From contig JAHEXV010000009.1 in assembly GCA_023251935.1 (NCBI GenBank), positions 1 to 53,617 on the forward strand: a stretch of 53,617 nt of DNA, written 5' to 3'. A program made the translations under genes and the position numbers. Under the pieces are notes generated by a model. The model searched no databases. It worked only from the letters and a program-made list of their open reading frames with translations, and had not been told where the DNA came from. Source of the DNA: a bacterium. Lineage in GTDB: Bacteria; Actinomycetota; Thermoleophilia; Solirubrobacterales; 70-9. This document shows, piece by piece, positions 1-53,617 of this stretch; position 1 is the stretch's first letter, and every line of letters starts with the position of its first letter.

Positions 1-1
1 C

Positions 2-229
2 GATCGCGACCCCGCGAGCTGGGAGCTTCGATACGGGCGCGCGATCGTGCTCGGCTTCGAGGGTCGCGATCCTCGGCCCGCGCTCGGCGACGCCCTGCGG
101 CTGAACCCGCGCGAGCCGCTGCTTGGGACGGCACGCTCCGAGATTCGTCGTGCGGCCCGAAAGCCAACGGGCGCCGAGCGGCGCCGCGCGTGGGAGCGGT
201 GGGCAGGGTCCGCTCGGCTGCCGATCTAG
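2..229 (+). CDS. C-terminal end of a TPR / O-antigen-ligase-like protein (5' partial)
   Basis: The reading frame is open from the window edge to a TAG at 227-229, leaving 75 residues. It contains a tetratricopeptide-like helix pair (DPASWELRYGRAIVLG, then ALGDALRLNPREPLL) followed by a basic tail. The phrase ALRLNPREPLL is typical of the last TPR in actinobacterial cell-envelope proteins that join an O-antigen ligase membrane domain to C-terminal TPRs. Only the tail is visible, so the membrane part is inference; a plain TPR protein is equally possible. It is convergent with the LPXTG-like gene downstream. Confidence 0.5.
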   Translation, partial: DRDPASWELRYGRAIVLGFEGRDPRPALGDALRLNPREPLLGTARSEIRRAARKPTGAERRRAWERWAGSARLPI

Positions 230-446
230 GGACGAGCGCTGCGTGGGAGCAGTGTCCCCAGCCTTGCCCTCGCGCGGAGCCGCGCATGGCTGGGTAGGAG
301 GAGCGGCGTCAGCTCACCCGCTCGTCCCGTCGGTTGTCGCCTAACTCGGCCTGAGACCGAGTAACCCGACAAGCGATCGGCAGGAAGCCCGGTCCCGGCG
401 ACCCCCTACCGGGCCGAGCGCTGTCCGACCGTGGGAGTCGGCGTAC
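230..446. other. Convergent intergenic region with several hairpins
   Basis: This 217-nt gap lies between two converging genes. I see a nested hairpin at 257-294 (outer arms CCCAGCC/GGCTGGG, inner arms GCGCGG/CCGCGC), then short stems ACTCGG/CCGAGT, CCCGGT/ACCGGG near 390-415, and CCGAC/GTCGG near 426-440. None has a U-run. They may be Rho-dependent or hairpin-only terminators. I could not match the region to RNase P RNA, tmRNA, SRP RNA or a riboswitch I know. Confidence 0.3.
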
Positions 447-992
447 CTAGTGACGCGGGTGCCGAGGGACATCGTCCGCGCCGGCTGCGTCGCCCCGTGC
501 AGCGACCGCGCGACGCGCCACCACGCCCGTCCCGAGCATCACGAGCCCGGCCGCGAGCAAGGGTATCGTCGCGAGTCCCGTGAAGGGAAGCGCGTCGCCC
601 TTGCCCGCGGCCGCCAGCTGGCGGGTTGCCGGTACTCCTGACGTGGGCGGTGCGCGATGCCCACCGAGTACTTGTCCCTCTGGAAGCCCACCATACTGGG
701 CGACCCCGGCGCTACCGCTGCTCGAGATGCCCGAGATCGCCATGCCGGTGCCGGTGATGGTGACCATCAGACCCACCACCGTCAACCCCAGGATGGCGAC
801 CCGAGCCCTGAGCGCTCGCCGAGCTTGATCCACCCATGCGACTCGTGCGATGGCGCGCGACCTCGCTCCGTCGAGCTCTGCGTCCGTGGGCGCGGGACGC
901 TGCTCGCGAAGTAGCCGGACCACGCGCAGCGCACCATTGGGCGCTGCCCCCCCGTCAGTCCAGCCGGCGTGATCGCGTTTATCAGCCACCAC
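447..992 (-). CDS. Membrane protein with C-terminal LPXTG-like sorting signal
   Basis: A 181-residue product as drawn. It has a cytoplasmic-looking N-terminus with the phrase VVRLLREQRPAPTDAELD, a hydrophobic segment at about residues 66-88, a short outer stretch, then LPFTG at 135-139, a second hydrophobic segment at 141-158 and an Arg pair at 160-161. That order (LPxTG, helix, positive tail) is a cell-wall sorting signal, although no sortase is in the window. The start is uncertain: the strong AAAGGAGG overlaps the first GTG, and a GTG at position 923 (residue 24) begins the conserved-looking part. It is divergent from the ECF sigma gene, so regulatory linkage is possible but unproven. Confidence 0.6.
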   Translation of the reverse strand: MVADKRDHAGWTDGGAAPNGALRVVRLLREQRPAPTDAELDGARSRAIARVAWVDQARRALRARVAILGLTVVGLMVTITGTGMAISGISSSGSAGVAQYGGLPEGQVLGGHRAPPTSGVPATRQLAAAGKGDALPFTGLATIPLLAAGLVMLGTGVVARRAVAARGDAAGADDVPRHPRH

Positions 993-1037
993 CTCCTTTT
1001 ACGAACCAGACGGTGGATTTCCGACAGGCAACAGGCG

Positions 1038-1610
1038 ATGCGCGCCCAAGAGTTCGAACGCCTCTTCTCCGAGCATGCGAAGCCGCTGTTCGCGTTTCTC
1101 GTCTACCGCTGCGGCGATCGCGGCCTGGCGGAGGACGTGCTCGCCGACACATTCGAGCGAGCGTTGCTGGCAAGGCGGCGGTTCGATCGCCGAAAGGCGA
1201 GCGAGAAGACCTGGCTGTACTCGATCGCGATCAATCGCCTGCGCGACGAGCAGCGACGCCGGAACGCCGAGCGGCGGGCGGTCGAGCGCGCCGCGATGCT
1301 ACTCCAGGTCGCCGGCGACGACTATGCCCGGATCGCGATCCGCGACGAGCTTCGGTCGGCCCTCGCGCTGCTCCCTGGCGAGGAGCGCGAGGTGATCGCG
1401 CTTCGGTTCGGCGCCGGGTTGGGGATCCCCGAGATCGCGAGGATCACTGGCAAGCCCAGGACGACGGCGGAGGGTCGCCTGTATCGGGGGCTCGGCAGGC
1501 TGCGCGACCGACTGGCGCCGGATCGTGCCCGGCCAGCCCCGCCGGTGGCGTCCCCGGCCCGAGCCCGGCCCGATCGGCGCGCCGGCGCCAGGCGCAGCCC
1601 GGTCCGATAA
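1038..1610 (+). CDS. ECF-family RNA polymerase sigma factor
   Basis: A 190-residue protein. Sigma region 2 spans roughly residues 5-75 (LFSEHAKPLFAFLVYR, then AEDVLADTFERAL at 31-43) and region 4 spans about 120-165 (LLPGEEREVIALRFGAG, followed by a GIPEIARITGKPRTTAEGRL helix-turn-helix). The ATG at 1038 begins the conserved MRAQEFERLF; an upstream ATG at 969 would add 23 unconserved residues and run into the divergent gene's start. The tail is rich in Arg, Pro and Ala. No anti-sigma factor follows; the divergent membrane protein is the only nearby candidate partner. Confidence 0.85.
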   Translation: MRAQEFERLFSEHAKPLFAFLVYRCGDRGLAEDVLADTFERALLARRRFDRRKASEKTWLYSIAINRLRDEQRRRNAERRAVERAAMLLQVAGDDYARIAIRDELRSALALLPGEEREVIALRFGAGLGIPEIARITGKPRTTAEGRLYRGLGRLRDRLAPDRARPAPPVASPARARPDRRAGARRSPVR

Positions 1611-1625
1611 GGGCTCTGAACGTCG

Positions 1626-2513
1626 ATGGCTCCGAACCCTCACAAGGCCCGATCCGCGGCGATCGCCGCGCCAGGCCTGTGGCAGACTGCGTCGATCGCG
1701 CCGAGCAACGGAATCGTCACCGACGTGCTCGTTCTCTGCTACCACGGGGTGAGCGAGGATTGGGGGGCCGATCTCGCCGTCACCCCCGCCGCGCTCGAAA
1801 GCCAGCTAGAGCTGGTCCTGAAGCGCGGCTACCGCGGAGCGACCTTCTACGACGCGGTCCACTCGCCGCCGGCCGGCAAGACCGTCGCGGTCACGTTCGA
1901 CGACGCCTACCGGTCGGTGATCGAGCTCGGGTACCCGATCCTCGCCCGGCTCGGGGTGCCCGGCACCGTGTTCGTGCCCACCTCGTTCACCGGCAGCGAG
2001 GCCCCGATGGCCTGGCCGGGGATCGACAACTGGCTCGGCGGCCCGCACGAATCGGAGCTGGTGCCGATGTCCTGGGAGGAGCTCGGGACCCTGGCGGAGG
2101 CGGGATGGGAGATCGGCGCGCACACCCGTACGCACCCTCATCTGACCGAGCTCGACGACGCCGCTCTGGGCGAGGAGCTGCGGGCCTCGCGCGACGACTG
2201 CGAGCAGAACCTCGGCCTGCCATGCAGGTCGTTCGCCTACCCGTTCTCGGACGAGGACGAACGGGTGGTGAGGGCAACCGGCGAGGCTGGGTACTCGGCA
2301 GCGTGCACCCTGCCCGCGAGCATGCACCCCGCGTCGTCCCTGCGCTGGCCCAGGGTCGGCGTCTACTGGGATGACGACGGGCTGCGGTTCCGTGCCAAGA
2401 CCTCCCCGCTGATCATGCGGCTGCGCGCCGGCAGGGAGTGGCGGGTGCCACCGGTGGTCTGGAAGGCCAGGGAGGCTGCCCACCGGCTGGTCGGGCGCGC
2501 CCCCCAAAACTAA
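1626..2513 (+). CDS. Polysaccharide deacetylase (NodB/CE4 family)
   Basis: A 295-residue protein with the NodB homology fold. Metal and catalytic motifs are TFDDAY at residues 90-95 (D92, D93) and HTRTH at 166-170 (the HxxxH metal ligands), followed by FAYPF at 203-207. These enzymes remove acetyl groups from N-acetylated sugars in cell-wall or capsular polysaccharides. No signal peptide is evident, although residues 10-25 are small and weakly hydrophobic. It lies 15 nt after the sigma-factor gene on the same strand, so co-transcription is plausible. The substrate is unknown. Confidence 0.85.
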   Translation: MAPNPHKARSAAIAAPGLWQTASIAPSNGIVTDVLVLCYHGVSEDWGADLAVTPAALESQLELVLKRGYRGATFYDAVHSPPAGKTVAVTFDDAYRSVIELGYPILARLGVPGTVFVPTSFTGSEAPMAWPGIDNWLGGPHESELVPMSWEELGTLAEAGWEIGAHTRTHPHLTELDDAALGEELRASRDDCEQNLGLPCRSFAYPFSDEDERVVRATGEAGYSAACTLPASMHPASSLRWPRVGVYWDDDGLRFRAKTSPLIMRLRAGREWRVPPVVWKAREAAHRLVGRAPQN

Positions 2514-2581
2514 CCCGGCGGCCGAGCGCCACCTCGCGCCCGTCACCCCGCCCGAGCCGGTCCGGGGGCTACGGTTTGGCG

Positions 2582-3766
2582 ATGGGCCGGGCGGCGGATG
2601 CTCGAGGGAATCGACGGCTGCGGGCGCGCGGGCTGTTCCAGCGCTTCCCGCACGGCCTCCTCCTGGTCGGGGAGGAGCGGCGGGTGGTCAGCCTCAACGA
2701 CAAGGGGCGGGAGCTGCTCGCTCTCGACGAGCGCCGGGCCGAGTCGGCCTCGTTGACGTGCTGCGAGCTGATCTGCCGCACGATCGATCGGCAGGTCAGG
2801 ATCGGCGCGCCGTGCGTCACCCGACGAGTGCTGGCGACCGGGGATCCGCTGCCCGAGCTCGAGATCGAGGTCCGGGGGCGGGGCCGGCGACGGGCGGTCT
2901 CGGTGAGCGCCGCCCGAGTCGACGCCGAGGACGTCCGGGTCCTCTTCCAGCTTCGCCCCGGAACGGGCGCCAGGCGCCCCGGCCGCGCGATCGCCGATCC
3001 GCCGGGCGGCGAGGATCGGCCACGACTCCGGATCGAGACCCTGGGCCGGGTGCGGGTGGAGGTCGGGGGACAGCGCCGCGGGGGTGACTGGCTGGACCAG
3101 CGCCCCGGCCTGCTGCTCAAGTACCTGGTGTGCCGGCGTCGCGGGATCGCCGCCAGCGACCAGATCGCCGAGGCGCTGTGGCCGGATGCCGCGCCTCATG
3201 AGGCCCGCGCCAGCCTGCGGCATTACGTGCACGTCCTTCGCGAGAAGCTCGAGCCCGGCCGTCCGAAGCGGGCCTCGCGATCGTTCATCACAACCCAGCG
3301 CGGGGGCTACCGGCTCGACGCGGAAGGGGTCTGGATCGACGCCGATGAGTTCGAGCGGCTCGCGCAGGACGGCCTGCGTGCCTTCGCCGAGGGCGAGCTC
3401 GAGCTGGCGGTGGCCGTCCTCGAGGACGCCGTGCGGCTCTGCGAGGGGGACTTCCTCGCCGATCACCCCGACGCGGAGTGGGCGCTCGAGGAGCGTGAGC
3501 GGCTGCACCACCTGGCCGCTCGCGCATATGCCGCGCTGGTCGAGGTCAGGCTCGCGACCGGCGACCTGAAGTCGGCCGCCGGCTACTCCCGTCGGCTGGC
3601 CGACTTGGAGCCCCTGGACGTCGACGTCCAGCGGCAGTTCATCGAGATCTGCATGAAGCAGGGGCGACGCAGCGACGCGGCGAGGCGCTACGGCCTGCTG
3701 CGCGAGCGGACCCTGCGCGAGTTCGGCGAGGAGCCCAACTTCGAGCTGTCGGATCTCGCCGGATGA
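2582..3766 (+). CDS. PAS-like / BTAD (SARP-type) transcriptional regulator, copy 1
   Basis: A 394-residue protein. Residues 18-110 form a PAS-like sensor (PHGLLLVGEERRVVSLND) with four cysteines C60, C61, C65 and C78. Residues about 145-240 are an OmpR/SARP-type winged helix (LGRVRVEVG, then WLDQRPGLLLKYLV and LWPDAAPHEARASLRHYVHVLR). Residues 250-390 are a bacterial transcriptional activation (BTAD) TPR-like domain ending in a typical EEPNFEL. The ATG at 2582 is preferred: TACGGT at 2570-2575 lies 6 nt before it and no Shine-Dalgarno is visible. The next gene is a paralogue with the same architecture. Targets and ligand are unknown. Confidence 0.8.
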   Translation: MGRAADARGNRRLRARGLFQRFPHGLLLVGEERRVVSLNDKGRELLALDERRAESASLTCCELICRTIDRQVRIGAPCVTRRVLATGDPLPELEIEVRGRGRRRAVSVSAARVDAEDVRVLFQLRPGTGARRPGRAIADPPGGEDRPRLRIETLGRVRVEVGGQRRGGDWLDQRPGLLLKYLVCRRRGIAASDQIAEALWPDAAPHEARASLRHYVHVLREKLEPGRPKRASRSFITTQRGGYRLDAEGVWIDADEFERLAQDGLRAFAEGELELAVAVLEDAVRLCEGDFLADHPDAEWALEERERLHHLAARAYAALVEVRLATGDLKSAAGYSRRLADLEPLDVDVQRQFIEICMKQGRRSDAARRYGLLRERTLREFGEEPNFELSDLAG

Positions 3767-3941
3767 GCGCCGGGACGCCACCCGGGTAGGCCGCAAGGCC
3801 CAAATCGTGGTATTTGCCTACCGCGCTTCGGGCGACTTCCCTTGTGAGGGCGGAGCTCGGTAGGTACCGTCGGCTCGCCCGCCGGACAGGGGGGTTCCCC
3901 GTTTTCGGGGCCGGGGGCCTCAATGGACGCAGGGCCGATGA

Positions 3942-5204
3942 GTGGTGCGCGGTGTGAACGTAAAGGCTAGACCTGCCCTGACCAGGCCGGGCCGCTGGGC
4001 TTCGGCCGACGTCCGAGAGGACGTCCGCGAGCTGCCGCTCGAGGACTCCCCGACGTGGCCAGAGCGCGAGCCGCTGCGAAACTCTCCCTTCGGGTTCGTG
4101 CTAACCGACGGCGAGGGCCACGTGCTGAGCGTCAACGATCGCGCCGCCGCGCTCCTGCTCGGGGGTGGGCGCGCGCCGCGGCGTCCAGGAGCGACCTGCT
4201 GCGAGCTGATCTGCGGCCCGCTCGGCGGGGGCGGCGCGGCGGACGGGGCCAGATGCCTGACGAGGCGCGCGATCACCGCCGGACGGGCGCTTCCCGAGGC
4301 CAGGATCGAGGTCGGTAGAAACGGCCGCTCGAGCACCGTCTGGGTGACGGCATCGCCGATCGACGTCGCGGAGGCCCGGGTGGTCGTCTACCTGCGCCCG
4401 GAGGACCCACGCGATCGCCGCCTCGGGGCGGCCCCCTCGGCCGAGAGCCCGGTGGACGCCCCGGCGCTCCGGATCCACACCCTGGGGCGAACGCGCGTCG
4501 AGGTCCACGAGGTGGACCTCGGCGGCGAGTGGCTGGACCAGCGCCCGGGGCAGCTGCTCAAGTACCTGATCTGCGAGCGCCACCGGGTGGTGACCAGCGA
4601 CGAGATCGGGGACGCCCTGTGGCCGCAGGCCGGGCCCCTGACCAGAAACAGCGTTCGTCACCAGGTGCACGTGCTGCGGGAAAGGCTCGAGCCAGAGCGG
4701 ATCAGCCGGGCGGTGTCGCGCTTCATCCTCACCCGCCGGGGCGGATACATGCTCGATCCCGGTCAGGTGTGGCTCGACGCCGACCGCTTCGAGGGCGAGA
4801 TCGGCGCCGGGCTGGCCCTGTTCGCGCGGGGCGAGGAGAGCGCCGCGGCGAGTCGGTTGGAGCGGGCCGCCGGCCTCTACCGGGGTGACCTGTTCGCGGA
4901 GAACCTGTACGCGGAATGGGCGTTTGAGGAGCGCGATCGCCTCCGCGAGCTCGCCGGGCGGGGGCTTCGCGCCATGGTCGGCATCGCGCGCACGGCGGGC
5001 GACCTGGACACGGCGGCGGACCACGCTCGCCGCCTCGCCGCGATGGAGCCCTTCGACATGGACGTGCAGCGGGAGTTCATCGAGATCTGCATGAGTCGCG
5101 GGCGTCGCAGCGAGGCGATGCGCCGCTACGCGATCGTTCGCAAGCGAGTCAAGCGGGAGTTCGGGCAGGAGCCGGACTTCACGCTGGGCGACCTGCGCGC
5201 CTGA
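3942..5204 (+). CDS. PAS-like / BTAD (SARP-type) transcriptional regulator, copy 2
   Basis: A 420-residue tandem paralogue of the preceding gene. The PAS-like sensor (SPFGFVLTDGEGHVLSVND, residues 48-66) keeps the cysteine pattern as C86, C87, C91 and C105. The winged helix includes WLDQRPGQLLKYLI and LWPQAGPLTRNSVRHQVHVL, and the BTAD domain ends in EFGQEPDFTLGD. In-frame GTG codons at 3942, 3945 and 3954 are all possible starts. The 175-nt gap before it holds a G/C-rich inverted stretch (GGTTCCCCGTTTTCGGGG) near 3892, which could end copy 1 transcription. The two proteins could form homo- or heterodimers; this is inference. Confidence 0.8.
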   Translation: MVRGVNVKARPALTRPGRWASADVREDVRELPLEDSPTWPEREPLRNSPFGFVLTDGEGHVLSVNDRAAALLLGGGRAPRRPGATCCELICGPLGGGGAADGARCLTRRAITAGRALPEARIEVGRNGRSSTVWVTASPIDVAEARVVVYLRPEDPRDRRLGAAPSAESPVDAPALRIHTLGRTRVEVHEVDLGGEWLDQRPGQLLKYLICERHRVVTSDEIGDALWPQAGPLTRNSVRHQVHVLRERLEPERISRAVSRFILTRRGGYMLDPGQVWLDADRFEGEIGAGLALFARGEESAAASRLERAAGLYRGDLFAENLYAEWAFEERDRLRELAGRGLRAMVGIARTAGDLDTAADHARRLAAMEPFDMDVQREFIEICMSRGRRSEAMRRYAIVRKRVKREFGQEPDFTLGDLRA

Positions 5205-5219
5205 GCCGGGTCTTCGAAC

Positions 5220-5537
5220 CTACTCCGCTGGGGCCTCGACCGGTGAGGCGTCGAACGTCACCGTGTGCCAGCTGGGCAGGACCGGCTTGTTGAAGTAGTT
5301 CAGGGCCGCCTCCCGCAGGGCGGCGATCTCGTCCGAGTACCAGTAGCGCTCGAAGTCGGCGTGGTCGTCCCAGACGGAGACCTGGCGGAAGTGCAGCGGG
5401 TCGTCGACGTCTCTGGTCAGGAAGCATGCGGTGGCGCCGAAGGCGAGCGCGCGGTCGAGCGCCGGGCGCCAGATCTCCAGCCAGCGGTCGGACCGGAAAG
5501 GGTGCACGTGCCAGTCGATGTAGTTGACGTCGGCCAT
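5220..5537 (-). CDS. Small dimeric alpha-beta-barrel protein (ABM-like)
   Basis: A 105-residue protein with a pattern of short strands and helices rich in aromatic residues (YIDWHVHPFRSDRW, RQVSVWDDHADFERYWYS, YFNKPVLPSWHTVTF), resembling antibiotic-biosynthesis-monooxygenase or EthD-type dimeric alpha-beta barrels. It starts 9 nt downstream of the crotonyl-CoA carboxylase/reductase stop on the same strand and is almost certainly in that operon. No catalytic residue can be assigned. It may act on a CoA-pathway side product or may be non-enzymatic; the function is unknown. Confidence 0.6.
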   Translation of the reverse strand: MADVNYIDWHVHPFRSDRWLEIWRPALDRALAFGATACFLTRDVDDPLHFRQVSVWDDHADFERYWYSDEIAALREAALNYFNKPVLPSWHTVTFDASPVEAPAE

Positions 5538-5546
5538 CGCCGCCGG

Positions 5547-6803
5547 TCAGGTCCCGACCTCGGCCCAGATTGCGCCTGGGCCTTCGCTTTGCTTGCCCTC
5601 GTCGGAGTCGGTGACCCCGACCATGATCGAGATCTTGCCCAGGTGCTTGTTCTCGTGGAGGAGTTGATGGGCGCCCGGGACGCCGTCGAAGCCCATCGCC
5701 TGCCAGAGCACGGGGCGGATCTTGCCCTCCGCCATCAGCTGGTTGGCGCGGGTGCACTCGTAGGCGTTGGCGAAGTGCGAGCCGAGGATCTCTTTTTGGC
5801 GCATCCACAGGTAGCGGACGTCGAAGTCGAGGCTGTATCCGGAGGTCGCCCCGCAGATCACCACCTTGCCGAACGGCTTTGCCACCAGGACCGAGGTCGG
5901 AAAGGTCGCTTGCCCGACGTGCTCGAAGACGATCTCGGGGGAGTCGCCCAGGATCTCCTTGACCCGCTTGGCGAACCCACGCGAGACCTTGAAGCGCTCC
6001 TTCTCCTCCTCCGGCGACTCGCCGCCCCTTCGCATCATCCCGGCGAACTCGTTGCGGTTGATGAAGTCAACCGCGCCGAGCCTCTTGACCAGCTCGCCCT
6101 TCTCGTCCGAGGAGACGACGCCGACCGCGTTGGCACCCGCGGCCGCGCACAGCTGGGTCGCGAACACCCCGAGCCCGCCCGCGGCGCCCCAGATCAGCAC
6201 GTTGTGACCGGCCTGGATCTTGCACCGGTCGACCAGCATCCGGTAGGCCGTGAAGTAGGTGAGGCCGTAGGCCGAGGACTCGACCCAGGACAGGTTGGGC
6301 GGCTTCGGGAGCAGTTGCTGGGCCTGCACCTTGGTGAACTGGGCGAACGACCCCCAGGTGGTCTCGTACCCCCAGATCATCTGGCTCGGCGCGGCGAGCG
6401 GATCGAGGCCGTGGACCTCGACGTCCTCATAGGAGGCCTGGTTGCAGTGGATCACGACCTCGTCCCCGGGCTCCCACTTGGTGACGCCCTCGCCGACCTT
6501 CCAGACGATCCCGGAGGCGTCCGAGCCGCCGATGTGGTGGCCCCACTCCGCGTGGTCGCCGTAGTTGAACACCGAGACGGGCCGCCCGAGCGCCGCCCAG
6601 ACGTTGTTGAAGTTGACCCCCGCGGCCATCACCCGAACGATCACCTCGAAGGCGCCCGGCTTGTGCACCTCGATCTCCTCGAGCTTGAAGGCGTCGGTGG
6701 GCTCGCCCTCGCGGTCGGGCCGGATCACCCACGCCGCCATCGCCTCCGGCAGCTCGCCTGGCTCCACGTCCAGCTTCGAGACCTCGGATGCTTCTGTGGC
6801 CAC
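5547..6803 (-). CDS. ccrA: Crotonyl-CoA carboxylase/reductase
   Basis: A 418-residue medium-chain dehydrogenase/reductase close to characterised crotonyl-CoA carboxylase/reductases. These enzymes use NADPH to reduce crotonyl-CoA and normally add CO2, giving ethylmalonyl-CoA. Visible family marks are GVNFNNVWAALGRP (62-75), GYETTWGSFAQF (146-157), the nucleotide-binding LIWGAAGGLG (203-212), VFEHVG and YLWMRQKEILGSHFAN (331-346), whose GSHFAN carries a conserved active-site histidine. The GTG start at 6803 has a good Shine-Dalgarno (GAGAGGAG). Whether carboxylation or simple reduction dominates cannot be told from sequence. Other C4-CoA genes are at 29.5-32 kb and 37.6-39.6 kb. Confidence 0.9.
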   Translation of the reverse strand: MATEASEVSKLDVEPGELPEAMAAWVIRPDREGEPTDAFKLEEIEVHKPGAFEVIVRVMAAGVNFNNVWAALGRPVSVFNYGDHAEWGHHIGGSDASGIVWKVGEGVTKWEPGDEVVIHCNQASYEDVEVHGLDPLAAPSQMIWGYETTWGSFAQFTKVQAQQLLPKPPNLSWVESSAYGLTYFTAYRMLVDRCKIQAGHNVLIWGAAGGLGVFATQLCAAAGANAVGVVSSDEKGELVKRLGAVDFINRNEFAGMMRRGGESPEEEKERFKVSRGFAKRVKEILGDSPEIVFEHVGQATFPTSVLVAKPFGKVVICGATSGYSLDFDVRYLWMRQKEILGSHFANAYECTRANQLMAEGKIRPVLWQAMGFDGVPGAHQLLHENKHLGKISIMVGVTDSDEGKQSEGPGAIWAEVGT

Positions 6804-6883
6804 GGCTCCTCTCTTCGATCGGTTGCGGCGGCATCGTACCGTCAGCTTCCCGTCCGGCGCCTCGACTACCTTCGTGAGTCCTC

Positions 6884-8173
6884 ATGGAAGCGTCGGAGAA
6901 GCCACAGCTCCCCATCGACGAGGCGTTCGGCGAGGCCGGGGGCGTCGTTCGCGCGCTCGGCGACCGGCTCGTGATCGAGCGCCTGACGGTGAGCGATGAG
7001 CGTGCCGCGCGGGTGGTGCGCGAACGCGCCGAGGCCGGTCAGGCCGCCGTTCGAACCGTCTCCGACGCGATCGAGATCGGCGCTCGCGTGCTGGATCGCG
7101 AGGACGTCGCGGCCGAGGTCGACTACGTGAGGGCCGAGTTCGAGCGTCACGCGGCCGAGCTTCGCCAGCGCCTCACGAGATCGCTGGAGACCGGCGACGA
7201 GATGCTGGCCGAGCGGATTTCTCAGAGCTTCGACGGCAGTCGCGACGGATCGGTCCAAAGGCAGATCTCCGAGCTCCTGCGCACCGCGTTGGAGGGGCAG
7301 CGCACCGCGCTCCTGAAGCAGTTCTCGGCCGACGAAGGCGCCAATCCCCTCGCCGACTTCAAGCGGGCGATGGTGCAGGCCTTCAAGTCGCTGGACGCCC
7401 GCCAGCAGGCGGAGGGAGGGGAGAACAGAAAGCGGATCGAGGCGCTGACGCGCGAGGTCGTCGAGCTCAAGAAGGAGCGCGAGGCCGACGTTCGGGTCGC
7501 CGAGGCGGAGGAAGCGGGAACGCGCAAGGGCCGTACGTTCGAGGAGCGCGTCCACGCCGCGATCGAGCGGGTCGCTGGATCGCGAGGCGACTGCGCGACC
7601 CACACGGGTGGCGAGCAGGCCGAGGGCGGCGGCAGAAAGGGCGACACGCTGGTCGAGCTCGAGGGGGCCGAGGGGCCGGCGGCCGGCCGGATCGTGTTCG
7701 AGGCCAAGGACAAGCGGCTCTCGAAGAATCAGGCATGGAGCGAGCTGAACGAGGGGATGGCCGCGCGGGCTGCGGGGTTTGGCGTGCTCGTCGTGGCCGG
7801 TGAGGATCGGATGCCGGCCGGGCGTGAGCCGCTGCAGGAGTACGAGGGCAACAAGTTGATCGTCGCGGTGGATCGCGACGATCCCGAGGGGCTGGCCCTC
7901 GAGACGGCCTACCGGCTCGCCGCGGCACGGTTGAGGCTTGCGCGCGACGCCAACCTTCAGGTGGACGCGGCCGCCGTCCGCGACGCTGCCGCCGAGGCCA
8001 TCTCGACGCTCAAGCAGGCCCAGGCGGTCCGCTCGGGGCTGACGGGCATCAAGACGAGCTCCGACAAGGCCCGCGACAGCCTGGACGCGATGGTCGAGGC
8101 CGTGCTGGCCAAGCTCGAGCGGATCGACTCGCTGATCGCCGAGGCCGACGAGGTCGAGGCGACCGGTCGCTAG
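6884..8173 (+). CDS. Coiled-coil protein with putative PD-(D/E)XK nuclease-like domain
   Basis: A 429-residue protein. Residues about 30-215 are charged and helical, with heptad-like coiled coil especially at 180-212. Residues 217-345 look like a restriction-endonuclease fold: KGRTFEERV, then D254 (RKGDTLVEL), then IVFEAKDKR with E273-x-K275, followed by NQAWSELNEGMAARAAGFGVLVV. This resembles the DUF2130 and RmuC style, where a coiled coil precedes the nuclease-like core. The C-terminal 90 residues are again helical. Biological role unknown; DNA processing or repair is only a guess. A TACCTT box lies 11 nt before the ATG. It is convergent with the next gene, with stop codons directly adjacent. 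Confidence 0.6.
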   Translation: MEASEKPQLPIDEAFGEAGGVVRALGDRLVIERLTVSDERAARVVRERAEAGQAAVRTVSDAIEIGARVLDREDVAAEVDYVRAEFERHAAELRQRLTRSLETGDEMLAERISQSFDGSRDGSVQRQISELLRTALEGQRTALLKQFSADEGANPLADFKRAMVQAFKSLDARQQAEGGENRKRIEALTREVVELKKEREADVRVAEAEEAGTRKGRTFEERVHAAIERVAGSRGDCATHTGGEQAEGGGRKGDTLVELEGAEGPAAGRIVFEAKDKRLSKNQAWSELNEGMAARAAGFGVLVVAGEDRMPAGREPLQEYEGNKLIVAVDRDDPEGLALETAYRLAAARLRLARDANLQVDAAAVRDAAAEAISTLKQAQAVRSGLTGIKTSSDKARDSLDAMVEAVLAKLERIDSLIAEADEVEATGR

Positions 8174-8608
8174 CTAAGGGAGCAGCAGCTTGTCGTCGGA
8201 GCTGGGCCGCCCCTTGGCGACCGTGAAGCTCGCGGGCTCAGCGCCCGCTGCCCCTGCGGCGCTCGCCTGATAGTCGCCCTCGGGGAGCTCGACCTTGAGG
8301 TAGCCGGGCTGGCCGGGCTTGATCTCGCCCGTCGATGCGCGCTTGGGCCCGCTGAGCTCCAGCCGCACCGCGGCGTCGGACGAATTGGCGACGCTGAAGG
8401 TGACCAGACCGGCTCCGAAGTTGTTCGGAGAGATCGCCACCCGTTTGGCGTCGATCTTCGCGGCGACCTCGATCGGGGGCGCGGGGCGCGGCGCTTCGAT
8501 CGATTCGCTCGAGCCGCAGCCCGCCAGCAGGGCGGTCACGAGGAGCGCGGCGACCGCCGGCCACGCCCGGCGTCCGCGACGTGAGCCTCTCCAGGCACCC
8601 GCGCCCAT
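8174..8608 (-). CDS. Small secreted lipoprotein
   Basis: A 144-residue protein. A basic N-terminus and hydrophobic stretch lead into the lipobox LLAGC with C31 as the lipidated cysteine, so it should be anchored outside the membrane. The mature part (about 50-140) reads like a beta-sandwich or cupredoxin-like domain (FGAGLVTFSVANSSDAAVRL, LPEGDYQASA), but copper ligands (His/Cys/Met) are lacking. TACATT at 8615-8620 lies 6 nt upstream of the start, suggesting leaderless transcription. Function unknown. Confidence 0.7.
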   Translation of the reverse strand: MGAGAWRGSRRGRRAWPAVAALLVTALLAGCGSSESIEAPRPAPPIEVAAKIDAKRVAISPNNFGAGLVTFSVANSSDAAVRLELSGPKRASTGEIKPGQPGYLKVELPEGDYQASAAGAAGAEPASFTVAKGRPSSDDKLLLP

Positions 8609-8641
8609 CGCCGCAATGTAGCCGACCCGCCGCCCGGGGGC

Positions 8642-9595
8642 TCAGAACGGAAGCGCCACGACCTCGGCGCCGACGCCTGTCTTGCCGACCGCCACCCGGG
8701 TGCCCGGCTCGGCCTCGCGGCGGATCACGGCCAGCGCGATCGGGCCGAGGGCGGGGGAGATCACCGCGGTGCCGATCTCGCCCAGCTCGCGATCGGTGAG
8801 CGTGACCCGATCCCCGTCGGCGACCGGGCGCTCGAGGCGCAGCCCTCGAAGGTGCCGGTTCGGCCGGCCCTTGTAGTGGAGGCGGGCGACCGTCTCCTGG
8901 CCGATGTAACAGCCCTTCGTGAAGCTGACCGCGCGGTCGTCGATCCCGGCCTCCTGGGGAATCGTGGCGGCGCTCATCTCACGCCCGAAGCGGGGGCGAC
9001 CCGACTCCACGCGGACGATCTCCGCCGCCTGCTCGCTGACCCGCTCCGCTCCCGCGTCGACCAGGGCGCCGACAACCGGGCCCAGCTCGGCGGCGGCGAA
9101 GATCAGGTCGATCCCGAGGTCGGTGGCCACCGCGCGGCACCCTGCGCCGCCGATTTCGAGCTCGCGATGGACGTGCTCGGGGGAGAGGCCTTCCACCCCG
9201 CTGGTGGTGGCGGCAGCCGGGCCGATCACCGAGAGGATCGCGCGGTCCTCGGTGTGGTCGGTGATCTGGACGTCCTGGCCCACGCGGTAGAGCGACAGGT
9301 GGCGCACGACGGTCTCGGTCGTCGCCCGCTCCAGATCGATCCACAGCCGGTCCGGACCCAGCCGCAGGACGCGCATGTCCGCCTGCATGTGGCCCTTGCG
9401 GTCCAGCAGGGCGGCGTAGCAGCCTTCGCCCGGGGCGATCCCCTCGAGGTCGTTGGTGAGCTGGCCCTGGAGAAAGGCGGGCGCGTCGGGGCCGGAGACG
9501 ACGAGCTTGCCGCGGTCGGAGCGGTCGATCAGCCCGGCCCCCTCGCGCAAGACCCGGTACTGCCCGTCGAGCTCGACTGCGGCATCCGTGGCCAC
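8642..9595 (-). CDS. ygfZ: YgfZ/GcvT-domain folate-binding protein
   Basis: A 317-residue protein of the YgfZ family, which binds tetrahydrofolate and supports Fe-S cluster enzymes such as those modifying tRNA. The diagnostic motif K-G-C-Y-I-G-Q-E is at residues 227-234 and is followed by TVARLHYKGRPNRHLRG. The N-terminal GcvT-like fold is marked by FLQGQLTNDLEG (41-52) and LLDRKGHMQADMRV (63-76). The start is GTG with no Shine-Dalgarno but a TACAAT box 7 nt away, which argues for a leaderless mRNA. It lies back to back with the metal regulator gene. Confidence 0.9.
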   Translation of the reverse strand: MATDAAVELDGQYRVLREGAGLIDRSDRGKLVVSGPDAPAFLQGQLTNDLEGIAPGEGCYAALLDRKGHMQADMRVLRLGPDRLWIDLERATTETVVRHLSLYRVGQDVQITDHTEDRAILSVIGPAAATTSGVEGLSPEHVHRELEIGGAGCRAVATDLGIDLIFAAAELGPVVGALVDAGAERVSEQAAEIVRVESGRPRFGREMSAATIPQEAGIDDRAVSFTKGCYIGQETVARLHYKGRPNRHLRGLRLERPVADGDRVTLTDRELGEIGTAVISPALGPIALAVIRREAEPGTRVAVGKTGVGAEVVALPF

Positions 9596-9602
9596 GGAGC
9601 CG

Positions 9603-9608
9603 ATTGTA
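9603..9608 (-). promoter_or_regulatory. -10 element for ygfZ
   Basis: On the minus strand this reads TACAAT, ending 7 nt before the GTG start of ygfZ. No ribosome binding site lies between. It is a good candidate for a leaderless promoter; no clear -35 is visible. Confidence 0.45.
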
Positions 9609-9633
9609 GGGACGACCGGGCGGATCCAGCGGA

Positions 9634-9653
9634 TATTTTGAGTAAGCTAAATT
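9634..9653. promoter_or_regulatory. Candidate DtxR/MntR-type operator
   Basis: An AT-rich imperfect inverted repeat, TTTTGAG-TAA-GCTAAAT, sits in otherwise GC-rich DNA 12-31 nt before the metal-regulator ATG. Half sites of the TTTNG/CTAAA kind recall DtxR and MntR boxes. Its right half contains TAAATT, a possible -10 for the downstream gene, so binding would block transcription. This is inference from position and symmetry. Confidence 0.4.
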
Positions 9654-9664
9654 CCGATTTCACC

Positions 9665-10387
9665 ATGGCGCATACACGCACATCGAGCAAGGCCAGGATC
9701 GAGGAGCGGCGCAGCGCCCCGGCGTCGGAGGCGGTGGAGGACTACGCGAAGGCGATCTACGCGCTCGAGCTTCACCGGGAAGGGCCGATCACGACCTCGG
9801 CGCTCGCCGAGCGGCTCGAGGTGGCGCCCTCCTCGGTGACCGCGATGCTGAAGCGCCTCGACGAGCTCGGGCTGGTCCGCTACGAGCCCTACCACGGCGT
9901 CACCCTGACCCGATCCGGGGAGAGGGTCGCCCTCGAGGTGATCCGGCATCACCGGCTGATCGAGGCGTTCCTGTCCGAGGCGCTCGAGATGCCGTGGGAT
10001 CGCGTTCACGACGAGGCCGAGGTGCTGGAGCACTACATCTCGGAGGAGCTCGAGGGACGGATCGCCGAGAAGCTCGGCAATCCCGTCCTCGACCCGCACG
10101 GCGACCCGATCCCGACGCCGGAGCTCGACCTGGCCGCCGACCGGACGACGGCCCTGGCGAGGCTCGAGCGCGGCCAGCGCGCCAGGTTCGCACGGGTCTC
10201 GGACTCGGACCCCGCGATGCTTCGCTATCTCGCCGCGCGCGGGATCCGCCCGGGGGTCGAGCTCCGCGTGGTCGGCGCCCAGCCGTTCGGCGGCCCGCTG
10301 TTCGTCGAGGTCGACGGCCGCCAGCATGCTCTGGGAGGCGAGCTGGCCCAGAAGATGCGGGTCGAGCTGGAGAGGGCCGGGAAGTGA
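9665..10387 (+). CDS. DtxR/MntR-family metal-dependent transcriptional regulator
   Basis: A 240-residue regulator. Residues about 15-85 form the winged helix (EDYAKAIYALELHREGPITT, SALAERLEVAPSSVTAMLKR), and residues 85-150 are the metal-binding dimerisation region (RHHRLIEAFL, EVLEHYISEELE). Residues 165-240 form an SH3-like FeoA domain (GIRPGVELRVVG, FVEVDGRQHALGGELA). Such proteins repress transporters when Mn or Fe is plentiful. The ATG at 9665 starts the conserved region; a long upstream open frame is antisense to ygfZ and is not part of it. It overlaps the Nramp gene by 4 nt (GTGA), so manganese-responsive control is the likely role. Confidence 0.85.
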   Translation: MAHTRTSSKARIEERRSAPASEAVEDYAKAIYALELHREGPITTSALAERLEVAPSSVTAMLKRLDELGLVRYEPYHGVTLTRSGERVALEVIRHHRLIEAFLSEALEMPWDRVHDEAEVLEHYISEELEGRIAEKLGNPVLDPHGDPIPTPELDLAADRTTALARLERGQRARFARVSDSDPAMLRYLAARGIRPGVELRVVGAQPFGGPLFVEVDGRQHALGGELAQKMRVELERAGK

Positions 10388-11742
10388 ATCGCGCCCTCGA
10401 CTCGACCCTCGAGGGATCGGCGGGCCCGGCGGCCGCCCGGATGGAGGCGGGCGAGCCCACCGTTGAGGACGTCCTGCCGGGTGAGGCCGCTGTCGCGGAG
10501 GCCGCCCGCCGGTCGCTGGACGGCCGGGCCCGCGGACCGGCGCGCGTCTGGCCCTTCCTGGGCCCGGCGTTCATCGCCGCCGTCGCCTACATCGACCCGG
10601 GCAACTTCGCCACCAACATCGCCGGCGGCGCGCAGTTCGGCTATCTGCTGCTCTGGGTCGTCCTCGGCGCCAACCTGATCGCGATGGTCGTGCAGACCCA
10701 GTCGGCAAAGCTGGGCATCGCCACAGGCCGGAACCTGTCAGAGCTCTGTCGCGAGAACTTTCCCCGGCCCGCCTCGATCGGCATGTGGGTACAGGCCGAG
10801 ATCGTGGCGATGTCGTGCGACGTTGCCGAGGTCGTCGGCGCAGCGCTCGGACTCAACCTGCTCTTCGGCATCCCCCTGTTCCCGGCGGCGCTGATGGCCG
10901 GAGCGGGGGCGTTTGCGATCCTCGCTCTCCAGCAGATGGGGCTCAGGCGCCTCGAGGCCGGGATTGCGGTTCTGGCCGGCGTGGTGCTGGTCTCGTTCGG
11001 TCTCGAAATCGTCTATTCCCATCCCGCCCCGAGCCAGGTGGCGGGCCACCTGTTCAGCCCGGCGTTCAGCAGCACCGAGAGCGTCTTGCTGGCGACCGGG
11101 ATCATCGGCGCCACCGTGATGCCGCACGTCATCTATCTGCACTCGGCGCTCACTCAGCGCCGGGTCGTCGGGCGAAACGACGACGAGCGTCGGCGCATTC
11201 TCGGCTTCGAGCGGATGGACGTCGTGATCGCGATGACGCTCGCCGGCGTGGTCAACCTGTCGATGATGGTTATGGCGGCCGCCCTGTTCAGCGGCGGCGC
11301 GCTAGCCGGCATCGACTCGATCGAGGGCGCGTTCCGCGGGCTTCAACAGAGCGTCTCCGGGCACGCCGCGACGATCTTCGGGATCGCGCTGGTCGCGTCC
11401 GGGTTCGCCTCCTCCTCGGTGGGGACGATGGCGGGCCAGGTCGTCATGCAGGGGTTCATCCGGCGCCGCATCCCGATCTTCGTGCGGCGAGCGCTGACTT
11501 TGGCGCCCGCACTCATCGTCATCGCCGTGGGCGTTGCTCCCACGGACGCGCTCGTGATCAGTCAGGTGGTGCTCTCGTTCGGCATTCCGTTCGCCCTCGT
11601 CCCCTTGGTCCTGCTGGCTCGTCGTAAGGACGTCATGGGCTCGCTTGCCAACCCGCGATGGCTCTCGGTGCTCGCTGGTTCGCTGGCGGCGCTGATCATC
11701 GCGCTCAACGTCTTCCTGCTCCAGCAGGTGTTCCTGGGCTAG
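10384..11742 (+). CDS. mntH: Nramp-family Mn2+/divalent metal transporter
   Basis: A 452-residue integral membrane protein with about 11 hydrophobic segments. The Nramp metal-binding motifs are intact: DPGN at residues 71-74 in the first helix and MPH at 246-248 in the sixth (GATVMPHVIYLHS). The first 55 residues form a poorly conserved charged extension. The GTG at 10384 overlaps the regulator's TGA and has GGAGAG about 9 nt upstream; an ATG at 10441 is an alternative. Coupling to a DtxR-type regulator supports manganese import with proton coupling. Confidence 0.88.
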   Translation: MNRALDSTLEGSAGPAAARMEAGEPTVEDVLPGEAAVAEAARRSLDGRARGPARVWPFLGPAFIAAVAYIDPGNFATNIAGGAQFGYLLLWVVLGANLIAMVVQTQSAKLGIATGRNLSELCRENFPRPASIGMWVQAEIVAMSCDVAEVVGAALGLNLLFGIPLFPAALMAGAGAFAILALQQMGLRRLEAGIAVLAGVVLVSFGLEIVYSHPAPSQVAGHLFSPAFSSTESVLLATGIIGATVMPHVIYLHSALTQRRVVGRNDDERRRILGFERMDVVIAMTLAGVVNLSMMVMAAALFSGGALAGIDSIEGAFRGLQQSVSGHAATIFGIALVASGFASSSVGTMAGQVVMQGFIRRRIPIFVRRALTLAPALIVIAVGVAPTDALVISQVVLSFGIPFALVPLVLLARRKDVMGSLANPRWLSVLAGSLAALIIALNVFLLQQVFLG

Positions 11743-13781
11743 CCGCGGGCCGGGCTCGACTGCCCATTGGTCGGGCTCGACTGCCCATTGCGCTGGGCCC
11801 CGAATACGACCTGGATCACGGAGCCGAACTGGTTCGAGATGATCCGTGCGCGGTTGATCTGGGTTCGCGTCCAGGGGCGCTCGAGCTCGCTGTAGGCCTC
11901 GACGATGCCCACGGCTTCGCCCTGGCTGACGACTGGGACGATCAGTAGCGACCGCATGCCGAGCGAGAGCAGCAGCTCGACCTCCTGTGGGTCCGCCTCC
12001 GGGTCGCCGACCAGGACCTGGGCGGCCTGCTGCTCGCGCAGGACGCGGGCGGTCAGCGGGTATTCCGAAAGGGCGAATCGCTCCTCGCGGGTGCCGCCGC
12101 TCTCGGCCACGGTTTCGACAACCTGCTCGTCTGGCCGCCAGCGGGACAGGCAGATCGTCTCGGCCTGAAGCTCCTCGCCGATCAGGGCGAGCGCGCCTTC
12201 GATGTCCTTGCCGGAGCGCGCGCTGGCGAGCCGGGCGCTGAGGTGCTCGAGCCGTCGGTCACCGGCGGCGATCCGGCCGCTGCCCACCGGGCTGGCGCGG
12301 AGCGCCTGCGCGAGGGAAGCGCGGCAGACCTCGGCCGCCACCGGTGAGACGAGGGCCCAGGGCCGGGCGGGGCGGGCGAGCGCGTATCCCTGTCCCCACT
12401 GGACGTCGAGGTCGCCGAGGACGGCGAGGTCGTCGAGGCTCTCGATTCCCTCGGCGCAGACGATCGCCCCGGTCCGCCGCGCGAAGCGAACGAATGACTC
12501 GACCAGCACCATCCTGGCCGGATCGGCGTGGATCCCCTTGGTCAAGTCCCGGTCGAGCTTGACGATGTCGGGGCGCACCCGCATCGCCTGGGTGAGCCCG
12601 GCGTATCCGGCTCCGGCATCGTCCAGGGCGATCTGGGCGCCTCGCTCGCGGAGCTCGGCGAGGATCTCCGCCAAGTGGTCGTCGTCCGAGACGAACTCGT
12701 GCTCGGTGATCTCGATCACGACCCCGGTGAGCTCGCGGGGGAGCGCCCGAACCACGGGCCCGGAGGTCAGCGCCGAGGGGCTGACGTTGATCGCAAGATG
12801 GGTCCCGAGCGGTCTCCCGACGGGCTCCAGCGCCGCCTGGATCGCCGCCGCCTCCAGGTCGGGGCCGAGGCCACAGCCGTGCGCTTGAGCGAACCAAGCC
12901 TCGGGGGAGCGCTTCGGCTGGTTCGTGAACCGAGCCAACGACTCGTAGCCGACCAGGTGCCCGCTGGCCAACGCCACCACGGGCTGGAAGACAGGCGTGA
13001 TCGGACGCGGCGAGTCGAGCAGCGCGGCTACCTCGGCGGCGCGGGGCTTCGTCCAGGCGAGGGGAACGTGCCCGGGGTGGAACCGACGCGTCCGGCCCTT
13101 GCCCCGGCCCTTGGCCCAGTGGAGGGCACCCTCGGCGAGCTGACAGAGGTTGGAGGCGTCCTCGGCGTCGTCCGGATACGCGGCCACGCCGGCCGAGCAC
13201 GAGAGGTCGATGCCTTGCACGGAGACCGCGCTCACCGCGTCGCGGGCCAGCTCGGCCGTCCTGTAGGCGGCCTCGGCGCTGCGGTCCGGCAGGATCAGCG
13301 CGAACTCCTTGCCGCCGATGCGCGCCGCGGTGCCGGTGCCGTTGACCGCGATCCGAAGGCTCTTGCCGATCGATCTCAGGACCTCGTCGCCGTGCGAATG
13401 CCCATGGGCGTCGTTGACCGCCTTGAAGTTGTCCACGTCCAGCATCACCAGGGCAAGGCGCCGGTCCTTTCCGCGGGCCCGCTCGAGCTGGCGCGCGAGC
13501 GCCTGGTGAAAGCCACGATGGTTGGCCAGGCCGGTGAGCGGGTCGATCCTCGACAGGCCCTCGAGCTCGCTCTCGTGACGCTTGACGAGCGGTAGCAGCG
13601 CCGCCGTCCCGAGTGCGCCGCCGCAGCCGAGCACCAGCAGAGGGACGCCCTCCACGCCCGCCGCCGCGAGCGCGACGACGCAGAACCAGAGCAGGCTGGC
13701 TCCCACCGCCCCCGCAAGCAGCAACCCGCGCGGGAAGCGACGGGTGGCCCCAGCCCCAGCTCGTGTCCGCGATCGGCGCAT
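11739..13781 (-). CDS. Membrane GGDEF-EAL-GAF c-di-GMP signalling protein
   Basis: A 680-residue protein. Two hydrophobic segments lie at about 18-42 and 45-66, followed by a GGDEF domain (75-230), an EAL phosphodiesterase domain (260-480) and a GAF sensor (500-665). The cyclase signature is GGKEF (156-160) rather than GG[D/E]EF, so cyclase activity is doubtful. The EAL motif reads ESL (280-282), but the other catalytic residues remain: N332 (INVSP), E360, D387-D388 (ALDDAGAG), K408, E444 and Q464. It is therefore probably a c-di-GMP phosphodiesterase with a regulatory GGDEF. The ATG at 13781 has GGGAG upstream. The stop overlaps mntH's stop. Confidence 0.85.
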   Translation of the reverse strand: MRRSRTRAGAGATRRFPRGLLLAGAVGASLLWFCVVALAAAGVEGVPLLVLGCGGALGTAALLPLVKRHESELEGLSRIDPLTGLANHRGFHQALARQLERARGKDRRLALVMLDVDNFKAVNDAHGHSHGDEVLRSIGKSLRIAVNGTGTAARIGGKEFALILPDRSAEAAYRTAELARDAVSAVSVQGIDLSCSAGVAAYPDDAEDASNLCQLAEGALHWAKGRGKGRTRRFHPGHVPLAWTKPRAAEVAALLDSPRPITPVFQPVVALASGHLVGYESLARFTNQPKRSPEAWFAQAHGCGLGPDLEAAAIQAALEPVGRPLGTHLAINVSPSALTSGPVVRALPRELTGVVIEITEHEFVSDDDHLAEILAELRERGAQIALDDAGAGYAGLTQAMRVRPDIVKLDRDLTKGIHADPARMVLVESFVRFARRTGAIVCAEGIESLDDLAVLGDLDVQWGQGYALARPARPWALVSPVAAEVCRASLAQALRASPVGSGRIAAGDRRLEHLSARLASARSGKDIEGALALIGEELQAETICLSRWRPDEQVVETVAESGGTREERFALSEYPLTARVLREQQAAQVLVGDPEADPQEVELLLSLGMRSLLIVPVVSQGEAVGIVEAYSELERPWTRTQINRARIISNQFGSVIQVVFGAQRNGQSSPTNGQSSPARG

Positions 13782-13831
13782 CCGCGAAGTGCTCCCTACG
13801 CATACATCGGCGGCTCGTGTCGGGCCTTGAG

Positions 13832-13837
13832 TAGGCT
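13832..13837 (+). promoter_or_regulatory. -10 element for the 13845 gene
   Basis: TAGGCT lies 7 nt before the ATG at 13845 with no ribosome binding site between, as expected for a leaderless promoter. It sits in the 63-nt divergent gap opposite the c-di-GMP gene. Confidence 0.4.
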
Positions 13838-13844
13838 GTCGTCG

Positions 13845-14207
13845 ATGGGCCTCGCCGACTCGTTTCAGGCGGTTCTCGATTCCCTCCCCGACGACTGGAC
13901 CGACCTCGAGATCGACCTCCGCATCCTCGACGAGGAGCGGTATGTGGATGCCGCCGTCCTGCTGACGCAGATCAACGCCCAGCCCTACTCGAAGGCGGAT
14001 TGGCACTGGCGGCTGCTGATCGCCCACAGATTCGGCCACGCGGCGGCCGCCGAAGCCGTCAAGGGCACCCTGGAGCTGGTCGACCGCGAGGGGATCGAGG
14101 GCGAGATGATGGTCCGGGAGGTCCGGGAGGGCCGGGCCGAGGTGGTCCAGATGTGGGGGCGCCCGGAGAGCGTCCGTCAGGACTTTCGCCGTCGTCGCAG
14201 CCTCTGA
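13845..14207 (+). CDS. Conserved hypothetical protein, 120 residues
   Basis: A small acidic protein without signal peptide or membrane segment. Notable phrases are LPDDWTDLEIDLRILDEERY and QPYSKADWHWRLLIAHRFGHAAA, followed by a basic tail (FRRRRSL). I do not recognise the family. It is divergent from the c-di-GMP gene and is followed after 3 nt by a receiver-like gene, so the two probably form a two-gene unit. The start was chosen for the TAGGCT box just upstream. Confidence 0.6.
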   Translation: MGLADSFQAVLDSLPDDWTDLEIDLRILDEERYVDAAVLLTQINAQPYSKADWHWRLLIAHRFGHAAAAEAVKGTLELVDREGIEGEMMVREVREGRAEVVQMWGRPESVRQDFRRRRSL

Positions 14208-14210
14208 CGA

Positions 14211-14537
14211 GTGGCGCGGATAGTCGCCCTCGTTCCGGACCTGATGCTCGCCAGCCGGGTCGAGGCCACCCTCACTGGGGCGGGTCACGACGTCGTGCTG
14301 AGCTCGGATCCGGCCGTCGGGCCGCTGGACGAAGCGGACGTCGTCGTCGCGGACGTGGGCGACGTCGACCCGGGGTTGGTGGCGGGCAAGGGCCCGCCTG
14401 TTCTCGGCGTCTACCGCCACACGGACCCGGACACACGCGCCCGGGCTGAGGCTGCTGGAGTCGAGCTGGTCGTTCCACGCTCACGGCTGGCCAGGGAGCT
14501 GCCTGAGCTGGTCGATCGCCTGCTCGAGGCCGACTAG
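14211..14537 (+). CDS. Receiver-like (CheY-fold) small protein, degenerate
   Basis: A 108-residue protein with the alternating strand-helix rhythm of a response-regulator receiver: RIVALVPDLMLASRVEATL, then ADVVVADVGDV with an aspartate at the end of the third strand, then GPPVLGVYRHTD and AGVELVVPRSRLARELPELV. The acidic pocket after strand 1 is lacking (VPDL), so normal phosphotransfer is doubtful. No output domain. It begins with GTG 3 nt after the upstream gene. It may be a pseudo-receiver; the partner is unknown. Confidence 0.5.
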   Translation: MARIVALVPDLMLASRVEATLTGAGHDVVLSSDPAVGPLDEADVVVADVGDVDPGLVAGKGPPVLGVYRHTDPDTRARAEAAGVELVVPRSRLARELPELVDRLLEAD

Positions 14538-15520
14538 CCCCCCAAGACCCGGATGTCAGGCTGGAGGCCGAACGCGCGCAGGCTCGGACGAGAGTCGACG
14601 ATCCCATGGGCGACCTCCCAGCGAGACCACTTGATCAGGGGTGCCGGGAGGAAGCGGCCAGCCGGAACGAACGCGGCGGCGCTGTCGAGCTCATGGAGCT
14701 CGCTGCGCTGCTCATCCGGGTCCAACCCGGTGGTGTCGCCGAGGAGGCTGCTCAGGGCGCGACTCGGATCGTGCGCGGCGATGAGATAGCCCTTTGCGGT
14801 GGCCTCGCGCACGGACTTGACCAGGGCGGGATCCTGACGCGCCAGCTTGGCGGTGGTGCAGAGGACCAGCTCCGGGTAGCGCGGGGCGCCGTAGCGGTTG
14901 ACACGGAACTCGCGGATAGGCACCCCGTCCCTCTCGAGCGTGACGCCCTCGGCGTTCCAGAACGCGGTGGCCGCGTCCAGCTTGCCGGCGCGCAGATCCG
15001 CCACGGCGTTGAAGCCGATCGTCACCCGGTGCACGCTTGAAGGGTCGACTCCGCCGGCGGCGAGCACAGAATCCAGAACGGCGTCATCCGAAGGGAGGCC
15101 GGTGACGCCGACCGTCTTGCCCGCGAGGTCGGCCGGGGTGTGGACCTCGGCCCGGTCCCTGGCGATCACGGCCGCGAGCGGTAGCTGCACGATCGGCATT
15201 ACCCCCACGACCTCGAGCCCGCGCTCCCGCGCGATCGCCAGGTCGTGGATGTCGAGGATCGCGAACTGCGCCCGGCCTGCCGCGAGCAGCTTCGGCGCGT
15301 CGGTGGACGCGGACGGCTGCTGGACGTCCAAGTCGACGCCTTCGTCCCGGTAGTAGCCTTCGGCGAGCGCCGCGTAGATCCCGGCGTGCACGGCGTTGGG
15401 CTGGAAGTCGAGAACCAGGGTCGCGCCTTGCGGCGCGCCCGGTTCAGCGCCATCGCCACCGCAGGCGGCCAGGCCGACCGAGGCGAGGATGGCCGCCAGC
15501 AGCGCGACGACCCTGATCAT
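14534..15520 (-). CDS. NMT1/THI5-like ABC transporter substrate-binding lipoprotein
   Basis: A 328-residue protein. The lipobox GLAAC places the lipidated cysteine at residue 20. The NMT1-type fold shows as LVLDFQPNAVHAGIYAALAEGYY, a sequence seen in binding proteins for thiamine-pyrimidine precursors and related heterocycles or alkanesulfonates. Further marks are LAGKTVGVTGLPSDD and VTIGFNAVADLRAGKLDAATAFW. No permease or ATPase gene is adjacent, so it is an orphan here. I looked for a TPP riboswitch in the leader (15521-15676) and did not find the conserved core. TATCCT lies 10 nt upstream of the ATG. The ligand is unknown. Confidence 0.8.
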   Translation of the reverse strand: MIRVVALLAAILASVGLAACGGDGAEPGAPQGATLVLDFQPNAVHAGIYAALAEGYYRDEGVDLDVQQPSASTDAPKLLAAGRAQFAILDIHDLAIARERGLEVVGVMPIVQLPLAAVIARDRAEVHTPADLAGKTVGVTGLPSDDAVLDSVLAAGGVDPSSVHRVTIGFNAVADLRAGKLDAATAFWNAEGVTLERDGVPIREFRVNRYGAPRYPELVLCTTAKLARQDPALVKSVREATAKGYLIAAHDPSRALSSLLGDTTGLDPDEQRSELHELDSAAAFVPAGRFLPAPLIKWSRWEVAHGIVDSRPSLRAFGLQPDIRVLGG

Positions 15521-15676
15521 GGAATCGGCCAGGATAGCCGCGGCGCGTCTCGTGCGAGGGCCGGCAATGACCCACAAGCCAGCAGTCCGACCGCGAGGCG
15601 GATAGACTCCGCCGCCGCCCGTGCAGGCCCCCCGGCCCGCACGGCTCAAACGAGAGCTTCGAGGAGGTTCGACTCA

Positions 15677-16459
15677 GTGCAGGATCGAGGACTCGCCGCC
15701 TACATCGCGGAACTGATCGGAACGATGCTGCTCGTGTTCGCGATCTGCACCGTGGTGACCCTTTACGTTGCCACCAGCCCCGCTGCCCAAACGGGCTCCG
15801 ACTACGCGGTTGTCGGGCTCGTCCACGCGTTCGTGCTCTTTGGATTGATCATGGCGTTGGGTGCGGTCAGCGGCGGGCACTTCAACCCGGTGGTGACGCT
15901 CGCGGCTGCGGTCCTGCGGCGGATCGATCCCGTGGACGCCTTGGTCTACATCCTCGCCCAACTCTCCGGGGGCGTGCTCGGGGCGCTGCTGGTCAAGGCC
16001 TTCCTGCTCGACGAGGGGCGGGCAAGCAACTACGGCGCCCTATCGATCAGTCCGCTCATTGCTGGCAACGTCGCGGGGGCGTGCATCGAGGGAATCGGCA
16101 CCTTCCTGCTGGTGCTCGCGGTCTGCGCGGTCGCCTTCAATCCAAGGGCCCGTCGCGAGTGGGGGCCCTTGGCGATCGGCTTCACGCTCGGGCTCGACAT
16201 CATGATCTTCGGGCCGCTGACCGGCGGCGGGTTCAACCCCGCACGGTGGTTCGGGCCGGCGCTGATCGGCAACGAGTTCGCAGGCGCCTGGCTCTACATC
16301 GTCGGACCGATCGTTGGCGCGCTCGCAGCCGCGGCTCTGTATCGATTCGTGATCGTCGGCGGGCAGTACGCCCTCGGGCCCGAGTCTCCCGCGGGGCCGG
16401 GTGAGGTGGTCGAGAACGTGGCCGGTGACGTCTCGACGGCCAGCTCACGTCGCAAGTAG
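15677..16459 (+). CDS. MIP-family channel (aquaporin/glyceroporin)
   Basis: A 260-residue protein with six hydrophobic segments and the two half-helix motifs of major intrinsic proteins: GGHFNPVVTL (NPV at 70-72) and GGGFNPARWFGPAL (NPAR at 187-190). The first motif is NPV rather than NPA, which may alter selectivity. The GTG at 15677 follows a clear GAGGAGG at about 9-nt spacing. The C-terminal 30 residues are a polar cytoplasmic tail. Water, glycerol or another small neutral solute is likely; the sequence does not decide. Confidence 0.85.
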   Translation: MQDRGLAAYIAELIGTMLLVFAICTVVTLYVATSPAAQTGSDYAVVGLVHAFVLFGLIMALGAVSGGHFNPVVTLAAAVLRRIDPVDALVYILAQLSGGVLGALLVKAFLLDEGRASNYGALSISPLIAGNVAGACIEGIGTFLLVLAVCAVAFNPRARREWGPLAIGFTLGLDIMIFGPLTGGGFNPARWFGPALIGNEFAGAWLYIVGPIVGALAAAALYRFVIVGGQYALGPESPAGPGEVVENVAGDVSTASSRRK

Positions 16460-16476
16460 CGGAGCTCGCGCTGCGC

Positions 16477-16482
16477 TAGCTT
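16477..16482 (+). promoter_or_regulatory. -10 element for fbiC
   Basis: TAGCTT lies 6 nt before the GTG start of fbiC, with no ribosome binding site between; a leaderless promoter is likely. Confidence 0.4.
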
Positions 16483-16488
16483 GACGGC

Positions 16489-18807
16489 GTGCGGCGCGTC
16501 ACCTTCTCGCGGAACTACACGCTCTCACTTTCGAGAACCTGCCGCTGCTACTGCAAGTACTGCGCCTTCGCCACCCACCGGGCGCACCTGTACACGCCGG
16601 ATCAGGTCGAGCGGCGGCTCGACGAGGCGGTGCGGCGAAACACCAAGGAACTGCTCGTCCTGACGGGCGAGCGGCCCGAGGTCAATCCCGCCGTCGCCGA
16701 GCGCCTCCGTGACCTCGGCCATCGGGACTTCGTCTCCTACGTCGTCTGGGCCTGCGAGCGCGCCCTGGAGCGCGGGCTCCTGCCCCATACGAACCTCGGC
16801 GTCCTCAGCGCCGCCGACCTGACACGGCTCCGCGAGGTGACGGCATCCCAGGGGCTGATGCTGGAGTCGATCTCGGAGCGGTTGATGGACACCGTCCACG
16901 CCGGCTCGCCGACCAAGCACCCGGCGCGTCGCCTCGAGACGATCGAGGCGGCGGGGCGGCTGCGGATTCCGTTCACGAGCGGGATCCTGGTCGGGATCGG
17001 CGAGACCGAGGAGGAGCGGATCGCCTCGCTCGAGGCGCTCGCGGAGGTCAACGGCCGCCACGGTCACATCCAGGAGGTCATCCTCCAGAACTTCGTCCCG
17101 CATCCGCGCTATTACGGCCGCGAAGTCGCCGAGATCGCCGACGAGGCGGCGCGGCAGCGGTGGGCCCGCGAAGCCGCGGAGGTATCCGGTGAGACAACGT
17201 CGCAAGGTGGGGGGGCAGGGGCTAGAGACGAAGTCCCGGTAGATGGGGAGGTGCCTGCCGCCACGTTGGAGCCCGAACCCGCCGGAAACGCAGCCGTAGG
17301 CGAGGCTTCCGGCGGAGGTGTTCTTCCCGGTTGGGCGACGCCGATCAGCTTGGACGACATGAAGCTGCTGGTTCGCGAGTGCCGGCGGCTGATGCCCGAG
17401 GTGGGGATCCAGATCCCGCCGAACCTCGCGGACTGGTGGGACGAGCTGGTCGCCGAGGGCGCTACCGACCTCGGCGGCCTGTCGGCGAACGGCGACCACA
17501 TCTCGCCGGAGCACGCCTTCCCCAGCCCGCACCAGGTGCGCAAGAGGCTTCAGCCGCGCGGCTACGCGCTCACCGAGCGTCTCTGCGCCTATCCCCAGTA
17601 CCTCGACCCGGGGTGGATGGAGCAGAGCGTCCTCGACGTCGTGAAGCTCAAGTACTGGAGCTTCATCCCTCGCCAGGGGTCGGGACGGCGCAACGGGCAA
17701 ACGGTCGCCCCGGACGTCGCCCCGCGGGCGATCGAGAAGGGGCGCCGGGGCGAGGCGCTGACCGAGGAGGAGACCGGCGCCCTGTTCGCCGAGACGCGCC
17801 CCGAGGTGATCGAGGAGATGCGGGTCGCCGCGGACGGGCTGAGGGCCGAGCTCGCCGGCGAGCGGGTCACCTTCGTGGTCAACCGCAACATCAACTTCAC
17901 CAACGTCTGCGTGGTCGGCTGCGCCTTCTGCGGCTTCGGACAGGGCCGCCGCTCCCCCGACGCCTACCACGTCGCCGAGGACGACTTCCAGGCCCGGGTG
18001 CAGGAGGCGGTCGACTACGGGGCCACCGAGATCTGTATGCAGGGCGGGATCCATCCCGACTACACGCTCGAGCGCTACGGCCGCTGGCTGCGGCTGGTCA
18101 AGGAGGTCGCGCCGCGGATCCATCTGCACGCCTACTCGCCGATGGAGATCCACTTCATGTGCGAGCGCTCCGGCAAGTCGCCGCGGGCCGTGTTCGACTA
18201 CCTGCTCGGCTGCGGTCTCGGGTCGACGCCGGGGACGGCTGCCGAAGTCCTGCACGACGGGGTCCGCACGAGGATCTCGCCCAACAAGCTCCCGGTCGCG
18301 CGCTGGGTGGAGATCATCGAGGCCTGCCACCGCTCGGGCCTTCGCTCGACGTCGACGGTGATGTTCGGCCACATCGAGGAGCCCGCGGAGTTGGCCCGTC
18401 ACATGCGGGTCGTGCGCGAGCTCCAGGAGCGCACAGGGGGGATCACCGAGTTCGTGCCGCTGTCGTTCATCCCCTTCAACACCCTGCTCGGCCGCACACA
18501 CGGGGTCGAGGAGATCTCCCGCGCCGAGAACCTCAAGCACACGGCCGCCTTCCGGCTGGCGCTCGGCAGGACGATCCCCAACCTGCAGGCGAGCTGGGTG
18601 AAGATGGGCCTCGATGCCGCCACCGAGAGCCTGCGCTGGGGGGTCAACGACCTCGGCGGCACGTTGATGGAGGAGAACATCTCCCGGATGGCCGGCTCCC
18701 ACCACGGCGTCCGCCTCGATCCACCCCAGCTGATCGCCGCCGCGCGCGAGGCGGGCCGTGAACCCGCCCAGCGCACGACCCTGTACGAGATCGTCGAAAC
18801 GTACTGA
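16489..18807 (+). CDS. fbiC: FO synthase, fused CofG-CofH (FbiC)
   Basis: A 772-residue double radical-SAM enzyme that makes FO, the deazaflavin ring of coenzyme F420, from tyrosine and a flavin-pathway uracil precursor. Each half has its CxxxCxxC Fe-S motif: C18/C22/C25 (CRCYCKYC) and C474/C478/C481 (CVVGCAFC). The CofG half continues with GILVGIGETEEER and IPPNLADWWDELVA; the CofH half has EICMQGGIHPDY, LHAYSPMEI and STVMFGHIEE. Between W225 and W282 there is a low-complexity linker (residues 233-281) with inverted repeats that looks like an in-frame insertion. It starts with GTG. The remaining F420 genes lie at 21.3-24.4 kb. Confidence 0.93.
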   Translation: MRRVTFSRNYTLSLSRTCRCYCKYCAFATHRAHLYTPDQVERRLDEAVRRNTKELLVLTGERPEVNPAVAERLRDLGHRDFVSYVVWACERALERGLLPHTNLGVLSAADLTRLREVTASQGLMLESISERLMDTVHAGSPTKHPARRLETIEAAGRLRIPFTSGILVGIGETEEERIASLEALAEVNGRHGHIQEVILQNFVPHPRYYGREVAEIADEAARQRWAREAAEVSGETTSQGGGAGARDEVPVDGEVPAATLEPEPAGNAAVGEASGGGVLPGWATPISLDDMKLLVRECRRLMPEVGIQIPPNLADWWDELVAEGATDLGGLSANGDHISPEHAFPSPHQVRKRLQPRGYALTERLCAYPQYLDPGWMEQSVLDVVKLKYWSFIPRQGSGRRNGQTVAPDVAPRAIEKGRRGEALTEEETGALFAETRPEVIEEMRVAADGLRAELAGERVTFVVNRNINFTNVCVVGCAFCGFGQGRRSPDAYHVAEDDFQARVQEAVDYGATEICMQGGIHPDYTLERYGRWLRLVKEVAPRIHLHAYSPMEIHFMCERSGKSPRAVFDYLLGCGLGSTPGTAAEVLHDGVRTRISPNKLPVARWVEIIEACHRSGLRSTSTVMFGHIEEPAELARHMRVVRELQERTGGITEFVPLSFIPFNTLLGRTHGVEEISRAENLKHTAAFRLALGRTIPNLQASWVKMGLDAATESLRWGVNDLGGTLMEENISRMAGSHHGVRLDPPQLIAAAREAGREPAQRTTLYEIVETY

Positions 18808-18837
18808 GCGCGCCCGAGCCCGAACCGGGGCGCGCCC

Positions 18838-18877
18838 ATCGAGTGCGGGGTTGGGGACCGTATGCGTACCGAATCGC
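18838..18877 (+). repeat. 40-bp direct repeat, left copy
   Basis: Matches 19781-19820 at 39 of 40 positions. It spans the DNA just upstream of the AbiEi-DUF559 gene and its first five codons, including the ATG. The core GGGGACCGTATGCGTACC is partly self-complementary (GTATGCGTAC). Confidence 0.9.
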
Positions 18878-19776
18878 GCCCTCGATGCCCCGACCTGGTC
18901 ATCGCGGCGCTCGCACGCCGCCAGCACGGGGTAGTGGCGAGGCGCGACCTGCTGCAGCGCGGAATCACGAGCCGGCAGATCAAGCTGCGCCTGCGCAACG
19001 GTCGGCTCCACGAAATCCACCGGGGCGTCTACCTCGTCGGACATGTGGTGATCACGGAGCATGGACGGGACATGGCCGCGCTGCTCGCCTGCGGCGCCGG
19101 CGCCACCCTCAGTCATCGAAGCGCCGCGTCGCTTTGGCAGTTGCTTCCGTACCCAGCCTCAGCCCGGGCCTGCGTCACGCTGCCGCCCGGGCGGAGCGTC
19201 GCGAGGCCCGGGATCGAGATTCATCGTGCGGCGATTCCAGGGTCAGATCTCCGTCGGCGAGCGCGGATGCCCCTCACAAGCCCGCCGCGGACGGTCCTTG
19301 ACCTCGCTGCTGAGCTCGATCTAGGCGATCTCGAGCGTCTTGTCGCGGAGGCCAACTACCGGCGCCTGGCCGGCGACGCCGAGCTCCGCGAGCAGCTCGA
19401 ACGCAACCCGGGCAAGCGAGGGACCACGGCCGTGAGGAAGGTCCTCGACCTGGTCGGCGGACCGAGGCGAACCCGCTCGCATGCGGAACGACAGATGCTC
19501 AACCTGCTTCGCCGGGCTGGAGTCGCTGGCTACGAAACGAATGCGCGGATCCATGGCTTCGAGGTGGACCTGCTGTGGCGCGAGCGTAGTTTCGCGGTCG
19601 AGATTGACGGCTACCGCGCCCACTCAGGCCGCCTGGCCTTCGAGCGGGATCGCCTCAAGATGGCCACGCTGAAGGCCCGCGGGCTTGAGGTGATGCCGAT
19701 CACGCCGCGCCAGCTGCGCGACGACCCCGAGGGGGTGGTGGCGAGGTTGCGCACGGCGCTCGAGCTGGCGGCCTGA
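18862..19776 (+). CDS. AbiEi-like winged-helix protein with C-terminal DUF559 endonuclease-like domain
   Basis: A 304-residue protein. The N-terminal domain (about 10-75) has the AbiEi antitoxin-like helix-turn-helix: RQHGVVARRDLLQRGITSRQ, then GRLHEIHRGVYLVG. The middle (80-190) is typical of this family (LSHRSAASLWQLLP, TSPPRTVLDLAA). The C-terminus (215-300) is a DUF559/Vsr-like nuclease fold: VDLLWRERSFAVEIDGYRAH, then FERDRLKMATLKARGLEVM. Such proteins occur in many copies in Actinobacteria; no AbiEii toxin partner is present. It is flanked by 40-bp direct repeats, the left one containing its start codon, which suggests it moved or was duplicated as a unit. Function unproven. Confidence 0.75.
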   Translation: MRTESRPRCPDLVIAALARRQHGVVARRDLLQRGITSRQIKLRLRNGRLHEIHRGVYLVGHVVITEHGRDMAALLACGAGATLSHRSAASLWQLLPYPASARACVTLPPGRSVARPGIEIHRAAIPGSDLRRRARMPLTSPPRTVLDLAAELDLGDLERLVAEANYRRLAGDAELREQLERNPGKRGTTAVRKVLDLVGGPRRTRSHAERQMLNLLRRAGVAGYETNARIHGFEVDLLWRERSFAVEIDGYRAHSGRLAFERDRLKMATLKARGLEVMPITPRQLRDDPEGVVARLRTALELAA

Positions 19777-19780
19777 AGAG

Positions 19781-19820
19781 ATCGAGTGCGAGGTTGGGGA
19801 CCGTATGCGTACCGAATCGC
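19781..19820 (+). repeat. 40-bp direct repeat, right copy
   Basis: Second copy of the repeat at 18838-18877, with one mismatch. It begins 4 nt after the DUF559 gene's stop and contains a stranded copy of that gene's start codon, now in frame with the alcohol dehydrogenase but not its likely start. Confidence 0.9.
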
Positions 19821-19852
19821 ACAGTGACGCCGGCCCCGGCGACAATGGGCCT

Positions 19853-20899
19853 ATGCGGGCGATGGTTCTCCACGGGCAGCGCGAGCCGCTTCGGCTGGAG
19901 GAGCGACCAGACCCGCGGCCCGGGCCCGGACAGGTCCAACTGGGGGTTCACGCCTGCGGTGTGTGTCGCACCGATCTCCACGTCGTCGACGGCGACCTGC
20001 ACGAGCCCAAGCTGCCCCTCGTCCCGGGGCATCAGATCGTCGGCACCGTTGAGGGAAGGGGGGAGGGGGCGGGGCGTTTCGCGGTCGGCCAGCGGGTGGG
20101 AGTCCCATGGCTTGGCTGGACCGATGGCGAGTGTCGCTACTGTCGCTCCGGGAGGGAGAACCTCTGCGAGCGCGCCCGGTTCACCGGCTACCAGCTCGAC
20201 GGGGGCTACGCCGAGACGGCGGTGGCGGATGAGCGCTACTGCTTCCCGATCCCCGATGGCTACCCGGACCTCCAGGCGGCGCCGCTGCTCTGCGCCGGGT
20301 TGATCGGCTACCGGTCGCTGCGGCTGTGCGGGGACGCGGCAACGCTCGGCCTGTTCGGCTTCGGGGCCTCCGCTCACATCGTCTGCCAGGTGGCCGTCCA
20401 CCAGGGACGCGAGGTCCATGCCCTGACCAGGCCCGGCGATCGCGAGACGCAGCGCTTCGCCCTCGAGCTGGGCGCCGCCTGGGCGGGCGACACCGAAGGG
20501 GGCTCGGAGGTTTCGGATCCCGTGGAGGCCCGCGTTCGCGCCGGACTCGAGGCCGCGATCATCTTCGCCCCGGCGGGCGAGCTCGTGCCGGTCGCGCTCG
20601 GCGCCGTGGCTCCGGGGGGAACGGTCGTCTGCGCGGGCATCCACATGAGCGACATCCCCTCGTTCCCGTACGAGATCCTCTGGGGCGAGCGGACGCTGCG
20701 CTCGGTCGCCAACCTGACCCGCGCCGACGGCGAGGAATTCATCGCCCTGGCGCCCCGGGTGCCGGTCAGAACGGAGGTCGCGGAATACCCGCTCGAGCGG
20801 GCGAACCAGGCGCTCGACGACCTGCGCGCCGGTAGGGTTCACGGCGCGGCGGTGCTGTCGATGGCAAACGCGCAAGCGGAGAGGAAGGCTGATGGCTGA
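19853..20899 (+). CDS. Zinc-dependent alcohol dehydrogenase-like oxidoreductase
   Basis: A 348-residue medium-chain dehydrogenase. Catalytic zinc ligands are visible as C38 (HACGVCRTDLH) and H60 (VPGHQIVG). The structural zinc lobe reads TDGECRYCRSGRENLC: C94, C97 and C105 are present but the first of the four ligands is D91 in place of cysteine. The nucleotide-binding loop LGLFGFGASAHI follows. The ATG at 19853 begins the conserved MRAMVLHGQREPL; the in-frame ATG at 19805 belongs to the repeat. It overlaps the cupin gene by 8 nt. The substrate is unknown. Confidence 0.85.
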   Translation: MRAMVLHGQREPLRLEERPDPRPGPGQVQLGVHACGVCRTDLHVVDGDLHEPKLPLVPGHQIVGTVEGRGEGAGRFAVGQRVGVPWLGWTDGECRYCRSGRENLCERARFTGYQLDGGYAETAVADERYCFPIPDGYPDLQAAPLLCAGLIGYRSLRLCGDAATLGLFGFGASAHIVCQVAVHQGREVHALTRPGDRETQRFALELGAAWAGDTEGGSEVSDPVEARVRAGLEAAIIFAPAGELVPVALGAVAPGGTVVCAGIHMSDIPSFPYEILWGERTLRSVANLTRADGEEFIALAPRVPVRTEVAEYPLERANQALDDLRAGRVHGAAVLSMANAQAERKADG

Positions 20900-21284
20900 C
20901 GTCACGGTGAAGCGGCTGGAGGAGTTCGACACGATCTTCGGAGGCGGCTTCCGCCGGGTCCGCGCCGGCCTCGGCGTGAGCTCGTTCGGGGTCGCTGTGA
21001 TGGACCTCCCGCCCGGCTTCGACCGCTACCCGGAGCACGACCACACCGGCGACGGGCAGGAAGAGGTCTACACCGTGCTGGCGGGGAGGGCGACCTTGAC
21101 CGTCGGTGGCACCGATCACGAGCTCGAGCCGGGGGTGTTCGCGCGGGTCGGGCCCGAGGAGACGCGCAAGATCACCACCGAGGACGAGGGGGCTCGGGTG
21201 CTGGCGATCGGAGGCTCCCCGGGGAGGGTCTACGCGGCGCCGGAGTACACCGAGGAGGGCCAGCCCGACCCGATCGCGAGCTGA
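20892..21284 (+). CDS. Cupin-domain protein
   Basis: A 130-residue single-domain cupin. The first cupin motif reads PEHDHTGDGQEEVYTVLAG, with two histidines and a glutamate as likely metal ligands, and the second is around ELEPGVFARVGPEETRKI, where the usual histidine is absent. Overlap with the dehydrogenase gene implies translational coupling. It could be a small metal-binding sensor or isomerase; function unassigned. Confidence 0.75.
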   Translation: MADVTVKRLEEFDTIFGGGFRRVRAGLGVSSFGVAVMDLPPGFDRYPEHDHTGDGQEEVYTVLAGRATLTVGGTDHELEPGVFARVGPEETRKITTEDEGARVLAIGGSPGRVYAAPEYTEEGQPDPIAS

Positions 21285-21317
21285 GCCGGGCCAGTCTCCG
21301 CTCCGCGGCCGCGGCCG

Positions 21318-22082
21318 CTAGCGGAACAGGTCGTCGGGCTCGGGGCGACGCAGTACCCGGGCGCCGGGACCGTGATCGGCGCTCACGAATCGCTCCAGGC
21401 CCCGAACCAGGCAGGCCGGCAGCCCCGACTCCTTGGTCCGGGTCAGATCCGCGGCTGCGGCCACCTGATCGGCGAGGGCGATCTCGGTGACCGCGAGCTC
21501 TCGCCCGGCTCGATCGCGCCGCCCGCGCCGGTCGTCGAGCGGCGTCAGCCCGGCGCAGCCGATCGCGACGTCGGTTTGACCCAGCCGCCACGGCCGGCCG
21601 AAGCTGTCGGCGATCACGACGGCGGGCGCGACTCCCGTGGCCGCGTCGAGCTCGACCCGGATTCGGCGCGCCGAGGCGTCCGGATCCTCAGGCAACAGCG
21701 TGACGCTGAGATCGCCGGGGACGTTGGAGGCGTCGATGCCGGCGTTGGCGCAGATCCAGCCGCCCCGCGTCTCGACGATCAGCACGCCCCGCTCGGCGCG
21801 GACCACGGCGCGACTCTCGCCCAGGATCAACTCGACCAGGCGCGGGTCCTTTCCGAGCCCGCTCGCCACCTCGCGGGCCCGACGCCCGGGCTCGACCAGC
21901 GCCAGATCGCGCACCCGGCCCTCGGCCTTCGAGACCACCTTCTGCGAGATGACGACGATGTCCCCGGCGTCCAGCTGCTCGCCCGCCGCCCCGATCGCCC
22001 CCCCGATCAGCGTCCCGAGCCGGTCGTGTGCCGCGATCTCGGGGAGGCCCGGGATCCCGATCAGCTCGACTCGCCAGTCCAT
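21318..22082 (-). CDS. cofE: Coenzyme F420-0:L-glutamate ligase
   Basis: A 254-residue protein of the CofE/FbiB N-terminal family, which adds glutamates to F420-0 using GTP. Family marks are GDIVVISQKVVSKAEGR (40-56), NAGIDASNVP (113-122) and VVIADSFGRPWRLGQTDVAI. There is no C-terminal nitroreductase-like domain as in mycobacterial FbiB, so the last reduction step of dehydro-F420 would need another protein. Its ATG overlaps the cofC stop (ATGA), making it the third gene of a cofD-cofC-cofE operon. Confidence 0.92.
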   Translation of the reverse strand: MDWRVELIGIPGLPEIAAHDRLGTLIGGAIGAAGEQLDAGDIVVISQKVVSKAEGRVRDLALVEPGRRAREVASGLGKDPRLVELILGESRAVVRAERGVLIVETRGGWICANAGIDASNVPGDLSVTLLPEDPDASARRIRVELDAATGVAPAVVIADSFGRPWRLGQTDVAIGCAGLTPLDDRRGRRDRAGRELAVTEIALADQVAAAADLTRTKESGLPACLVRGLERFVSADHGPGARVLRRPEPDDLFR

Positions 22083-22771
22083 CAGCTCGCCCGGCTTCGC
22101 AGGCGGCCGGAGCGCTCGAGCTCACCGGCGGTCTGCGGCGCGAGGTCGGGCTCGCGCTCCAAGGTCGCGGTCAGCTCATCGAGGTCGGCCGGCGTGTCCA
22201 GATCGAGCCCCAGCGAGTCGAGTCGCTCGATCTCCACGGCGAGGCCCGCCCTGCGTGCCCGCTGGGCGTGGCGGGCGCAGCTATCGGGCCCGAACGCTGG
22301 GCCGATCGCGTTGGGGGGCGCCAGAAGGAGCGCGTTCGTCCCGGTCCCGTGACGGTCGGGGACGATCGCCACCCGGCCCGATCGCTGGCGCCGCAGCGCC
22401 GCATCCAGCTCGGCGGGATCGAGCAGCGGACAGTCGCCCGGCAGCAGCACGGCGCACTCGGCGCCCAGAGCCCGCGCCCGCACGATCCCCAGCGTCGCCG
22501 CCTGCGAGTGCCCGAGGTCCTTCGGGTCGCGGAGGATCTCCAACCCCACGCCCGCCCCCGGAGCCCGCCGCAGGGCGATCCTCTCGGCTCGTCGCTCGCC
22601 GGTGACCACGATCACCCGGTCGACCTGCTCGGCTCGGCGGACGGCGGCGAGCACGTCGGCGAGCATCGCCCCGACCAGCGCGACCCGACCGCGGCGATCG
22701 AGCGCCTCGAGCAGCCGCTGCTTCGCGGCGCCGAAGCGCTTCACGGGGATGATCGCGATCGCGCCTCCCAC
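22082..22771 (-). CDS. cofC: 2-phospho-L-lactate/PEP guanylyltransferase
   Basis: A 229-residue nucleotidyltransferase of the CofC/FbiD family, which activates phospholactate or phosphoenolpyruvate with GTP for F420 side-chain assembly. It has the N-terminal IIPVKRFGAAKQRL (7-20), a central LGHSQAATLGI, VLLPGDCPLLDPAEL, and IVPDRHGTGTNALLLAPP. The GTG at 22771 is 5 nt after the cofD stop. Longer upstream open frames only overlap cofD and are ignored. The product feeds CofD, encoded just before it. Confidence 0.9.
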   Translation of the reverse strand: MGGAIAIIPVKRFGAAKQRLLEALDRRGRVALVGAMLADVLAAVRRAEQVDRVIVVTGERRAERIALRRAPGAGVGLEILRDPKDLGHSQAATLGIVRARALGAECAVLLPGDCPLLDPAELDAALRRQRSGRVAIVPDRHGTGTNALLLAPPNAIGPAFGPDSCARHAQRARRAGLAVEIERLDSLGLDLDTPADLDELTATLEREPDLAPQTAGELERSGRLRSRAS

Positions 22772-22776
22772 GCGTC

Positions 22777-23697
22777 TCAGCCCAGCGCGCGGGCGAATTC
22801 GAGGACACGCTCCGCGAGCGCGCGCCGGCCGTCCGCGCCGTCCATCAGGGTCGGACAGGAGGCGAGGGGAAGGTCGTCCGGGCCTGGATCGGGATCGTCG
22901 GCGTCGACGATCATCGCCTCGATCACCCCCACGTACAGCGATGCCGCCCCAGCCGCAGTCGCGGGCCGGCCGATCGAGGTCATGAACTTCTCGGTCGGTC
23001 CCTTGACCGCCCTGCCCGCGACGAACGGGCTGACGGCGAGCACGGGCGCTCCGGAGGCTGCGATCGCGTCTCGCATTCCGGGCACCGAGAGGATCGGCCC
23101 GATCGAGATCACCGGGTTGGACGGGCCGACGACGATCACCTCGGCGCCGGCGAGCGCATCGCGCACCTCGGCGGTGGGAGCCGCCGCATCGAGCCCCCGC
23201 ACCTCGACCCCCTCGATCGGCGGCTCCGATCGCCCGACGATCAGGTACTCCTGAAGGCCGACCCAGCCGCCTGGGGTGAGGATCATGGTCTCGACCCGCT
23301 CCTCGCACATCGGCAACACCGCGGCGGGCACCCCCAGTGCCTGGGCGATCTGACCCTGGGCGGCGGTCAAGGTGCCCCCCTCGGCGCGGAAATGGGTTCG
23401 GTACAGGCAGGTCGCAAGGTCGCGGTCGGAGAGCTGAAACCAGCCGGGAGCGCCCAGGCGCTCGATGCGCTCGTTGACCGTGAACGTGTCGCCTCGGATC
23501 CCCCAGCCGCGCTCCTCGTCGATCTCCCCCGCCAGCCAGTAGGTGATCAGGTCGGGGTCGGGGGAGACGTGAAGGCCGTGGACCCAGGTGTCGTCGGCGG
23601 TGTTGGCGATCACCGCCAGCTCGGAACCGACCAGCTCCTGCATCCCCGCCGCGAGCTTTGCCCCTCCGGTCCCCCCGGCCAGCAACGCGATTCGCAT
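22777..23697 (-). CDS. cofD: 2-phospho-L-lactate transferase (CofD/FbiA)
   Basis: A 306-residue protein that transfers the activated lactyl or phosphoenolpyruvyl group to FO. The N-terminus has the nucleotide-binding ALLAGGTGGAKLAAG (4-18), followed by VIANTADDTWVHGLHVSPD (29-47), which is diagnostic for the family. Later marks are VIVVGPSNPVISIGPIL and AVSPFVAGRAVKGPTEKFM. The ATG at 23697 is the first codon of the operon running to cofE. A 52-nt gap separates it from the F420 oxidoreductase gene on the same strand, so all four may be co-transcribed. Confidence 0.93.
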   Translation of the reverse strand: MRIALLAGGTGGAKLAAGMQELVGSELAVIANTADDTWVHGLHVSPDPDLITYWLAGEIDEERGWGIRGDTFTVNERIERLGAPGWFQLSDRDLATCLYRTHFRAEGGTLTAAQGQIAQALGVPAAVLPMCEERVETMILTPGGWVGLQEYLIVGRSEPPIEGVEVRGLDAAAPTAEVRDALAGAEVIVVGPSNPVISIGPILSVPGMRDAIAASGAPVLAVSPFVAGRAVKGPTEKFMTSIGRPATAAGAASLYVGVIEAMIVDADDPDPGPDDLPLASCPTLMDGADGRRALAERVLEFARALG

Positions 23698-23749
23698 CAG
23701 CGCCCTCGCGAGACCAGGCGGGGCGCCGCGGCGATCGGCTCGGCGGTCA

Positions 23750-24436
23750 TCACTCCCAGGGATCCCCTCCCGGCAGGCCGGTGATCCGGATCCCCGCGTG
23801 GGCCTTGTAGCGGGCGTTGATCGAGATCAGAAGCGGGGTGATCTGCTCGACGATCCGCGCCGCCTCGAGCGCTCCGGCGTTGACAGCCCGCAGGCCCGGG
23901 ATCCGCTCCACGATTCGCGCGACCCTGGCCTTGTCGGCCTTGCGATCGCCGCAGATCAGGATGTCCTCGTCGAGCTCCGCCTCCGGGTCGCCGAGCATCT
24001 GCGCGCTCACGGTGTGCAGAGCGGCGACGACGCTCACCCCTTCCGGGACCATCTCCTCAGCCTGCTGCGCGGCCGAACCCTGCCAGACGCCCAGCGAGCG
24101 GGTGGCCTTCCCGCTCACGGCGGCCGCGGTGGGGACCGTGCAGTCGACCAGGAGCTGCCCCGGCTCCAACGCATCGCGGAGGTTGTTCAGGTTCTCGGAC
24201 TGGGCTCGGAAGGGAACGGTGAGGAAGACGACCGGCCCCCGCCGCGCCGCGTCGGCATTGCCCGACCCCTCGGCCTCGGCGCCGGGCACCGCCTCCGTCA
24301 GGCGCTCCACGGCCTGCTCGGCGCGCTCCGGACTTCGCGAGCCGATCACGACAGGCTCGCCGGCCCTGGCCAGTCGCATCGCCAGGCCCCAGCCGAGCGC
24401 CCCGGTGCCGCCGATGATCGGGATTGGCTCCGACAT
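23750..24436 (-). CDS. npdG: NADPH-dependent F420 reductase
   Basis: A 228-residue two-dinucleotide-binding protein of the Fno/NpdG family, which exchanges hydride between NADPH and F420. The N-terminal PIIGGTGALGWGLAMRLARAG (6-26) is the nucleotide-binding turn, and GSRSPERA is the phosphate-recognition loop. VVFLTVPF and ALHTVSAQML are family marks. It heads the cofDCE gene group. Its ATG lies 8 nt from a TATGCT box inside the palindrome at 24440-24459, so it likely has a leaderless mRNA from a promoter shared with the divergent SDR gene. Confidence 0.88.
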   Translation of the reverse strand: MSEPIPIIGGTGALGWGLAMRLARAGEPVVIGSRSPERAEQAVERLTEAVPGAEAEGSGNADAARRGPVVFLTVPFRAQSENLNNLRDALEPGQLLVDCTVPTAAAVSGKATRSLGVWQGSAAQQAEEMVPEGVSVVAALHTVSAQMLGDPEAELDEDILICGDRKADKARVARIVERIPGLRAVNAGALEAARIVEQITPLLISINARYKAHAGIRITGLPGGDPWE

Positions 24437-24439
24437 GCC

Positions 24440-24459
24440 GGCGCAGCATATGCTGCGCC
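24440..24459. promoter_or_regulatory. Perfect 20-bp palindrome, apparent symmetric bidirectional promoter
   Basis: GGCGCAGCATATGCTGCGCC fills most of the 26-nt gap between two divergent genes. TATGCT occurs once on each strand (24449-24454 plus, 24450-24445 minus), and each copy is exactly 8 nt from its start codon, matching leaderless TANNNT promoters elsewhere in the window. It may also be an operator for a dimeric regulator. No Shine-Dalgarno can fit on either side. Confidence 0.6.
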
Positions 24460-24462
24460 CCG

Positions 24463-25197
24463 ATGAGACTCGAGGGACGACGAGCGCTGGTCACCGGCGG
24501 CGCGAGCGGGATCGGCGCGGCGATCGCGCGGCGGCTGGCCGCCGAGGCCGCCGAGGTGGTGATCGCCGACCTGAACGCCGACGGAGCGCGGGAGGTCGCC
24601 GCCGAGATCGGCGCCGAAGCAGCCGCCCTCGATGTCGCGGACGCGGCGGCGGCCGCCTCGGTGGTCGCGTCCCAGGGACCGTTCGAGATCCTCGTCAACA
24701 ACGCCGGCACCGACGACTTCGCCTTCTTCACCGAGATGACCCCCGAGCGCTGGCGGAGGCTGCTGGCGATCAACCTCGAGGGGGTGTTCGCGTGCACGCA
24801 CGCGGTGTTGCCCGCCATGCAGGAGGCCGGCTACGGGCGAATCGTCAGCATCGCCTCCGAGGCGGGGCGTGTCGGCTCGAAGGGCTCCGCCGTGTACTCG
24901 GCCGCCAAGGGGGGAGTGATCGCGTTCATGAAGACGATCGCGCGCGAGAACGCCCGCTATGGGATCACCGCAAACTCCGTCGCCCCGGGGCCGATCGACA
25001 CGCCGCTGTTGAACGCCGCGAAGGCGCTCGGCGAGATCGGCGAGCGGATCATCGAGACGATGCGGCAGACGACCCAGATGCGGCGCCTCGGAACGCCCGA
25101 GGAGGTGGCCGCCGCGGTCGCCTTCCTGGCGTCCGACGATGCGTCCTACGTCACCGGTGAGACGCTCGGCGTCTCCGGCGGGCTGGGGATGGTGTAG
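24463..25197 (+). CDS. Short-chain dehydrogenase/reductase (FabG-like)
   Basis: A 244-residue classical SDR. It has the cofactor motif TGGASGIG (11-18), NNAG (79-82) and the catalytic set S132, Y145 and K149 (YSAAK), followed by VAPGPIDTPL. D36 after the second strand (IADLNADG) suggests NAD(H). Such enzymes often act as 3-oxoacyl reductases. The ATG at 24463 starts the conserved LEGRRALVTGG. The stop TAG lies exactly at the left edge of the palindromic element; before insertion it probably overlapped the thioesterase start. Confidence 0.88.
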   Translation: MRLEGRRALVTGGASGIGAAIARRLAAEAAEVVIADLNADGAREVAAEIGAEAAALDVADAAAAASVVASQGPFEILVNNAGTDDFAFFTEMTPERWRRLLAINLEGVFACTHAVLPAMQEAGYGRIVSIASEAGRVGSKGSAVYSAAKGGVIAFMKTIARENARYGITANSVAPGPIDTPLLNAAKALGEIGERIIETMRQTTQMRRLGTPEEVAAAVAFLASDDASYVTGETLGVSGGLGMV

Positions 25198-25358
25198 TGG
25201 TCCCGTCCGCAAATACGGCCGCGTTTGGATCGGCTGCAAATCTTCGCCTGCCTTCGTCCTCGGTCGGCCGAATAGCTCCAGCTATTCGGCCTCCCTGCGT
25301 CCTCGGCATGCTCGATTTTCGCTCGCCCAAACACGACCGTACTCACGGACGGGACCAC
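25197..25358. mobile_element. 162-bp MITE-like palindromic element with TA duplication
   Basis: The ends are 13-bp perfect inverted repeats GTGGTCCCGTCCG (25197-25209 and complement 25346-25358), flanked on both sides by TA (25195-25196, 25359-25360). The interior is a long imperfect palindrome with a 12-bp perfect central stem GGCCGAATAGCT (25266-25277 with 25280-25291, two-base loop). No coding capacity. The structure is that of a mariner/IS630-type miniature element. It could also act as a terminator or attenuator between the SDR and thioesterase genes. Confidence 0.65.
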
Positions 25359-25360
25359 TA

Positions 25361-25819
25361 GTGGCGTCCTCGGAGAGCGAAGCGATCGATCCCGAGGGCA
25401 GCGTCCCCGGGCCGGCGCACGGCGAGTACGAGCGGGGCGAGGACGGCGAGCTGCGTCCCGGCATCGAGCGATCCAGCGAGTTCGAGGTCGAGGGCCGACT
25501 GCTGACCGACGTCGGCGGGACGATCGGAGTCAGCGTCCTCTCGACCCCGGGGATGATCGCGATGCTGGAGCGAAACGCGGCCATCCTCTCCTACGAGCAC
25601 CTCCCCGAGGGCAAGGCGACGGTCGGCTTCGAGGTCTGCGTCAAGCACGTCGCGGCCGCCGCCGAAGGCGCGCGCTGCACCGTCCACGCGCGGCTGCGGG
25701 AGGTCGCGGACGGCCGCAAGCTTCGCTTCGACGTGGAGGTCACCGAAGGCGACCGGACCATCGGGGTCGGCACCCACGAGCGCCGGGTGATCGACGTGGG
25801 CGTGGTGAAGGCGGGGTAG
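25361..25819 (+). CDS. FlK-like acyl-CoA thioesterase (hot-dog fold)
   Basis: A 152-residue protein. After a 40-residue acidic leader it resembles the fluoroacetyl-CoA thioesterase FlK family. The STPGMIAMLERNAA segment and the VKHVAA segment supply T62, E70 and H96, which align with the FlK catalytic Thr, Glu and His. The true substrate is probably another short acyl-CoA. The GTG at 25361 directly follows the TA duplication of the palindromic element. Its own Shine-Dalgarno is lacking, so translation may once have been coupled to the SDR gene. Confidence 0.75.
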   Translation: MASSESEAIDPEGSVPGPAHGEYERGEDGELRPGIERSSEFEVEGRLLTDVGGTIGVSVLSTPGMIAMLERNAAILSYEHLPEGKATVGFEVCVKHVAAAAEGARCTVHARLREVADGRKLRFDVEVTEGDRTIGVGTHERRVIDVGVVKAG

Positions 25820-25930
25820 GGGCGGGCTCCGGCCGAGAGGACGAATAAGCACGCATACCGTACATAACGTTCCCCTCGGCTGGCCACCCCGCCTACCCAG
25901 CCCTTTTCCGGTCGCAATAGCCTTGGGACT

Positions 25931-26848
25931 GTGAGCGAGCTTCCGCAGCGGGTGCGAATCCGTGAGGTCGGGCCGCGGGACGGCTTCCAGAACGAGCCGG
26001 AGGTGATCCCCACCGAGGAGAAGGTGAGGCTGATCGGGCTGCTCGTGGCCAGCGGCCTGCGAAGGATCGAGGTGACGTCGTTCGTGCGCCCCGACGTCAT
26101 TCCCCAGCTCGCCGACGCCGACCAGGTCCTGGAGGCGATCGCGCGCCCCGAGGGCGTCGCCTACTCGGTCCTGATCCCGAACGAGAAGGGGCTCGAGCGG
26201 GCGCTCGCCGATCGTCGGCGGTTCGATGAGATCAATGTCTTCCTGTCGGCCTCCGAGGCGCACAACCGCAGGAACGTCAACCGATCGATCGCGGAGTCGC
26301 TCGAGGGGCTGGGCCGGACGGTGGCAAGGGCCAGGGAGGAGGGCCTTCGGTGCGAGGGCGTGATCTCGGTTTCCTTCGGCTGCCCGTATGAGGGCGAGGT
26401 CCCTCCGGCCCGGGTGTTCGAGATCGCCGAGCGCCTGGCCGAGGCGGGCTGCGACGAGATCTCGTTCGGCGACACCACGGGGATGGCCAACCCCCGGCAG
26501 GTGGGCGAGTTCTTCGCCGCCGCCAACCAGCGGCTCACCGGCGTCGAGCTGACGGCCCATTTCCACAACACGCGCGGCCAGGGACTGGCCAACGTCCTGG
26601 CCGCCCTCGAGCAGGGGATCGCATCGTTCGAGTCGGCCTTCGGCGAGCTCGGCGGCAGCCCGCTGACCCCCGGCGCGACCGGCAACATCTCCACCGAGGA
26701 CCTGGTCTCGATGCTCGAGGAGATGGGGGTCGCGACGGGGGTTGACCTCGCCCTGCTGATCGACGCCTCGCGGGCGGTTCAAGAGCTGCTCGGCCGGCCG
26801 CTCGGCGCACACGTGCTTCGCGCCGGCCCGGTGGACTGGCAGCGATAG
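25931..26848 (+). CDS. Hydroxymethylglutaryl-CoA lyase-like protein
   Basis: A 305-residue DRE-TIM metallolyase of the HMG-CoA lyase family, which cleaves HMG-CoA to acetoacetate and acetyl-CoA in leucine breakdown. Conserved marks are VGPRDGFQNE (13-22, with R16 and D17), HFHNTRGQG (H210 and H212 metal ligands) and GATGNISTEDLV (N252). The usual catalytic cysteine of the GGCP loop is replaced: GGSP with S243. Acetoacetate made here could feed the acetoacetyl-CoA synthetase at 37.6 kb. A TAGCCT box at 25918-25923 is 7 nt before the GTG, suggesting a leaderless mRNA. Confidence 0.82.
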   Translation: MSELPQRVRIREVGPRDGFQNEPEVIPTEEKVRLIGLLVASGLRRIEVTSFVRPDVIPQLADADQVLEAIARPEGVAYSVLIPNEKGLERALADRRRFDEINVFLSASEAHNRRNVNRSIAESLEGLGRTVARAREEGLRCEGVISVSFGCPYEGEVPPARVFEIAERLAEAGCDEISFGDTTGMANPRQVGEFFAAANQRLTGVELTAHFHNTRGQGLANVLAALEQGIASFESAFGELGGSPLTPGATGNISTEDLVSMLEEMGVATGVDLALLIDASRAVQELLGRPLGAHVLRAGPVDWQR

Positions 26849-26858
26849 TCTGCGGTCG

Positions 26859-27278
26859 ATGCGGAGCGACGCCTTCAGAGCCGCGGTCGAGGCCGAGGAC
26901 CCCGAGGCGCTGACCGCCGCCCTGGCCGACGATGTCGTCTTCCGAAGCCCGGTGGTGTTTAGGCCGTACGAGGGGAAGCCGCTCGTCGCGGCGATCTTGA
27001 CCGAGGGGGCGATGAAGGTGTTCGAGGACTTTCGCTACCTCGAGCAGCTCGAGGACGGCGACGCGGCAGCCCTGATCTTCGCCGCGCGGGTCGGCGACCG
27101 CGAGCTCGACGGTCTCGACCTGCTGCGCTTCGACGCGGACGGAAAGGTCAAGGAGCTGACCGTGATGGTTCGGCCGATGAGCGGCCTGAACACCCTCGCC
27201 GAGGCGATGGGCCGGCAGTTCGAGCGTCTCGGGATCTCGCCGCCGGCTGCGCCGGCCGCTCGCCCCGCGGGCGAGTGA
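26859..27278 (+). CDS. SnoaL/NTF2-like protein
   Basis: A 139-residue cone-fold protein. Typical NTF2-like features are the N-terminal helix FRAAVEAEDPEALTAALADD, a VVFRSPVVFRPYEGK strand-loop and a C-terminal sheet (LDLLRFDADGKVKELTVMVRP). The conserved Phe and Asp residues are those of SnoaL-like isomerases, but no catalytic set can be assigned. TAGTCT at 26846-26851 is 7 nt before the ATG. It overlaps the acetyltransferase gene by 4 nt. Confidence 0.7.
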   Translation: MRSDAFRAAVEAEDPEALTAALADDVVFRSPVVFRPYEGKPLVAAILTEGAMKVFEDFRYLEQLEDGDAAALIFAARVGDRELDGLDLLRFDADGKVKELTVMVRPMSGLNTLAEAMGRQFERLGISPPAAPAARPAGE

Positions 27279-27877
27279 CGATCGCGGTCCGCGCCGCGAC
27301 CACGGACGACGCCGACTCGATCGTCGAGGTGTCGCTGCGGGCCTGGGAGGAGGGGTTTCGCGGGATCGTGCCGAAGCGGATCGACCCCCGGCAGGCGTGG
27401 AATCCCGAGCGGCTCCGGGCTCGCCTCCGGGAGCCGGGGGAGACCGAGCACTCGGTCGCCGAGCTCGAGGGTCGGGTGATGGGCTACGTCGTCGTCGGCC
27501 CCTGTCGCGACCACGACGCGCCGGCGAGGACCGGCGAGATCTGGGCCCTGTACGTGCACCCGGACGCCTGGCGGCTGGGGCTTGGGCGGGCGTTGGTCCG
27601 GCACGCTTTCGGGGAGCTGGGCGGGGCGGGCTTTCGCGCCGCGACCCTGTGGACCCTCGCCGAGAGCCCGTCCGCGAGGGCCTTCTACGAGGCCTGCGGG
27701 CTGGCGCGCGACGGCGCCTCGCAGCGCCGAGAGGCGCTCGGGAGCTCGCTCGAGATTCGCTACCGGATCGCCCTCTCTGAACGGAGAGTTGGCGGCCGAG
27801 CTGTGAGAAGCTGCCGGCTCTGCCTGCCGTCGCTTGAGCAGCTGTACGTCCTATCGCAGCGAAGCGCGCTCGAGTAG
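27275..27877 (+). CDS. GNAT-family N-acetyltransferase
   Basis: A 200-residue protein. The first 165 residues are a GNAT domain: RAATTDDADSIVEV, EIWALYVHPDAWRLGLGRAL (acetyl-CoA-binding motif A with R-x-x-G-x-G/A form RLGLGRA) and SPSARAFYEACGLARDG (motif B). The GTG start overlaps the upstream TGA (GTGA). The last 35 residues, from GGRAVRSCRLCL, are not conserved-looking and may be read-through past the original end. The substrate is unknown. Confidence 0.75.
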   Translation: MTIAVRAATTDDADSIVEVSLRAWEEGFRGIVPKRIDPRQAWNPERLRARLREPGETEHSVAELEGRVMGYVVVGPCRDHDAPARTGEIWALYVHPDAWRLGLGRALVRHAFGELGGAGFRAATLWTLAESPSARAFYEACGLARDGASQRREALGSSLEIRYRIALSERRVGGRAVRSCRLCLPSLEQLYVLSQRSALE

Positions 27878-27897
27878 CCAGGCGCGATCGCGGGCGC

Positions 27898-28007
27898 GAA
27901 GTGGGGTCAATGAGATCCCGCAAATTGGGAGGTTTGTGCTCAAGCCTCGTTAAGAAGTGGTCGCAAGCACGGCGAGGTGCGCGACCCTTTGGCATTGACG
28001 CGACTTC
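27898..28007. repeat. Imperfect inverted repeat upstream of the WS/DGAT gene
   Basis: GAAGTGGGGTCAATG (27898-27912) is repeated in inverted form at 27993-28007 with 12 of 15 positions matching. Inside lie shorter complementary arms GTGCT/AGCAC and CCTCG/CGAGG. The 188-nt gap between the acetyltransferase and the WS/DGAT gene has no gene and is less GC-rich than its surroundings. It may be a leader RNA or a decayed element. Confidence 0.35.
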
Positions 28008-28065
28008 ACGACGCGGAGGCGGCGATGGAAGATCACGGCGCGCGCCTTCGGTGGAGGTGAGGAGA

Positions 28066-29469
28066 ATGCCCGTCACGCGCCTGTCGCCCCTCGACGCCTC
28101 GTTCCTGGCGGTCGAGACGCCGACCGCCCACATGCACGTCGGCTGGGTGGCGGTGCTCGAGCCCCCGATCGATCGGCCCATCCCGAGCTTCGCCGAGCTC
28201 CGCGATCACGTCGCGGCGCGACTCTCGCGGGTGCCGCGCTGCCGCCAGGTGCTGCGGGCCGCCCCGCTCGGTCTCGGTGCTCCGGTGTGGGTGGACGACG
28301 AGCGGTTCGACGTGACCCGTCACGTGGTCCGGGCCCCGTCGACACGGCTGGCGGACGTGGTCGCGTGGTTCATGTCGAAACGCCTGGCCCGCGACGGCCC
28401 GCTGTGGCAGATCTGCATCGCCAATCCGCTCGAGGACGGGAGGGTCGGGGTGCTGGGGAAGGCGCATCACTGCATGGTCGATGGCATCGCTGCGGTTGAG
28501 CTCGCGACCCTGATCGTCGACCCCGAGCCCGATGCGCCGGAGCCGGCGCCCGACGGGTGGGTGCCGAGGGCGCCTCCCGGAGCCCCCGAGCTGGTGGTCC
28601 GGGCCCTCGGCGACCTGGCCCGCAGAGAGCTCGACCTGGCTTCGATGCCTGTCCGGGGGGCACGTTCGCCCGCCCGAATCCTCGACGGCGCAGGGCGAGC
28701 GAAGCGCGCGGCTGGGGCTATGCTGGACGCGGCGCGCCCGGCTCGCGGAAGCTCGCTGAACTCGCCGATCTCACCGCTCCGTCACCTCGGGCTTCTGGCG
28801 CGGCCCACGGAGGATCTGGTCGTGATCAAGCGGGCCTTCGGCGTGAAGCTGAACGACGTCGTCCTGGCCGTCTGTGCTGGGGCCGTGCGCGAGCTTCAGC
28901 GCGGGCGCGGGGAGCGCCCGATCCGCCTCAAGTCGATGGTCCCGGTCGACGTTCGCGGCTCAGGGGAGGCGGCCGAGCTGGGCAATCGGATCTCGTTCAT
29001 GTTCGTCGACCTGCCCTGCGACGAGCCGGATCCGGTGCGTCGCCTGCGCGATGTCCACGCCGCTACCCGGGAGCGAAAGCTGTCCGGCGAGCCCGAGGGG
29101 GCCCGGGACGTGATGCGCTCGCTCGACTTCGTACCCTCCCCCGTACAGCGGGTGGTTTCGCGCCTCGTGGCGAGCCCACGGGCCTTCAACCTGACGGTGT
29201 CGAACATCCCGGGACCGCGCGAGCCCCTCTACATGCGGGGGTGCCGGCTAGCGGAGGCGTATCCGGTGGTGCCGATCGCCGACCGCCACGCGCTCTCGAT
29301 CGGGGTTACGACAGTCGCTGACGGCGCCTTCTTCGGCCTCTACGCCGATCCCCAGTCGCTTCCCGAGGTGGACGATCTGGGGGCGGGGATCGGGAGAGCC
29401 ACCGACGAACTCCTACAGCTGAGCGTGGGCTGGCCGGCGCGCACGCAGACGCCCCCGATACTCGCCTGA
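28066..29469 (+). CDS. Wax ester synthase / diacylglycerol acyltransferase (WS/DGAT)
   Basis: A 467-residue acyltransferase that esterifies acyl-CoA to a fatty alcohol or diacylglycerol for storage lipid. The catalytic motif HHxxxDG is present as HHCMVDG (134-140). The N-terminus (LSPLDASFLAVETPTAHMHVG) and C-terminal FNLTVSNIPGP are family hallmarks. The ATG at 28066 follows AGGTGAGGAGA. The CoA genes just downstream fit a lipid role: 3-hydroxyacyl-CoA dehydrogenase and a carboxylase subunit. Confidence 0.9.
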   Translation: MPVTRLSPLDASFLAVETPTAHMHVGWVAVLEPPIDRPIPSFAELRDHVAARLSRVPRCRQVLRAAPLGLGAPVWVDDERFDVTRHVVRAPSTRLADVVAWFMSKRLARDGPLWQICIANPLEDGRVGVLGKAHHCMVDGIAAVELATLIVDPEPDAPEPAPDGWVPRAPPGAPELVVRALGDLARRELDLASMPVRGARSPARILDGAGRAKRAAGAMLDAARPARGSSLNSPISPLRHLGLLARPTEDLVVIKRAFGVKLNDVVLAVCAGAVRELQRGRGERPIRLKSMVPVDVRGSGEAAELGNRISFMFVDLPCDEPDPVRRLRDVHAATRERKLSGEPEGARDVMRSLDFVPSPVQRVVSRLVASPRAFNLTVSNIPGPREPLYMRGCRLAEAYPVVPIADRHALSIGVTTVADGAFFGLYADPQSLPEVDDLGAGIGRATDELLQLSVGWPARTQTPPILA

Positions 29470-29547
29470 AGCGAACGAGACCCCGCCGGACCCCTATAGG
29501 CTGCCGCCGCCCGATTTCAGCGGCTCAGCGAACGGAGGGTCGAACGG

Positions 29548-30432
29548 ATGGAGATCACCAAGGTAGGAGTCCTCGGCTGTGGCCTGATGGGTCACGGCAT
29601 CACCCAGATCTGTGCCCAGGGGGGCTGGGAGGTCGTGGTTCGGGAGGTGAGCCAGGAGAAGCTCGACGGCGGGATCGGCAAGATCTCCAAGCAGCTCGCC
29701 CGCGCGGTCGAGAAGGGCAAGCTGGAGCAGGCGGACGCGGATGGGGTCCTGGCCCGCATCCAACCGACGCTCGACTGCTCGGACCTCGGCGAGTGCGACC
29801 TGGTGATCGAGGCGATCACCGAGGACCTGGAGCTGAAGCTCGAGATGTGGAAGGAGGTCGATGCGATTGCCAAGCAGGACGCCTACTTCGCGACCAATAC
29901 CTCCTCCCTGTCGGTCGCCGACCAGGCCGCGGTGACGTCGCGGCCGGAGCGGTTCCTGGGGCTTCACTTCTTCAACCCCGCCCAGGTGATGCCGCTGCTC
30001 GAGGTGGTGCGCGCAGAGGGAACCGGCGACGATGCGGCTCGACTCGGGTTCGAGCTCGGCGAGAAGCTCGGCAAGACGACGGTCGCCGCCCGTGACAACC
30101 GCGGGTTCATCGTCAACCGGTTGCTCGTCCCCTACATGCTCGACGCGATCCGCGCCCACGAGCAGGGGGTCGGCTCGATCGAGGACATCGACACCGGCAT
30201 GAAGGCCGGGGCGAGCCACCCGATGGGACCGCTGACGCTGGCCGACTTCGTCGGCCTGGACACGTTGGCGTTGATCGCCGACGTGATGCACGAGGCCTAT
30301 GCAGAGGAGCGCTTCGCGGCGCCGCCGACCCTTACCAGGCTGGTCGAAGCCGGCCACTACGGGCGCAAGTCGGGGCAGGGCTTCTACGACTACTCGGGGG
30401 AGCGCCCCGAGCCCGTCGAGCTGGACGCGTAG
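29548..30432 (+). CDS. hbd: 3-hydroxybutyryl-CoA dehydrogenase
   Basis: A 294-residue single-function 3-hydroxyacyl-CoA dehydrogenase. NAD-binding GVLGCGLMGHG (7-17), catalytic histidine region LHFFNPAQVMPLLEVV, DNRGFIVNRLLVPYM and the C-terminal GHYGRKSGQGFYDY are all present. It interconverts acetoacetyl-CoA and 3-hydroxybutyryl-CoA. A Shine-Dalgarno-like GGAGG is absent, but CGGAGGG lies near 29535. Together with ccrA and acetoacetyl-CoA synthetase it could link acetoacetate to crotonyl- or ethylmalonyl-CoA. Confidence 0.9.
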   Translation: MEITKVGVLGCGLMGHGITQICAQGGWEVVVREVSQEKLDGGIGKISKQLARAVEKGKLEQADADGVLARIQPTLDCSDLGECDLVIEAITEDLELKLEMWKEVDAIAKQDAYFATNTSSLSVADQAAVTSRPERFLGLHFFNPAQVMPLLEVVRAEGTGDDAARLGFELGEKLGKTTVAARDNRGFIVNRLLVPYMLDAIRAHEQGVGSIEDIDTGMKAGASHPMGPLTLADFVGLDTLALIADVMHEAYAEERFAAPPTLTRLVEAGHYGRKSGQGFYDYSGERPEPVELDA

Positions 30433-30476
30433 TCGCCCGCTGGCCGCCGCCCGGCTGCTCGTAGACTCCAGGCTCG

Positions 30477-32015
30477 ATGGCTGAGACCAGGGCCGGAACC
30501 GATCTCGAGCGGGCGCTGGCGGCCGCCCTGACCGGTGGTCCGGAGCGCCATCACCAGAAGACCGCCGAGCAGGGAAAGATGCCGGTCCGCGACCGCGTCG
30601 CGCGGCTCGTCGATCCGGAATCGTTCGCCGAGGAGGCGCTGCTCGCGAACTGGGACGCGGACGGCCTCGGCGCCGATGGAGTGGTCACCGGTCTCGCCCT
30701 GGTCGGCGGGCGAAAGGTGGCGCTGATGGCGAACGACCCCACCGTCAAGGCGGGGTCGTGGGGGGCGAAGACGGTCGAGAAGATCCTCCGCGTCCAGGAG
30801 CGGGCGCTGAGCCTGGAGCTGCCGATGGTCTATCTGGTCGACTCGGCCGGCGCGCGGATCACCGATCAGGTCCAGATGTTCCCTGGTCGCCGGGGCGCGG
30901 GACGGATCTTCTACAACGAGGTCGTGCTCTCCGGCAGGGTTCCGCAGATCTGCCTGCTGTTCGGCCCGTCGGCCGCCGGTGGCGCCTACATCCCCGCCTT
31001 CTGCGACGTCGTGATCATGCGGGAGGGCAACGCGTCGATGTACCTGGGGTCGCCGCGGATGGCGGAGATGGTGATCGGCGAGAAGGTGACGCTCGAGGAG
31101 ATGGGCGGCGCCAAGATGCACACCTCGGTCTCGGGGTGCGGGCATTTCCTGGTCGGCTCCGACGAGGAAGCGATCGACCTGGCCAAGCGCTACCTCTCCT
31201 ACATGCCGCAGAGCTGGCGAGAGGCCGCGCCGCCGGCGCCGCCGGCGCCGCCGTCCGCGGAGCGCCGCCCATCCGAGATCGTCCCCGCCGACGAGAACGC
31301 CCCGTTCGACGTCGTCGAGCTGATCGAGGCGATCGCCGACGCCGGGTCCTTCCTCGAGGTGCACGATCGCTGGGCGAAGGAGATCGTGGTGGGCTTCGCG
31401 CGGCTCGATGGCCGGGCGATCGGGATCGTCGCCAACCAGCCGAAGGTGAAGGGCGGGGTGCTGTTCGTCGACTCGGCCGACAAGGCCGCCCGGTTCATCT
31501 GGACCTGCAACGCGTTCAACCTGCCGCTGCTCTTCCTCGCCGACGTCCCCGGGTTCATGATCGGCACTCAGGTCGAGCGCCAGGGGATCATCCGGCACGG
31601 CGCAAAGATGATCTCCGCCGTCTCCGAGGCCACCGTGCCGAAGCTCTCGGTGATCGTTCGCAAGGCGTACGGGGCGGGGCTGTACGCGATGGCCGGGCCG
31701 GCGTTCGAGCCGGATTGCTGCATCGCGCTTCCCACCGCCTCGATCGCCGTGATGGGACCGGAGGCGGCGATCAACGCCGTCTTCTACAACCAGATCCGAG
31801 AGATCGACGATCCCGCCGAGCGCGAGGAGTTCGTGCGCCGCATGCGCGACGAGTACGCGGCGGACATCGACATCCTCCACCTCGCATCGGAGCTGGTGGT
31901 CGACGCGATGATCGACCCCGACGAGCTTCGGGGGGAGCTGATCCGCCGCTTCGCTCTCTCGGAGTCGAAGGGCCGGGCGTTCTCCGAGAAGCACAATCCG
32001 GTCACCCCGGCTTAG
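30477..32015 (+). CDS. Acyl-CoA carboxylase carboxyltransferase (beta) subunit
   Basis: A 512-residue carboxyltransferase with both crotonase-like halves. The N-terminal half carries LVDSAGARITDQVQMFPGR and LLFGPSAAGGAYIPAFCD; the C-terminal half carries IVANQPKVKGGVLFVDSADK, FLADVPGFMIGTQVERQGI and IVRKAYGAGLYAMAGPAFEP. It moves carboxyl from carboxybiotin to an acyl-CoA (acetyl-, propionyl- or methylcrotonyl-type). No biotin carboxylase subunit is nearby, so the partner is elsewhere. Ala/Pro-rich linker APPAPPAPP joins the halves at about 245-255. TAGACT at 30462-30467 lies 9 nt before the ATG. Confidence 0.88.
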   Translation: MAETRAGTDLERALAAALTGGPERHHQKTAEQGKMPVRDRVARLVDPESFAEEALLANWDADGLGADGVVTGLALVGGRKVALMANDPTVKAGSWGAKTVEKILRVQERALSLELPMVYLVDSAGARITDQVQMFPGRRGAGRIFYNEVVLSGRVPQICLLFGPSAAGGAYIPAFCDVVIMREGNASMYLGSPRMAEMVIGEKVTLEEMGGAKMHTSVSGCGHFLVGSDEEAIDLAKRYLSYMPQSWREAAPPAPPAPPSAERRPSEIVPADENAPFDVVELIEAIADAGSFLEVHDRWAKEIVVGFARLDGRAIGIVANQPKVKGGVLFVDSADKAARFIWTCNAFNLPLLFLADVPGFMIGTQVERQGIIRHGAKMISAVSEATVPKLSVIVRKAYGAGLYAMAGPAFEPDCCIALPTASIAVMGPEAAINAVFYNQIREIDDPAEREEFVRRMRDEYAADIDILHLASELVVDAMIDPDELRGELIRRFALSESKGRAFSEKHNPVTPA

Positions 32016-32048
32016 CCGGACGTTAGAGCCGCTCGCTACCGTTCTGGG

Positions 32049-32888
32049 ATGCGCGCCAGCGCCAGAACGCCGCTGCTCGCCGCGGCCGCGTGCTCCGCAG
32101 CGTTCGTGACCCTGCTGGCCTTCGCCTACGTGCTCGGCCCGGCGGAGCGCATCGACGCGATCGCCCTCCATGGGCTCGCGACGCTGCGAGGGCCGTGGGC
32201 CGATCCGCTCGCGCACCTCTTCACGCACCTCGCCGACCCGCTTCCGTTGCTGGTCATGCTCGCCGCGGTCCTCGCGTCGGGATTCGCCCTGGGCCGGCGC
32301 CGCCAGGCGCTCGCCGCCGTGGCGCTGGTCGGCGGCGCCAACGTCACCGCCCAGGTGCTGAAGGTCGTCCTCGCCCACCCTCGGGTCCAGCCGGCCCTCG
32401 GGATCGACCAGCTCGGCCCCGAGGCCTTTCCCAGCGGCCATGCGACGGCCTCGATGTCGATCGCGCTGGCGGCGGTGCTGGTGGCTCCGGCGCGCTGGCG
32501 CGCGACCGTGGCCGCCGCCGCCGCGGTCTACGTGGTCGCGGTCTGCACCTCGGTCCTCGTCCTCGCGTGGCACTTCCCCAGCGATGTGCTCGGAGGGCTG
32601 CTGGTCGCCGCGGCGTTCTTCTTCTGTGCCGTCGCCGCGGTGCGGTCGATCCCCGGCCCCGACCGCGTCCGGGCTCGGAGCGGGATGGGCCTCGCCGCCC
32701 CGCCGAAGCTCGGCGAGGCGGCGCTGGTGCTGCTCGCCGGGCTCGCGGTGTTCGCCCTCTTGCGCGCCGAGGACCTGCTCGCCTTCGCCCGCCTGCACAC
32801 GGTGGCGACCGCGACCGCACTCGCGATCGCGGCGGCTTCCGCCGGGCTGCTCGCCAGCGCGGCGCTGATCACCGACGACCGCCTCTAG
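32049..32888 (+). CDS. PAP2-family membrane phosphatase
   Basis: A 279-residue protein with six or more hydrophobic segments. The lipid-phosphatase signature is spread over KVVLAHPRVQP, PSGHATASM and VLVLAWHFPSDVLGG, supplying the catalytic histidines and aspartate; the K-x6-R-P motif is relaxed. Residues 225-275 add two more helices. It likely dephosphorylates phosphatidate or an isoprenoid pyrophosphate at the membrane. TACCGT at 32037-32042 is 6 nt before the ATG, so a leaderless start is likely. Confidence 0.82.
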   Translation: MRASARTPLLAAAACSAAFVTLLAFAYVLGPAERIDAIALHGLATLRGPWADPLAHLFTHLADPLPLLVMLAAVLASGFALGRRRQALAAVALVGGANVTAQVLKVVLAHPRVQPALGIDQLGPEAFPSGHATASMSIALAAVLVAPARWRATVAAAAAVYVVAVCTSVLVLAWHFPSDVLGGLLVAAAFFFCAVAAVRSIPGPDRVRARSGMGLAAPPKLGEAALVLLAGLAVFALLRAEDLLAFARLHTVATATALAIAAASAGLLASAALITDDRL

Positions 32889-32889
32889 G

Positions 32890-33537
32890 GTGGCCGGGCT
32901 CGCCGTCTGCGGCGGCAGCGTCCTCCGCGGGTTCGACCTCTCGCTTCCAGGCGCGCTCTTCGTGCAGCGCCACGGCACCGAGCGCTACCTGCTCCCGCAC
33001 CGGATCGATCACCTCGCCAACATGCGATCCGTGGCGGAGGCCGGCTGTGACCGGGTGCTGGGGATCGGCTCGGTGGGCGGGCTGCAACCGGAGCTCGGCC
33101 CGGGAGCGCTGATCTGCCCGGACGACTTCGTCGCGCTGGGAGTCGATCCGATGCCGTTCGACGACGAGCGAGCGCACAGCGTGCCACGGTTCGATCCCAA
33201 CTGGCGCCGCCGCGTCGTCGCAGCGTGGCGGGACCGGGTGGGCTCGCCGATTGCCGACGGTGGCGTCTACTGGCAGACGCGCGGGCCGCGGCTCGAGACT
33301 CCGGCGGAGATCCGCCTGATCGCGGCCCACGCCCAGGTCGTGGGGATGACGATCGCCTCGGAGTGCCTCGCCGCCGCTGGCGCCGGCCTGGCCTATGCGG
33401 CGATCTGCGTGGTCGATAACCTCGCCAACGGCGTGAGTGAGCGCGTGTTGACGATCGAGGAGCTCGAGGCCGGCCGGGCTCGAAACCGCGACGCGTTCGC
33501 GCGGGGGCTTCGGCAACTGGTGCCCGCACTGGCATGA
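32890..33537 (+). CDS. MTAP-family purine nucleoside phosphorylase
   Basis: A 215-residue phosphorylase, shorter than typical 240-290-residue relatives because the N-terminal loop is compact. It has the family phosphate/nucleoside motifs VQRHGTERYLLPHRIDHLAN, GIGSVGGL, WQTRGPRLETPAEIRL and VGMTIASECLAA. It starts with GTG one base after the PAP2 stop and overlaps the next gene by 4 nt (ATGA). The partner deaminase suggests the true substrate is 5'-methylthioinosine or another deaminated nucleoside rather than methylthioadenosine. Confidence 0.82.
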   Translation: MAGLAVCGGSVLRGFDLSLPGALFVQRHGTERYLLPHRIDHLANMRSVAEAGCDRVLGIGSVGGLQPELGPGALICPDDFVALGVDPMPFDDERAHSVPRFDPNWRRRVVAAWRDRVGSPIADGGVYWQTRGPRLETPAEIRLIAAHAQVVGMTIASECLAAAGAGLAYAAICVVDNLANGVSERVLTIEELEAGRARNRDAFARGLRQLVPALA

Positions 33538-34790
33538 CCCTGGCGGTCGTCGGTGCTCGGGTCGAAGGGGAGACCGTCGGGCTGCGAGCCGAGGGGGGGC
33601 GGATCGTGGAGCTCGGGCCGGGCGTCGAGGGACGGACCGGCGACGAGCTGATCGAAGCCGAGGGCAAGGCCCTGGTGCCCGGCCTGGTCAACGGGCACAC
33701 ACACGCGGCGATGACCCTGTTCCGCGGCCACGGAGACGACCGGCCGCTGATGGAGTGGCTGCGTGAGGTGATCTGGCCGGTCGAGGCCCGACTGACCGAC
33801 GACGACGTCTACTGGGGCACGCGGCTCGCCTGCGTCGAGATGGTCCGCACCGGCACGGTGCGATTCTGGGACATGTACTGGCGTCCGGGGGCGACCGCGC
33901 GAGCCGTCGAGGACGCCGGGCTCCGGGCGACGGTCGGGGCGCCGCTGATCGACCTCGGGGACGCCGCCGGGGGTGGCAGCCTGCCCGACGCGGCCGAGCG
34001 CGCGTTGGAGGAGGTCGGGGAGGCCCGCGAGCTGGTGCAGCCGGCGCTCGCCCCGCACGCCATCTACACCGTGAGCGAGCCATCGCTGCGCTGGATCGCG
34101 GACGCGTCGAGGGAGCGCGAGCTGCCCGTCCAGATCCATCTCTCGGAGACCGAGGACGAGGTCGCCCGGTGCGTCGCCGAGCACGGCGCCAGACCCGCTG
34201 AGTACCTCGAGCGGCTCGGCCTGCTCGGGCCCGCGACGCTGCTCGCCCATGGCGTGTGGCTGGACGATTCCGAGCTCGAGCTGATCGCCGCCCGGAGCGC
34301 CACCGTGGTCACCAACCCGGTCGCCAATCTGAAGCTCGCGGTGGGGCGGGTCTTTCCCTATCTGGACGCGCGCCGGCACGGCGTCCGAGTCGGCCTGGGG
34401 ACCGACGGAGCCGGCTCCAACAACTCGCTCGACCTGTTTCAGGACGTGAAGACCTTCGCGCTCCTGCAGAAGCACGAGGCCCGCGATCCGGCCGCGGTCC
34501 CGGCCCGCGAGGCGTGGGAGGTCGCCACCGGCGGAGGGTCGTCCCTGCTGGCGGGCAGCGCCTCGCTCTCGGTCGGCGACCCGGCGGACTTCCTGCTCCT
34601 GCGGCCCGACGCGCCGGAGCTCGAGATCGGAGACTTCACCGCCGGGCTCGTGTACGCGGCGTCGGGATCGATCGTCGACACCACGGTGGTCAACGGCAGG
34701 GTCTTGATGCGTGACGGCCGGGTCCCCGGGGAGGACGAGATCCTCGCCCACGCGTTGGAGCGGGCGCGGGGATTGGGACTCGCCGCCTAG
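33534..34790 (+). CDS. mtaD: Amidohydrolase, MTA/SAH deaminase type
   Basis: A 418-residue metal-dependent deaminase of the amidohydrolase superfamily. Metal ligands are in NGHTHAAM (53-60), QIHLSETEDEV and GTDGAGSNN; substrate-site marks are APHAIYTVS and NPVANLKLAVGRV. Family members deaminate 5'-methylthioadenosine, S-adenosylhomocysteine or aminofutalosine. Overlap with the phosphorylase gene argues for sequential action: deamination followed by phosphorolysis. Aminofutalosine deaminase for menaquinone synthesis is the main alternative. Confidence 0.82.
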   Translation: MTLAVVGARVEGETVGLRAEGGRIVELGPGVEGRTGDELIEAEGKALVPGLVNGHTHAAMTLFRGHGDDRPLMEWLREVIWPVEARLTDDDVYWGTRLACVEMVRTGTVRFWDMYWRPGATARAVEDAGLRATVGAPLIDLGDAAGGGSLPDAAERALEEVGEARELVQPALAPHAIYTVSEPSLRWIADASRERELPVQIHLSETEDEVARCVAEHGARPAEYLERLGLLGPATLLAHGVWLDDSELELIAARSATVVTNPVANLKLAVGRVFPYLDARRHGVRVGLGTDGAGSNNSLDLFQDVKTFALLQKHEARDPAAVPAREAWEVATGGGSSLLAGSASLSVGDPADFLLLRPDAPELEIGDFTAGLVYAASGSIVDTTVVNGRVLMRDGRVPGEDEILAHALERARGLGLAA

Positions 34791-34797
34791 CTTCTGC

Positions 34798-35766
34798 CTA
34801 GTCCTCGCGCGCTCCGGAAACCTTGCTCCAGTGGGTGGCGACGACGGCGCCGTCGTGGGCGCTCGCCGGTGCGGATGCCCGGCTGACGCCCGCCCATCCG
34901 GGGCGCTCGTCCGCCCGGCGCAGGGCGGCGTCGAGGTAGTCCTCGATCAGCGCCAGCCCCTCGAGCCCAGGCACCTCCGAGATCGCGCGGTCGATGCCGC
35001 GGGCCTGCTCGCGGCCCTCGGGACCGTCGCCGAACAGGTAGATGGCCAGCGCGTCGACCTCCTCCTCGCTCTTCACGCCGGCGCCGACGGGAGTCCACAG
35101 GGTCCTGAGCACGTACCGCACCAGTCGGCGCGCGACGCCCGAGCGCTGCATGCGAGCCTTGGCCTGGGCGCGATAGAAGGCGAAGTGGCGGCGCTCGTCC
35201 TGGATCACCTTGCGCAGCAGCTTGTGCAGCTCCGGGTGGTCGCACCGGCGCATCAGGGCGTGATACCCGGTTAGTGTCGTGAGTTCGTTGACCGCTCCCC
35301 ACATCATGTGGATGGCCGCGAAGTCGCGGGTCATCATCGAGCCCAGCATCGTCGGGAGGATCCCAAGGCCGTTTCCCACCCCGACTCGCACCCGCAGGTC
35401 TCGCCAGCGGTTCGGGTGGGTCGGCATCGGGGTCGAGCCGTCGGGTAGCTTGGGCTCGGCCGGGACCTCGATCCCGTACGAGCGCAGGAAATCCGAGAAC
35501 GCCTCGCCGTGCCACAGCTCCTCGTAGACCCAGCAGCTGAGGAAAGCGGTGATCTGCGGGTCCGCCGCGACCCGGGTGGCGAGCAGGTCGCGCAGGTAGA
35601 TCACCGTGTGCGTCTCGATGTCCATCATGTAGTGGAGGCACATCACGTCGCCGTCCGACAGCGGGTGATCCGGGACCTTGAGCCAGTCGATCTCGCTCAG
35701 GTCGACCTTTTTCGAGTTGCGCAGGTAGCGGTCGAGATCGAATTCGACCGTCGTCGGCTGGCTCAT
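34798..35766 (-). CDS. Acyl-ACP desaturase-like di-iron protein
   Basis: A 322-residue ferritin-like protein. The di-iron ligands are seen as E51 (MMDIETHT), EELWHGE (82-88: E82, E83, H86), a third glutamate in AVNELTTLTGY and DERRHFAF (E and H). This is the pattern of soluble acyl-ACP or acyl-CoA desaturases of the plant/mycobacterial DesA type, which introduce a double bond in fatty acyl chains using O2. The ATG at 35766 has GGGAGGAG just upstream. Longer upstream frames are antisense to the c-di-GMP gene. Confidence 0.82.
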   Translation of the reverse strand: MSQPTTVEFDLDRYLRNSKKVDLSEIDWLKVPDHPLSDGDVMCLHYMMDIETHTVIYLRDLLATRVAADPQITAFLSCWVYEELWHGEAFSDFLRSYGIEVPAEPKLPDGSTPMPTHPNRWRDLRVRVGVGNGLGILPTMLGSMMTRDFAAIHMMWGAVNELTTLTGYHALMRRCDHPELHKLLRKVIQDERRHFAFYRAQAKARMQRSGVARRLVRYVLRTLWTPVGAGVKSEEEVDALAIYLFGDGPEGREQARGIDRAISEVPGLEGLALIEDYLDAALRRADERPGWAGVSRASAPASAHDGAVVATHWSKVSGARED

Positions 35767-35853
35767 CGGCTCCTCCCGTGCTGCTCTGGTTCGGTGCTGG
35801 AAGGTGCGACCCTGATGGGTGCGCGTCAATCTACGACGTTTGGGGCGAATTAG

Positions 35854-37578
35854 ATGAGTCCGGCGCCGCTCTCCGACCGTGTAGCCGACTGGGGTCGCAC
35901 CGCGGCCGGGCGGCTCGTCTGGGGGCGGGTCGTCCCGATGAGCGTGTTCGAGGACCGGGGCACGATGGCCCGGACGTTCACCTACCTGTTCGGGATCGGC
36001 GCCACCCTGCTCGTGTTCAGCCTGGCGCTCCCCCACGCGCCCGACCGCACCCTGGGGGTGATGGTCGGGGTCGCGGTCGGCGCCTACGCGGTTGCGGCGG
36101 GGTTCCTGATCGGTTTCGACCGCCTGCCGATGTGGAGCTATCGCGTCGCGCCGCTGGTCGGCACGATCATGATCGGGCTGCTGGCGTATTACGGCGGTCA
36201 GGGCGCCGCGCCCGCCTACGCGTTCTATCTCTTCTGGGTCGTGCTCGCCGCCTCGTACCTGTTCGGGGGGGCGCTCGCCGCGGCCCACGCGCTCCTCGCC
36301 TGCGCCGTCTACGGGTTCGTGATCCTGATTCGCGGCGACGTCGAGCTGGCGGCGTTGAACTGGACGATCGCCTCCGGCGCGCTGCTGGTCGCCGCGGCGG
36401 TGATGGCCGCGCTCGGCTTTCAAGTCGCACAGCTCGTCAGCCAGCTCGACGCCGTCGCTCGAACCGACTCGCTGACCGGTCTCGCGAGCCGCCGCGTGTT
36501 CGAGGAGAGGTTCTCCGCCGAGCTCGAGCGCTCGGCGAGGACCGGGCGAGCGCTCTCGATCCTGTTGCTCGACCTCGACTGGTTCAAGGAGTTCAACGAC
36601 CGCTTCGGGCACAACGCGGGGGACCGGGCGCTGGTCCTGCTCGCCGAGGCGCTGCGGCGCGCCGCGCGGGACAGCGACGTGGTCGCCCGCCTCGGCGGCG
36701 AGGAGTTCGCGGTGCTGGCGCCCGAGGCCGACGAGCGCGAGGGACTGGCGCTGGCCGAGCGGCTCCGCGCCGAGGTGAGCACGGCCTTCGCGCGCGAGCC
36801 GGCGCACCTCACAGTCAGCTGTGGAGTGGCCAGCTTCCCGGCCCACGGGATCACCTCGGGGGAGCTCCTCCACGCCTCCGACCGAGCGCGCTACGCGGCC
36901 AAGGAAGGCGGGCGGAACCGCTCCGTGGTCTTCAGCCACGAGCATGGGCCCGGCGAGGAGCCCGAGAGCGTGGGGATCGAGGGCGCCAGCCCCAGCCTGG
37001 CGTCGCTGATGTCGCTGGCGGAGGCGGTTGATCGTCGCAAGGGCTCGCCGGGCAACTCACGGCGCGTCGCCGGCTACGCGGAGCGGCTCGCTCGGAGCCT
37101 CAACCTCCCCGCCGACGACGTCGAGCGGGTCCGCGTCGCCGCCCTGCTGCGCGACGTCGGCGAGGTCGGCGTCGCCGAGTCGATCCTCGGTAAGGCGGGC
37201 ATGCTGACCGACGACGAGCGCGCCGAGCTGCGGCGACATCCGGAGATCGGCGCGCGGATAGTCGGCGCGGCGCAGATCGGCCGGGTCGACCAGTGGATCC
37301 TCACCCACCACGAGCGTCCGGACGGCGACGGATATCCGCGCGGCTTGAGTGACCACCAGATCCCCCTCGAGGGCAAGATCCTCGCCGTCGCCGACGCGTA
37401 CGCGGCGATGACCGCCGCCCGCCCGTACCGCCGCCCGTTCTCGTCGAAGCGCGCGCTGGCCGAGCTGCAGGCGAGAGCCGGGAGCCAGTTCGACCACGAG
37501 GTGGTGGAAGCCTTCCTGTCGATGCAGGGCGAGCTCGAGGTCGATGGCGAGGCCGCGGCGCGGCCCGCCGGTTCCTAG
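35854..37578 (+). CDS. Membrane diguanylate cyclase with degenerate HD-GYP domain
   Basis: A 574-residue protein. About five to six hydrophobic segments (42-190) lead into a GGDEF domain (200-362) with an intact GGEEF (281-285) and an inhibitory-site RDSD at 272-275, so it should make c-di-GMP. Residues 382-560 are HD-GYP-like: HHERPDGDGYP (485-495) is intact, but the HD pair reads R433-D434 (LLRDVGEVG instead of LLHDIGKIG). Phosphodiesterase activity is therefore doubtful, and the domain may sense or bind. The stop overlaps the acetoacetyl-CoA synthetase stop. Confidence 0.88.
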   Translation: MSPAPLSDRVADWGRTAAGRLVWGRVVPMSVFEDRGTMARTFTYLFGIGATLLVFSLALPHAPDRTLGVMVGVAVGAYAVAAGFLIGFDRLPMWSYRVAPLVGTIMIGLLAYYGGQGAAPAYAFYLFWVVLAASYLFGGALAAAHALLACAVYGFVILIRGDVELAALNWTIASGALLVAAAVMAALGFQVAQLVSQLDAVARTDSLTGLASRRVFEERFSAELERSARTGRALSILLLDLDWFKEFNDRFGHNAGDRALVLLAEALRRAARDSDVVARLGGEEFAVLAPEADEREGLALAERLRAEVSTAFAREPAHLTVSCGVASFPAHGITSGELLHASDRARYAAKEGGRNRSVVFSHEHGPGEEPESVGIEGASPSLASLMSLAEAVDRRKGSPGNSRRVAGYAERLARSLNLPADDVERVRVAALLRDVGEVGVAESILGKAGMLTDDERAELRRHPEIGARIVGAAQIGRVDQWILTHHERPDGDGYPRGLSDHQIPLEGKILAVADAYAAMTAARPYRRPFSSKRALAELQARAGSQFDHEVVEAFLSMQGELEVDGEAAARPAGS

Positions 37579-39581
37579 CCCTCGCTCTGTGCCGCAAGGC
37601 TTGCGGCCAGCTCGACGAAGTAGTCGAGCGCCGCCGGGTTGGCGAGCGAGTCGCGGCTCGCCGCCCGCTCCGGCGGGGTGCCGGCGAGGATCCGCTTCAC
37701 CGGCACCTCGAGCACCTTGCCGCTCAGCGTCCGGGGCACCTCGGCGATCTGGAAGACCTGGTTCGGGACGTGACGGGGGGAGCACTGATCGCGGATCCGG
37801 CGCTTGATCTCCTTCTCGAGGCCCTCGTCGAGGGCGGTTCCCGGCTCGAGGACCACGAACAGCGGCATCCAGCCCTCGGTCCCTGGTCGCGGCACGTCGA
37901 CCACCAGTGCGTCGACCACCGCCGGCAGGCCTTGAACGGCGCGATAGATCTCGCTCGTCCCCATCCGCACGCCCTGTCGGTTGATGGTGGAGTCGGATCG
38001 CCCGTAGATCACCGCGGTGCCGCGGGGGGTGATCTCGATCCAATCGCCGTGGCGCCACACCCCGGGGTATTGGTCGAAGTAGCTCGCCCGGTAGCGCGAG
38101 CCGTCCTCATCGCCCCACAGGAAGAGCGGCATCGAGGGCATCGGCTCGGTGATCACCAGCTCGCCGACCTCGCCGATCACCGACTCTCCGTCCTCGTCGA
38201 AGGCATGCACGCTGGCGCCCAGCGAGCGGCCCTGGAGCTCCCCGCTGTAGACCGGGAGCAGCGGAACGCCGCCGACGAACGCCGTGCAGACGTCGGTGCC
38301 GCCCGAGGTCGAGAACAGCCAGGTGTCGCGACCCACGTGCTCGTAGACCCATTCGAACCCCTCCGGTGAGAGGGGGGATCCGGTGGAGCCGATCGAGCGC
38401 AGGCGGGAGAGATCGCGGCTTGCGCCCGGCTCCAGGCCGGCCTTCATGCAGGCGGCGATGTAGCTGGCGCTGGTCCCGAAGCAGGTGATTCCCGCTCGTT
38501 CGGCGAGGTCCCACAGCACCCCCATGTCCGGGTGGCCGGGGCTGCCGTCGTAGAGCACGATCGAGGCCGGAGTCAAGAGGGCCCCGACGACGAAGTTCCA
38601 CATCATCCACCCGGTGGTCGTGAACCAGAAGACGCGATCGCCTGCCTGGGCGTCGACGTGGAGGTTGAGCTTCTTGAGGTGCTCGAGCAGGATCCCGCCG
38701 TGGCCCTGGACGATCGCCTTCGGGAGCCCGGTCGTTCCCGACGAGTAGAGCACCCACAGAGGGTGGTCGGCGGGGAGCTGCTCGAAGGCCAGCTCGGCGC
38801 CCTTGCCCGCCGCGAGCAGCTCCTCCCACCCGATCGCAGGGGCGAGCGGCGAGAGGTCGGGGTCGGGGTCGAGATAGGGGACGACGACCGTGAGCTCGAC
38901 CGTCGGCATCTCCCGCTTCAGCCCGGCGACGGTATCGAGGCGATCGAAGTCCCGGCCGTTGTACCGGTAGCCATCGACGCAGAACAGCACCTTGGGCTCG
39001 ATCTGGGCGAACCGGTCGACCACGCTGGAGGCCCCGAAGTCGGGGGAGCAGCTCGACCAGATGGCGCCGATCGACGCGGTGGCCAGGAAGGCGACCAGCG
39101 TCTCGGGGATGTTGGGCATGTAGGCGACCACCCGGTCTCCGCGCTGGACGCCGGCAGCGCGCAGCCCGGCGGCGACGCGAGCCACCTGGTCGCCGAGCTC
39201 GCCCCAGCGGAGCTCGGCGAGCTCGCGGAGCTCGGAGGCGTGCAGGACGGCGACCTCGTCCGCGGCCTTGTCGCGGAAGATGTGCTCAGCGAAGTTGAGC
39301 TCGGCGCCCGCGAACCAGCTCGCGCCGGGCATCGCCCGCTCGGTGAGCACCTGCGAGTAGGGCGTCGACGCCCGGACGTCGAAGAAGTCCCAGATCGACG
39401 CCCAGAACTCCTCCAGCTCGGTCACCGACCACTCCCAGAGCGAGCCGTAGTCGTCGAACCGGCGCCCGCGCTCGGCCTCGAGCCAGCGCATGTAGCGGGT
39501 CATCGTCGCGCGCTCGACGCTCTCCGCCGCTGGCTCCCAGAGGAGCCCGCCGCGCTCTGCCTCGGGGGTGGCCCTCTCCAT
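37575..39581 (-). CDS. aacS: Acetoacetyl-CoA synthetase
   Basis: A 668-residue ANL-family adenylate-forming ligase; length and motifs fit acetoacetyl-CoA synthetase. The P-loop reads VLYSSGTTGLPKAIVQGHGG, followed by TTGWMMWNFVVG, GSTGSPLSPEGFEW and STSGGTDVCTAFVGG. The C-terminal lid has YGRSDSTINRQGVRMGTSEI and the catalytic lysine region TLSGKVLEVPVKRI. It activates acetoacetate with ATP and CoA. The acetoacetate could come from the HMG-CoA lyase-like protein, and the product could go to hbd and ccrA. Confidence 0.92.
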   Translation of the reverse strand: MERATPEAERGGLLWEPAAESVERATMTRYMRWLEAERGRRFDDYGSLWEWSVTELEEFWASIWDFFDVRASTPYSQVLTERAMPGASWFAGAELNFAEHIFRDKAADEVAVLHASELRELAELRWGELGDQVARVAAGLRAAGVQRGDRVVAYMPNIPETLVAFLATASIGAIWSSCSPDFGASSVVDRFAQIEPKVLFCVDGYRYNGRDFDRLDTVAGLKREMPTVELTVVVPYLDPDPDLSPLAPAIGWEELLAAGKGAELAFEQLPADHPLWVLYSSGTTGLPKAIVQGHGGILLEHLKKLNLHVDAQAGDRVFWFTTTGWMMWNFVVGALLTPASIVLYDGSPGHPDMGVLWDLAERAGITCFGTSASYIAACMKAGLEPGASRDLSRLRSIGSTGSPLSPEGFEWVYEHVGRDTWLFSTSGGTDVCTAFVGGVPLLPVYSGELQGRSLGASVHAFDEDGESVIGEVGELVITEPMPSMPLFLWGDEDGSRYRASYFDQYPGVWRHGDWIEITPRGTAVIYGRSDSTINRQGVRMGTSEIYRAVQGLPAVVDALVVDVPRPGTEGWMPLFVVLEPGTALDEGLEKEIKRRIRDQCSPRHVPNQVFQIAEVPRTLSGKVLEVPVKRILAGTPPERAASRDSLANPAALDYFVELAASLAAQSEG

Positions 39582-39593
39582 GGGCCGCTTATA

Positions 39594-40811
39594 TCACCGG
39601 CGGTGCCGGCGACCGACGTCGCGGTCGAGCGCCCTGACGAGATCGAGCGCGAAGCCGTGGGCGCGGTCGAGCGTCCCGGGGTCGATCCGGTCGGGAACGT
39701 CGTCGAGGCGGTGGTAGGCCGCCGGGACGAGCGACCCCCGCTCGATCGTGGTGATCGTCGTGCACGGGTAGCGCGCCAGGCGAACGGGCAGCGCATCGCT
39801 CGCGAACCCCCATCGCAGCGGCTGCGCGCCTGGGCGCCGGCCCGGGTTCCGGGTCGCCGAGGCGACCGCGTCGCACAGCTCGATCACCCTGCGGTCCATT
39901 CCGAAGCTGACCGCGTGGCCCTCGCCGGTGACGTAGCGGACCTCCCCGCATCCCACGGACTCGATGTTGAGGAAGTAGGTCGCTTCGCGATCAAGCTCCT
40001 TTCGGTGGGCCCGCAGGAACCCGCGGATCCCCTCCATCAGGCACTCTCCGCCGCCCGCGAGGAGGATCCCGACGTCGAGGTTCTCGGGCGGGTCCGGGGC
40101 CAGCTCCTCGGCGAGCGAGAGCACGGTGGCCACCCCCGATGCGTTGTCGTTCGCCCCCGGCACGACGTCGGAGAGCTCGACGTTGACGAGCATCAGGATG
40201 CCGACCAGGAGGATCAGCGTCGGGATCAGCTGGAGGACCGAGATCAGGGTCGAGTCGGCGCCCGCAAGCCGGGCACCGAGGACCGGCAGCAGCGCCGCCA
40301 GCGACCAGAACAGGATCCGGAACGGGCCGAGGGGAAGGGGGGAGAGGCGGGCGAGCCTGGTGAACCGGGCGATCGTCCCGGGGCGGAAGAACGGGCCGGT
40401 GCGCGCAGCGTCGTAGTGGGCGCAGAGGAACAGGCGGGCGGGGGCGTTGGCGCGGCGGCCGGGGGAGACCACGTTCTGGGAGGCGCGCCGGAAGAACAGC
40501 CGCCGCAGCAGGTAGGTGCCGGCGTTGAGGTCGAAGTACATCGACGCCGCGGTCACCAGGACGATCGCGAAGCCCGCCGGTGGGCTGGCGATCGCGACCA
40601 GGCTGCCGGCGAGGCCGAGCAGGCAGTGGGCGGCCTGCACGAGGGCATACTGCGGGTGGACGTGGGTCGGTTCGACCTCGACCTGGCGCCCGCCGTCACG
40701 CAACCGCTTCGCCAGCCAGCTGCCGGCTCGCCGCTCGGCGTCGGTCCCGGCGAGCCGGTCCTCGTACGAGCACAGCTCGCGGATCACTTGCAGGCGGGCG
40801 GCGGCGTCCAC
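39594..40811 (-). CDS. M28-family zinc peptidase with membrane segments
   Basis: A 405-residue protein. The M28 zinc-site motifs are visible as LFLCAHYDAAR (His-Asp), PGANDNASGVA (the bridging Asp) and GGGECLMEGIRGF (general base Glu). Hydrophobic stretches near 70-110 and 190-240 interrupt the peptidase fold, so it is probably membrane-embedded. The GTG at 40811 is chosen because the longer open frame runs through tRNA-Leu on the other strand. Substrates could be peptides at the cell surface. Confidence 0.78.
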   Translation of the reverse strand: MDAAARLQVIRELCSYEDRLAGTDAERRAGSWLAKRLRDGGRQVEVEPTHVHPQYALVQAAHCLLGLAGSLVAIASPPAGFAIVLVTAASMYFDLNAGTYLLRRLFFRRASQNVVSPGRRANAPARLFLCAHYDAARTGPFFRPGTIARFTRLARLSPLPLGPFRILFWSLAALLPVLGARLAGADSTLISVLQLIPTLILLVGILMLVNVELSDVVPGANDNASGVATVLSLAEELAPDPPENLDVGILLAGGGECLMEGIRGFLRAHRKELDREATYFLNIESVGCGEVRYVTGEGHAVSFGMDRRVIELCDAVASATRNPGRRPGAQPLRWGFASDALPVRLARYPCTTITTIERGSLVPAAYHRLDDVPDRIDPGTLDRAHGFALDLVRALDRDVGRRHRR

Positions 40812-40857
40812 GGGCGGGGCATTATCGCCGCGGGGCGAAGCTATCGTGTCAAGGAAC

Positions 40858-40942
40858 GCCGGAGTGCTTGGAACTGGAATACAGCGTCGGCTCAAAACCG
40901 ATGGCCCTTCGGGGATTGTGGGTTCGAATCCCACCTCCGGCA
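40858..40942 (+). tRNA. tRNA-Leu (CAA)
   Basis: An 85-nt class II tRNA. The acceptor stem is GCCGGAG/CTCCGGC with discriminator A, the anticodon stem TCGG/CCGA encloses loop CTCAAAA giving CAA, and a long variable arm (GGCCCTTCGGGG) is followed by a standard T arm (GTGGG/CCCAC around TTCGAAT). CCA is not encoded. Confidence 0.95.
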
Positions 40943-41027
40943 CTGGCCCCCGACGATCCGATCCCAGTTATGCGTGGCATGGGTGCATAGCTGGGCTCAG
41001 TTCATCGCGCGCTAGCCTCGGACGACC

Positions 41028-41723
41028 ATGTGCGGGCGCTTCACGCTCACCAGCACCGACCCGGCGCGGATCCGGACCCGCTTCGGGCTCGACGAGTCCG
41101 CCGAGGTCGCCGAGGAGCCTCGCTACAACATCGCGCCGACCGATCCAGTGCTGGCGATCCGGCGCGCCGCGGGCGGCGCGCGCGAGGCGGGGCGCCTTCG
41201 TTGGGGCCTGATTCCGGGCCGCTGGGCCGAACGGCGCTCGGGACCGCCGCTGATCAACGCGCGTGCCGAGACGCTCCGCACCCAGCCCGCCTTCGCCGAG
41301 TCGTTTCGCGAGCGGCGCTGCCTGATCCCCGCCGACGGTTTCTATGAGTGGAGAAACGACGAGCGAGGCAAGACGCCGGTCTGGATCAGCCGTCCCGACG
41401 GCGACCTGTTCGCCTTCGCCGGCGTGTGGGCGGCGCTGCCGGAGCGCGACGGCTCGGGCGCCCTGCACAGCTGCTCGATTGTCACCTGCGAGCCGAACCG
41501 GCTGATCCGCCCGATCCACGGTCGGATGCCGGTGGTCCTCGCCCCGGATCAGGAGGCCGCGTGGCTCGACCCGGATCTAGCCGAGGACGACCTGCTCTCG
41601 CTGCTCGTCCCGGCCCCGGCGGAGCTCCTCGTCCTCCGCGAGGTGGGGGACGCCGTCAACGACGTTCGCGACGACGGCCCGCGGCTGATCGATCCGCGCC
41701 GGGCGCAGCCGCAGCTGCTCTAG
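41028..41723 (+). CDS. SRAP (YedK/HMCES-type) abasic-site protein
   Basis: A 231-residue SRAP-domain protein that crosslinks to abasic sites in single-stranded DNA and shields them. Catalytic Cys2 follows the start (MCGRF), with N78 in INARAET, E107 in FYEW and H164 in IHGRMP, the usual active-site set. TAGCCT at 41013-41018 lies 9 nt before the ATG with no Shine-Dalgarno. Its stop overlaps the stop of the convergent membrane-protein gene. Confidence 0.92.
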   Translation: MCGRFTLTSTDPARIRTRFGLDESAEVAEEPRYNIAPTDPVLAIRRAAGGAREAGRLRWGLIPGRWAERRSGPPLINARAETLRTQPAFAESFRERRCLIPADGFYEWRNDERGKTPVWISRPDGDLFAFAGVWAALPERDGSGALHSCSIVTCEPNRLIRPIHGRMPVVLAPDQEAAWLDPDLAEDDLLSLLVPAPAELLVLREVGDAVNDVRDDGPRLIDPRRAQPQLL

Positions 41724-42232
41724 TAGAGATCCTCGCCCTCGCCCTCGCCCGGGAGCGGGACGCCTCCCACCGGCCGTTCCTCCTCGACGTGCCACTCCTG
41801 GTTGAAGCCGACCATCGCGACGGTGATCAGCAGCAGCTGCACCGGCACCACCAGGAGGGTCAGCAGCCCGAGCAGGTCGTCGGGGAGGGGTGGGGGGCTG
41901 AGCCCGGTCTTCGAGCGCGCGAACCAGGCTGGCGCGGCGATCCCGGCGAAGATCGCCAGGATGATCGCCGAGGCCGAGGCCACCGGCAGGATGCCGCGGC
42001 TCCAGCGCGACACCAGCACCCCGAACAGCACGTAGAGCCCCGCCCACAGCAGGGTGATGATCCCGACCCCTGGGCTATCGATCCGCGGCCAGCCGCCGAC
42101 CGTAATCACGAACAGGAGCCCGGCGGTGACGAACAACAGCAGGGCGACGATCGCCTTGGTCGTCTTCGCCTCGGCCTTCTGCCTGTTGGGCCGCCACAGC
42201 TCGTAGCCGGGGCGGAGGGTCGTGACCTCCAT
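41720..42232 (-). CDS. Small four-helix membrane protein
   Basis: A 170-residue protein with four hydrophobic segments (about 25-45, 52-74, 78-100 and 120-142) and an acidic C-terminus (GEGEGEDLY). I do not recognise a family. The ATG at 42232 is supported by TAGACT (42246-42241, minus strand) 8 nt upstream. Much longer upstream frames run antisense through two tRNAs and the CAP gene and are ignored. Confidence 0.65.
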   Translation of the reverse strand: MEVTTLRPGYELWRPNRQKAEAKTTKAIVALLLFVTAGLLFVITVGGWPRIDSPGVGIITLLWAGLYVLFGVLVSRWSRGILPVASASAIILAIFAGIAAPAWFARSKTGLSPPPLPDDLLGLLTLLVVPVQLLLITVAMVGFNQEWHVEEERPVGGVPLPGEGEGEDLY

Positions 42233-42240
42233 CAGGTGCA

Positions 42241-42246
42241 AGTCTA
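42241..42246 (-). promoter_or_regulatory. -10 element for the four-helix membrane protein
   Basis: Reads TAGACT on the minus strand, 8 nt before the ATG at 42232; leaderless promoter candidate. Confidence 0.4.
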
Positions 42247-42311
42247 GAATCTTCCGTGGCCGCGTGTGACATCTGCCTCGATGCCGCCGCGCGGCGCTTC
42301 GGGCTCGACCA

Positions 42312-42395
42312 GCGGGCGTGCTGGAACTGGAAGACAGTCCGGGTTTAGGTCCCGGTGCTCGAAAGAGCGTGGGGGTTCGAATCCCTCCGCCCGCA
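42312..42395 (+). tRNA. tRNA-Leu (UAG)
   Basis: An 84-nt class II tRNA: acceptor GCGGGCG/CGCCCGC with discriminator A, anticodon stem CCGGG/CCCGG with loop TTTAGGT giving TAG, a variable arm around GTGCTCGAAAGAGC, and a T arm with TTCGAAT. CCA is not encoded. Confidence 0.93.
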
Positions 42396-42417
42396 TCTAG
42401 ACTCAAGCGCCCTCGCC

Positions 42418-42489
42418 GGGGGAGTGATCTAACGGCCATGAGCGCGGTCTCCAAAACCGTGAATCCGGGTTCGAATCCCGGCTCCCCCG
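42418..42489 (+). tRNA. tRNA-Trp (CCA), atypical D arm
   Basis: A 72-nt tRNA: acceptor GGGGGAG/CTCCCCC, discriminator G, anticodon stem GCGGT/ACCGT around CTCCAAA giving CCA, T stem CCGGG/CCCGG around TTCGAAT. The D arm (ATCTAACGGCCATGAG) forms only two or three pairs, so the tRNA may be atypical or non-functional. Confidence 0.75.
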
Positions 42490-42560
42490 CTGCCGCACTC
42501 CAGCGCCCGGTCTCCCGAACCGGGGGCCGCGAGCGGCACCTCCCGGTAACCTCCGCGCGG

Positions 42561-43145
42561 ATGGGCGGTACCGGAACGGCGGGGAGAGCGTGGTGCGCTG
42601 CCGCGGCGGCGCTCGTGGGCATGGGCGCGGCGTTTCTTGTGCTCGCGATTGGGCCGGGGGTCGCGCCGGCATCGGCAGCCTGTCCCCACGCCGGGGCGCA
42701 CGCGCACGAGATCTCGCTCCCCAAGCTCCGCAAGACGGTGACCTGCCTGGTCAACCGCGAGCGCTCAAAGCGCGACCGCTCGCGCCTGAAGCAAAACGAC
42801 AAGCTGAAGCACGCCGCCCAGGATCACAACGACGTGATGCTCGCCAAGGAGTGCTTCAGGCACGACTGCCCCGGTGAGCCCGGCCTGGGCCGCCGGGTGA
42901 GGAGGAGCGGCTACACGAAGGGCCAGCGGGCGTGGCGATTCGCCGAGAACCTGGGCTTCGACAAGACGCCTCGCCAGATGGTCAAGCGCTGGCTTCACAG
43001 CCCCTTCAACCGCGACAACATGCTCGACCCCGGATTCCGCGACCTTGGGGTCGGGGTCGGCTGGGGGGCGCCGAAGCGCGGCCTGGACGACACGGACCTC
43101 GCCACCTACACGATCGTCTTCGCGCTGCGGCGCCCCCGGCGCTAG
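42561..43145 (+). CDS. Secreted CAP-domain protein, copy 1
   Basis: A 194-residue protein with an N-terminal signal peptide (hydrophobic stretch about 10-34, cleavage near ASA-ACPH). The CAP/SCP-like domain shows LVNRERSKRDRSRLKQNDKL, AAQDHNDVMLAKECFRHDCP, FAENLGF and WLHSPFNRDNMLDPGFRDLG. Residues corresponding to the CAP cavity histidines are partly kept (H at FRHDC, H at WLHSP). Role unknown; such proteins are extracellular and may bind lipids or cleave wall peptides. TAACCT at 42547-42552 is 8 nt before the ATG. A paralogue follows. Confidence 0.82.
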   Translation: MGGTGTAGRAWCAAAAALVGMGAAFLVLAIGPGVAPASAACPHAGAHAHEISLPKLRKTVTCLVNRERSKRDRSRLKQNDKLKHAAQDHNDVMLAKECFRHDCPGEPGLGRRVRRSGYTKGQRAWRFAENLGFDKTPRQMVKRWLHSPFNRDNMLDPGFRDLGVGVGWGAPKRGLDDTDLATYTIVFALRRPRR

Positions 43146-43214
43146 ACCGGGCCGCCGCCGCGCTGGCGGCGCGCCGCTTCATGCATCGGCGCGTTCGGCC
43201 GATAGAGGAGAGCG

Positions 43215-43790
43215 ATGGCGTCTCGCGGCGGCAAGTTCGTGCTGTTCGCGTCGCTCGCACTGCTTGCGGCTGGAGCGTTCGCGCTCGCCGGCCCGCTTGC
43301 CGCCACGGGCGGCGCCAACGCCTGCAGCCACTTCGGCAACACCGAGGCGCAGAAGCTCAGCCACGCCCAGGCCCGGCGCTCGATCGGCTGCCTGCTCAAC
43401 CGGGCCCGCCACCGCCACGGCGTGAGGCACCTGCGCACCAATCACCGGCTGAAGAAGGCGGCCGAGAAGCACACCGACTACATGAAGCGCCATCACTGCT
43501 TCTCGCACCGGTGCCCGGGAGAGCCGTCGTTCGTCTCGCGGCTTCAGCGGGTCAACTACGTGGTCGGCGGCCTGAGCCGCTGGAAGATCGGCGAGAACAT
43601 CGCCTGGGGAGGCGGCCATGACGGCACGCCGAGGGCGATCGTGCGCTCGTGGATGCACAGCCCGGGGCACCGGGCCAACATCCTCGATTCGCAGTACCGA
43701 CACGTCGGCGTCGGCTTCGCCAGCGGCTGCACGCGCGGCAAGCGAGCCGGCGTCATGTTCACCACCGACTTCGGGATGCGGCGGCGCTAG
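43215..43790 (+). CDS. Secreted CAP-domain protein, copy 2
   Basis: A 191-residue tandem paralogue of the previous gene. The signal peptide spans about residues 1-36 (LFASLALLAAGAFALAGPLA). The CAP domain has LLNRARHRHGVRHLRTN, HTDYMKRHHCFSHRCPGE, IGENIAWGGG and WMHSPGHRANILDSQYRHVG, a closer match to the family consensus than copy 1. The ATG has AGAGGAGAG upstream. The short gap between the copies contains a GCCGCC/GGCGGC hairpin near 43154-43170. Confidence 0.85.
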   Translation: MASRGGKFVLFASLALLAAGAFALAGPLAATGGANACSHFGNTEAQKLSHAQARRSIGCLLNRARHRHGVRHLRTNHRLKKAAEKHTDYMKRHHCFSHRCPGEPSFVSRLQRVNYVVGGLSRWKIGENIAWGGGHDGTPRAIVRSWMHSPGHRANILDSQYRHVGVGFASGCTRGKRAGVMFTTDFGMRRR

Positions 43791-43823
43791 GCACCACCCT
43801 CGGCCCGCGCGCCGAGCCGAACC

Positions 43824-43829
43824 TATAAT
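43824..43829 (+). promoter_or_regulatory. -10 element for tRNA-Gly
   Basis: A consensus TATAAT ends 11 nt before the first base of tRNA-Gly. No convincing -35 is present. A CTCGGC/GCCGAG hairpin just upstream (about 43799-43816) may end the CAP transcript. Confidence 0.5.
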
Positions 43830-43840
43830 CGGCATCTCCT

Positions 43841-43913
43841 GCGGGCGAGGTGTAACTGGTTGCACATCAGCCTTCCAAGCTGAAGGAAGCCGGTTCGAGT
43901 CCGGTCGCCCGCT
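43841..43913 (+). tRNA. tRNA-Gly (UCC)
   Basis: A 73-nt tRNA: acceptor GCGGGCG/CGCCCGC, discriminator T, anticodon stem TCAGC/GCTGA around CTTCCAA giving TCC, T stem GCCGG/CCGGT around TTCGAGT. CCA is not encoded. Confidence 0.95.
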
Positions 43914-43981
43914 CTAGTCGATTGAGCCAGAATCAGGCATCATCCGGCTGGAGGGCGGCCGCCAAATAGCCGCTCGTACAT

Positions 43982-44055
43982 CGGGGCGTGGCGCAGCTTG
44001 GTAGCGCGTTCGGCTGGGGGCCGAAAGGTCGCGAGTTCAAATCTCGCCGCCCCGA
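43982..44055 (+). tRNA. tRNA-Pro (GGG)
   Basis: A 74-nt tRNA: acceptor CGGGGCG/CGCCCCG, discriminator A, D arm GCGC/GCGC, anticodon stem TTCGG/CCGAA around CTGGGGG giving GGG, and T loop TTCAAAT. It lies directly before the defence genes and is a possible integration site. Confidence 0.95.
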
Positions 44056-44063
44056 CTGCTCGG

Positions 44064-44087
44064 AAGCCCGCTCGGGAAGCGGGCTTT
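44064..44087 (+). terminator. Hairpin terminator after tRNA-Pro
   Basis: Arms AAGCCCGCT (44064-44072) and AGCGGGCTT (44078-44086) form a perfect 9-bp stem with a five-base loop, ending in TTT. It starts 9 nt after the tRNA and probably ends its transcript. Confidence 0.7.
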
Positions 44088-44128
44088 CGGCATCTTGGGC
44101 GGTCCTTTGATCCGCCTCCGGAGACCTC

Positions 44129-44149
44129 GTGGTACCAGCCGTGGTACCA
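44129..44149 (+). repeat. Tandem GTGGTACCA repeats
   Basis: GTGGTACCA occurs at 44129-44137 and again at 44141-44149, a 12-bp period. Each contains the palindrome TGGTACCA. The position between tRNA-Pro and the defence genes would suit recombinase arm sites of an integrated element, but no integrase is in the window. Confidence 0.4.
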
Positions 44150-44166
44150 AAGCGCGCTCGCGCGGT

Positions 44167-44172
44167 TACCGT
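44167..44172 (+). promoter_or_regulatory. -10 element for the OLD-like gene
   Basis: TACCGT lies 8 nt before the GTG at 44181 with no ribosome binding site between; leaderless promoter candidate driving the defence genes. Confidence 0.4.
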
Positions 44173-44180
44173 GCACGACC

Positions 44181-45902
44181 GTGCAGTTCATCCGCGCGAT
44201 TCGCATCAATGATTTCCGCTCGCTCCCCAAGGTGGAGCTCGCCGACGTGGACAACATCGTCCCGATCACCGGGCCGAACGGCAGCGGCAAGTCCAATCTG
44301 CTCCGCGCGCTCAACCTGTTCTTCAACGGAGAGGTCGAAAACGGCGTGGCGCTCGACCTGAGCCGCGACTATCACGACCCGGAGCAGAAGCGCAAGACCA
44401 AGAAGGTGATCGAGGTTCACCTGGATATGGATTTCGGCACTGGCCTGCGGGCTGACCTCCAACAGCCCATCCTCAAGCTCGCAGGAGGGGGGCAACCGGT
44501 GACGATCCGCAAGCGGTGGCTGCTCGACACGGTGACGAGGGAACCGACTGTCGAGCTCCGCTTTGGTTCGGCGGGCACGGAGCCCCCCGTAGTCGGCGAC
44601 GAGGATCGCGCCCTCGTGGAGCGGCTCCTGGGCTCGGTCCGGTTCCGGTACATCTCGAACCATGTGCATCCGACGACGCTCTTGAGAAGCGAGGAGGACA
44701 ACATCAGGCGTGAGCTTTTCCGGCGGCTCGGTAAGAGTCCGTCCTTCTCCACGGAGCAGATCGACAAGATCCGCGAGGCGGCGGGGTCGCTGATGGGCAC
44801 GGTCACGAACGAGCTCAAGGGGTCGGCTGCGCGAGTATCCAACGTCCAGCTTGGGACACCAAAGGACTGGGGCGAGCTGCTGTGGGTCTTCGGATTGCAG
44901 ATGCAGACAGGCAGTGCCGCCGGCCGCGAGGCCGTGTTGCACGGCTCGGGGATCCAGTCGATCCTGGCGTACGCCGTTCTGCACATGCTCGACACGAGCC
45001 TCGGCAGCGAATTCGGGTGGCGCCGGGGCGCGATCTGGGCCGTGGAAGAGCCCGAGTCATTCCTGCACGCCGACCTCCAGGCTCAGCTCGCAGAATCGCT
45101 GTCGCGCTACTCGAACTCAGATCGCCTGCAGATTCTGTTCACCACGCACAACACTGCCTTCCTCGGGGTCGCGGAGACGGGCGTCGCAGTCGGCATGCAG
45201 GACACCACGAGCGACGTCGCGACTATCCCCCGCGCCCCTTTGATCGATGCTGCTCTGGCCAGTGGGGTGACGCCCTACACGCACCCGCTCCATGTCGGCC
45301 CGCTCAAACCGCTCCTCCTGGTCGAGGGCCGGGACGACCGAGAACTCATCTCGCGGGCGTACGCGGATAGCGGGGAGGCGTGCCCCTACGTGATCAAGGC
45401 GATGGAGGACCTCGAGAAGACGACTACCGGCGGGGTCGAGCAGATCATCAGTTACCTCAAAGGCAACGCCTCCGCGTTGCGTGCTCGTCCCACAGCCTCC
45501 CCCGTGATCGTGCTGCTTGACCACGAGGTCTCGGACGGGAAGCAAGGGAGGGTCCAGAAGGCGCTGGACCAGCACCCCACCTCGGGGTGCTACCTGATGC
45601 CGAAGGCGGAACGCACCCCAGGACTCAAGGCCGATATGCCGGGCATCGAGGCGTACCTGTCACTCGACTTCTACCGGGATGCGGAGACCAGCATCGGCCT
45701 GACCGTCGTCAGCCCGGGCGATCCCGCCGCCGCTGGCTGGGAGCTGGGGGTCGAGAAGGCCGAGCTGGGCTCCCAGAAGAAGAACATCCACCAGCTGCTC
45801 CAGGACCGGGATGACGAGTCGGACATAGCGCAGCTCACGAAGGTGGTCCCGTGGATCTCAAGATTGCTGATCACGGCCGGCCAGGGGACACTGCCGGTCT
45901 AG
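44181..45902 (+). CDS. OLD-like AAA ATPase with C-terminal TOPRIM nuclease domain
   Basis: A 573-residue protein. The ABC-type ATPase has Walker A GPNGSGKS (31-38), a Walker B-like IWAVEEPESFLHAD near 285-300 and an H-loop FTTHN. From about residue 376 a TOPRIM domain follows: LLLVEGRDDREL with E382, and VIVLLDHEVSD with D447 and E449. This is the layout of OLD-family nucleases (class 2 and Gabija GajA relatives), which cut DNA during phage or plasmid defence. No UvrD-like GajB partner follows; instead type I restriction genes begin 31 nt later. The GTG at 44181 starts the conserved MQFIRAIRINDFRSL. Confidence 0.8.
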   Translation: MQFIRAIRINDFRSLPKVELADVDNIVPITGPNGSGKSNLLRALNLFFNGEVENGVALDLSRDYHDPEQKRKTKKVIEVHLDMDFGTGLRADLQQPILKLAGGGQPVTIRKRWLLDTVTREPTVELRFGSAGTEPPVVGDEDRALVERLLGSVRFRYISNHVHPTTLLRSEEDNIRRELFRRLGKSPSFSTEQIDKIREAAGSLMGTVTNELKGSAARVSNVQLGTPKDWGELLWVFGLQMQTGSAAGREAVLHGSGIQSILAYAVLHMLDTSLGSEFGWRRGAIWAVEEPESFLHADLQAQLAESLSRYSNSDRLQILFTTHNTAFLGVAETGVAVGMQDTTSDVATIPRAPLIDAALASGVTPYTHPLHVGPLKPLLLVEGRDDRELISRAYADSGEACPYVIKAMEDLEKTTTGGVEQIISYLKGNASALRARPTASPVIVLLDHEVSDGKQGRVQKALDQHPTSGCYLMPKAERTPGLKADMPGIEAYLSLDFYRDAETSIGLTVVSPGDPAAAGWELGVEKAELGSQKKNIHQLLQDRDDESDIAQLTKVVPWISRLLITAGQGTLPV

Positions 45903-45933
45903 GAAGTGGCGGCCGGACGAGACTCTGACTCCG

Positions 45934-48291
45934 ATGCCAACTGAGGCGGATACTTGCCGGACCTATGTCCTGCCGGCCCTCTATGAGGCCGGCTGGACGG
46001 ACGAGCAGATCCGCGAGCAGGTGAGCTTTACGCCTGGCCGGATCATCGTTGCGGGCGGCACCGTCAGACGGGGAGGCCGCAAGCGCGTCGACTATCTCCT
46101 GTCGTACCTGCGAGACCGCCCGCTCGGGGTCGTTGAGGCGAAGAGCGAGTACCGACTGCCGTCGGACGGGCTGCAGCAGGCGAAGGAATACGCGGAGATC
46201 CTCGACCTCAAGTTCGCGTACAGCACGAACGGTCCGGGCATCGTCGAGCACGACTACACGACGGGGTTCGACACCATGCTCGACGCCTACCCGTCACCCG
46301 ACGAGCTGTGGCGCCGGGACTGCGCCGCCCGCGGCGTTGATCCCGACGATCCCCAGATCCGCGCGCCCTACTTCCACGAGCCGGGGCGTATGCCGCGCTA
46401 CTACCAGGACATCTCGATCCACCGGGCGACCGAGGAGATCCTTAAGGGAAAGCGCCGCGTGCTCCTCACGCTCGCGACGGGGACCGGGAAGACGGTCGTC
46501 GCGTTCCAGATCTGCTGGCGTCTGTGGTCGACGGGCTGGAACCGGACGGGTGAGTTCCGCAAGCCGCGCATCCTCTACCTTGCCGATCGCAACGTCCTCG
46601 TCGACGACCCCAAGGACAAGATCTTTGCCCCGTTCGGCGATGCGCGGCACAAGATCACGGGCGGCGACGCGCGCAAGAGCCGCGAGATGTACTTCTCGAC
46701 GTATCAGGCGATCGCGCACGACGAGGTGCGCCCCGGGCTGTACCGGGAGTTCCCGCCCGACTTCTTCGACCTGGTCATCGTCGACGAATGCCATCGTGGG
46801 AGCGCCCGCGAGGAGAGCAACTGGCGCGAGATCCTCGAGTACTTCGAGCCGGCCGTGCAGCTCGGGATGACGGCGACGCCGCTCCGCGCGGACAACAAGG
46901 ACACGTACCGCTACTTCGGCAACCCGATCTACACGTACAGCCTCCGCGACGGCATCGACGATGGCTTCCTCGCGCCGTATCGCGTCCACCGCGTGGTCAC
47001 GAGCGTCGACGCGGCTGGATGGAGGCCGACGAAGGGCGACCTTGATCGCTACGGCCGCGAGATCCCCGACCAGGAGTATGGGACGCGGGACTTCGAGCGC
47101 TCGATCTCGCTGAAGGCGCGCACGGAGGCGATCGCACGGCACCTCACGGACTTCCTCGAGAAGACCGACCCGTTCGCGAAGACGATCGTCTTCTGCGTCG
47201 ACCAGGAGCACGCCGAGGAAATGCGCCTCGCACTCAACAACCGGAACGCCGACCGGGCGCGCCAGTATCCCGACTACGTCTGCCGCGTTACCGCTGACGA
47301 GGGCGCGATCGGCGGTGGCCACCTCAGCCGCTTCCAGGAGCTCGAGACGGTGTCGCCGACGATCCTGACGACGTCGCAGCTCCTCACGACGGGCGTCGAT
47401 GCGCCGACGTGCAAGAACGTGGTGATTGCGCGCGTGATCGGCTCGATGACGGACTTCAAGCAAATCATCGGCCGGGGGACTCGCGTCCGCGAGGACTACG
47501 GAAAACTCTTCTTCAACATCGTTGACTACACCGGCAGCGCGACCCGGCTGTTCGCCGACCCCGACTTCGACGGCGAGCCCGCCCTCATCGATGAGGAGGT
47601 CATCGACGAGCAGGGCGAGGTCGTCGAGCAGGCGGTCGTCGAGGACGAAAGCCAGGGCGACGACGACGGTGCTGTGGAGGTGGTGCTCCTCGAGTTCACG
47701 GAGGACGAACCGCCCGAGCAACGCAAGTTCTACTTCGACGGGGGGAGCGTGCAAATCGCGGCGCAGGTCGTGTACGAGCTCGACGGCGAGGGGCGGCAAC
47801 TCCGCGTCGTCAGCTATACGGACTACGCGCGCGACAAGGTGAAGGCCCTGTACCGCTCGCCCGAGGCCCTCGAGGGCGACTGGCGTGAGCGCAAGCAGCG
47901 GCGCGCGATCCTCGAGGCCTTGGCGGAGCGCGGCATCGACCTCGCACGGCTTGGGGAGGTTGCGGGCGTGCCGGATGCCGATCCCCTCGATCTCCTCTGC
48001 CACCTCGCTTTCAATGGCCCGCTTCGCACCCGCCGGGAGCGCGCCGAGCGTCTCGCCCGCGACCACGAGGACTTCTTCGATCGGTACGGCCCCGAGGCCC
48101 GGGAGGTCCTCCGGGAACTCGTCGATAAGTACGCCGACCATGGGCTCGACCAGCTCCGTCTCCCCGACGTCCTCAAGCTGCCGCCGATCTCCGAGCGCGG
48201 CAACCCGAGCGAGATCGCGAGCATCTTCGGTGGCCCGGAGCAGCTGCGCGAGGCCGTCGACGAGCTCGAGGAGTTGCTCTATGCGGCGTGA
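45934..48291 (+). CDS. hsdR: Type I restriction enzyme, R subunit
   Basis: A 785-residue restriction-translocation subunit. The N-terminal nuclease core is PD-(D/E)XK: D53 (KRVDYLL) and E68-A-K70 (GVVEAKSEY). The SF2 motor has LATGTGKT (180-187), VDECHRGS (283-290), MTATPLRAD and later IIGRGTRVRED. The C-terminal 250 residues would bind HsdM. An acidic stretch (about 535-590) separates motor and C-terminal part. It translocates DNA from unmethylated sites and cleaves it. hsdM and hsdS follow, completing the system. Confidence 0.92.
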   Translation: MPTEADTCRTYVLPALYEAGWTDEQIREQVSFTPGRIIVAGGTVRRGGRKRVDYLLSYLRDRPLGVVEAKSEYRLPSDGLQQAKEYAEILDLKFAYSTNGPGIVEHDYTTGFDTMLDAYPSPDELWRRDCAARGVDPDDPQIRAPYFHEPGRMPRYYQDISIHRATEEILKGKRRVLLTLATGTGKTVVAFQICWRLWSTGWNRTGEFRKPRILYLADRNVLVDDPKDKIFAPFGDARHKITGGDARKSREMYFSTYQAIAHDEVRPGLYREFPPDFFDLVIVDECHRGSAREESNWREILEYFEPAVQLGMTATPLRADNKDTYRYFGNPIYTYSLRDGIDDGFLAPYRVHRVVTSVDAAGWRPTKGDLDRYGREIPDQEYGTRDFERSISLKARTEAIARHLTDFLEKTDPFAKTIVFCVDQEHAEEMRLALNNRNADRARQYPDYVCRVTADEGAIGGGHLSRFQELETVSPTILTTSQLLTTGVDAPTCKNVVIARVIGSMTDFKQIIGRGTRVREDYGKLFFNIVDYTGSATRLFADPDFDGEPALIDEEVIDEQGEVVEQAVVEDESQGDDDGAVEVVLLEFTEDEPPEQRKFYFDGGSVQIAAQVVYELDGEGRQLRVVSYTDYARDKVKALYRSPEALEGDWRERKQRRAILEALAERGIDLARLGEVAGVPDADPLDLLCHLAFNGPLRTRRERAERLARDHEDFFDRYGPEAREVLRELVDKYADHGLDQLRLPDVLKLPPISERGNPSEIASIFGGPEQLREAVDELEELLYAA

Positions 48292-48306
48292 GGCGAGGGG
48301 CTGAAC

Positions 48307-49884
48307 CTGGCGCGCCGCGCGAAAAAGGAGCCGCAGCCCGTCACCACGACGCAGCGACTGCGCGTGGTACTCAAGGCATGCCGGGACATCATGCGCAAGG
48401 ACAAGGGCTTGAGCGGCGACGTCGATCGCCTCCCCATGCTGACGTGGATCATGTTCCTCAAGTTCCTCGATGACATGGAACGGGTCCGCAGCGACGAGGC
48501 GGCTCTCGAGGGCAAGGCCTTCCGTCCCGTGATCGACCCGCCGTACCGCTGGCGCGACTGGAACGCGCCGAATTTGGACGCAGACGACGGCGGACTCCAC
48601 AACGCGATGACCGGCGATGCGCTCATCGCGTTCATTAACCAGGACGAGGCCATGCGGCCCGACGGCGAGCGCGGGCCCGGCCTCTTCGCCTACCTGCGCT
48701 CACTCGACGGCGGCGGGCTTGATCGCGGCGACGTGATCGCGTCGGTGTTCCGCGGGACCGTCAATCGGATGCAGTCCGGCTACATCCTCCGCGACGTGCT
48801 CGACAAGGTCGGCGAGATCCACTTCTCGTCGTCGGACGAGATCCACACCCTGAGCCACCTCTACGAGTCCATCCTCAAAGAGATGCGCGACGCCGCCGGA
48901 GATTCCGGCGAGTTCTACACGCCGCGGCCGCTCATACGGATGATCGTCAAGGCGGTCGACCCGCAGCCGGGCGAGGTCGTGCTCGACCCCGCGGCAGGGA
49001 CGGGCGGATTCCTCGTCGAGGCGTACGAGCACATCCGGCCCCTCGCGAACACGGTCGAGGGGTTCGAGCGCCTCCAGCGATCGACGCTGTTCGGGATCGA
49101 GGCGAAGCCCCTTCCGTACCTGCTCTGCCAGATGAACCTCCTGCTCCACGGGATCGAGTCGCCGCAGATCGATCCACTCAACGCGCTCCGATACCGCATG
49201 AGCGAGATCGGCGACCGCGATCGGGTCGATGTCATCGTCACGAACCCGCCGTTCGGCGGCGAGGAGGAGAAGGGCATCCAGCGGAACTTCCCGAATGACC
49301 GGCAAACCTCGGAGACCGCGCTCCTCTTCCTCCAACTCATCATGCGCAAACTGCGGCGCCCCGGTCACAATGGCAGCACTGGCGGCCGTGCCGGAGTCGT
49401 GGTCCCCAACGGGACGCTCTCTGGTGACGGCGTGGCGGCACGGATCAAGGCGGATCTCGTCGAGAACTACAACCTTCACACCGTCGTCCGGATGCCGAAC
49501 GGGGTCTTCGCCCCGTACACGCCGATCCCGACGAACGTCTTGTTCTTTGATCGGTCGGGCCCGACAACGGGAACGTGGTACTACGAGCACCCGCTGCCCG
49601 AGGACCGCAAGAACTACACGAAAACAAAGCCGCTCCAGTTCGAGGAGTTCGAGCCTCTCTTCGCGTGGTGGGAGGATCGTCGCGAGACCGACCACGCGTG
49701 GAAGGTCCCGCTCGACGTCTTCAAGGAGAACGGCTTCAACCTTGATCTCAAAAACCCGCGGGCACCCGAGCGGCTCGAACACCTTCCTCCCGGCGAGCTG
49801 GTCGAGGGCATTCTAACGAAGGAGGCGCGCATCACCGAGCTCGTCGCCGAAGTGCGCGCGCTACTCGAGTGGAAGGCGACGTGA
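48307..49884 (+). CDS. hsdM: Type I restriction-modification methyltransferase, M subunit
   Basis: A 525-residue N6-adenine methyltransferase subunit if started at the CTG at 48307. The SAM motif is DPAAGTGGFLVEAYE (from residue 227), and the catalytic motif is NPPFGG (313-318). The N-terminal helical domain has LRVVLKACRDIMRKDKGLS and LPMLTWIMFLKFLDDME. The first standard start, GTG at 48364, would cut off the usual TTTQRL region, whereas CTG 48307 (LARRAKKEP) follows GAGGGG at 6-nt spacing. It overlaps hsdS by 4 nt. It methylates the host target and forms the M2S core of the restriction complex. Confidence 0.9.
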   Translation: MARRAKKEPQPVTTTQRLRVVLKACRDIMRKDKGLSGDVDRLPMLTWIMFLKFLDDMERVRSDEAALEGKAFRPVIDPPYRWRDWNAPNLDADDGGLHNAMTGDALIAFINQDEAMRPDGERGPGLFAYLRSLDGGGLDRGDVIASVFRGTVNRMQSGYILRDVLDKVGEIHFSSSDEIHTLSHLYESILKEMRDAAGDSGEFYTPRPLIRMIVKAVDPQPGEVVLDPAAGTGGFLVEAYEHIRPLANTVEGFERLQRSTLFGIEAKPLPYLLCQMNLLLHGIESPQIDPLNALRYRMSEIGDRDRVDVIVTNPPFGGEEEKGIQRNFPNDRQTSETALLFLQLIMRKLRRPGHNGSTGGRAGVVVPNGTLSGDGVAARIKADLVENYNLHTVVRMPNGVFAPYTPIPTNVLFFDRSGPTTGTWYYEHPLPEDRKNYTKTKPLQFEEFEPLFAWWEDRRETDHAWKVPLDVFKENGFNLDLKNPRAPERLEHLPPGELVEGILTKEARITELVAEVRALLEWKAT

Positions 49885-51113
49885 GGGAGCCCGAGAGCGG
49901 GGTGGCCTCGCGTTGGCCGACGGCGAAATTCGGCGATGTTCTCCGGCGCGTCGAGCGCAAGGTGACGATCGACGATGCCAAGGAATACGCGACCGTCGGC
50001 GTGCGCTGGTACGGCAAGGGAGCGTTCGTGCGCGAGCGGCTCCTCGGAGCCGACATCGCGGCCAAGCAGCAGTCGATCCTCAAGAAGGGCGACGTCGTCT
50101 ACAACAAACTCTTCGCATGGAAGGGCTCCTTCGCCGTCGCAGACGACGCGGTCGATGGGCACCTCGTCAGCGGAGAGTTCCCGATCTATGAGCTCGACCG
50201 TGACCGACTCGATCCGCACTACCTGTCGTACTTCTTTCAGACGCTGGAGCTCGGTCTCCAAGCGGGACGCCTGTCACGCGGCGCAGCCGCCATCAGCCGA
50301 CTTCGGCTCAACCCATCCCAGTTCGCGGAGTTGAAGATCCCACTCCCGCCGCCGCCCGACCAAGAGGGGCTGGTCGATGTTCTGCGACGTGCCGAGGTGA
50401 AACTCGTTGAGGCGAAGCAGCTCCGGAGCGACGTGGGGGCGGAGGCGTCGGCCCTGGTGGCCGCGGCGATTGGCGAGCACCTCGCTCCATTCGAGGCGAG
50501 GGGCACGGTCTTCGATGTGCTCATGGGCAAACCTCGGAACGGGTGGTCGGCACCATGCGACAACGCTGAGAATGGGGTGCCAGTCCTCAGTCTCGGAGCG
50601 GTCACCGGGTTCACGTACCGCCCCATGGAGTACAAGCGCACGTCGGAGGCAACCGACCCCGACGGCCACTACTGGCTCCGGCCGGGGGACCTCCTTGTGA
50701 CACGGAGCAACACCGAGCAGCTCCTCGGCCACGCCGCGATCTACAGCGGCGAGCCGTCGCCATGCATCTACCCCGACCTCATGATGCGCCTCAAGGTCGA
50801 TCCCAAGAGGGCGGACACCCGCTTCGTCTACTACTGGCTCAGGACACCCGACGTGCGCGCCCGGATCCAGAGGGCGGGCAGCGGGACGAGCTCGACGATG
50901 AAGAAGATCACCCAGAAGGACGTGATGGGCCTGCCGTTCCCCGTCGACACGGGCCTCGCCGCTCAGCGGGCCGCGGTGGTGGCGCTCGACGAGATCGTGT
51001 CCCGCATCGATGAAGCCCGGTCGGCGCAGCGGAGCGTCGAGCAGGATCTCTCGGCGCTCATGCCCGCGTTGCTCGACCGTGCGTTCGCCGGCGAGCTAGG
51101 ACGGCCGGCGTAA
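49881..51113 (+). CDS. hsdS: Type I restriction specificity subunit
   Basis: A 410-residue protein with two target-recognition domains. The first (about 10-140) ends in SRLRLNPSQFAELKIPLPPPPDQ, leading to the first conserved coiled coil (LVDVLRRAEVKLVEAKQL). The second (about 195-350) includes GDLLVTRSNTEQLLGHAAIY and MKKITQKDVMGLPFPV, followed by the second coiled coil (VALDEIVSRIDEARSAQ, then LMPALLDRAFAGEL). GTG 49881 overlaps the hsdM stop; GTG 49869 is an alternative start. It decides the bipartite DNA sequence recognised. Confidence 0.9.
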   Translation: MREPESGVASRWPTAKFGDVLRRVERKVTIDDAKEYATVGVRWYGKGAFVRERLLGADIAAKQQSILKKGDVVYNKLFAWKGSFAVADDAVDGHLVSGEFPIYELDRDRLDPHYLSYFFQTLELGLQAGRLSRGAAAISRLRLNPSQFAELKIPLPPPPDQEGLVDVLRRAEVKLVEAKQLRSDVGAEASALVAAAIGEHLAPFEARGTVFDVLMGKPRNGWSAPCDNAENGVPVLSLGAVTGFTYRPMEYKRTSEATDPDGHYWLRPGDLLVTRSNTEQLLGHAAIYSGEPSPCIYPDLMMRLKVDPKRADTRFVYYWLRTPDVRARIQRAGSGTSSTMKKITQKDVMGLPFPVDTGLAAQRAAVVALDEIVSRIDEARSAQRSVEQDLSALMPALLDRAFAGELGRPA

Positions 51114-51172
51114 AGACCGTTTCCGCGGCGGCTAGGGCCGCTCGCCCGGCCGGAACCCGCGCGCCCTGTCGC

Positions 51173-51178
51173 TACGCT
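51173..51178 (+). promoter_or_regulatory. -10 element for the SIR2-like gene
   Basis: TACGCT lies 8 nt before the ATG at 51187 with no ribosome binding site, so this gene may be transcribed separately from hsdRMS. Confidence 0.4.
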
Positions 51179-51186
51179 GGTCGTCG

Positions 51187-52272
51187 ATGTCAGAGAAGCG
51201 ACCCGACCTCGACCCGCACGCCCTCGGCCTCGCCGACTGGGACGACCTCGCGGACACCGGTTGGGAGGGGCTTTTGGTCGGCAACGGCGCGAGCATCGTG
51301 GTGTCGCCCACGTTCTCGTACTCCTCGCTGTTCGACGTCGCATGCACCGAGGGGTTCTTGGAGAAGGTCGATGCCAACTTGTTCGAGGGCTTCGACACGG
51401 TCAACTTCGAGCAGATCCTGTACTCGCTTCGGACCGCCGCCCGCGTCAGCGACATCATGGGCGCGGACACCGAGCCGGTCGCGTCGGCCTACGAGCGGAT
51501 CGCTGAGGCGCTCGGCAAGTCGGCGCACAGCGCCCACGTCGAGTGGGGCTATCTGGGGCGTCGTCTGGACAGGATCTGCGCGGCGATCCGGCCGTACGAC
51601 TGGGTGTTCTCCACGAACTACGACTTGCTGCTCTACTGGGCCGCGCAGCTGGACCGCTATGTGTTCCGCGATTACTTCTTCAACCCGGCCGGTATCTTCG
51701 ACCGCTTCGATGTCGAGGTAGCTGGGCCAGCGACGAGACTCCTGTTCCTGCACGGTGGGCTCCACCTCTGGCGGCTTGAGGACGATCGAACGATGAAGCG
51801 CAAGCGTGAGGAGACCGACAGCCTCCTGTCGCTCGTGACCACACCGCCAGCCGGCCACCCTGGGGCGGTCCCGCTCGCGATCACGGAGGGCACCGCGGAG
51901 GGCAAGCTGCGCGCCATCTCCCGCTCCGACTACCTCACGTTCGCATTCGACGAATTCCAGAGTTCGGGAGGTCCGCTCGCCGTATTCGGGCTCGCGTTCG
52001 GAGAGACCGACAGCCACCTCGTCTCCGCGATCAATGAGTGGGGGGACGGCAGGGAGATCGCGATCTCCGAGAAGGCGGCGGGGAAGACGAAGCGCGATAT
52101 CGAGGAGCGCGCCAAGCAGTTGGACGCCCTGTTCCCGAGGTCCGTTGTGACCTTGTATGCGGCCGAGACGCATCCCTTGGGAGACCCCTCGCTCCGCATT
52201 CCGGGATTCGCCCGAGAGGACTCGGCGGCGTCCGCGGCTGCGGGGGCGACGACGAGCGCACCCACACGCTAG
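51187..52272 (+). CDS. SIR2-like (DUF4917-type) protein
   Basis: A 361-residue protein with SIR2-family NAD-binding marks: GLLVGNGASIVVS (28-40), WVFSTNYDLLLYWA (139-152, the TNYD motif) and LFLHGGLHLW (186-195, a likely catalytic or structural His). The C-terminal half has LTFAFDEFQSSGGPLAVFG and FGETDSHLV. This matches DUF4917-type proteins, which belong with SIR2-like enzymes; relatives in Thoeris and DSR systems hydrolyse NAD+ during phage infection. It lies 73 nt after hsdS, with its own TANNNT box, at the edge of the defence island. NADase activity is inference. Confidence 0.72.
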   Translation: MSEKRPDLDPHALGLADWDDLADTGWEGLLVGNGASIVVSPTFSYSSLFDVACTEGFLEKVDANLFEGFDTVNFEQILYSLRTAARVSDIMGADTEPVASAYERIAEALGKSAHSAHVEWGYLGRRLDRICAAIRPYDWVFSTNYDLLLYWAAQLDRYVFRDYFFNPAGIFDRFDVEVAGPATRLLFLHGGLHLWRLEDDRTMKRKREETDSLLSLVTTPPAGHPGAVPLAITEGTAEGKLRAISRSDYLTFAFDEFQSSGGPLAVFGLAFGETDSHLVSAINEWGDGREIAISEKAAGKTKRDIEERAKQLDALFPRSVVTLYAAETHPLGDPSLRIPGFAREDSAASAAAGATTSAPTR

Positions 52273-52610
52273 GACCCGCGCATCCGTGTGGTCTTCCGGG
52301 CCTGTACTCGGGTAGCTATGGCATGGTCACGAAGGGACTGCACTCGGCCTGGGGCCGAACGGTCACGCCGCCAGGCGCACCCGCTTGACTATCCGTGGGT
52401 GATCGCGGAGAAAGCACCGGGCCACCTATCGGATTTACCTAAGACGCACGGATCGAGGCTGGGGATGGGGCCCCGGATCGCACTACCGCTCCGCGCATTG
52501 CGGGTGCGGCCGCGGTCTTGCGACCAACCTCGGCCGCCCGACGATGAGTTTTCGTCTCGCGATCGGTCTCTAGCTGTGGCAGAGCAACCTGTAGAAGGAA
52601 GGAGAGCCCG
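52273..52610. other. Non-coding gap downstream of the defence island
   Basis: This 338-nt stretch has no convincing gene: the one longer open frame is Arg/Pro-rich and lacks a ribosome binding site and conserved features. I looked for a copy of the tRNA-Pro 3' end that would mark an attachment site and did not see one. A strong AAGGAAGGAGAG at 52595-52606 serves the short ORF that follows. Confidence 0.4.
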
Positions 52611-52685
52611 ATGTCAAGCGCAGAGGTGAAAGTCACCACGATCATCGTCCGTCGTTCGGGTGCGACGAGCTTGAAGCCATGCTGA
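52611..52685 (+). CDS. 24-residue leader-like ORF
   Basis: An ATG preceded by the strongest Shine-Dalgarno in this part of the window (AAGGAAGGAGAG, 4-nt spacing) opens a 24-codon frame, MSSAEVKVTTIIVRRSGATS followed by LKPC. Its TGA (52683-52685) lies just inside the next gene, whose ATG at 52679 has no Shine-Dalgarno. The arrangement suggests translational coupling. It may be a leader peptide or the remnant of a gene; function unknown. Confidence 0.45.
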   Translation: MSSAEVKVTTIIVRRSGATSLKPC

Positions 52686-53242
52686 TCTACTCGCTGAGCC
52701 TCTCGGTGGACGGCTTCATCGCCGACCGTGAGGGCGCGTTCGATTGGTCGGCGCCCAACGAGGACCTGTTTCGTTTCCACGTCACGCAGACACGGGAGCT
52801 TGGGGGCTTTCTGTTGGGCCGCAGGCTCTACGAGACGATGCTGGTGTGGGAGACGGATCCGTCGATGCGCGACAGCGAGCTCGACGCCGCGTTCGCCGAC
52901 GCCTGGTGCGCGATCCCGAAGATCGTCTTCAGCCGCACGCTCGACAGCGTTCAGGGCAACGCCCGGCTCGCGCAGGCGTCGGTGGCCGAGGAGGCCGCTG
53001 CCGCGCTCGAGGCGACCGAGAAGGACGTCGGGATCGGCGGCGCCGGCCTGGCCGCGGCAGCGATCGAGCTCGGCCTCGTCGACGAGCTGCGCATGTTCCG
53101 CAATCCGGTCGTCGTCGGTGGCGGCACGCCCTTCCTGCCGCCGGTCACCGAAGACGTCCCGCTCGACCTGATCGAGACCAGGACGTTCGGCTCGCGCGTG
53201 ATCTACGAGCGCTACGGGCGCGCCCGCGACGAGTCGGACTGA
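52679..53242 (+). CDS. RibD C-terminal / DHFR-like reductase family protein
   Basis: A 187-residue single-domain protein of the bacterial bifunctional deaminase-reductase C-terminal family. Marks are LSLSVDGFIADREGAFDW (5-22), GGFLLGRRLYETM (42-54), KDVGIGGAGLAAAAIELGLV (the NADPH-binding GGAGLA loop) and VDELRMFRNPVVVGGGTPFL. It is a stand-alone NADPH-dependent reductase of unknown substrate; the deaminase half of RibD is absent. Its start sits inside the short leader ORF, so its translation probably depends on that ORF. Confidence 0.82.
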   Translation: MLIYSLSLSVDGFIADREGAFDWSAPNEDLFRFHVTQTRELGGFLLGRRLYETMLVWETDPSMRDSELDAAFADAWCAIPKIVFSRTLDSVQGNARLAQASVAEEAAAALEATEKDVGIGGAGLAAAAIELGLVDELRMFRNPVVVGGGTPFLPPVTEDVPLDLIETRTFGSRVIYERYGRARDESD

Positions 53243-53550
53243 TACCGCAGTCCGAGTCATCAGCACCTCGCCGAGACTTTCGCCGCGGACAAACGCAGAC
53301 GTCCGACTGACTCGATTGGAGTGCTCCCTTCGCGTGAAAGCGGGAGCCGGTTACGAGGGGACTCGTGCGTCCCAGGTAAATCCGGCAGGTGGCCCGATTC
53401 GTTTCTCGCTACCACCCACGGATCGTCGAGCGAGTGCGCCTGGCGGCATAGGACTATCGCTTCTCGCGGAGGCTGTCGCGTAAACCCCTAGGGCGTCCGG
53501 GGGCGCGAATCGGCTAATCTGAAAACCCCAGGGTTTTTCGCGCCCTCGAC
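53243..53550. other. Intergenic region with probable insertion-sequence end
   Basis: No gene is visible in these 308 nt. Near the right side a hairpin AAAACCC-CA-GGGTTTT (53522-53537) lies 14 nt beyond the transposase stop and may be part of the element's terminal repeat or its terminator. The exact end of the insertion sequence cannot be set from one side. Confidence 0.4.
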
Positions 53551-53616
53551 TCAAGCCGCCGCGGCCGCCAGTGTGTGCCGGTGGAGCTTCAGGAGGTTGT
53601 TGGTGGCGGCAATCAG
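53551..53616 (-). mobile_element. C-terminal end of an IS transposase (cut by window edge)
   Basis: On the minus strand the frame entering from the edge reads LIAATNNLLKLHRHTLAAAA plus a final Ala before TGA (53553-53551). The phrase ATNNLLKLHRH is typical of the last residues of IS1182-like and related DDE transposases. Only 21 residues are seen, so family assignment is tentative. Confidence 0.55.
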
Positions 53617-53617
53617 T

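What the first reader, a model, noticed from the sequence alone, without database searches (positions are those of the whole stretch)
18838..19820. AbiEi-DUF559 gene bracketed by 40-bp direct repeats that carry its own start codon
Copies at 18838-18877 and 19781-19820 differ at one position. The left copy includes the upstream DNA and first codons of the gene, and the right copy lies 4 nt after the stop. This is what would result if a unit of gene plus one repeat were inserted at, or copied into, a target resembling the gene's own 5' end. The C-terminal domain is Vsr-endonuclease-like, so a homing-like mode that cuts the repeat is conceivable. These proteins occur in large families in Actinobacteria without an explained mobility.
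Basis: partly seen in the sequence, partly recalled or inferred. Interest (0 to 1): 0.6.

Follow-up and report, generated by a model that had tools for sequence, protein, structure and literature searches.

The report
Nuclease gene with dispersed cognate palindromes
A gene for a DNA-binding nuclease in a soil bacterium starts inside, and is followed by, a copy of a roughly 45-letter palindrome, and related genes across the actinobacteria do the same with palindromes of their own that are also scattered between genes around each genome, which looks like an undescribed kind of selfish repeat system that works like REP/RAYT but with an unrelated enzyme.

Summary
The repeats are real (18838-18877 and 19781-19820, one mismatch). 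They are not a local duplication. Each is a ~45-bp imperfect dsDNA palindrome, and the gene's ATG lies at the centre of the left one. Among 127 homologous AbiEi-DUF559 genes from the same family, 46% start in such a palindrome versus 0.7% of other genes (P=8e-48). 21 of 125 have left/right copies more alike than any of 1,250 mismatched pairings. Each gene's palindrome can also occur as dispersed intergenic copies in its own genome: about 35 solo copies in G002, 13 in G000 (one at window 331-375), about 15 in a single-contig genome of a distant family. In five relatives the window site is empty: cofGH abuts the dehydrogenase gene. The protein is an AbiEi-type DNA-binding antitoxin fused to a nuclease whose best structural match is the homing endonuclease I-Bth0305I. 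AbiEi is known to bind two 23-bp inverted repeats 3 bp apart, the geometry seen here (PMC7319586). Best reading: a REP/RAYT-like selfish system with an unrelated master enzyme. Binding, cutting and movement are inferred, not shown.

The parts
18840..18884 (+). left palindrome, gene start codon at its centre
   Evidence: R1 34 bits, E 2.7e-6; 40-bp direct repeat is 18838-18877
18862..19776 (+). AbiEi_4 + DUF559/MTES_1575 gene (304 aa)
18889..19431 (+). AbiEi-like DNA-binding part (about residues 10-190)
   Evidence: 6y8q E 1.5e-7
19480..19770 (+). EDxHD/Vsr-type nuclease domain (about residues 207-303)
   Evidence: 3r3p E 2.5e-4, TM 0.82 on target; invariant E209, D236, E247, D249, H254
19783..19827 (+). 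right palindrome, direct repeat of the left one
   Evidence: 18.2 bits, E 0.035; 40-bp repeat is 19781-19820
331..375 (-). solo palindrome of another type, cognate to the DUF559 gene at G000:C101
   Evidence: 36/41 to the flank of L010
16489..18807 (+). left neighbour cofGH (F420 biosynthesis)
19853..20899 (+). right neighbour, zinc-type alcohol dehydrogenase, directly next to cofGH in relatives without the element

Best explanation
The gene is the master copy of a selfish palindromic-repeat system that works like REP/RAYT but uses an unrelated enzyme. The unit is palindrome-gene-palindrome. The AbiEi part of the protein recognises one ~20-bp arm, so two monomers sit on the palindrome (inferred from the AbiEi precedent). 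The left palindrome, which surrounds the start codon, then serves as the autoregulatory operator (inferred). The fused EDxHD-type nuclease cuts or nicks at the cognate palindrome, and repair or recombination copies the palindrome, or palindrome-gene-palindrome, into other intergenic sites (inferred). Solo palindromes are the non-autonomous copies or relics. Shown: the association, its sequence cognacy, dispersal, intergenic bias, empty sites, the intact nuclease fold and purifying selection on the protein. Not shown: binding, cleavage, movement, or how a copy reaches a site without a palindrome.
For: Start palindrome at >=14/18 pairs in 58/127 DUF559 genes versus 5/721 other gene starts (P=8e-48) and 0-2% within the genes. 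In-frame start codon at the centre in 52 of 87 palindromes scoring >=13. Matched left/right copies in 21/125 beyond all of 1,250 mismatched pairings. Dispersed families cognate to a DUF559 gene of the same genome: all 35 G002 solos match their own genome's DUF559 flanks better than those of any other genome; single-contig genome G120 has 24 half-sites versus 0 for the reversed pattern, with two near-identical perfect palindromes around its only detected DUF559 gene. 60 of 61 classifiable palindromes are intergenic, 37% convergent versus 19% of junctions. Empty site in five relatives from four genera. The G002 orthologue at the same site is internally deleted. Fold is AbiEi plus I-Bth0305I. dN/dS 0.16-0.33. 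GT mismatches in the arms are not in excess of AC, so not an mRNA hairpin. No Y1 transposase found in six of seven genomes.
Against: No movement, binding or cleavage observed. Genomes are one per species, mostly MAGs, so no strain-level polymorphism or target duplication could be read. Two solo sites are shared by G000 and G002, so turnover is slow or some sites are kept. The G000 TGGCGC family and the G014 families have no cognate gene among those fetched, and nine DUF559 genes in G004 go with no R1 hit. A nuclease alone does not explain insertion at a new site, and some 40 chromosomal targets would need protection from cutting.
Confidence: 0.6

Rival explanations
1. Operator/regulon. The palindromes are binding sites of an AbiEi-type regulator; the left copy is its autoregulatory operator and the dispersed copies regulate other genes. 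The nuclease is accessory or acts in defence.
For: AbiEi binds two 23-bp inverted repeats 3 bp apart in its own promoter, and Rv2827c has similar repeats with separate specificity (PMC7319586). The start codon sits at the centre of the left palindrome. Some positions are shared by two species.
Against: Solo copies favour convergent junctions (22/60 versus 19% of junctions) and are not enriched in divergent ones (9/60). Copies after the stop codon. Families differ between two species of one genus. In several comparable sites the other species has no copy.
Confidence: 0.2
2. Passenger. The palindromes are REP-like repeats spread by another factor or by replication template switching; DUF559 genes were captured by them and use them as landing sites or operators.
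For: Families without a detected partner gene. Arm matching could be kept by template switching without selection (general knowledge).
Against: Cognacy of gene and repeat in G000, G002, G006, G033 and G120. No Y1 transposase in six of seven genomes.
Confidence: 0.15
3. Simple local duplication of the gene's 5' end, or assembly artefact, as in the first reader's null.
For: Only two copies of this type in G000.
Against: Same architecture with different sequences at many loci and in a single-contig genome.
Confidence: 0.02

Closest known systems
REP/REPIN repeats with RAYT (TnpA-REP) genes
   Same: Short palindromes dispersed in intergenic, often 3'-adjacent sites; a dedicated nuclease-type gene flanked by its cognate repeat; repeat-specific master genes; solo copies outnumber masters (PMC3116915, PMC3733652).
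   Different: No Y1/HuH transposase; the master is AbiEi + EDxHD nuclease; a single ~45-bp palindrome without the GTAG tag; the left repeat contains the start codon.
EDxHD homing endonuclease I-Bth0305I
   Same: Best structural match of the nuclease domain; dimerises on a nearly 60-bp target (PMC3943268).
   Different: Not in an intron or coding gene; putative targets are dispersed palindromes retained on both sides of the gene; cleavage unknown.
Type IV toxin-antitoxin AbiEi/AbiEii
   Same: AbiEi fold and paired inverted-repeat sites of similar size (PMC7319586).
   Different: The adjacent gene here is an alcohol dehydrogenase, not an AbiEii toxin; a nuclease is fused; sites are dispersed.

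Membership tests
REP/RAYT (REPtron) | Y1 (HuH) tyrosine transposase encoded by the master gene | tested here: not met
   Pfam of the gene: AbiEi_4, MTES_1575, DUF559; Y1_Tnp absent from G000 and five other genomes, one match in G002
REP/RAYT (REPtron) | dispersed short palindromes, mainly extragenic, flanking a cognate master gene | tested here: met
REP/RAYT (REPtron) | evidence of transposition | tested here: inconclusive
   empty sites for the gene-bearing unit; intergenic regions too diverged to read solo insertion ends
EDxHD homing endonuclease | EDxHD/Vsr-type catalytic fold and residues | tested here: met
EDxHD homing endonuclease | encoded in an intron or intein, or next to a cleavage site that is present in the empty allele | tested here: not met
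   gene lies between two intact genes; no palindrome in the empty alleles
EDxHD homing endonuclease | site-specific cleavage | not testable with these tools
   needs biochemistry
Type IV TA AbiE | AbiEi antitoxin domain | tested here: met
Type IV TA AbiE | adjacent AbiEii (DUF1814) toxin | tested here: not met
   neighbours are cofGH and an alcohol dehydrogenase; other loci not checked

The most novel reading that the evidence does not exclude
AbiEi-EDxHD proteins are the masters of a phylum-wide class of selfish palindromic repeats in Actinomycetota: an antitoxin's operator has become the mobile unit, spread by a homing-type nuclease without a transposase, with repeat and protein specificity diverging together from gene to gene.
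Probability: 0.5. Interest if true: 0.93.

Novelty: categorically new. Interest (0 to 1): 0.85.

Why it matters
It would give the many unexplained AbiEi-DUF559 paralogues of Actinomycetota a role, reveal a second, independently evolved REP-like system, and offer many natural pairs of a DNA-binding domain and its cognate palindrome for working out how AbiEi reads DNA. No paper in the searched open library links DUF559 or AbiEi to dispersed palindromes; papers outside it were not searchable.

Tried and rejected
RNA hairpin in the mRNA: GT mismatches not above AC (57 versus 87 at starts). RAYT-driven REPs: no Y1 transposase in six of seven genomes. Phage carriage: no phage record matched; plasmids gave four weak hits. 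First named-genome scan with the window protein found nothing; the 34-row alignment was too diverse to scan; a closer alignment worked. Solo empty-site reading between G000 and G002 was not precise enough for target duplications. One search used an alcohol dehydrogenase query shifted by one base; the empty sites were therefore confirmed by reading the cofGH-MRAMVL junctions directly. Palindromes in A2 were chosen for palindromy, so the counts are not independent evidence; one search is. The 61 G000/G002 loci used as gene controls were themselves fetched around palindromes, which inflates their stop-side control (7.6%) but not the start-side one.

Full report
Observation. The two 40-bp copies are at the stated places with one mismatch, the left one holding the start codon of a 304-aa ORF and the right one beginning 4 nt after its stop. 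No third copy of this type exists in the 2.49-Mb draft genome.

What the repeat is. Motif searches in relatives showed the repeat to be most of an imperfect palindrome with the ATG in its centre. I collected 127 homologous loci from genomes of the same family. Scored over 18 pairs, a palindrome of >=14 lies at the start of 58/127 of these genes, against 5/721 other gene starts, 0-2/127 inside the genes and 1/125 further upstream. 52 of 87 start palindromes scoring >=13 have an in-frame start codon at the centre. Arms differ from gene to gene but stay complementary. GT mismatches do not exceed AC mismatches on the coding strand, so the constraint is on double-stranded DNA, not on an mRNA hairpin.

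Bracketing is general. Local alignment of each gene's upstream and downstream flank gives 21 of 125 matched pairs above the best of 1,250 mismatched pairings, with copies up to 49 bp identical. The window gene is one of these.

The palindromes are dispersed and cognate. A covariance model of 34 start palindromes gave 44-67 hits in each of four genomes, 5 in G006 and none in G004 (first look capped at 150 candidates). In 1.05 Mb of G000 and G002 sequence the hits form families. G002 has about 37 copies of TGGCGAGTTTGTGGCGCTATGCGCCACAAACTCGCCA, two of them flanking its DUF559 gene at C38. G000 has 15 copies of TTGTCGCCTTACTCGGCCTGAGGCCGAGTTATCCGACAA, two flanking the DUF559 gene at C101 and one solo in the window at 331-375. 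All 35 G002 solos match the flanks of that genome's own DUF559 genes better than those of any other genome; in G000 15 of 24 do. Other families, such as TGGCGC in G000 and those of G014, have no partner among the genes fetched. 60 of 61 classifiable palindromes are intergenic, 22 of 60 convergent against 19% of junctions. This distribution resembles REP elements, not promoter operators.

Beyond the family. In a second family of the order 12/30 loci have the start palindrome against 0/30 mid-gene controls, and in a sample of the phylum 5/26 against 1/26. In G120, a single-contig 2.5-Mb genome of another family, the only DUF559 gene found stands between two perfect palindromes AACTTCGGGTGATTAGTGTCGCyATAGCGACACTAATCACCCGAAGTT, and about 15 further, more diverged copies are scattered in the genome; 16 of the 17 are intergenic. 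A draft-assembly artefact is therefore excluded as the general explanation.

Empty sites. In the window the unit lies between cofGH and a zinc alcohol dehydrogenase gene. In G003 (same genus), G007, G012, G021 and G072 the cofGH stop is followed within about 10 nt by the dehydrogenase start, with no palindrome. In G002 the same site holds the left palindrome, the first ~25 codons and the last ~15 codons of the gene, joined at a short shared sequence. In G001 a membrane-protein gene abuts cofGH there. The simplest history is insertion of the unit in the G000/G002 lineage and later decay in G002; loss in the others is less parsimonious but not excluded.

The protein. Pfam gives AbiEi_4 plus MTES_1575/DUF559. 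The AlphaFold2 model (mean pLDDT 91.9) matches the AbiEi antitoxin 6y8q over the first ~200 residues and the catalytic domain of the homing endonuclease I-Bth0305I (3r3p, TM 0.82 on the target) at the C-terminus; Vsr is weaker. E209, D236, E247, D249 and H254 are invariant in 34 sequences and dN/dS is 0.16-0.33 in ten close pairs. AbiEi binds two 23-bp inverted repeats 3 bp apart, and AbiEi and Rv2827c do not bind each other's sites (PMC7319586); I-Bth0305I dimerises on nearly 60 bp (PMC3943268). Two AbiEi arms around a short centre is what the palindrome looks like.

Mechanism. I propose that a dimer recognises the two arms, represses its own start through the left copy, and lets the nuclease cut or nick at cognate palindromes so that repair spreads the palindrome and sometimes the gene. 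Recognition, cutting and spread are inferences. How a copy enters a site without a palindrome is unexplained, as is how some 40 chromosomal sites escape cutting.

Comparison. It works like REP/RAYT (PMC3116915, PMC3733652) but is not a member: the master lacks a Y1 domain and six of seven genomes have no Y1 transposase. It is not an AbiE toxin-antitoxin pair (no adjacent toxin at the window locus) and not a classical homing gene. The family belongs to Solirubrobacterales (Thermoleophilia, Actinomycetota) by named relatives.

Noticed in passing
window 331-375: Solo palindrome of the family cognate to a different DUF559 gene (G000:C101).
   Followed up: yes
window 40957-41001: Weak match to the palindrome model (19.5 bits, E 0.016 in the window), type unknown.
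   Followed up: no
window 16489-24436: The element sits in an F420 gene cluster: cofGH, F420 ligase, CofD and an F420-dependent oxidoreductase.
   Followed up: partly
window 19805: The ATG in the right palindrome is in frame with the alcohol dehydrogenase and would extend it by 16 residues.
   Followed up: no
L286, L289, L290 about 1.03-1.05 kb after cofGH: Three genomes of one genus carry a solo GTTCGCA..TGCGAAC palindrome at the same place after the dehydrogenase, with different but still complementary inner arms.
   Followed up: no
L177 10385-10561: Three palindromes of three different types lie within 180 bp in G000.
   Followed up: no
G004: Nine DUF559 genes but no hit to the palindrome model; a natural negative case.
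   Followed up: no
L008 (G000:C40): A DUF559 paralogue with an in-frame TGA in its match still has its palindromes and solo relatives in the genome.
   Followed up: no
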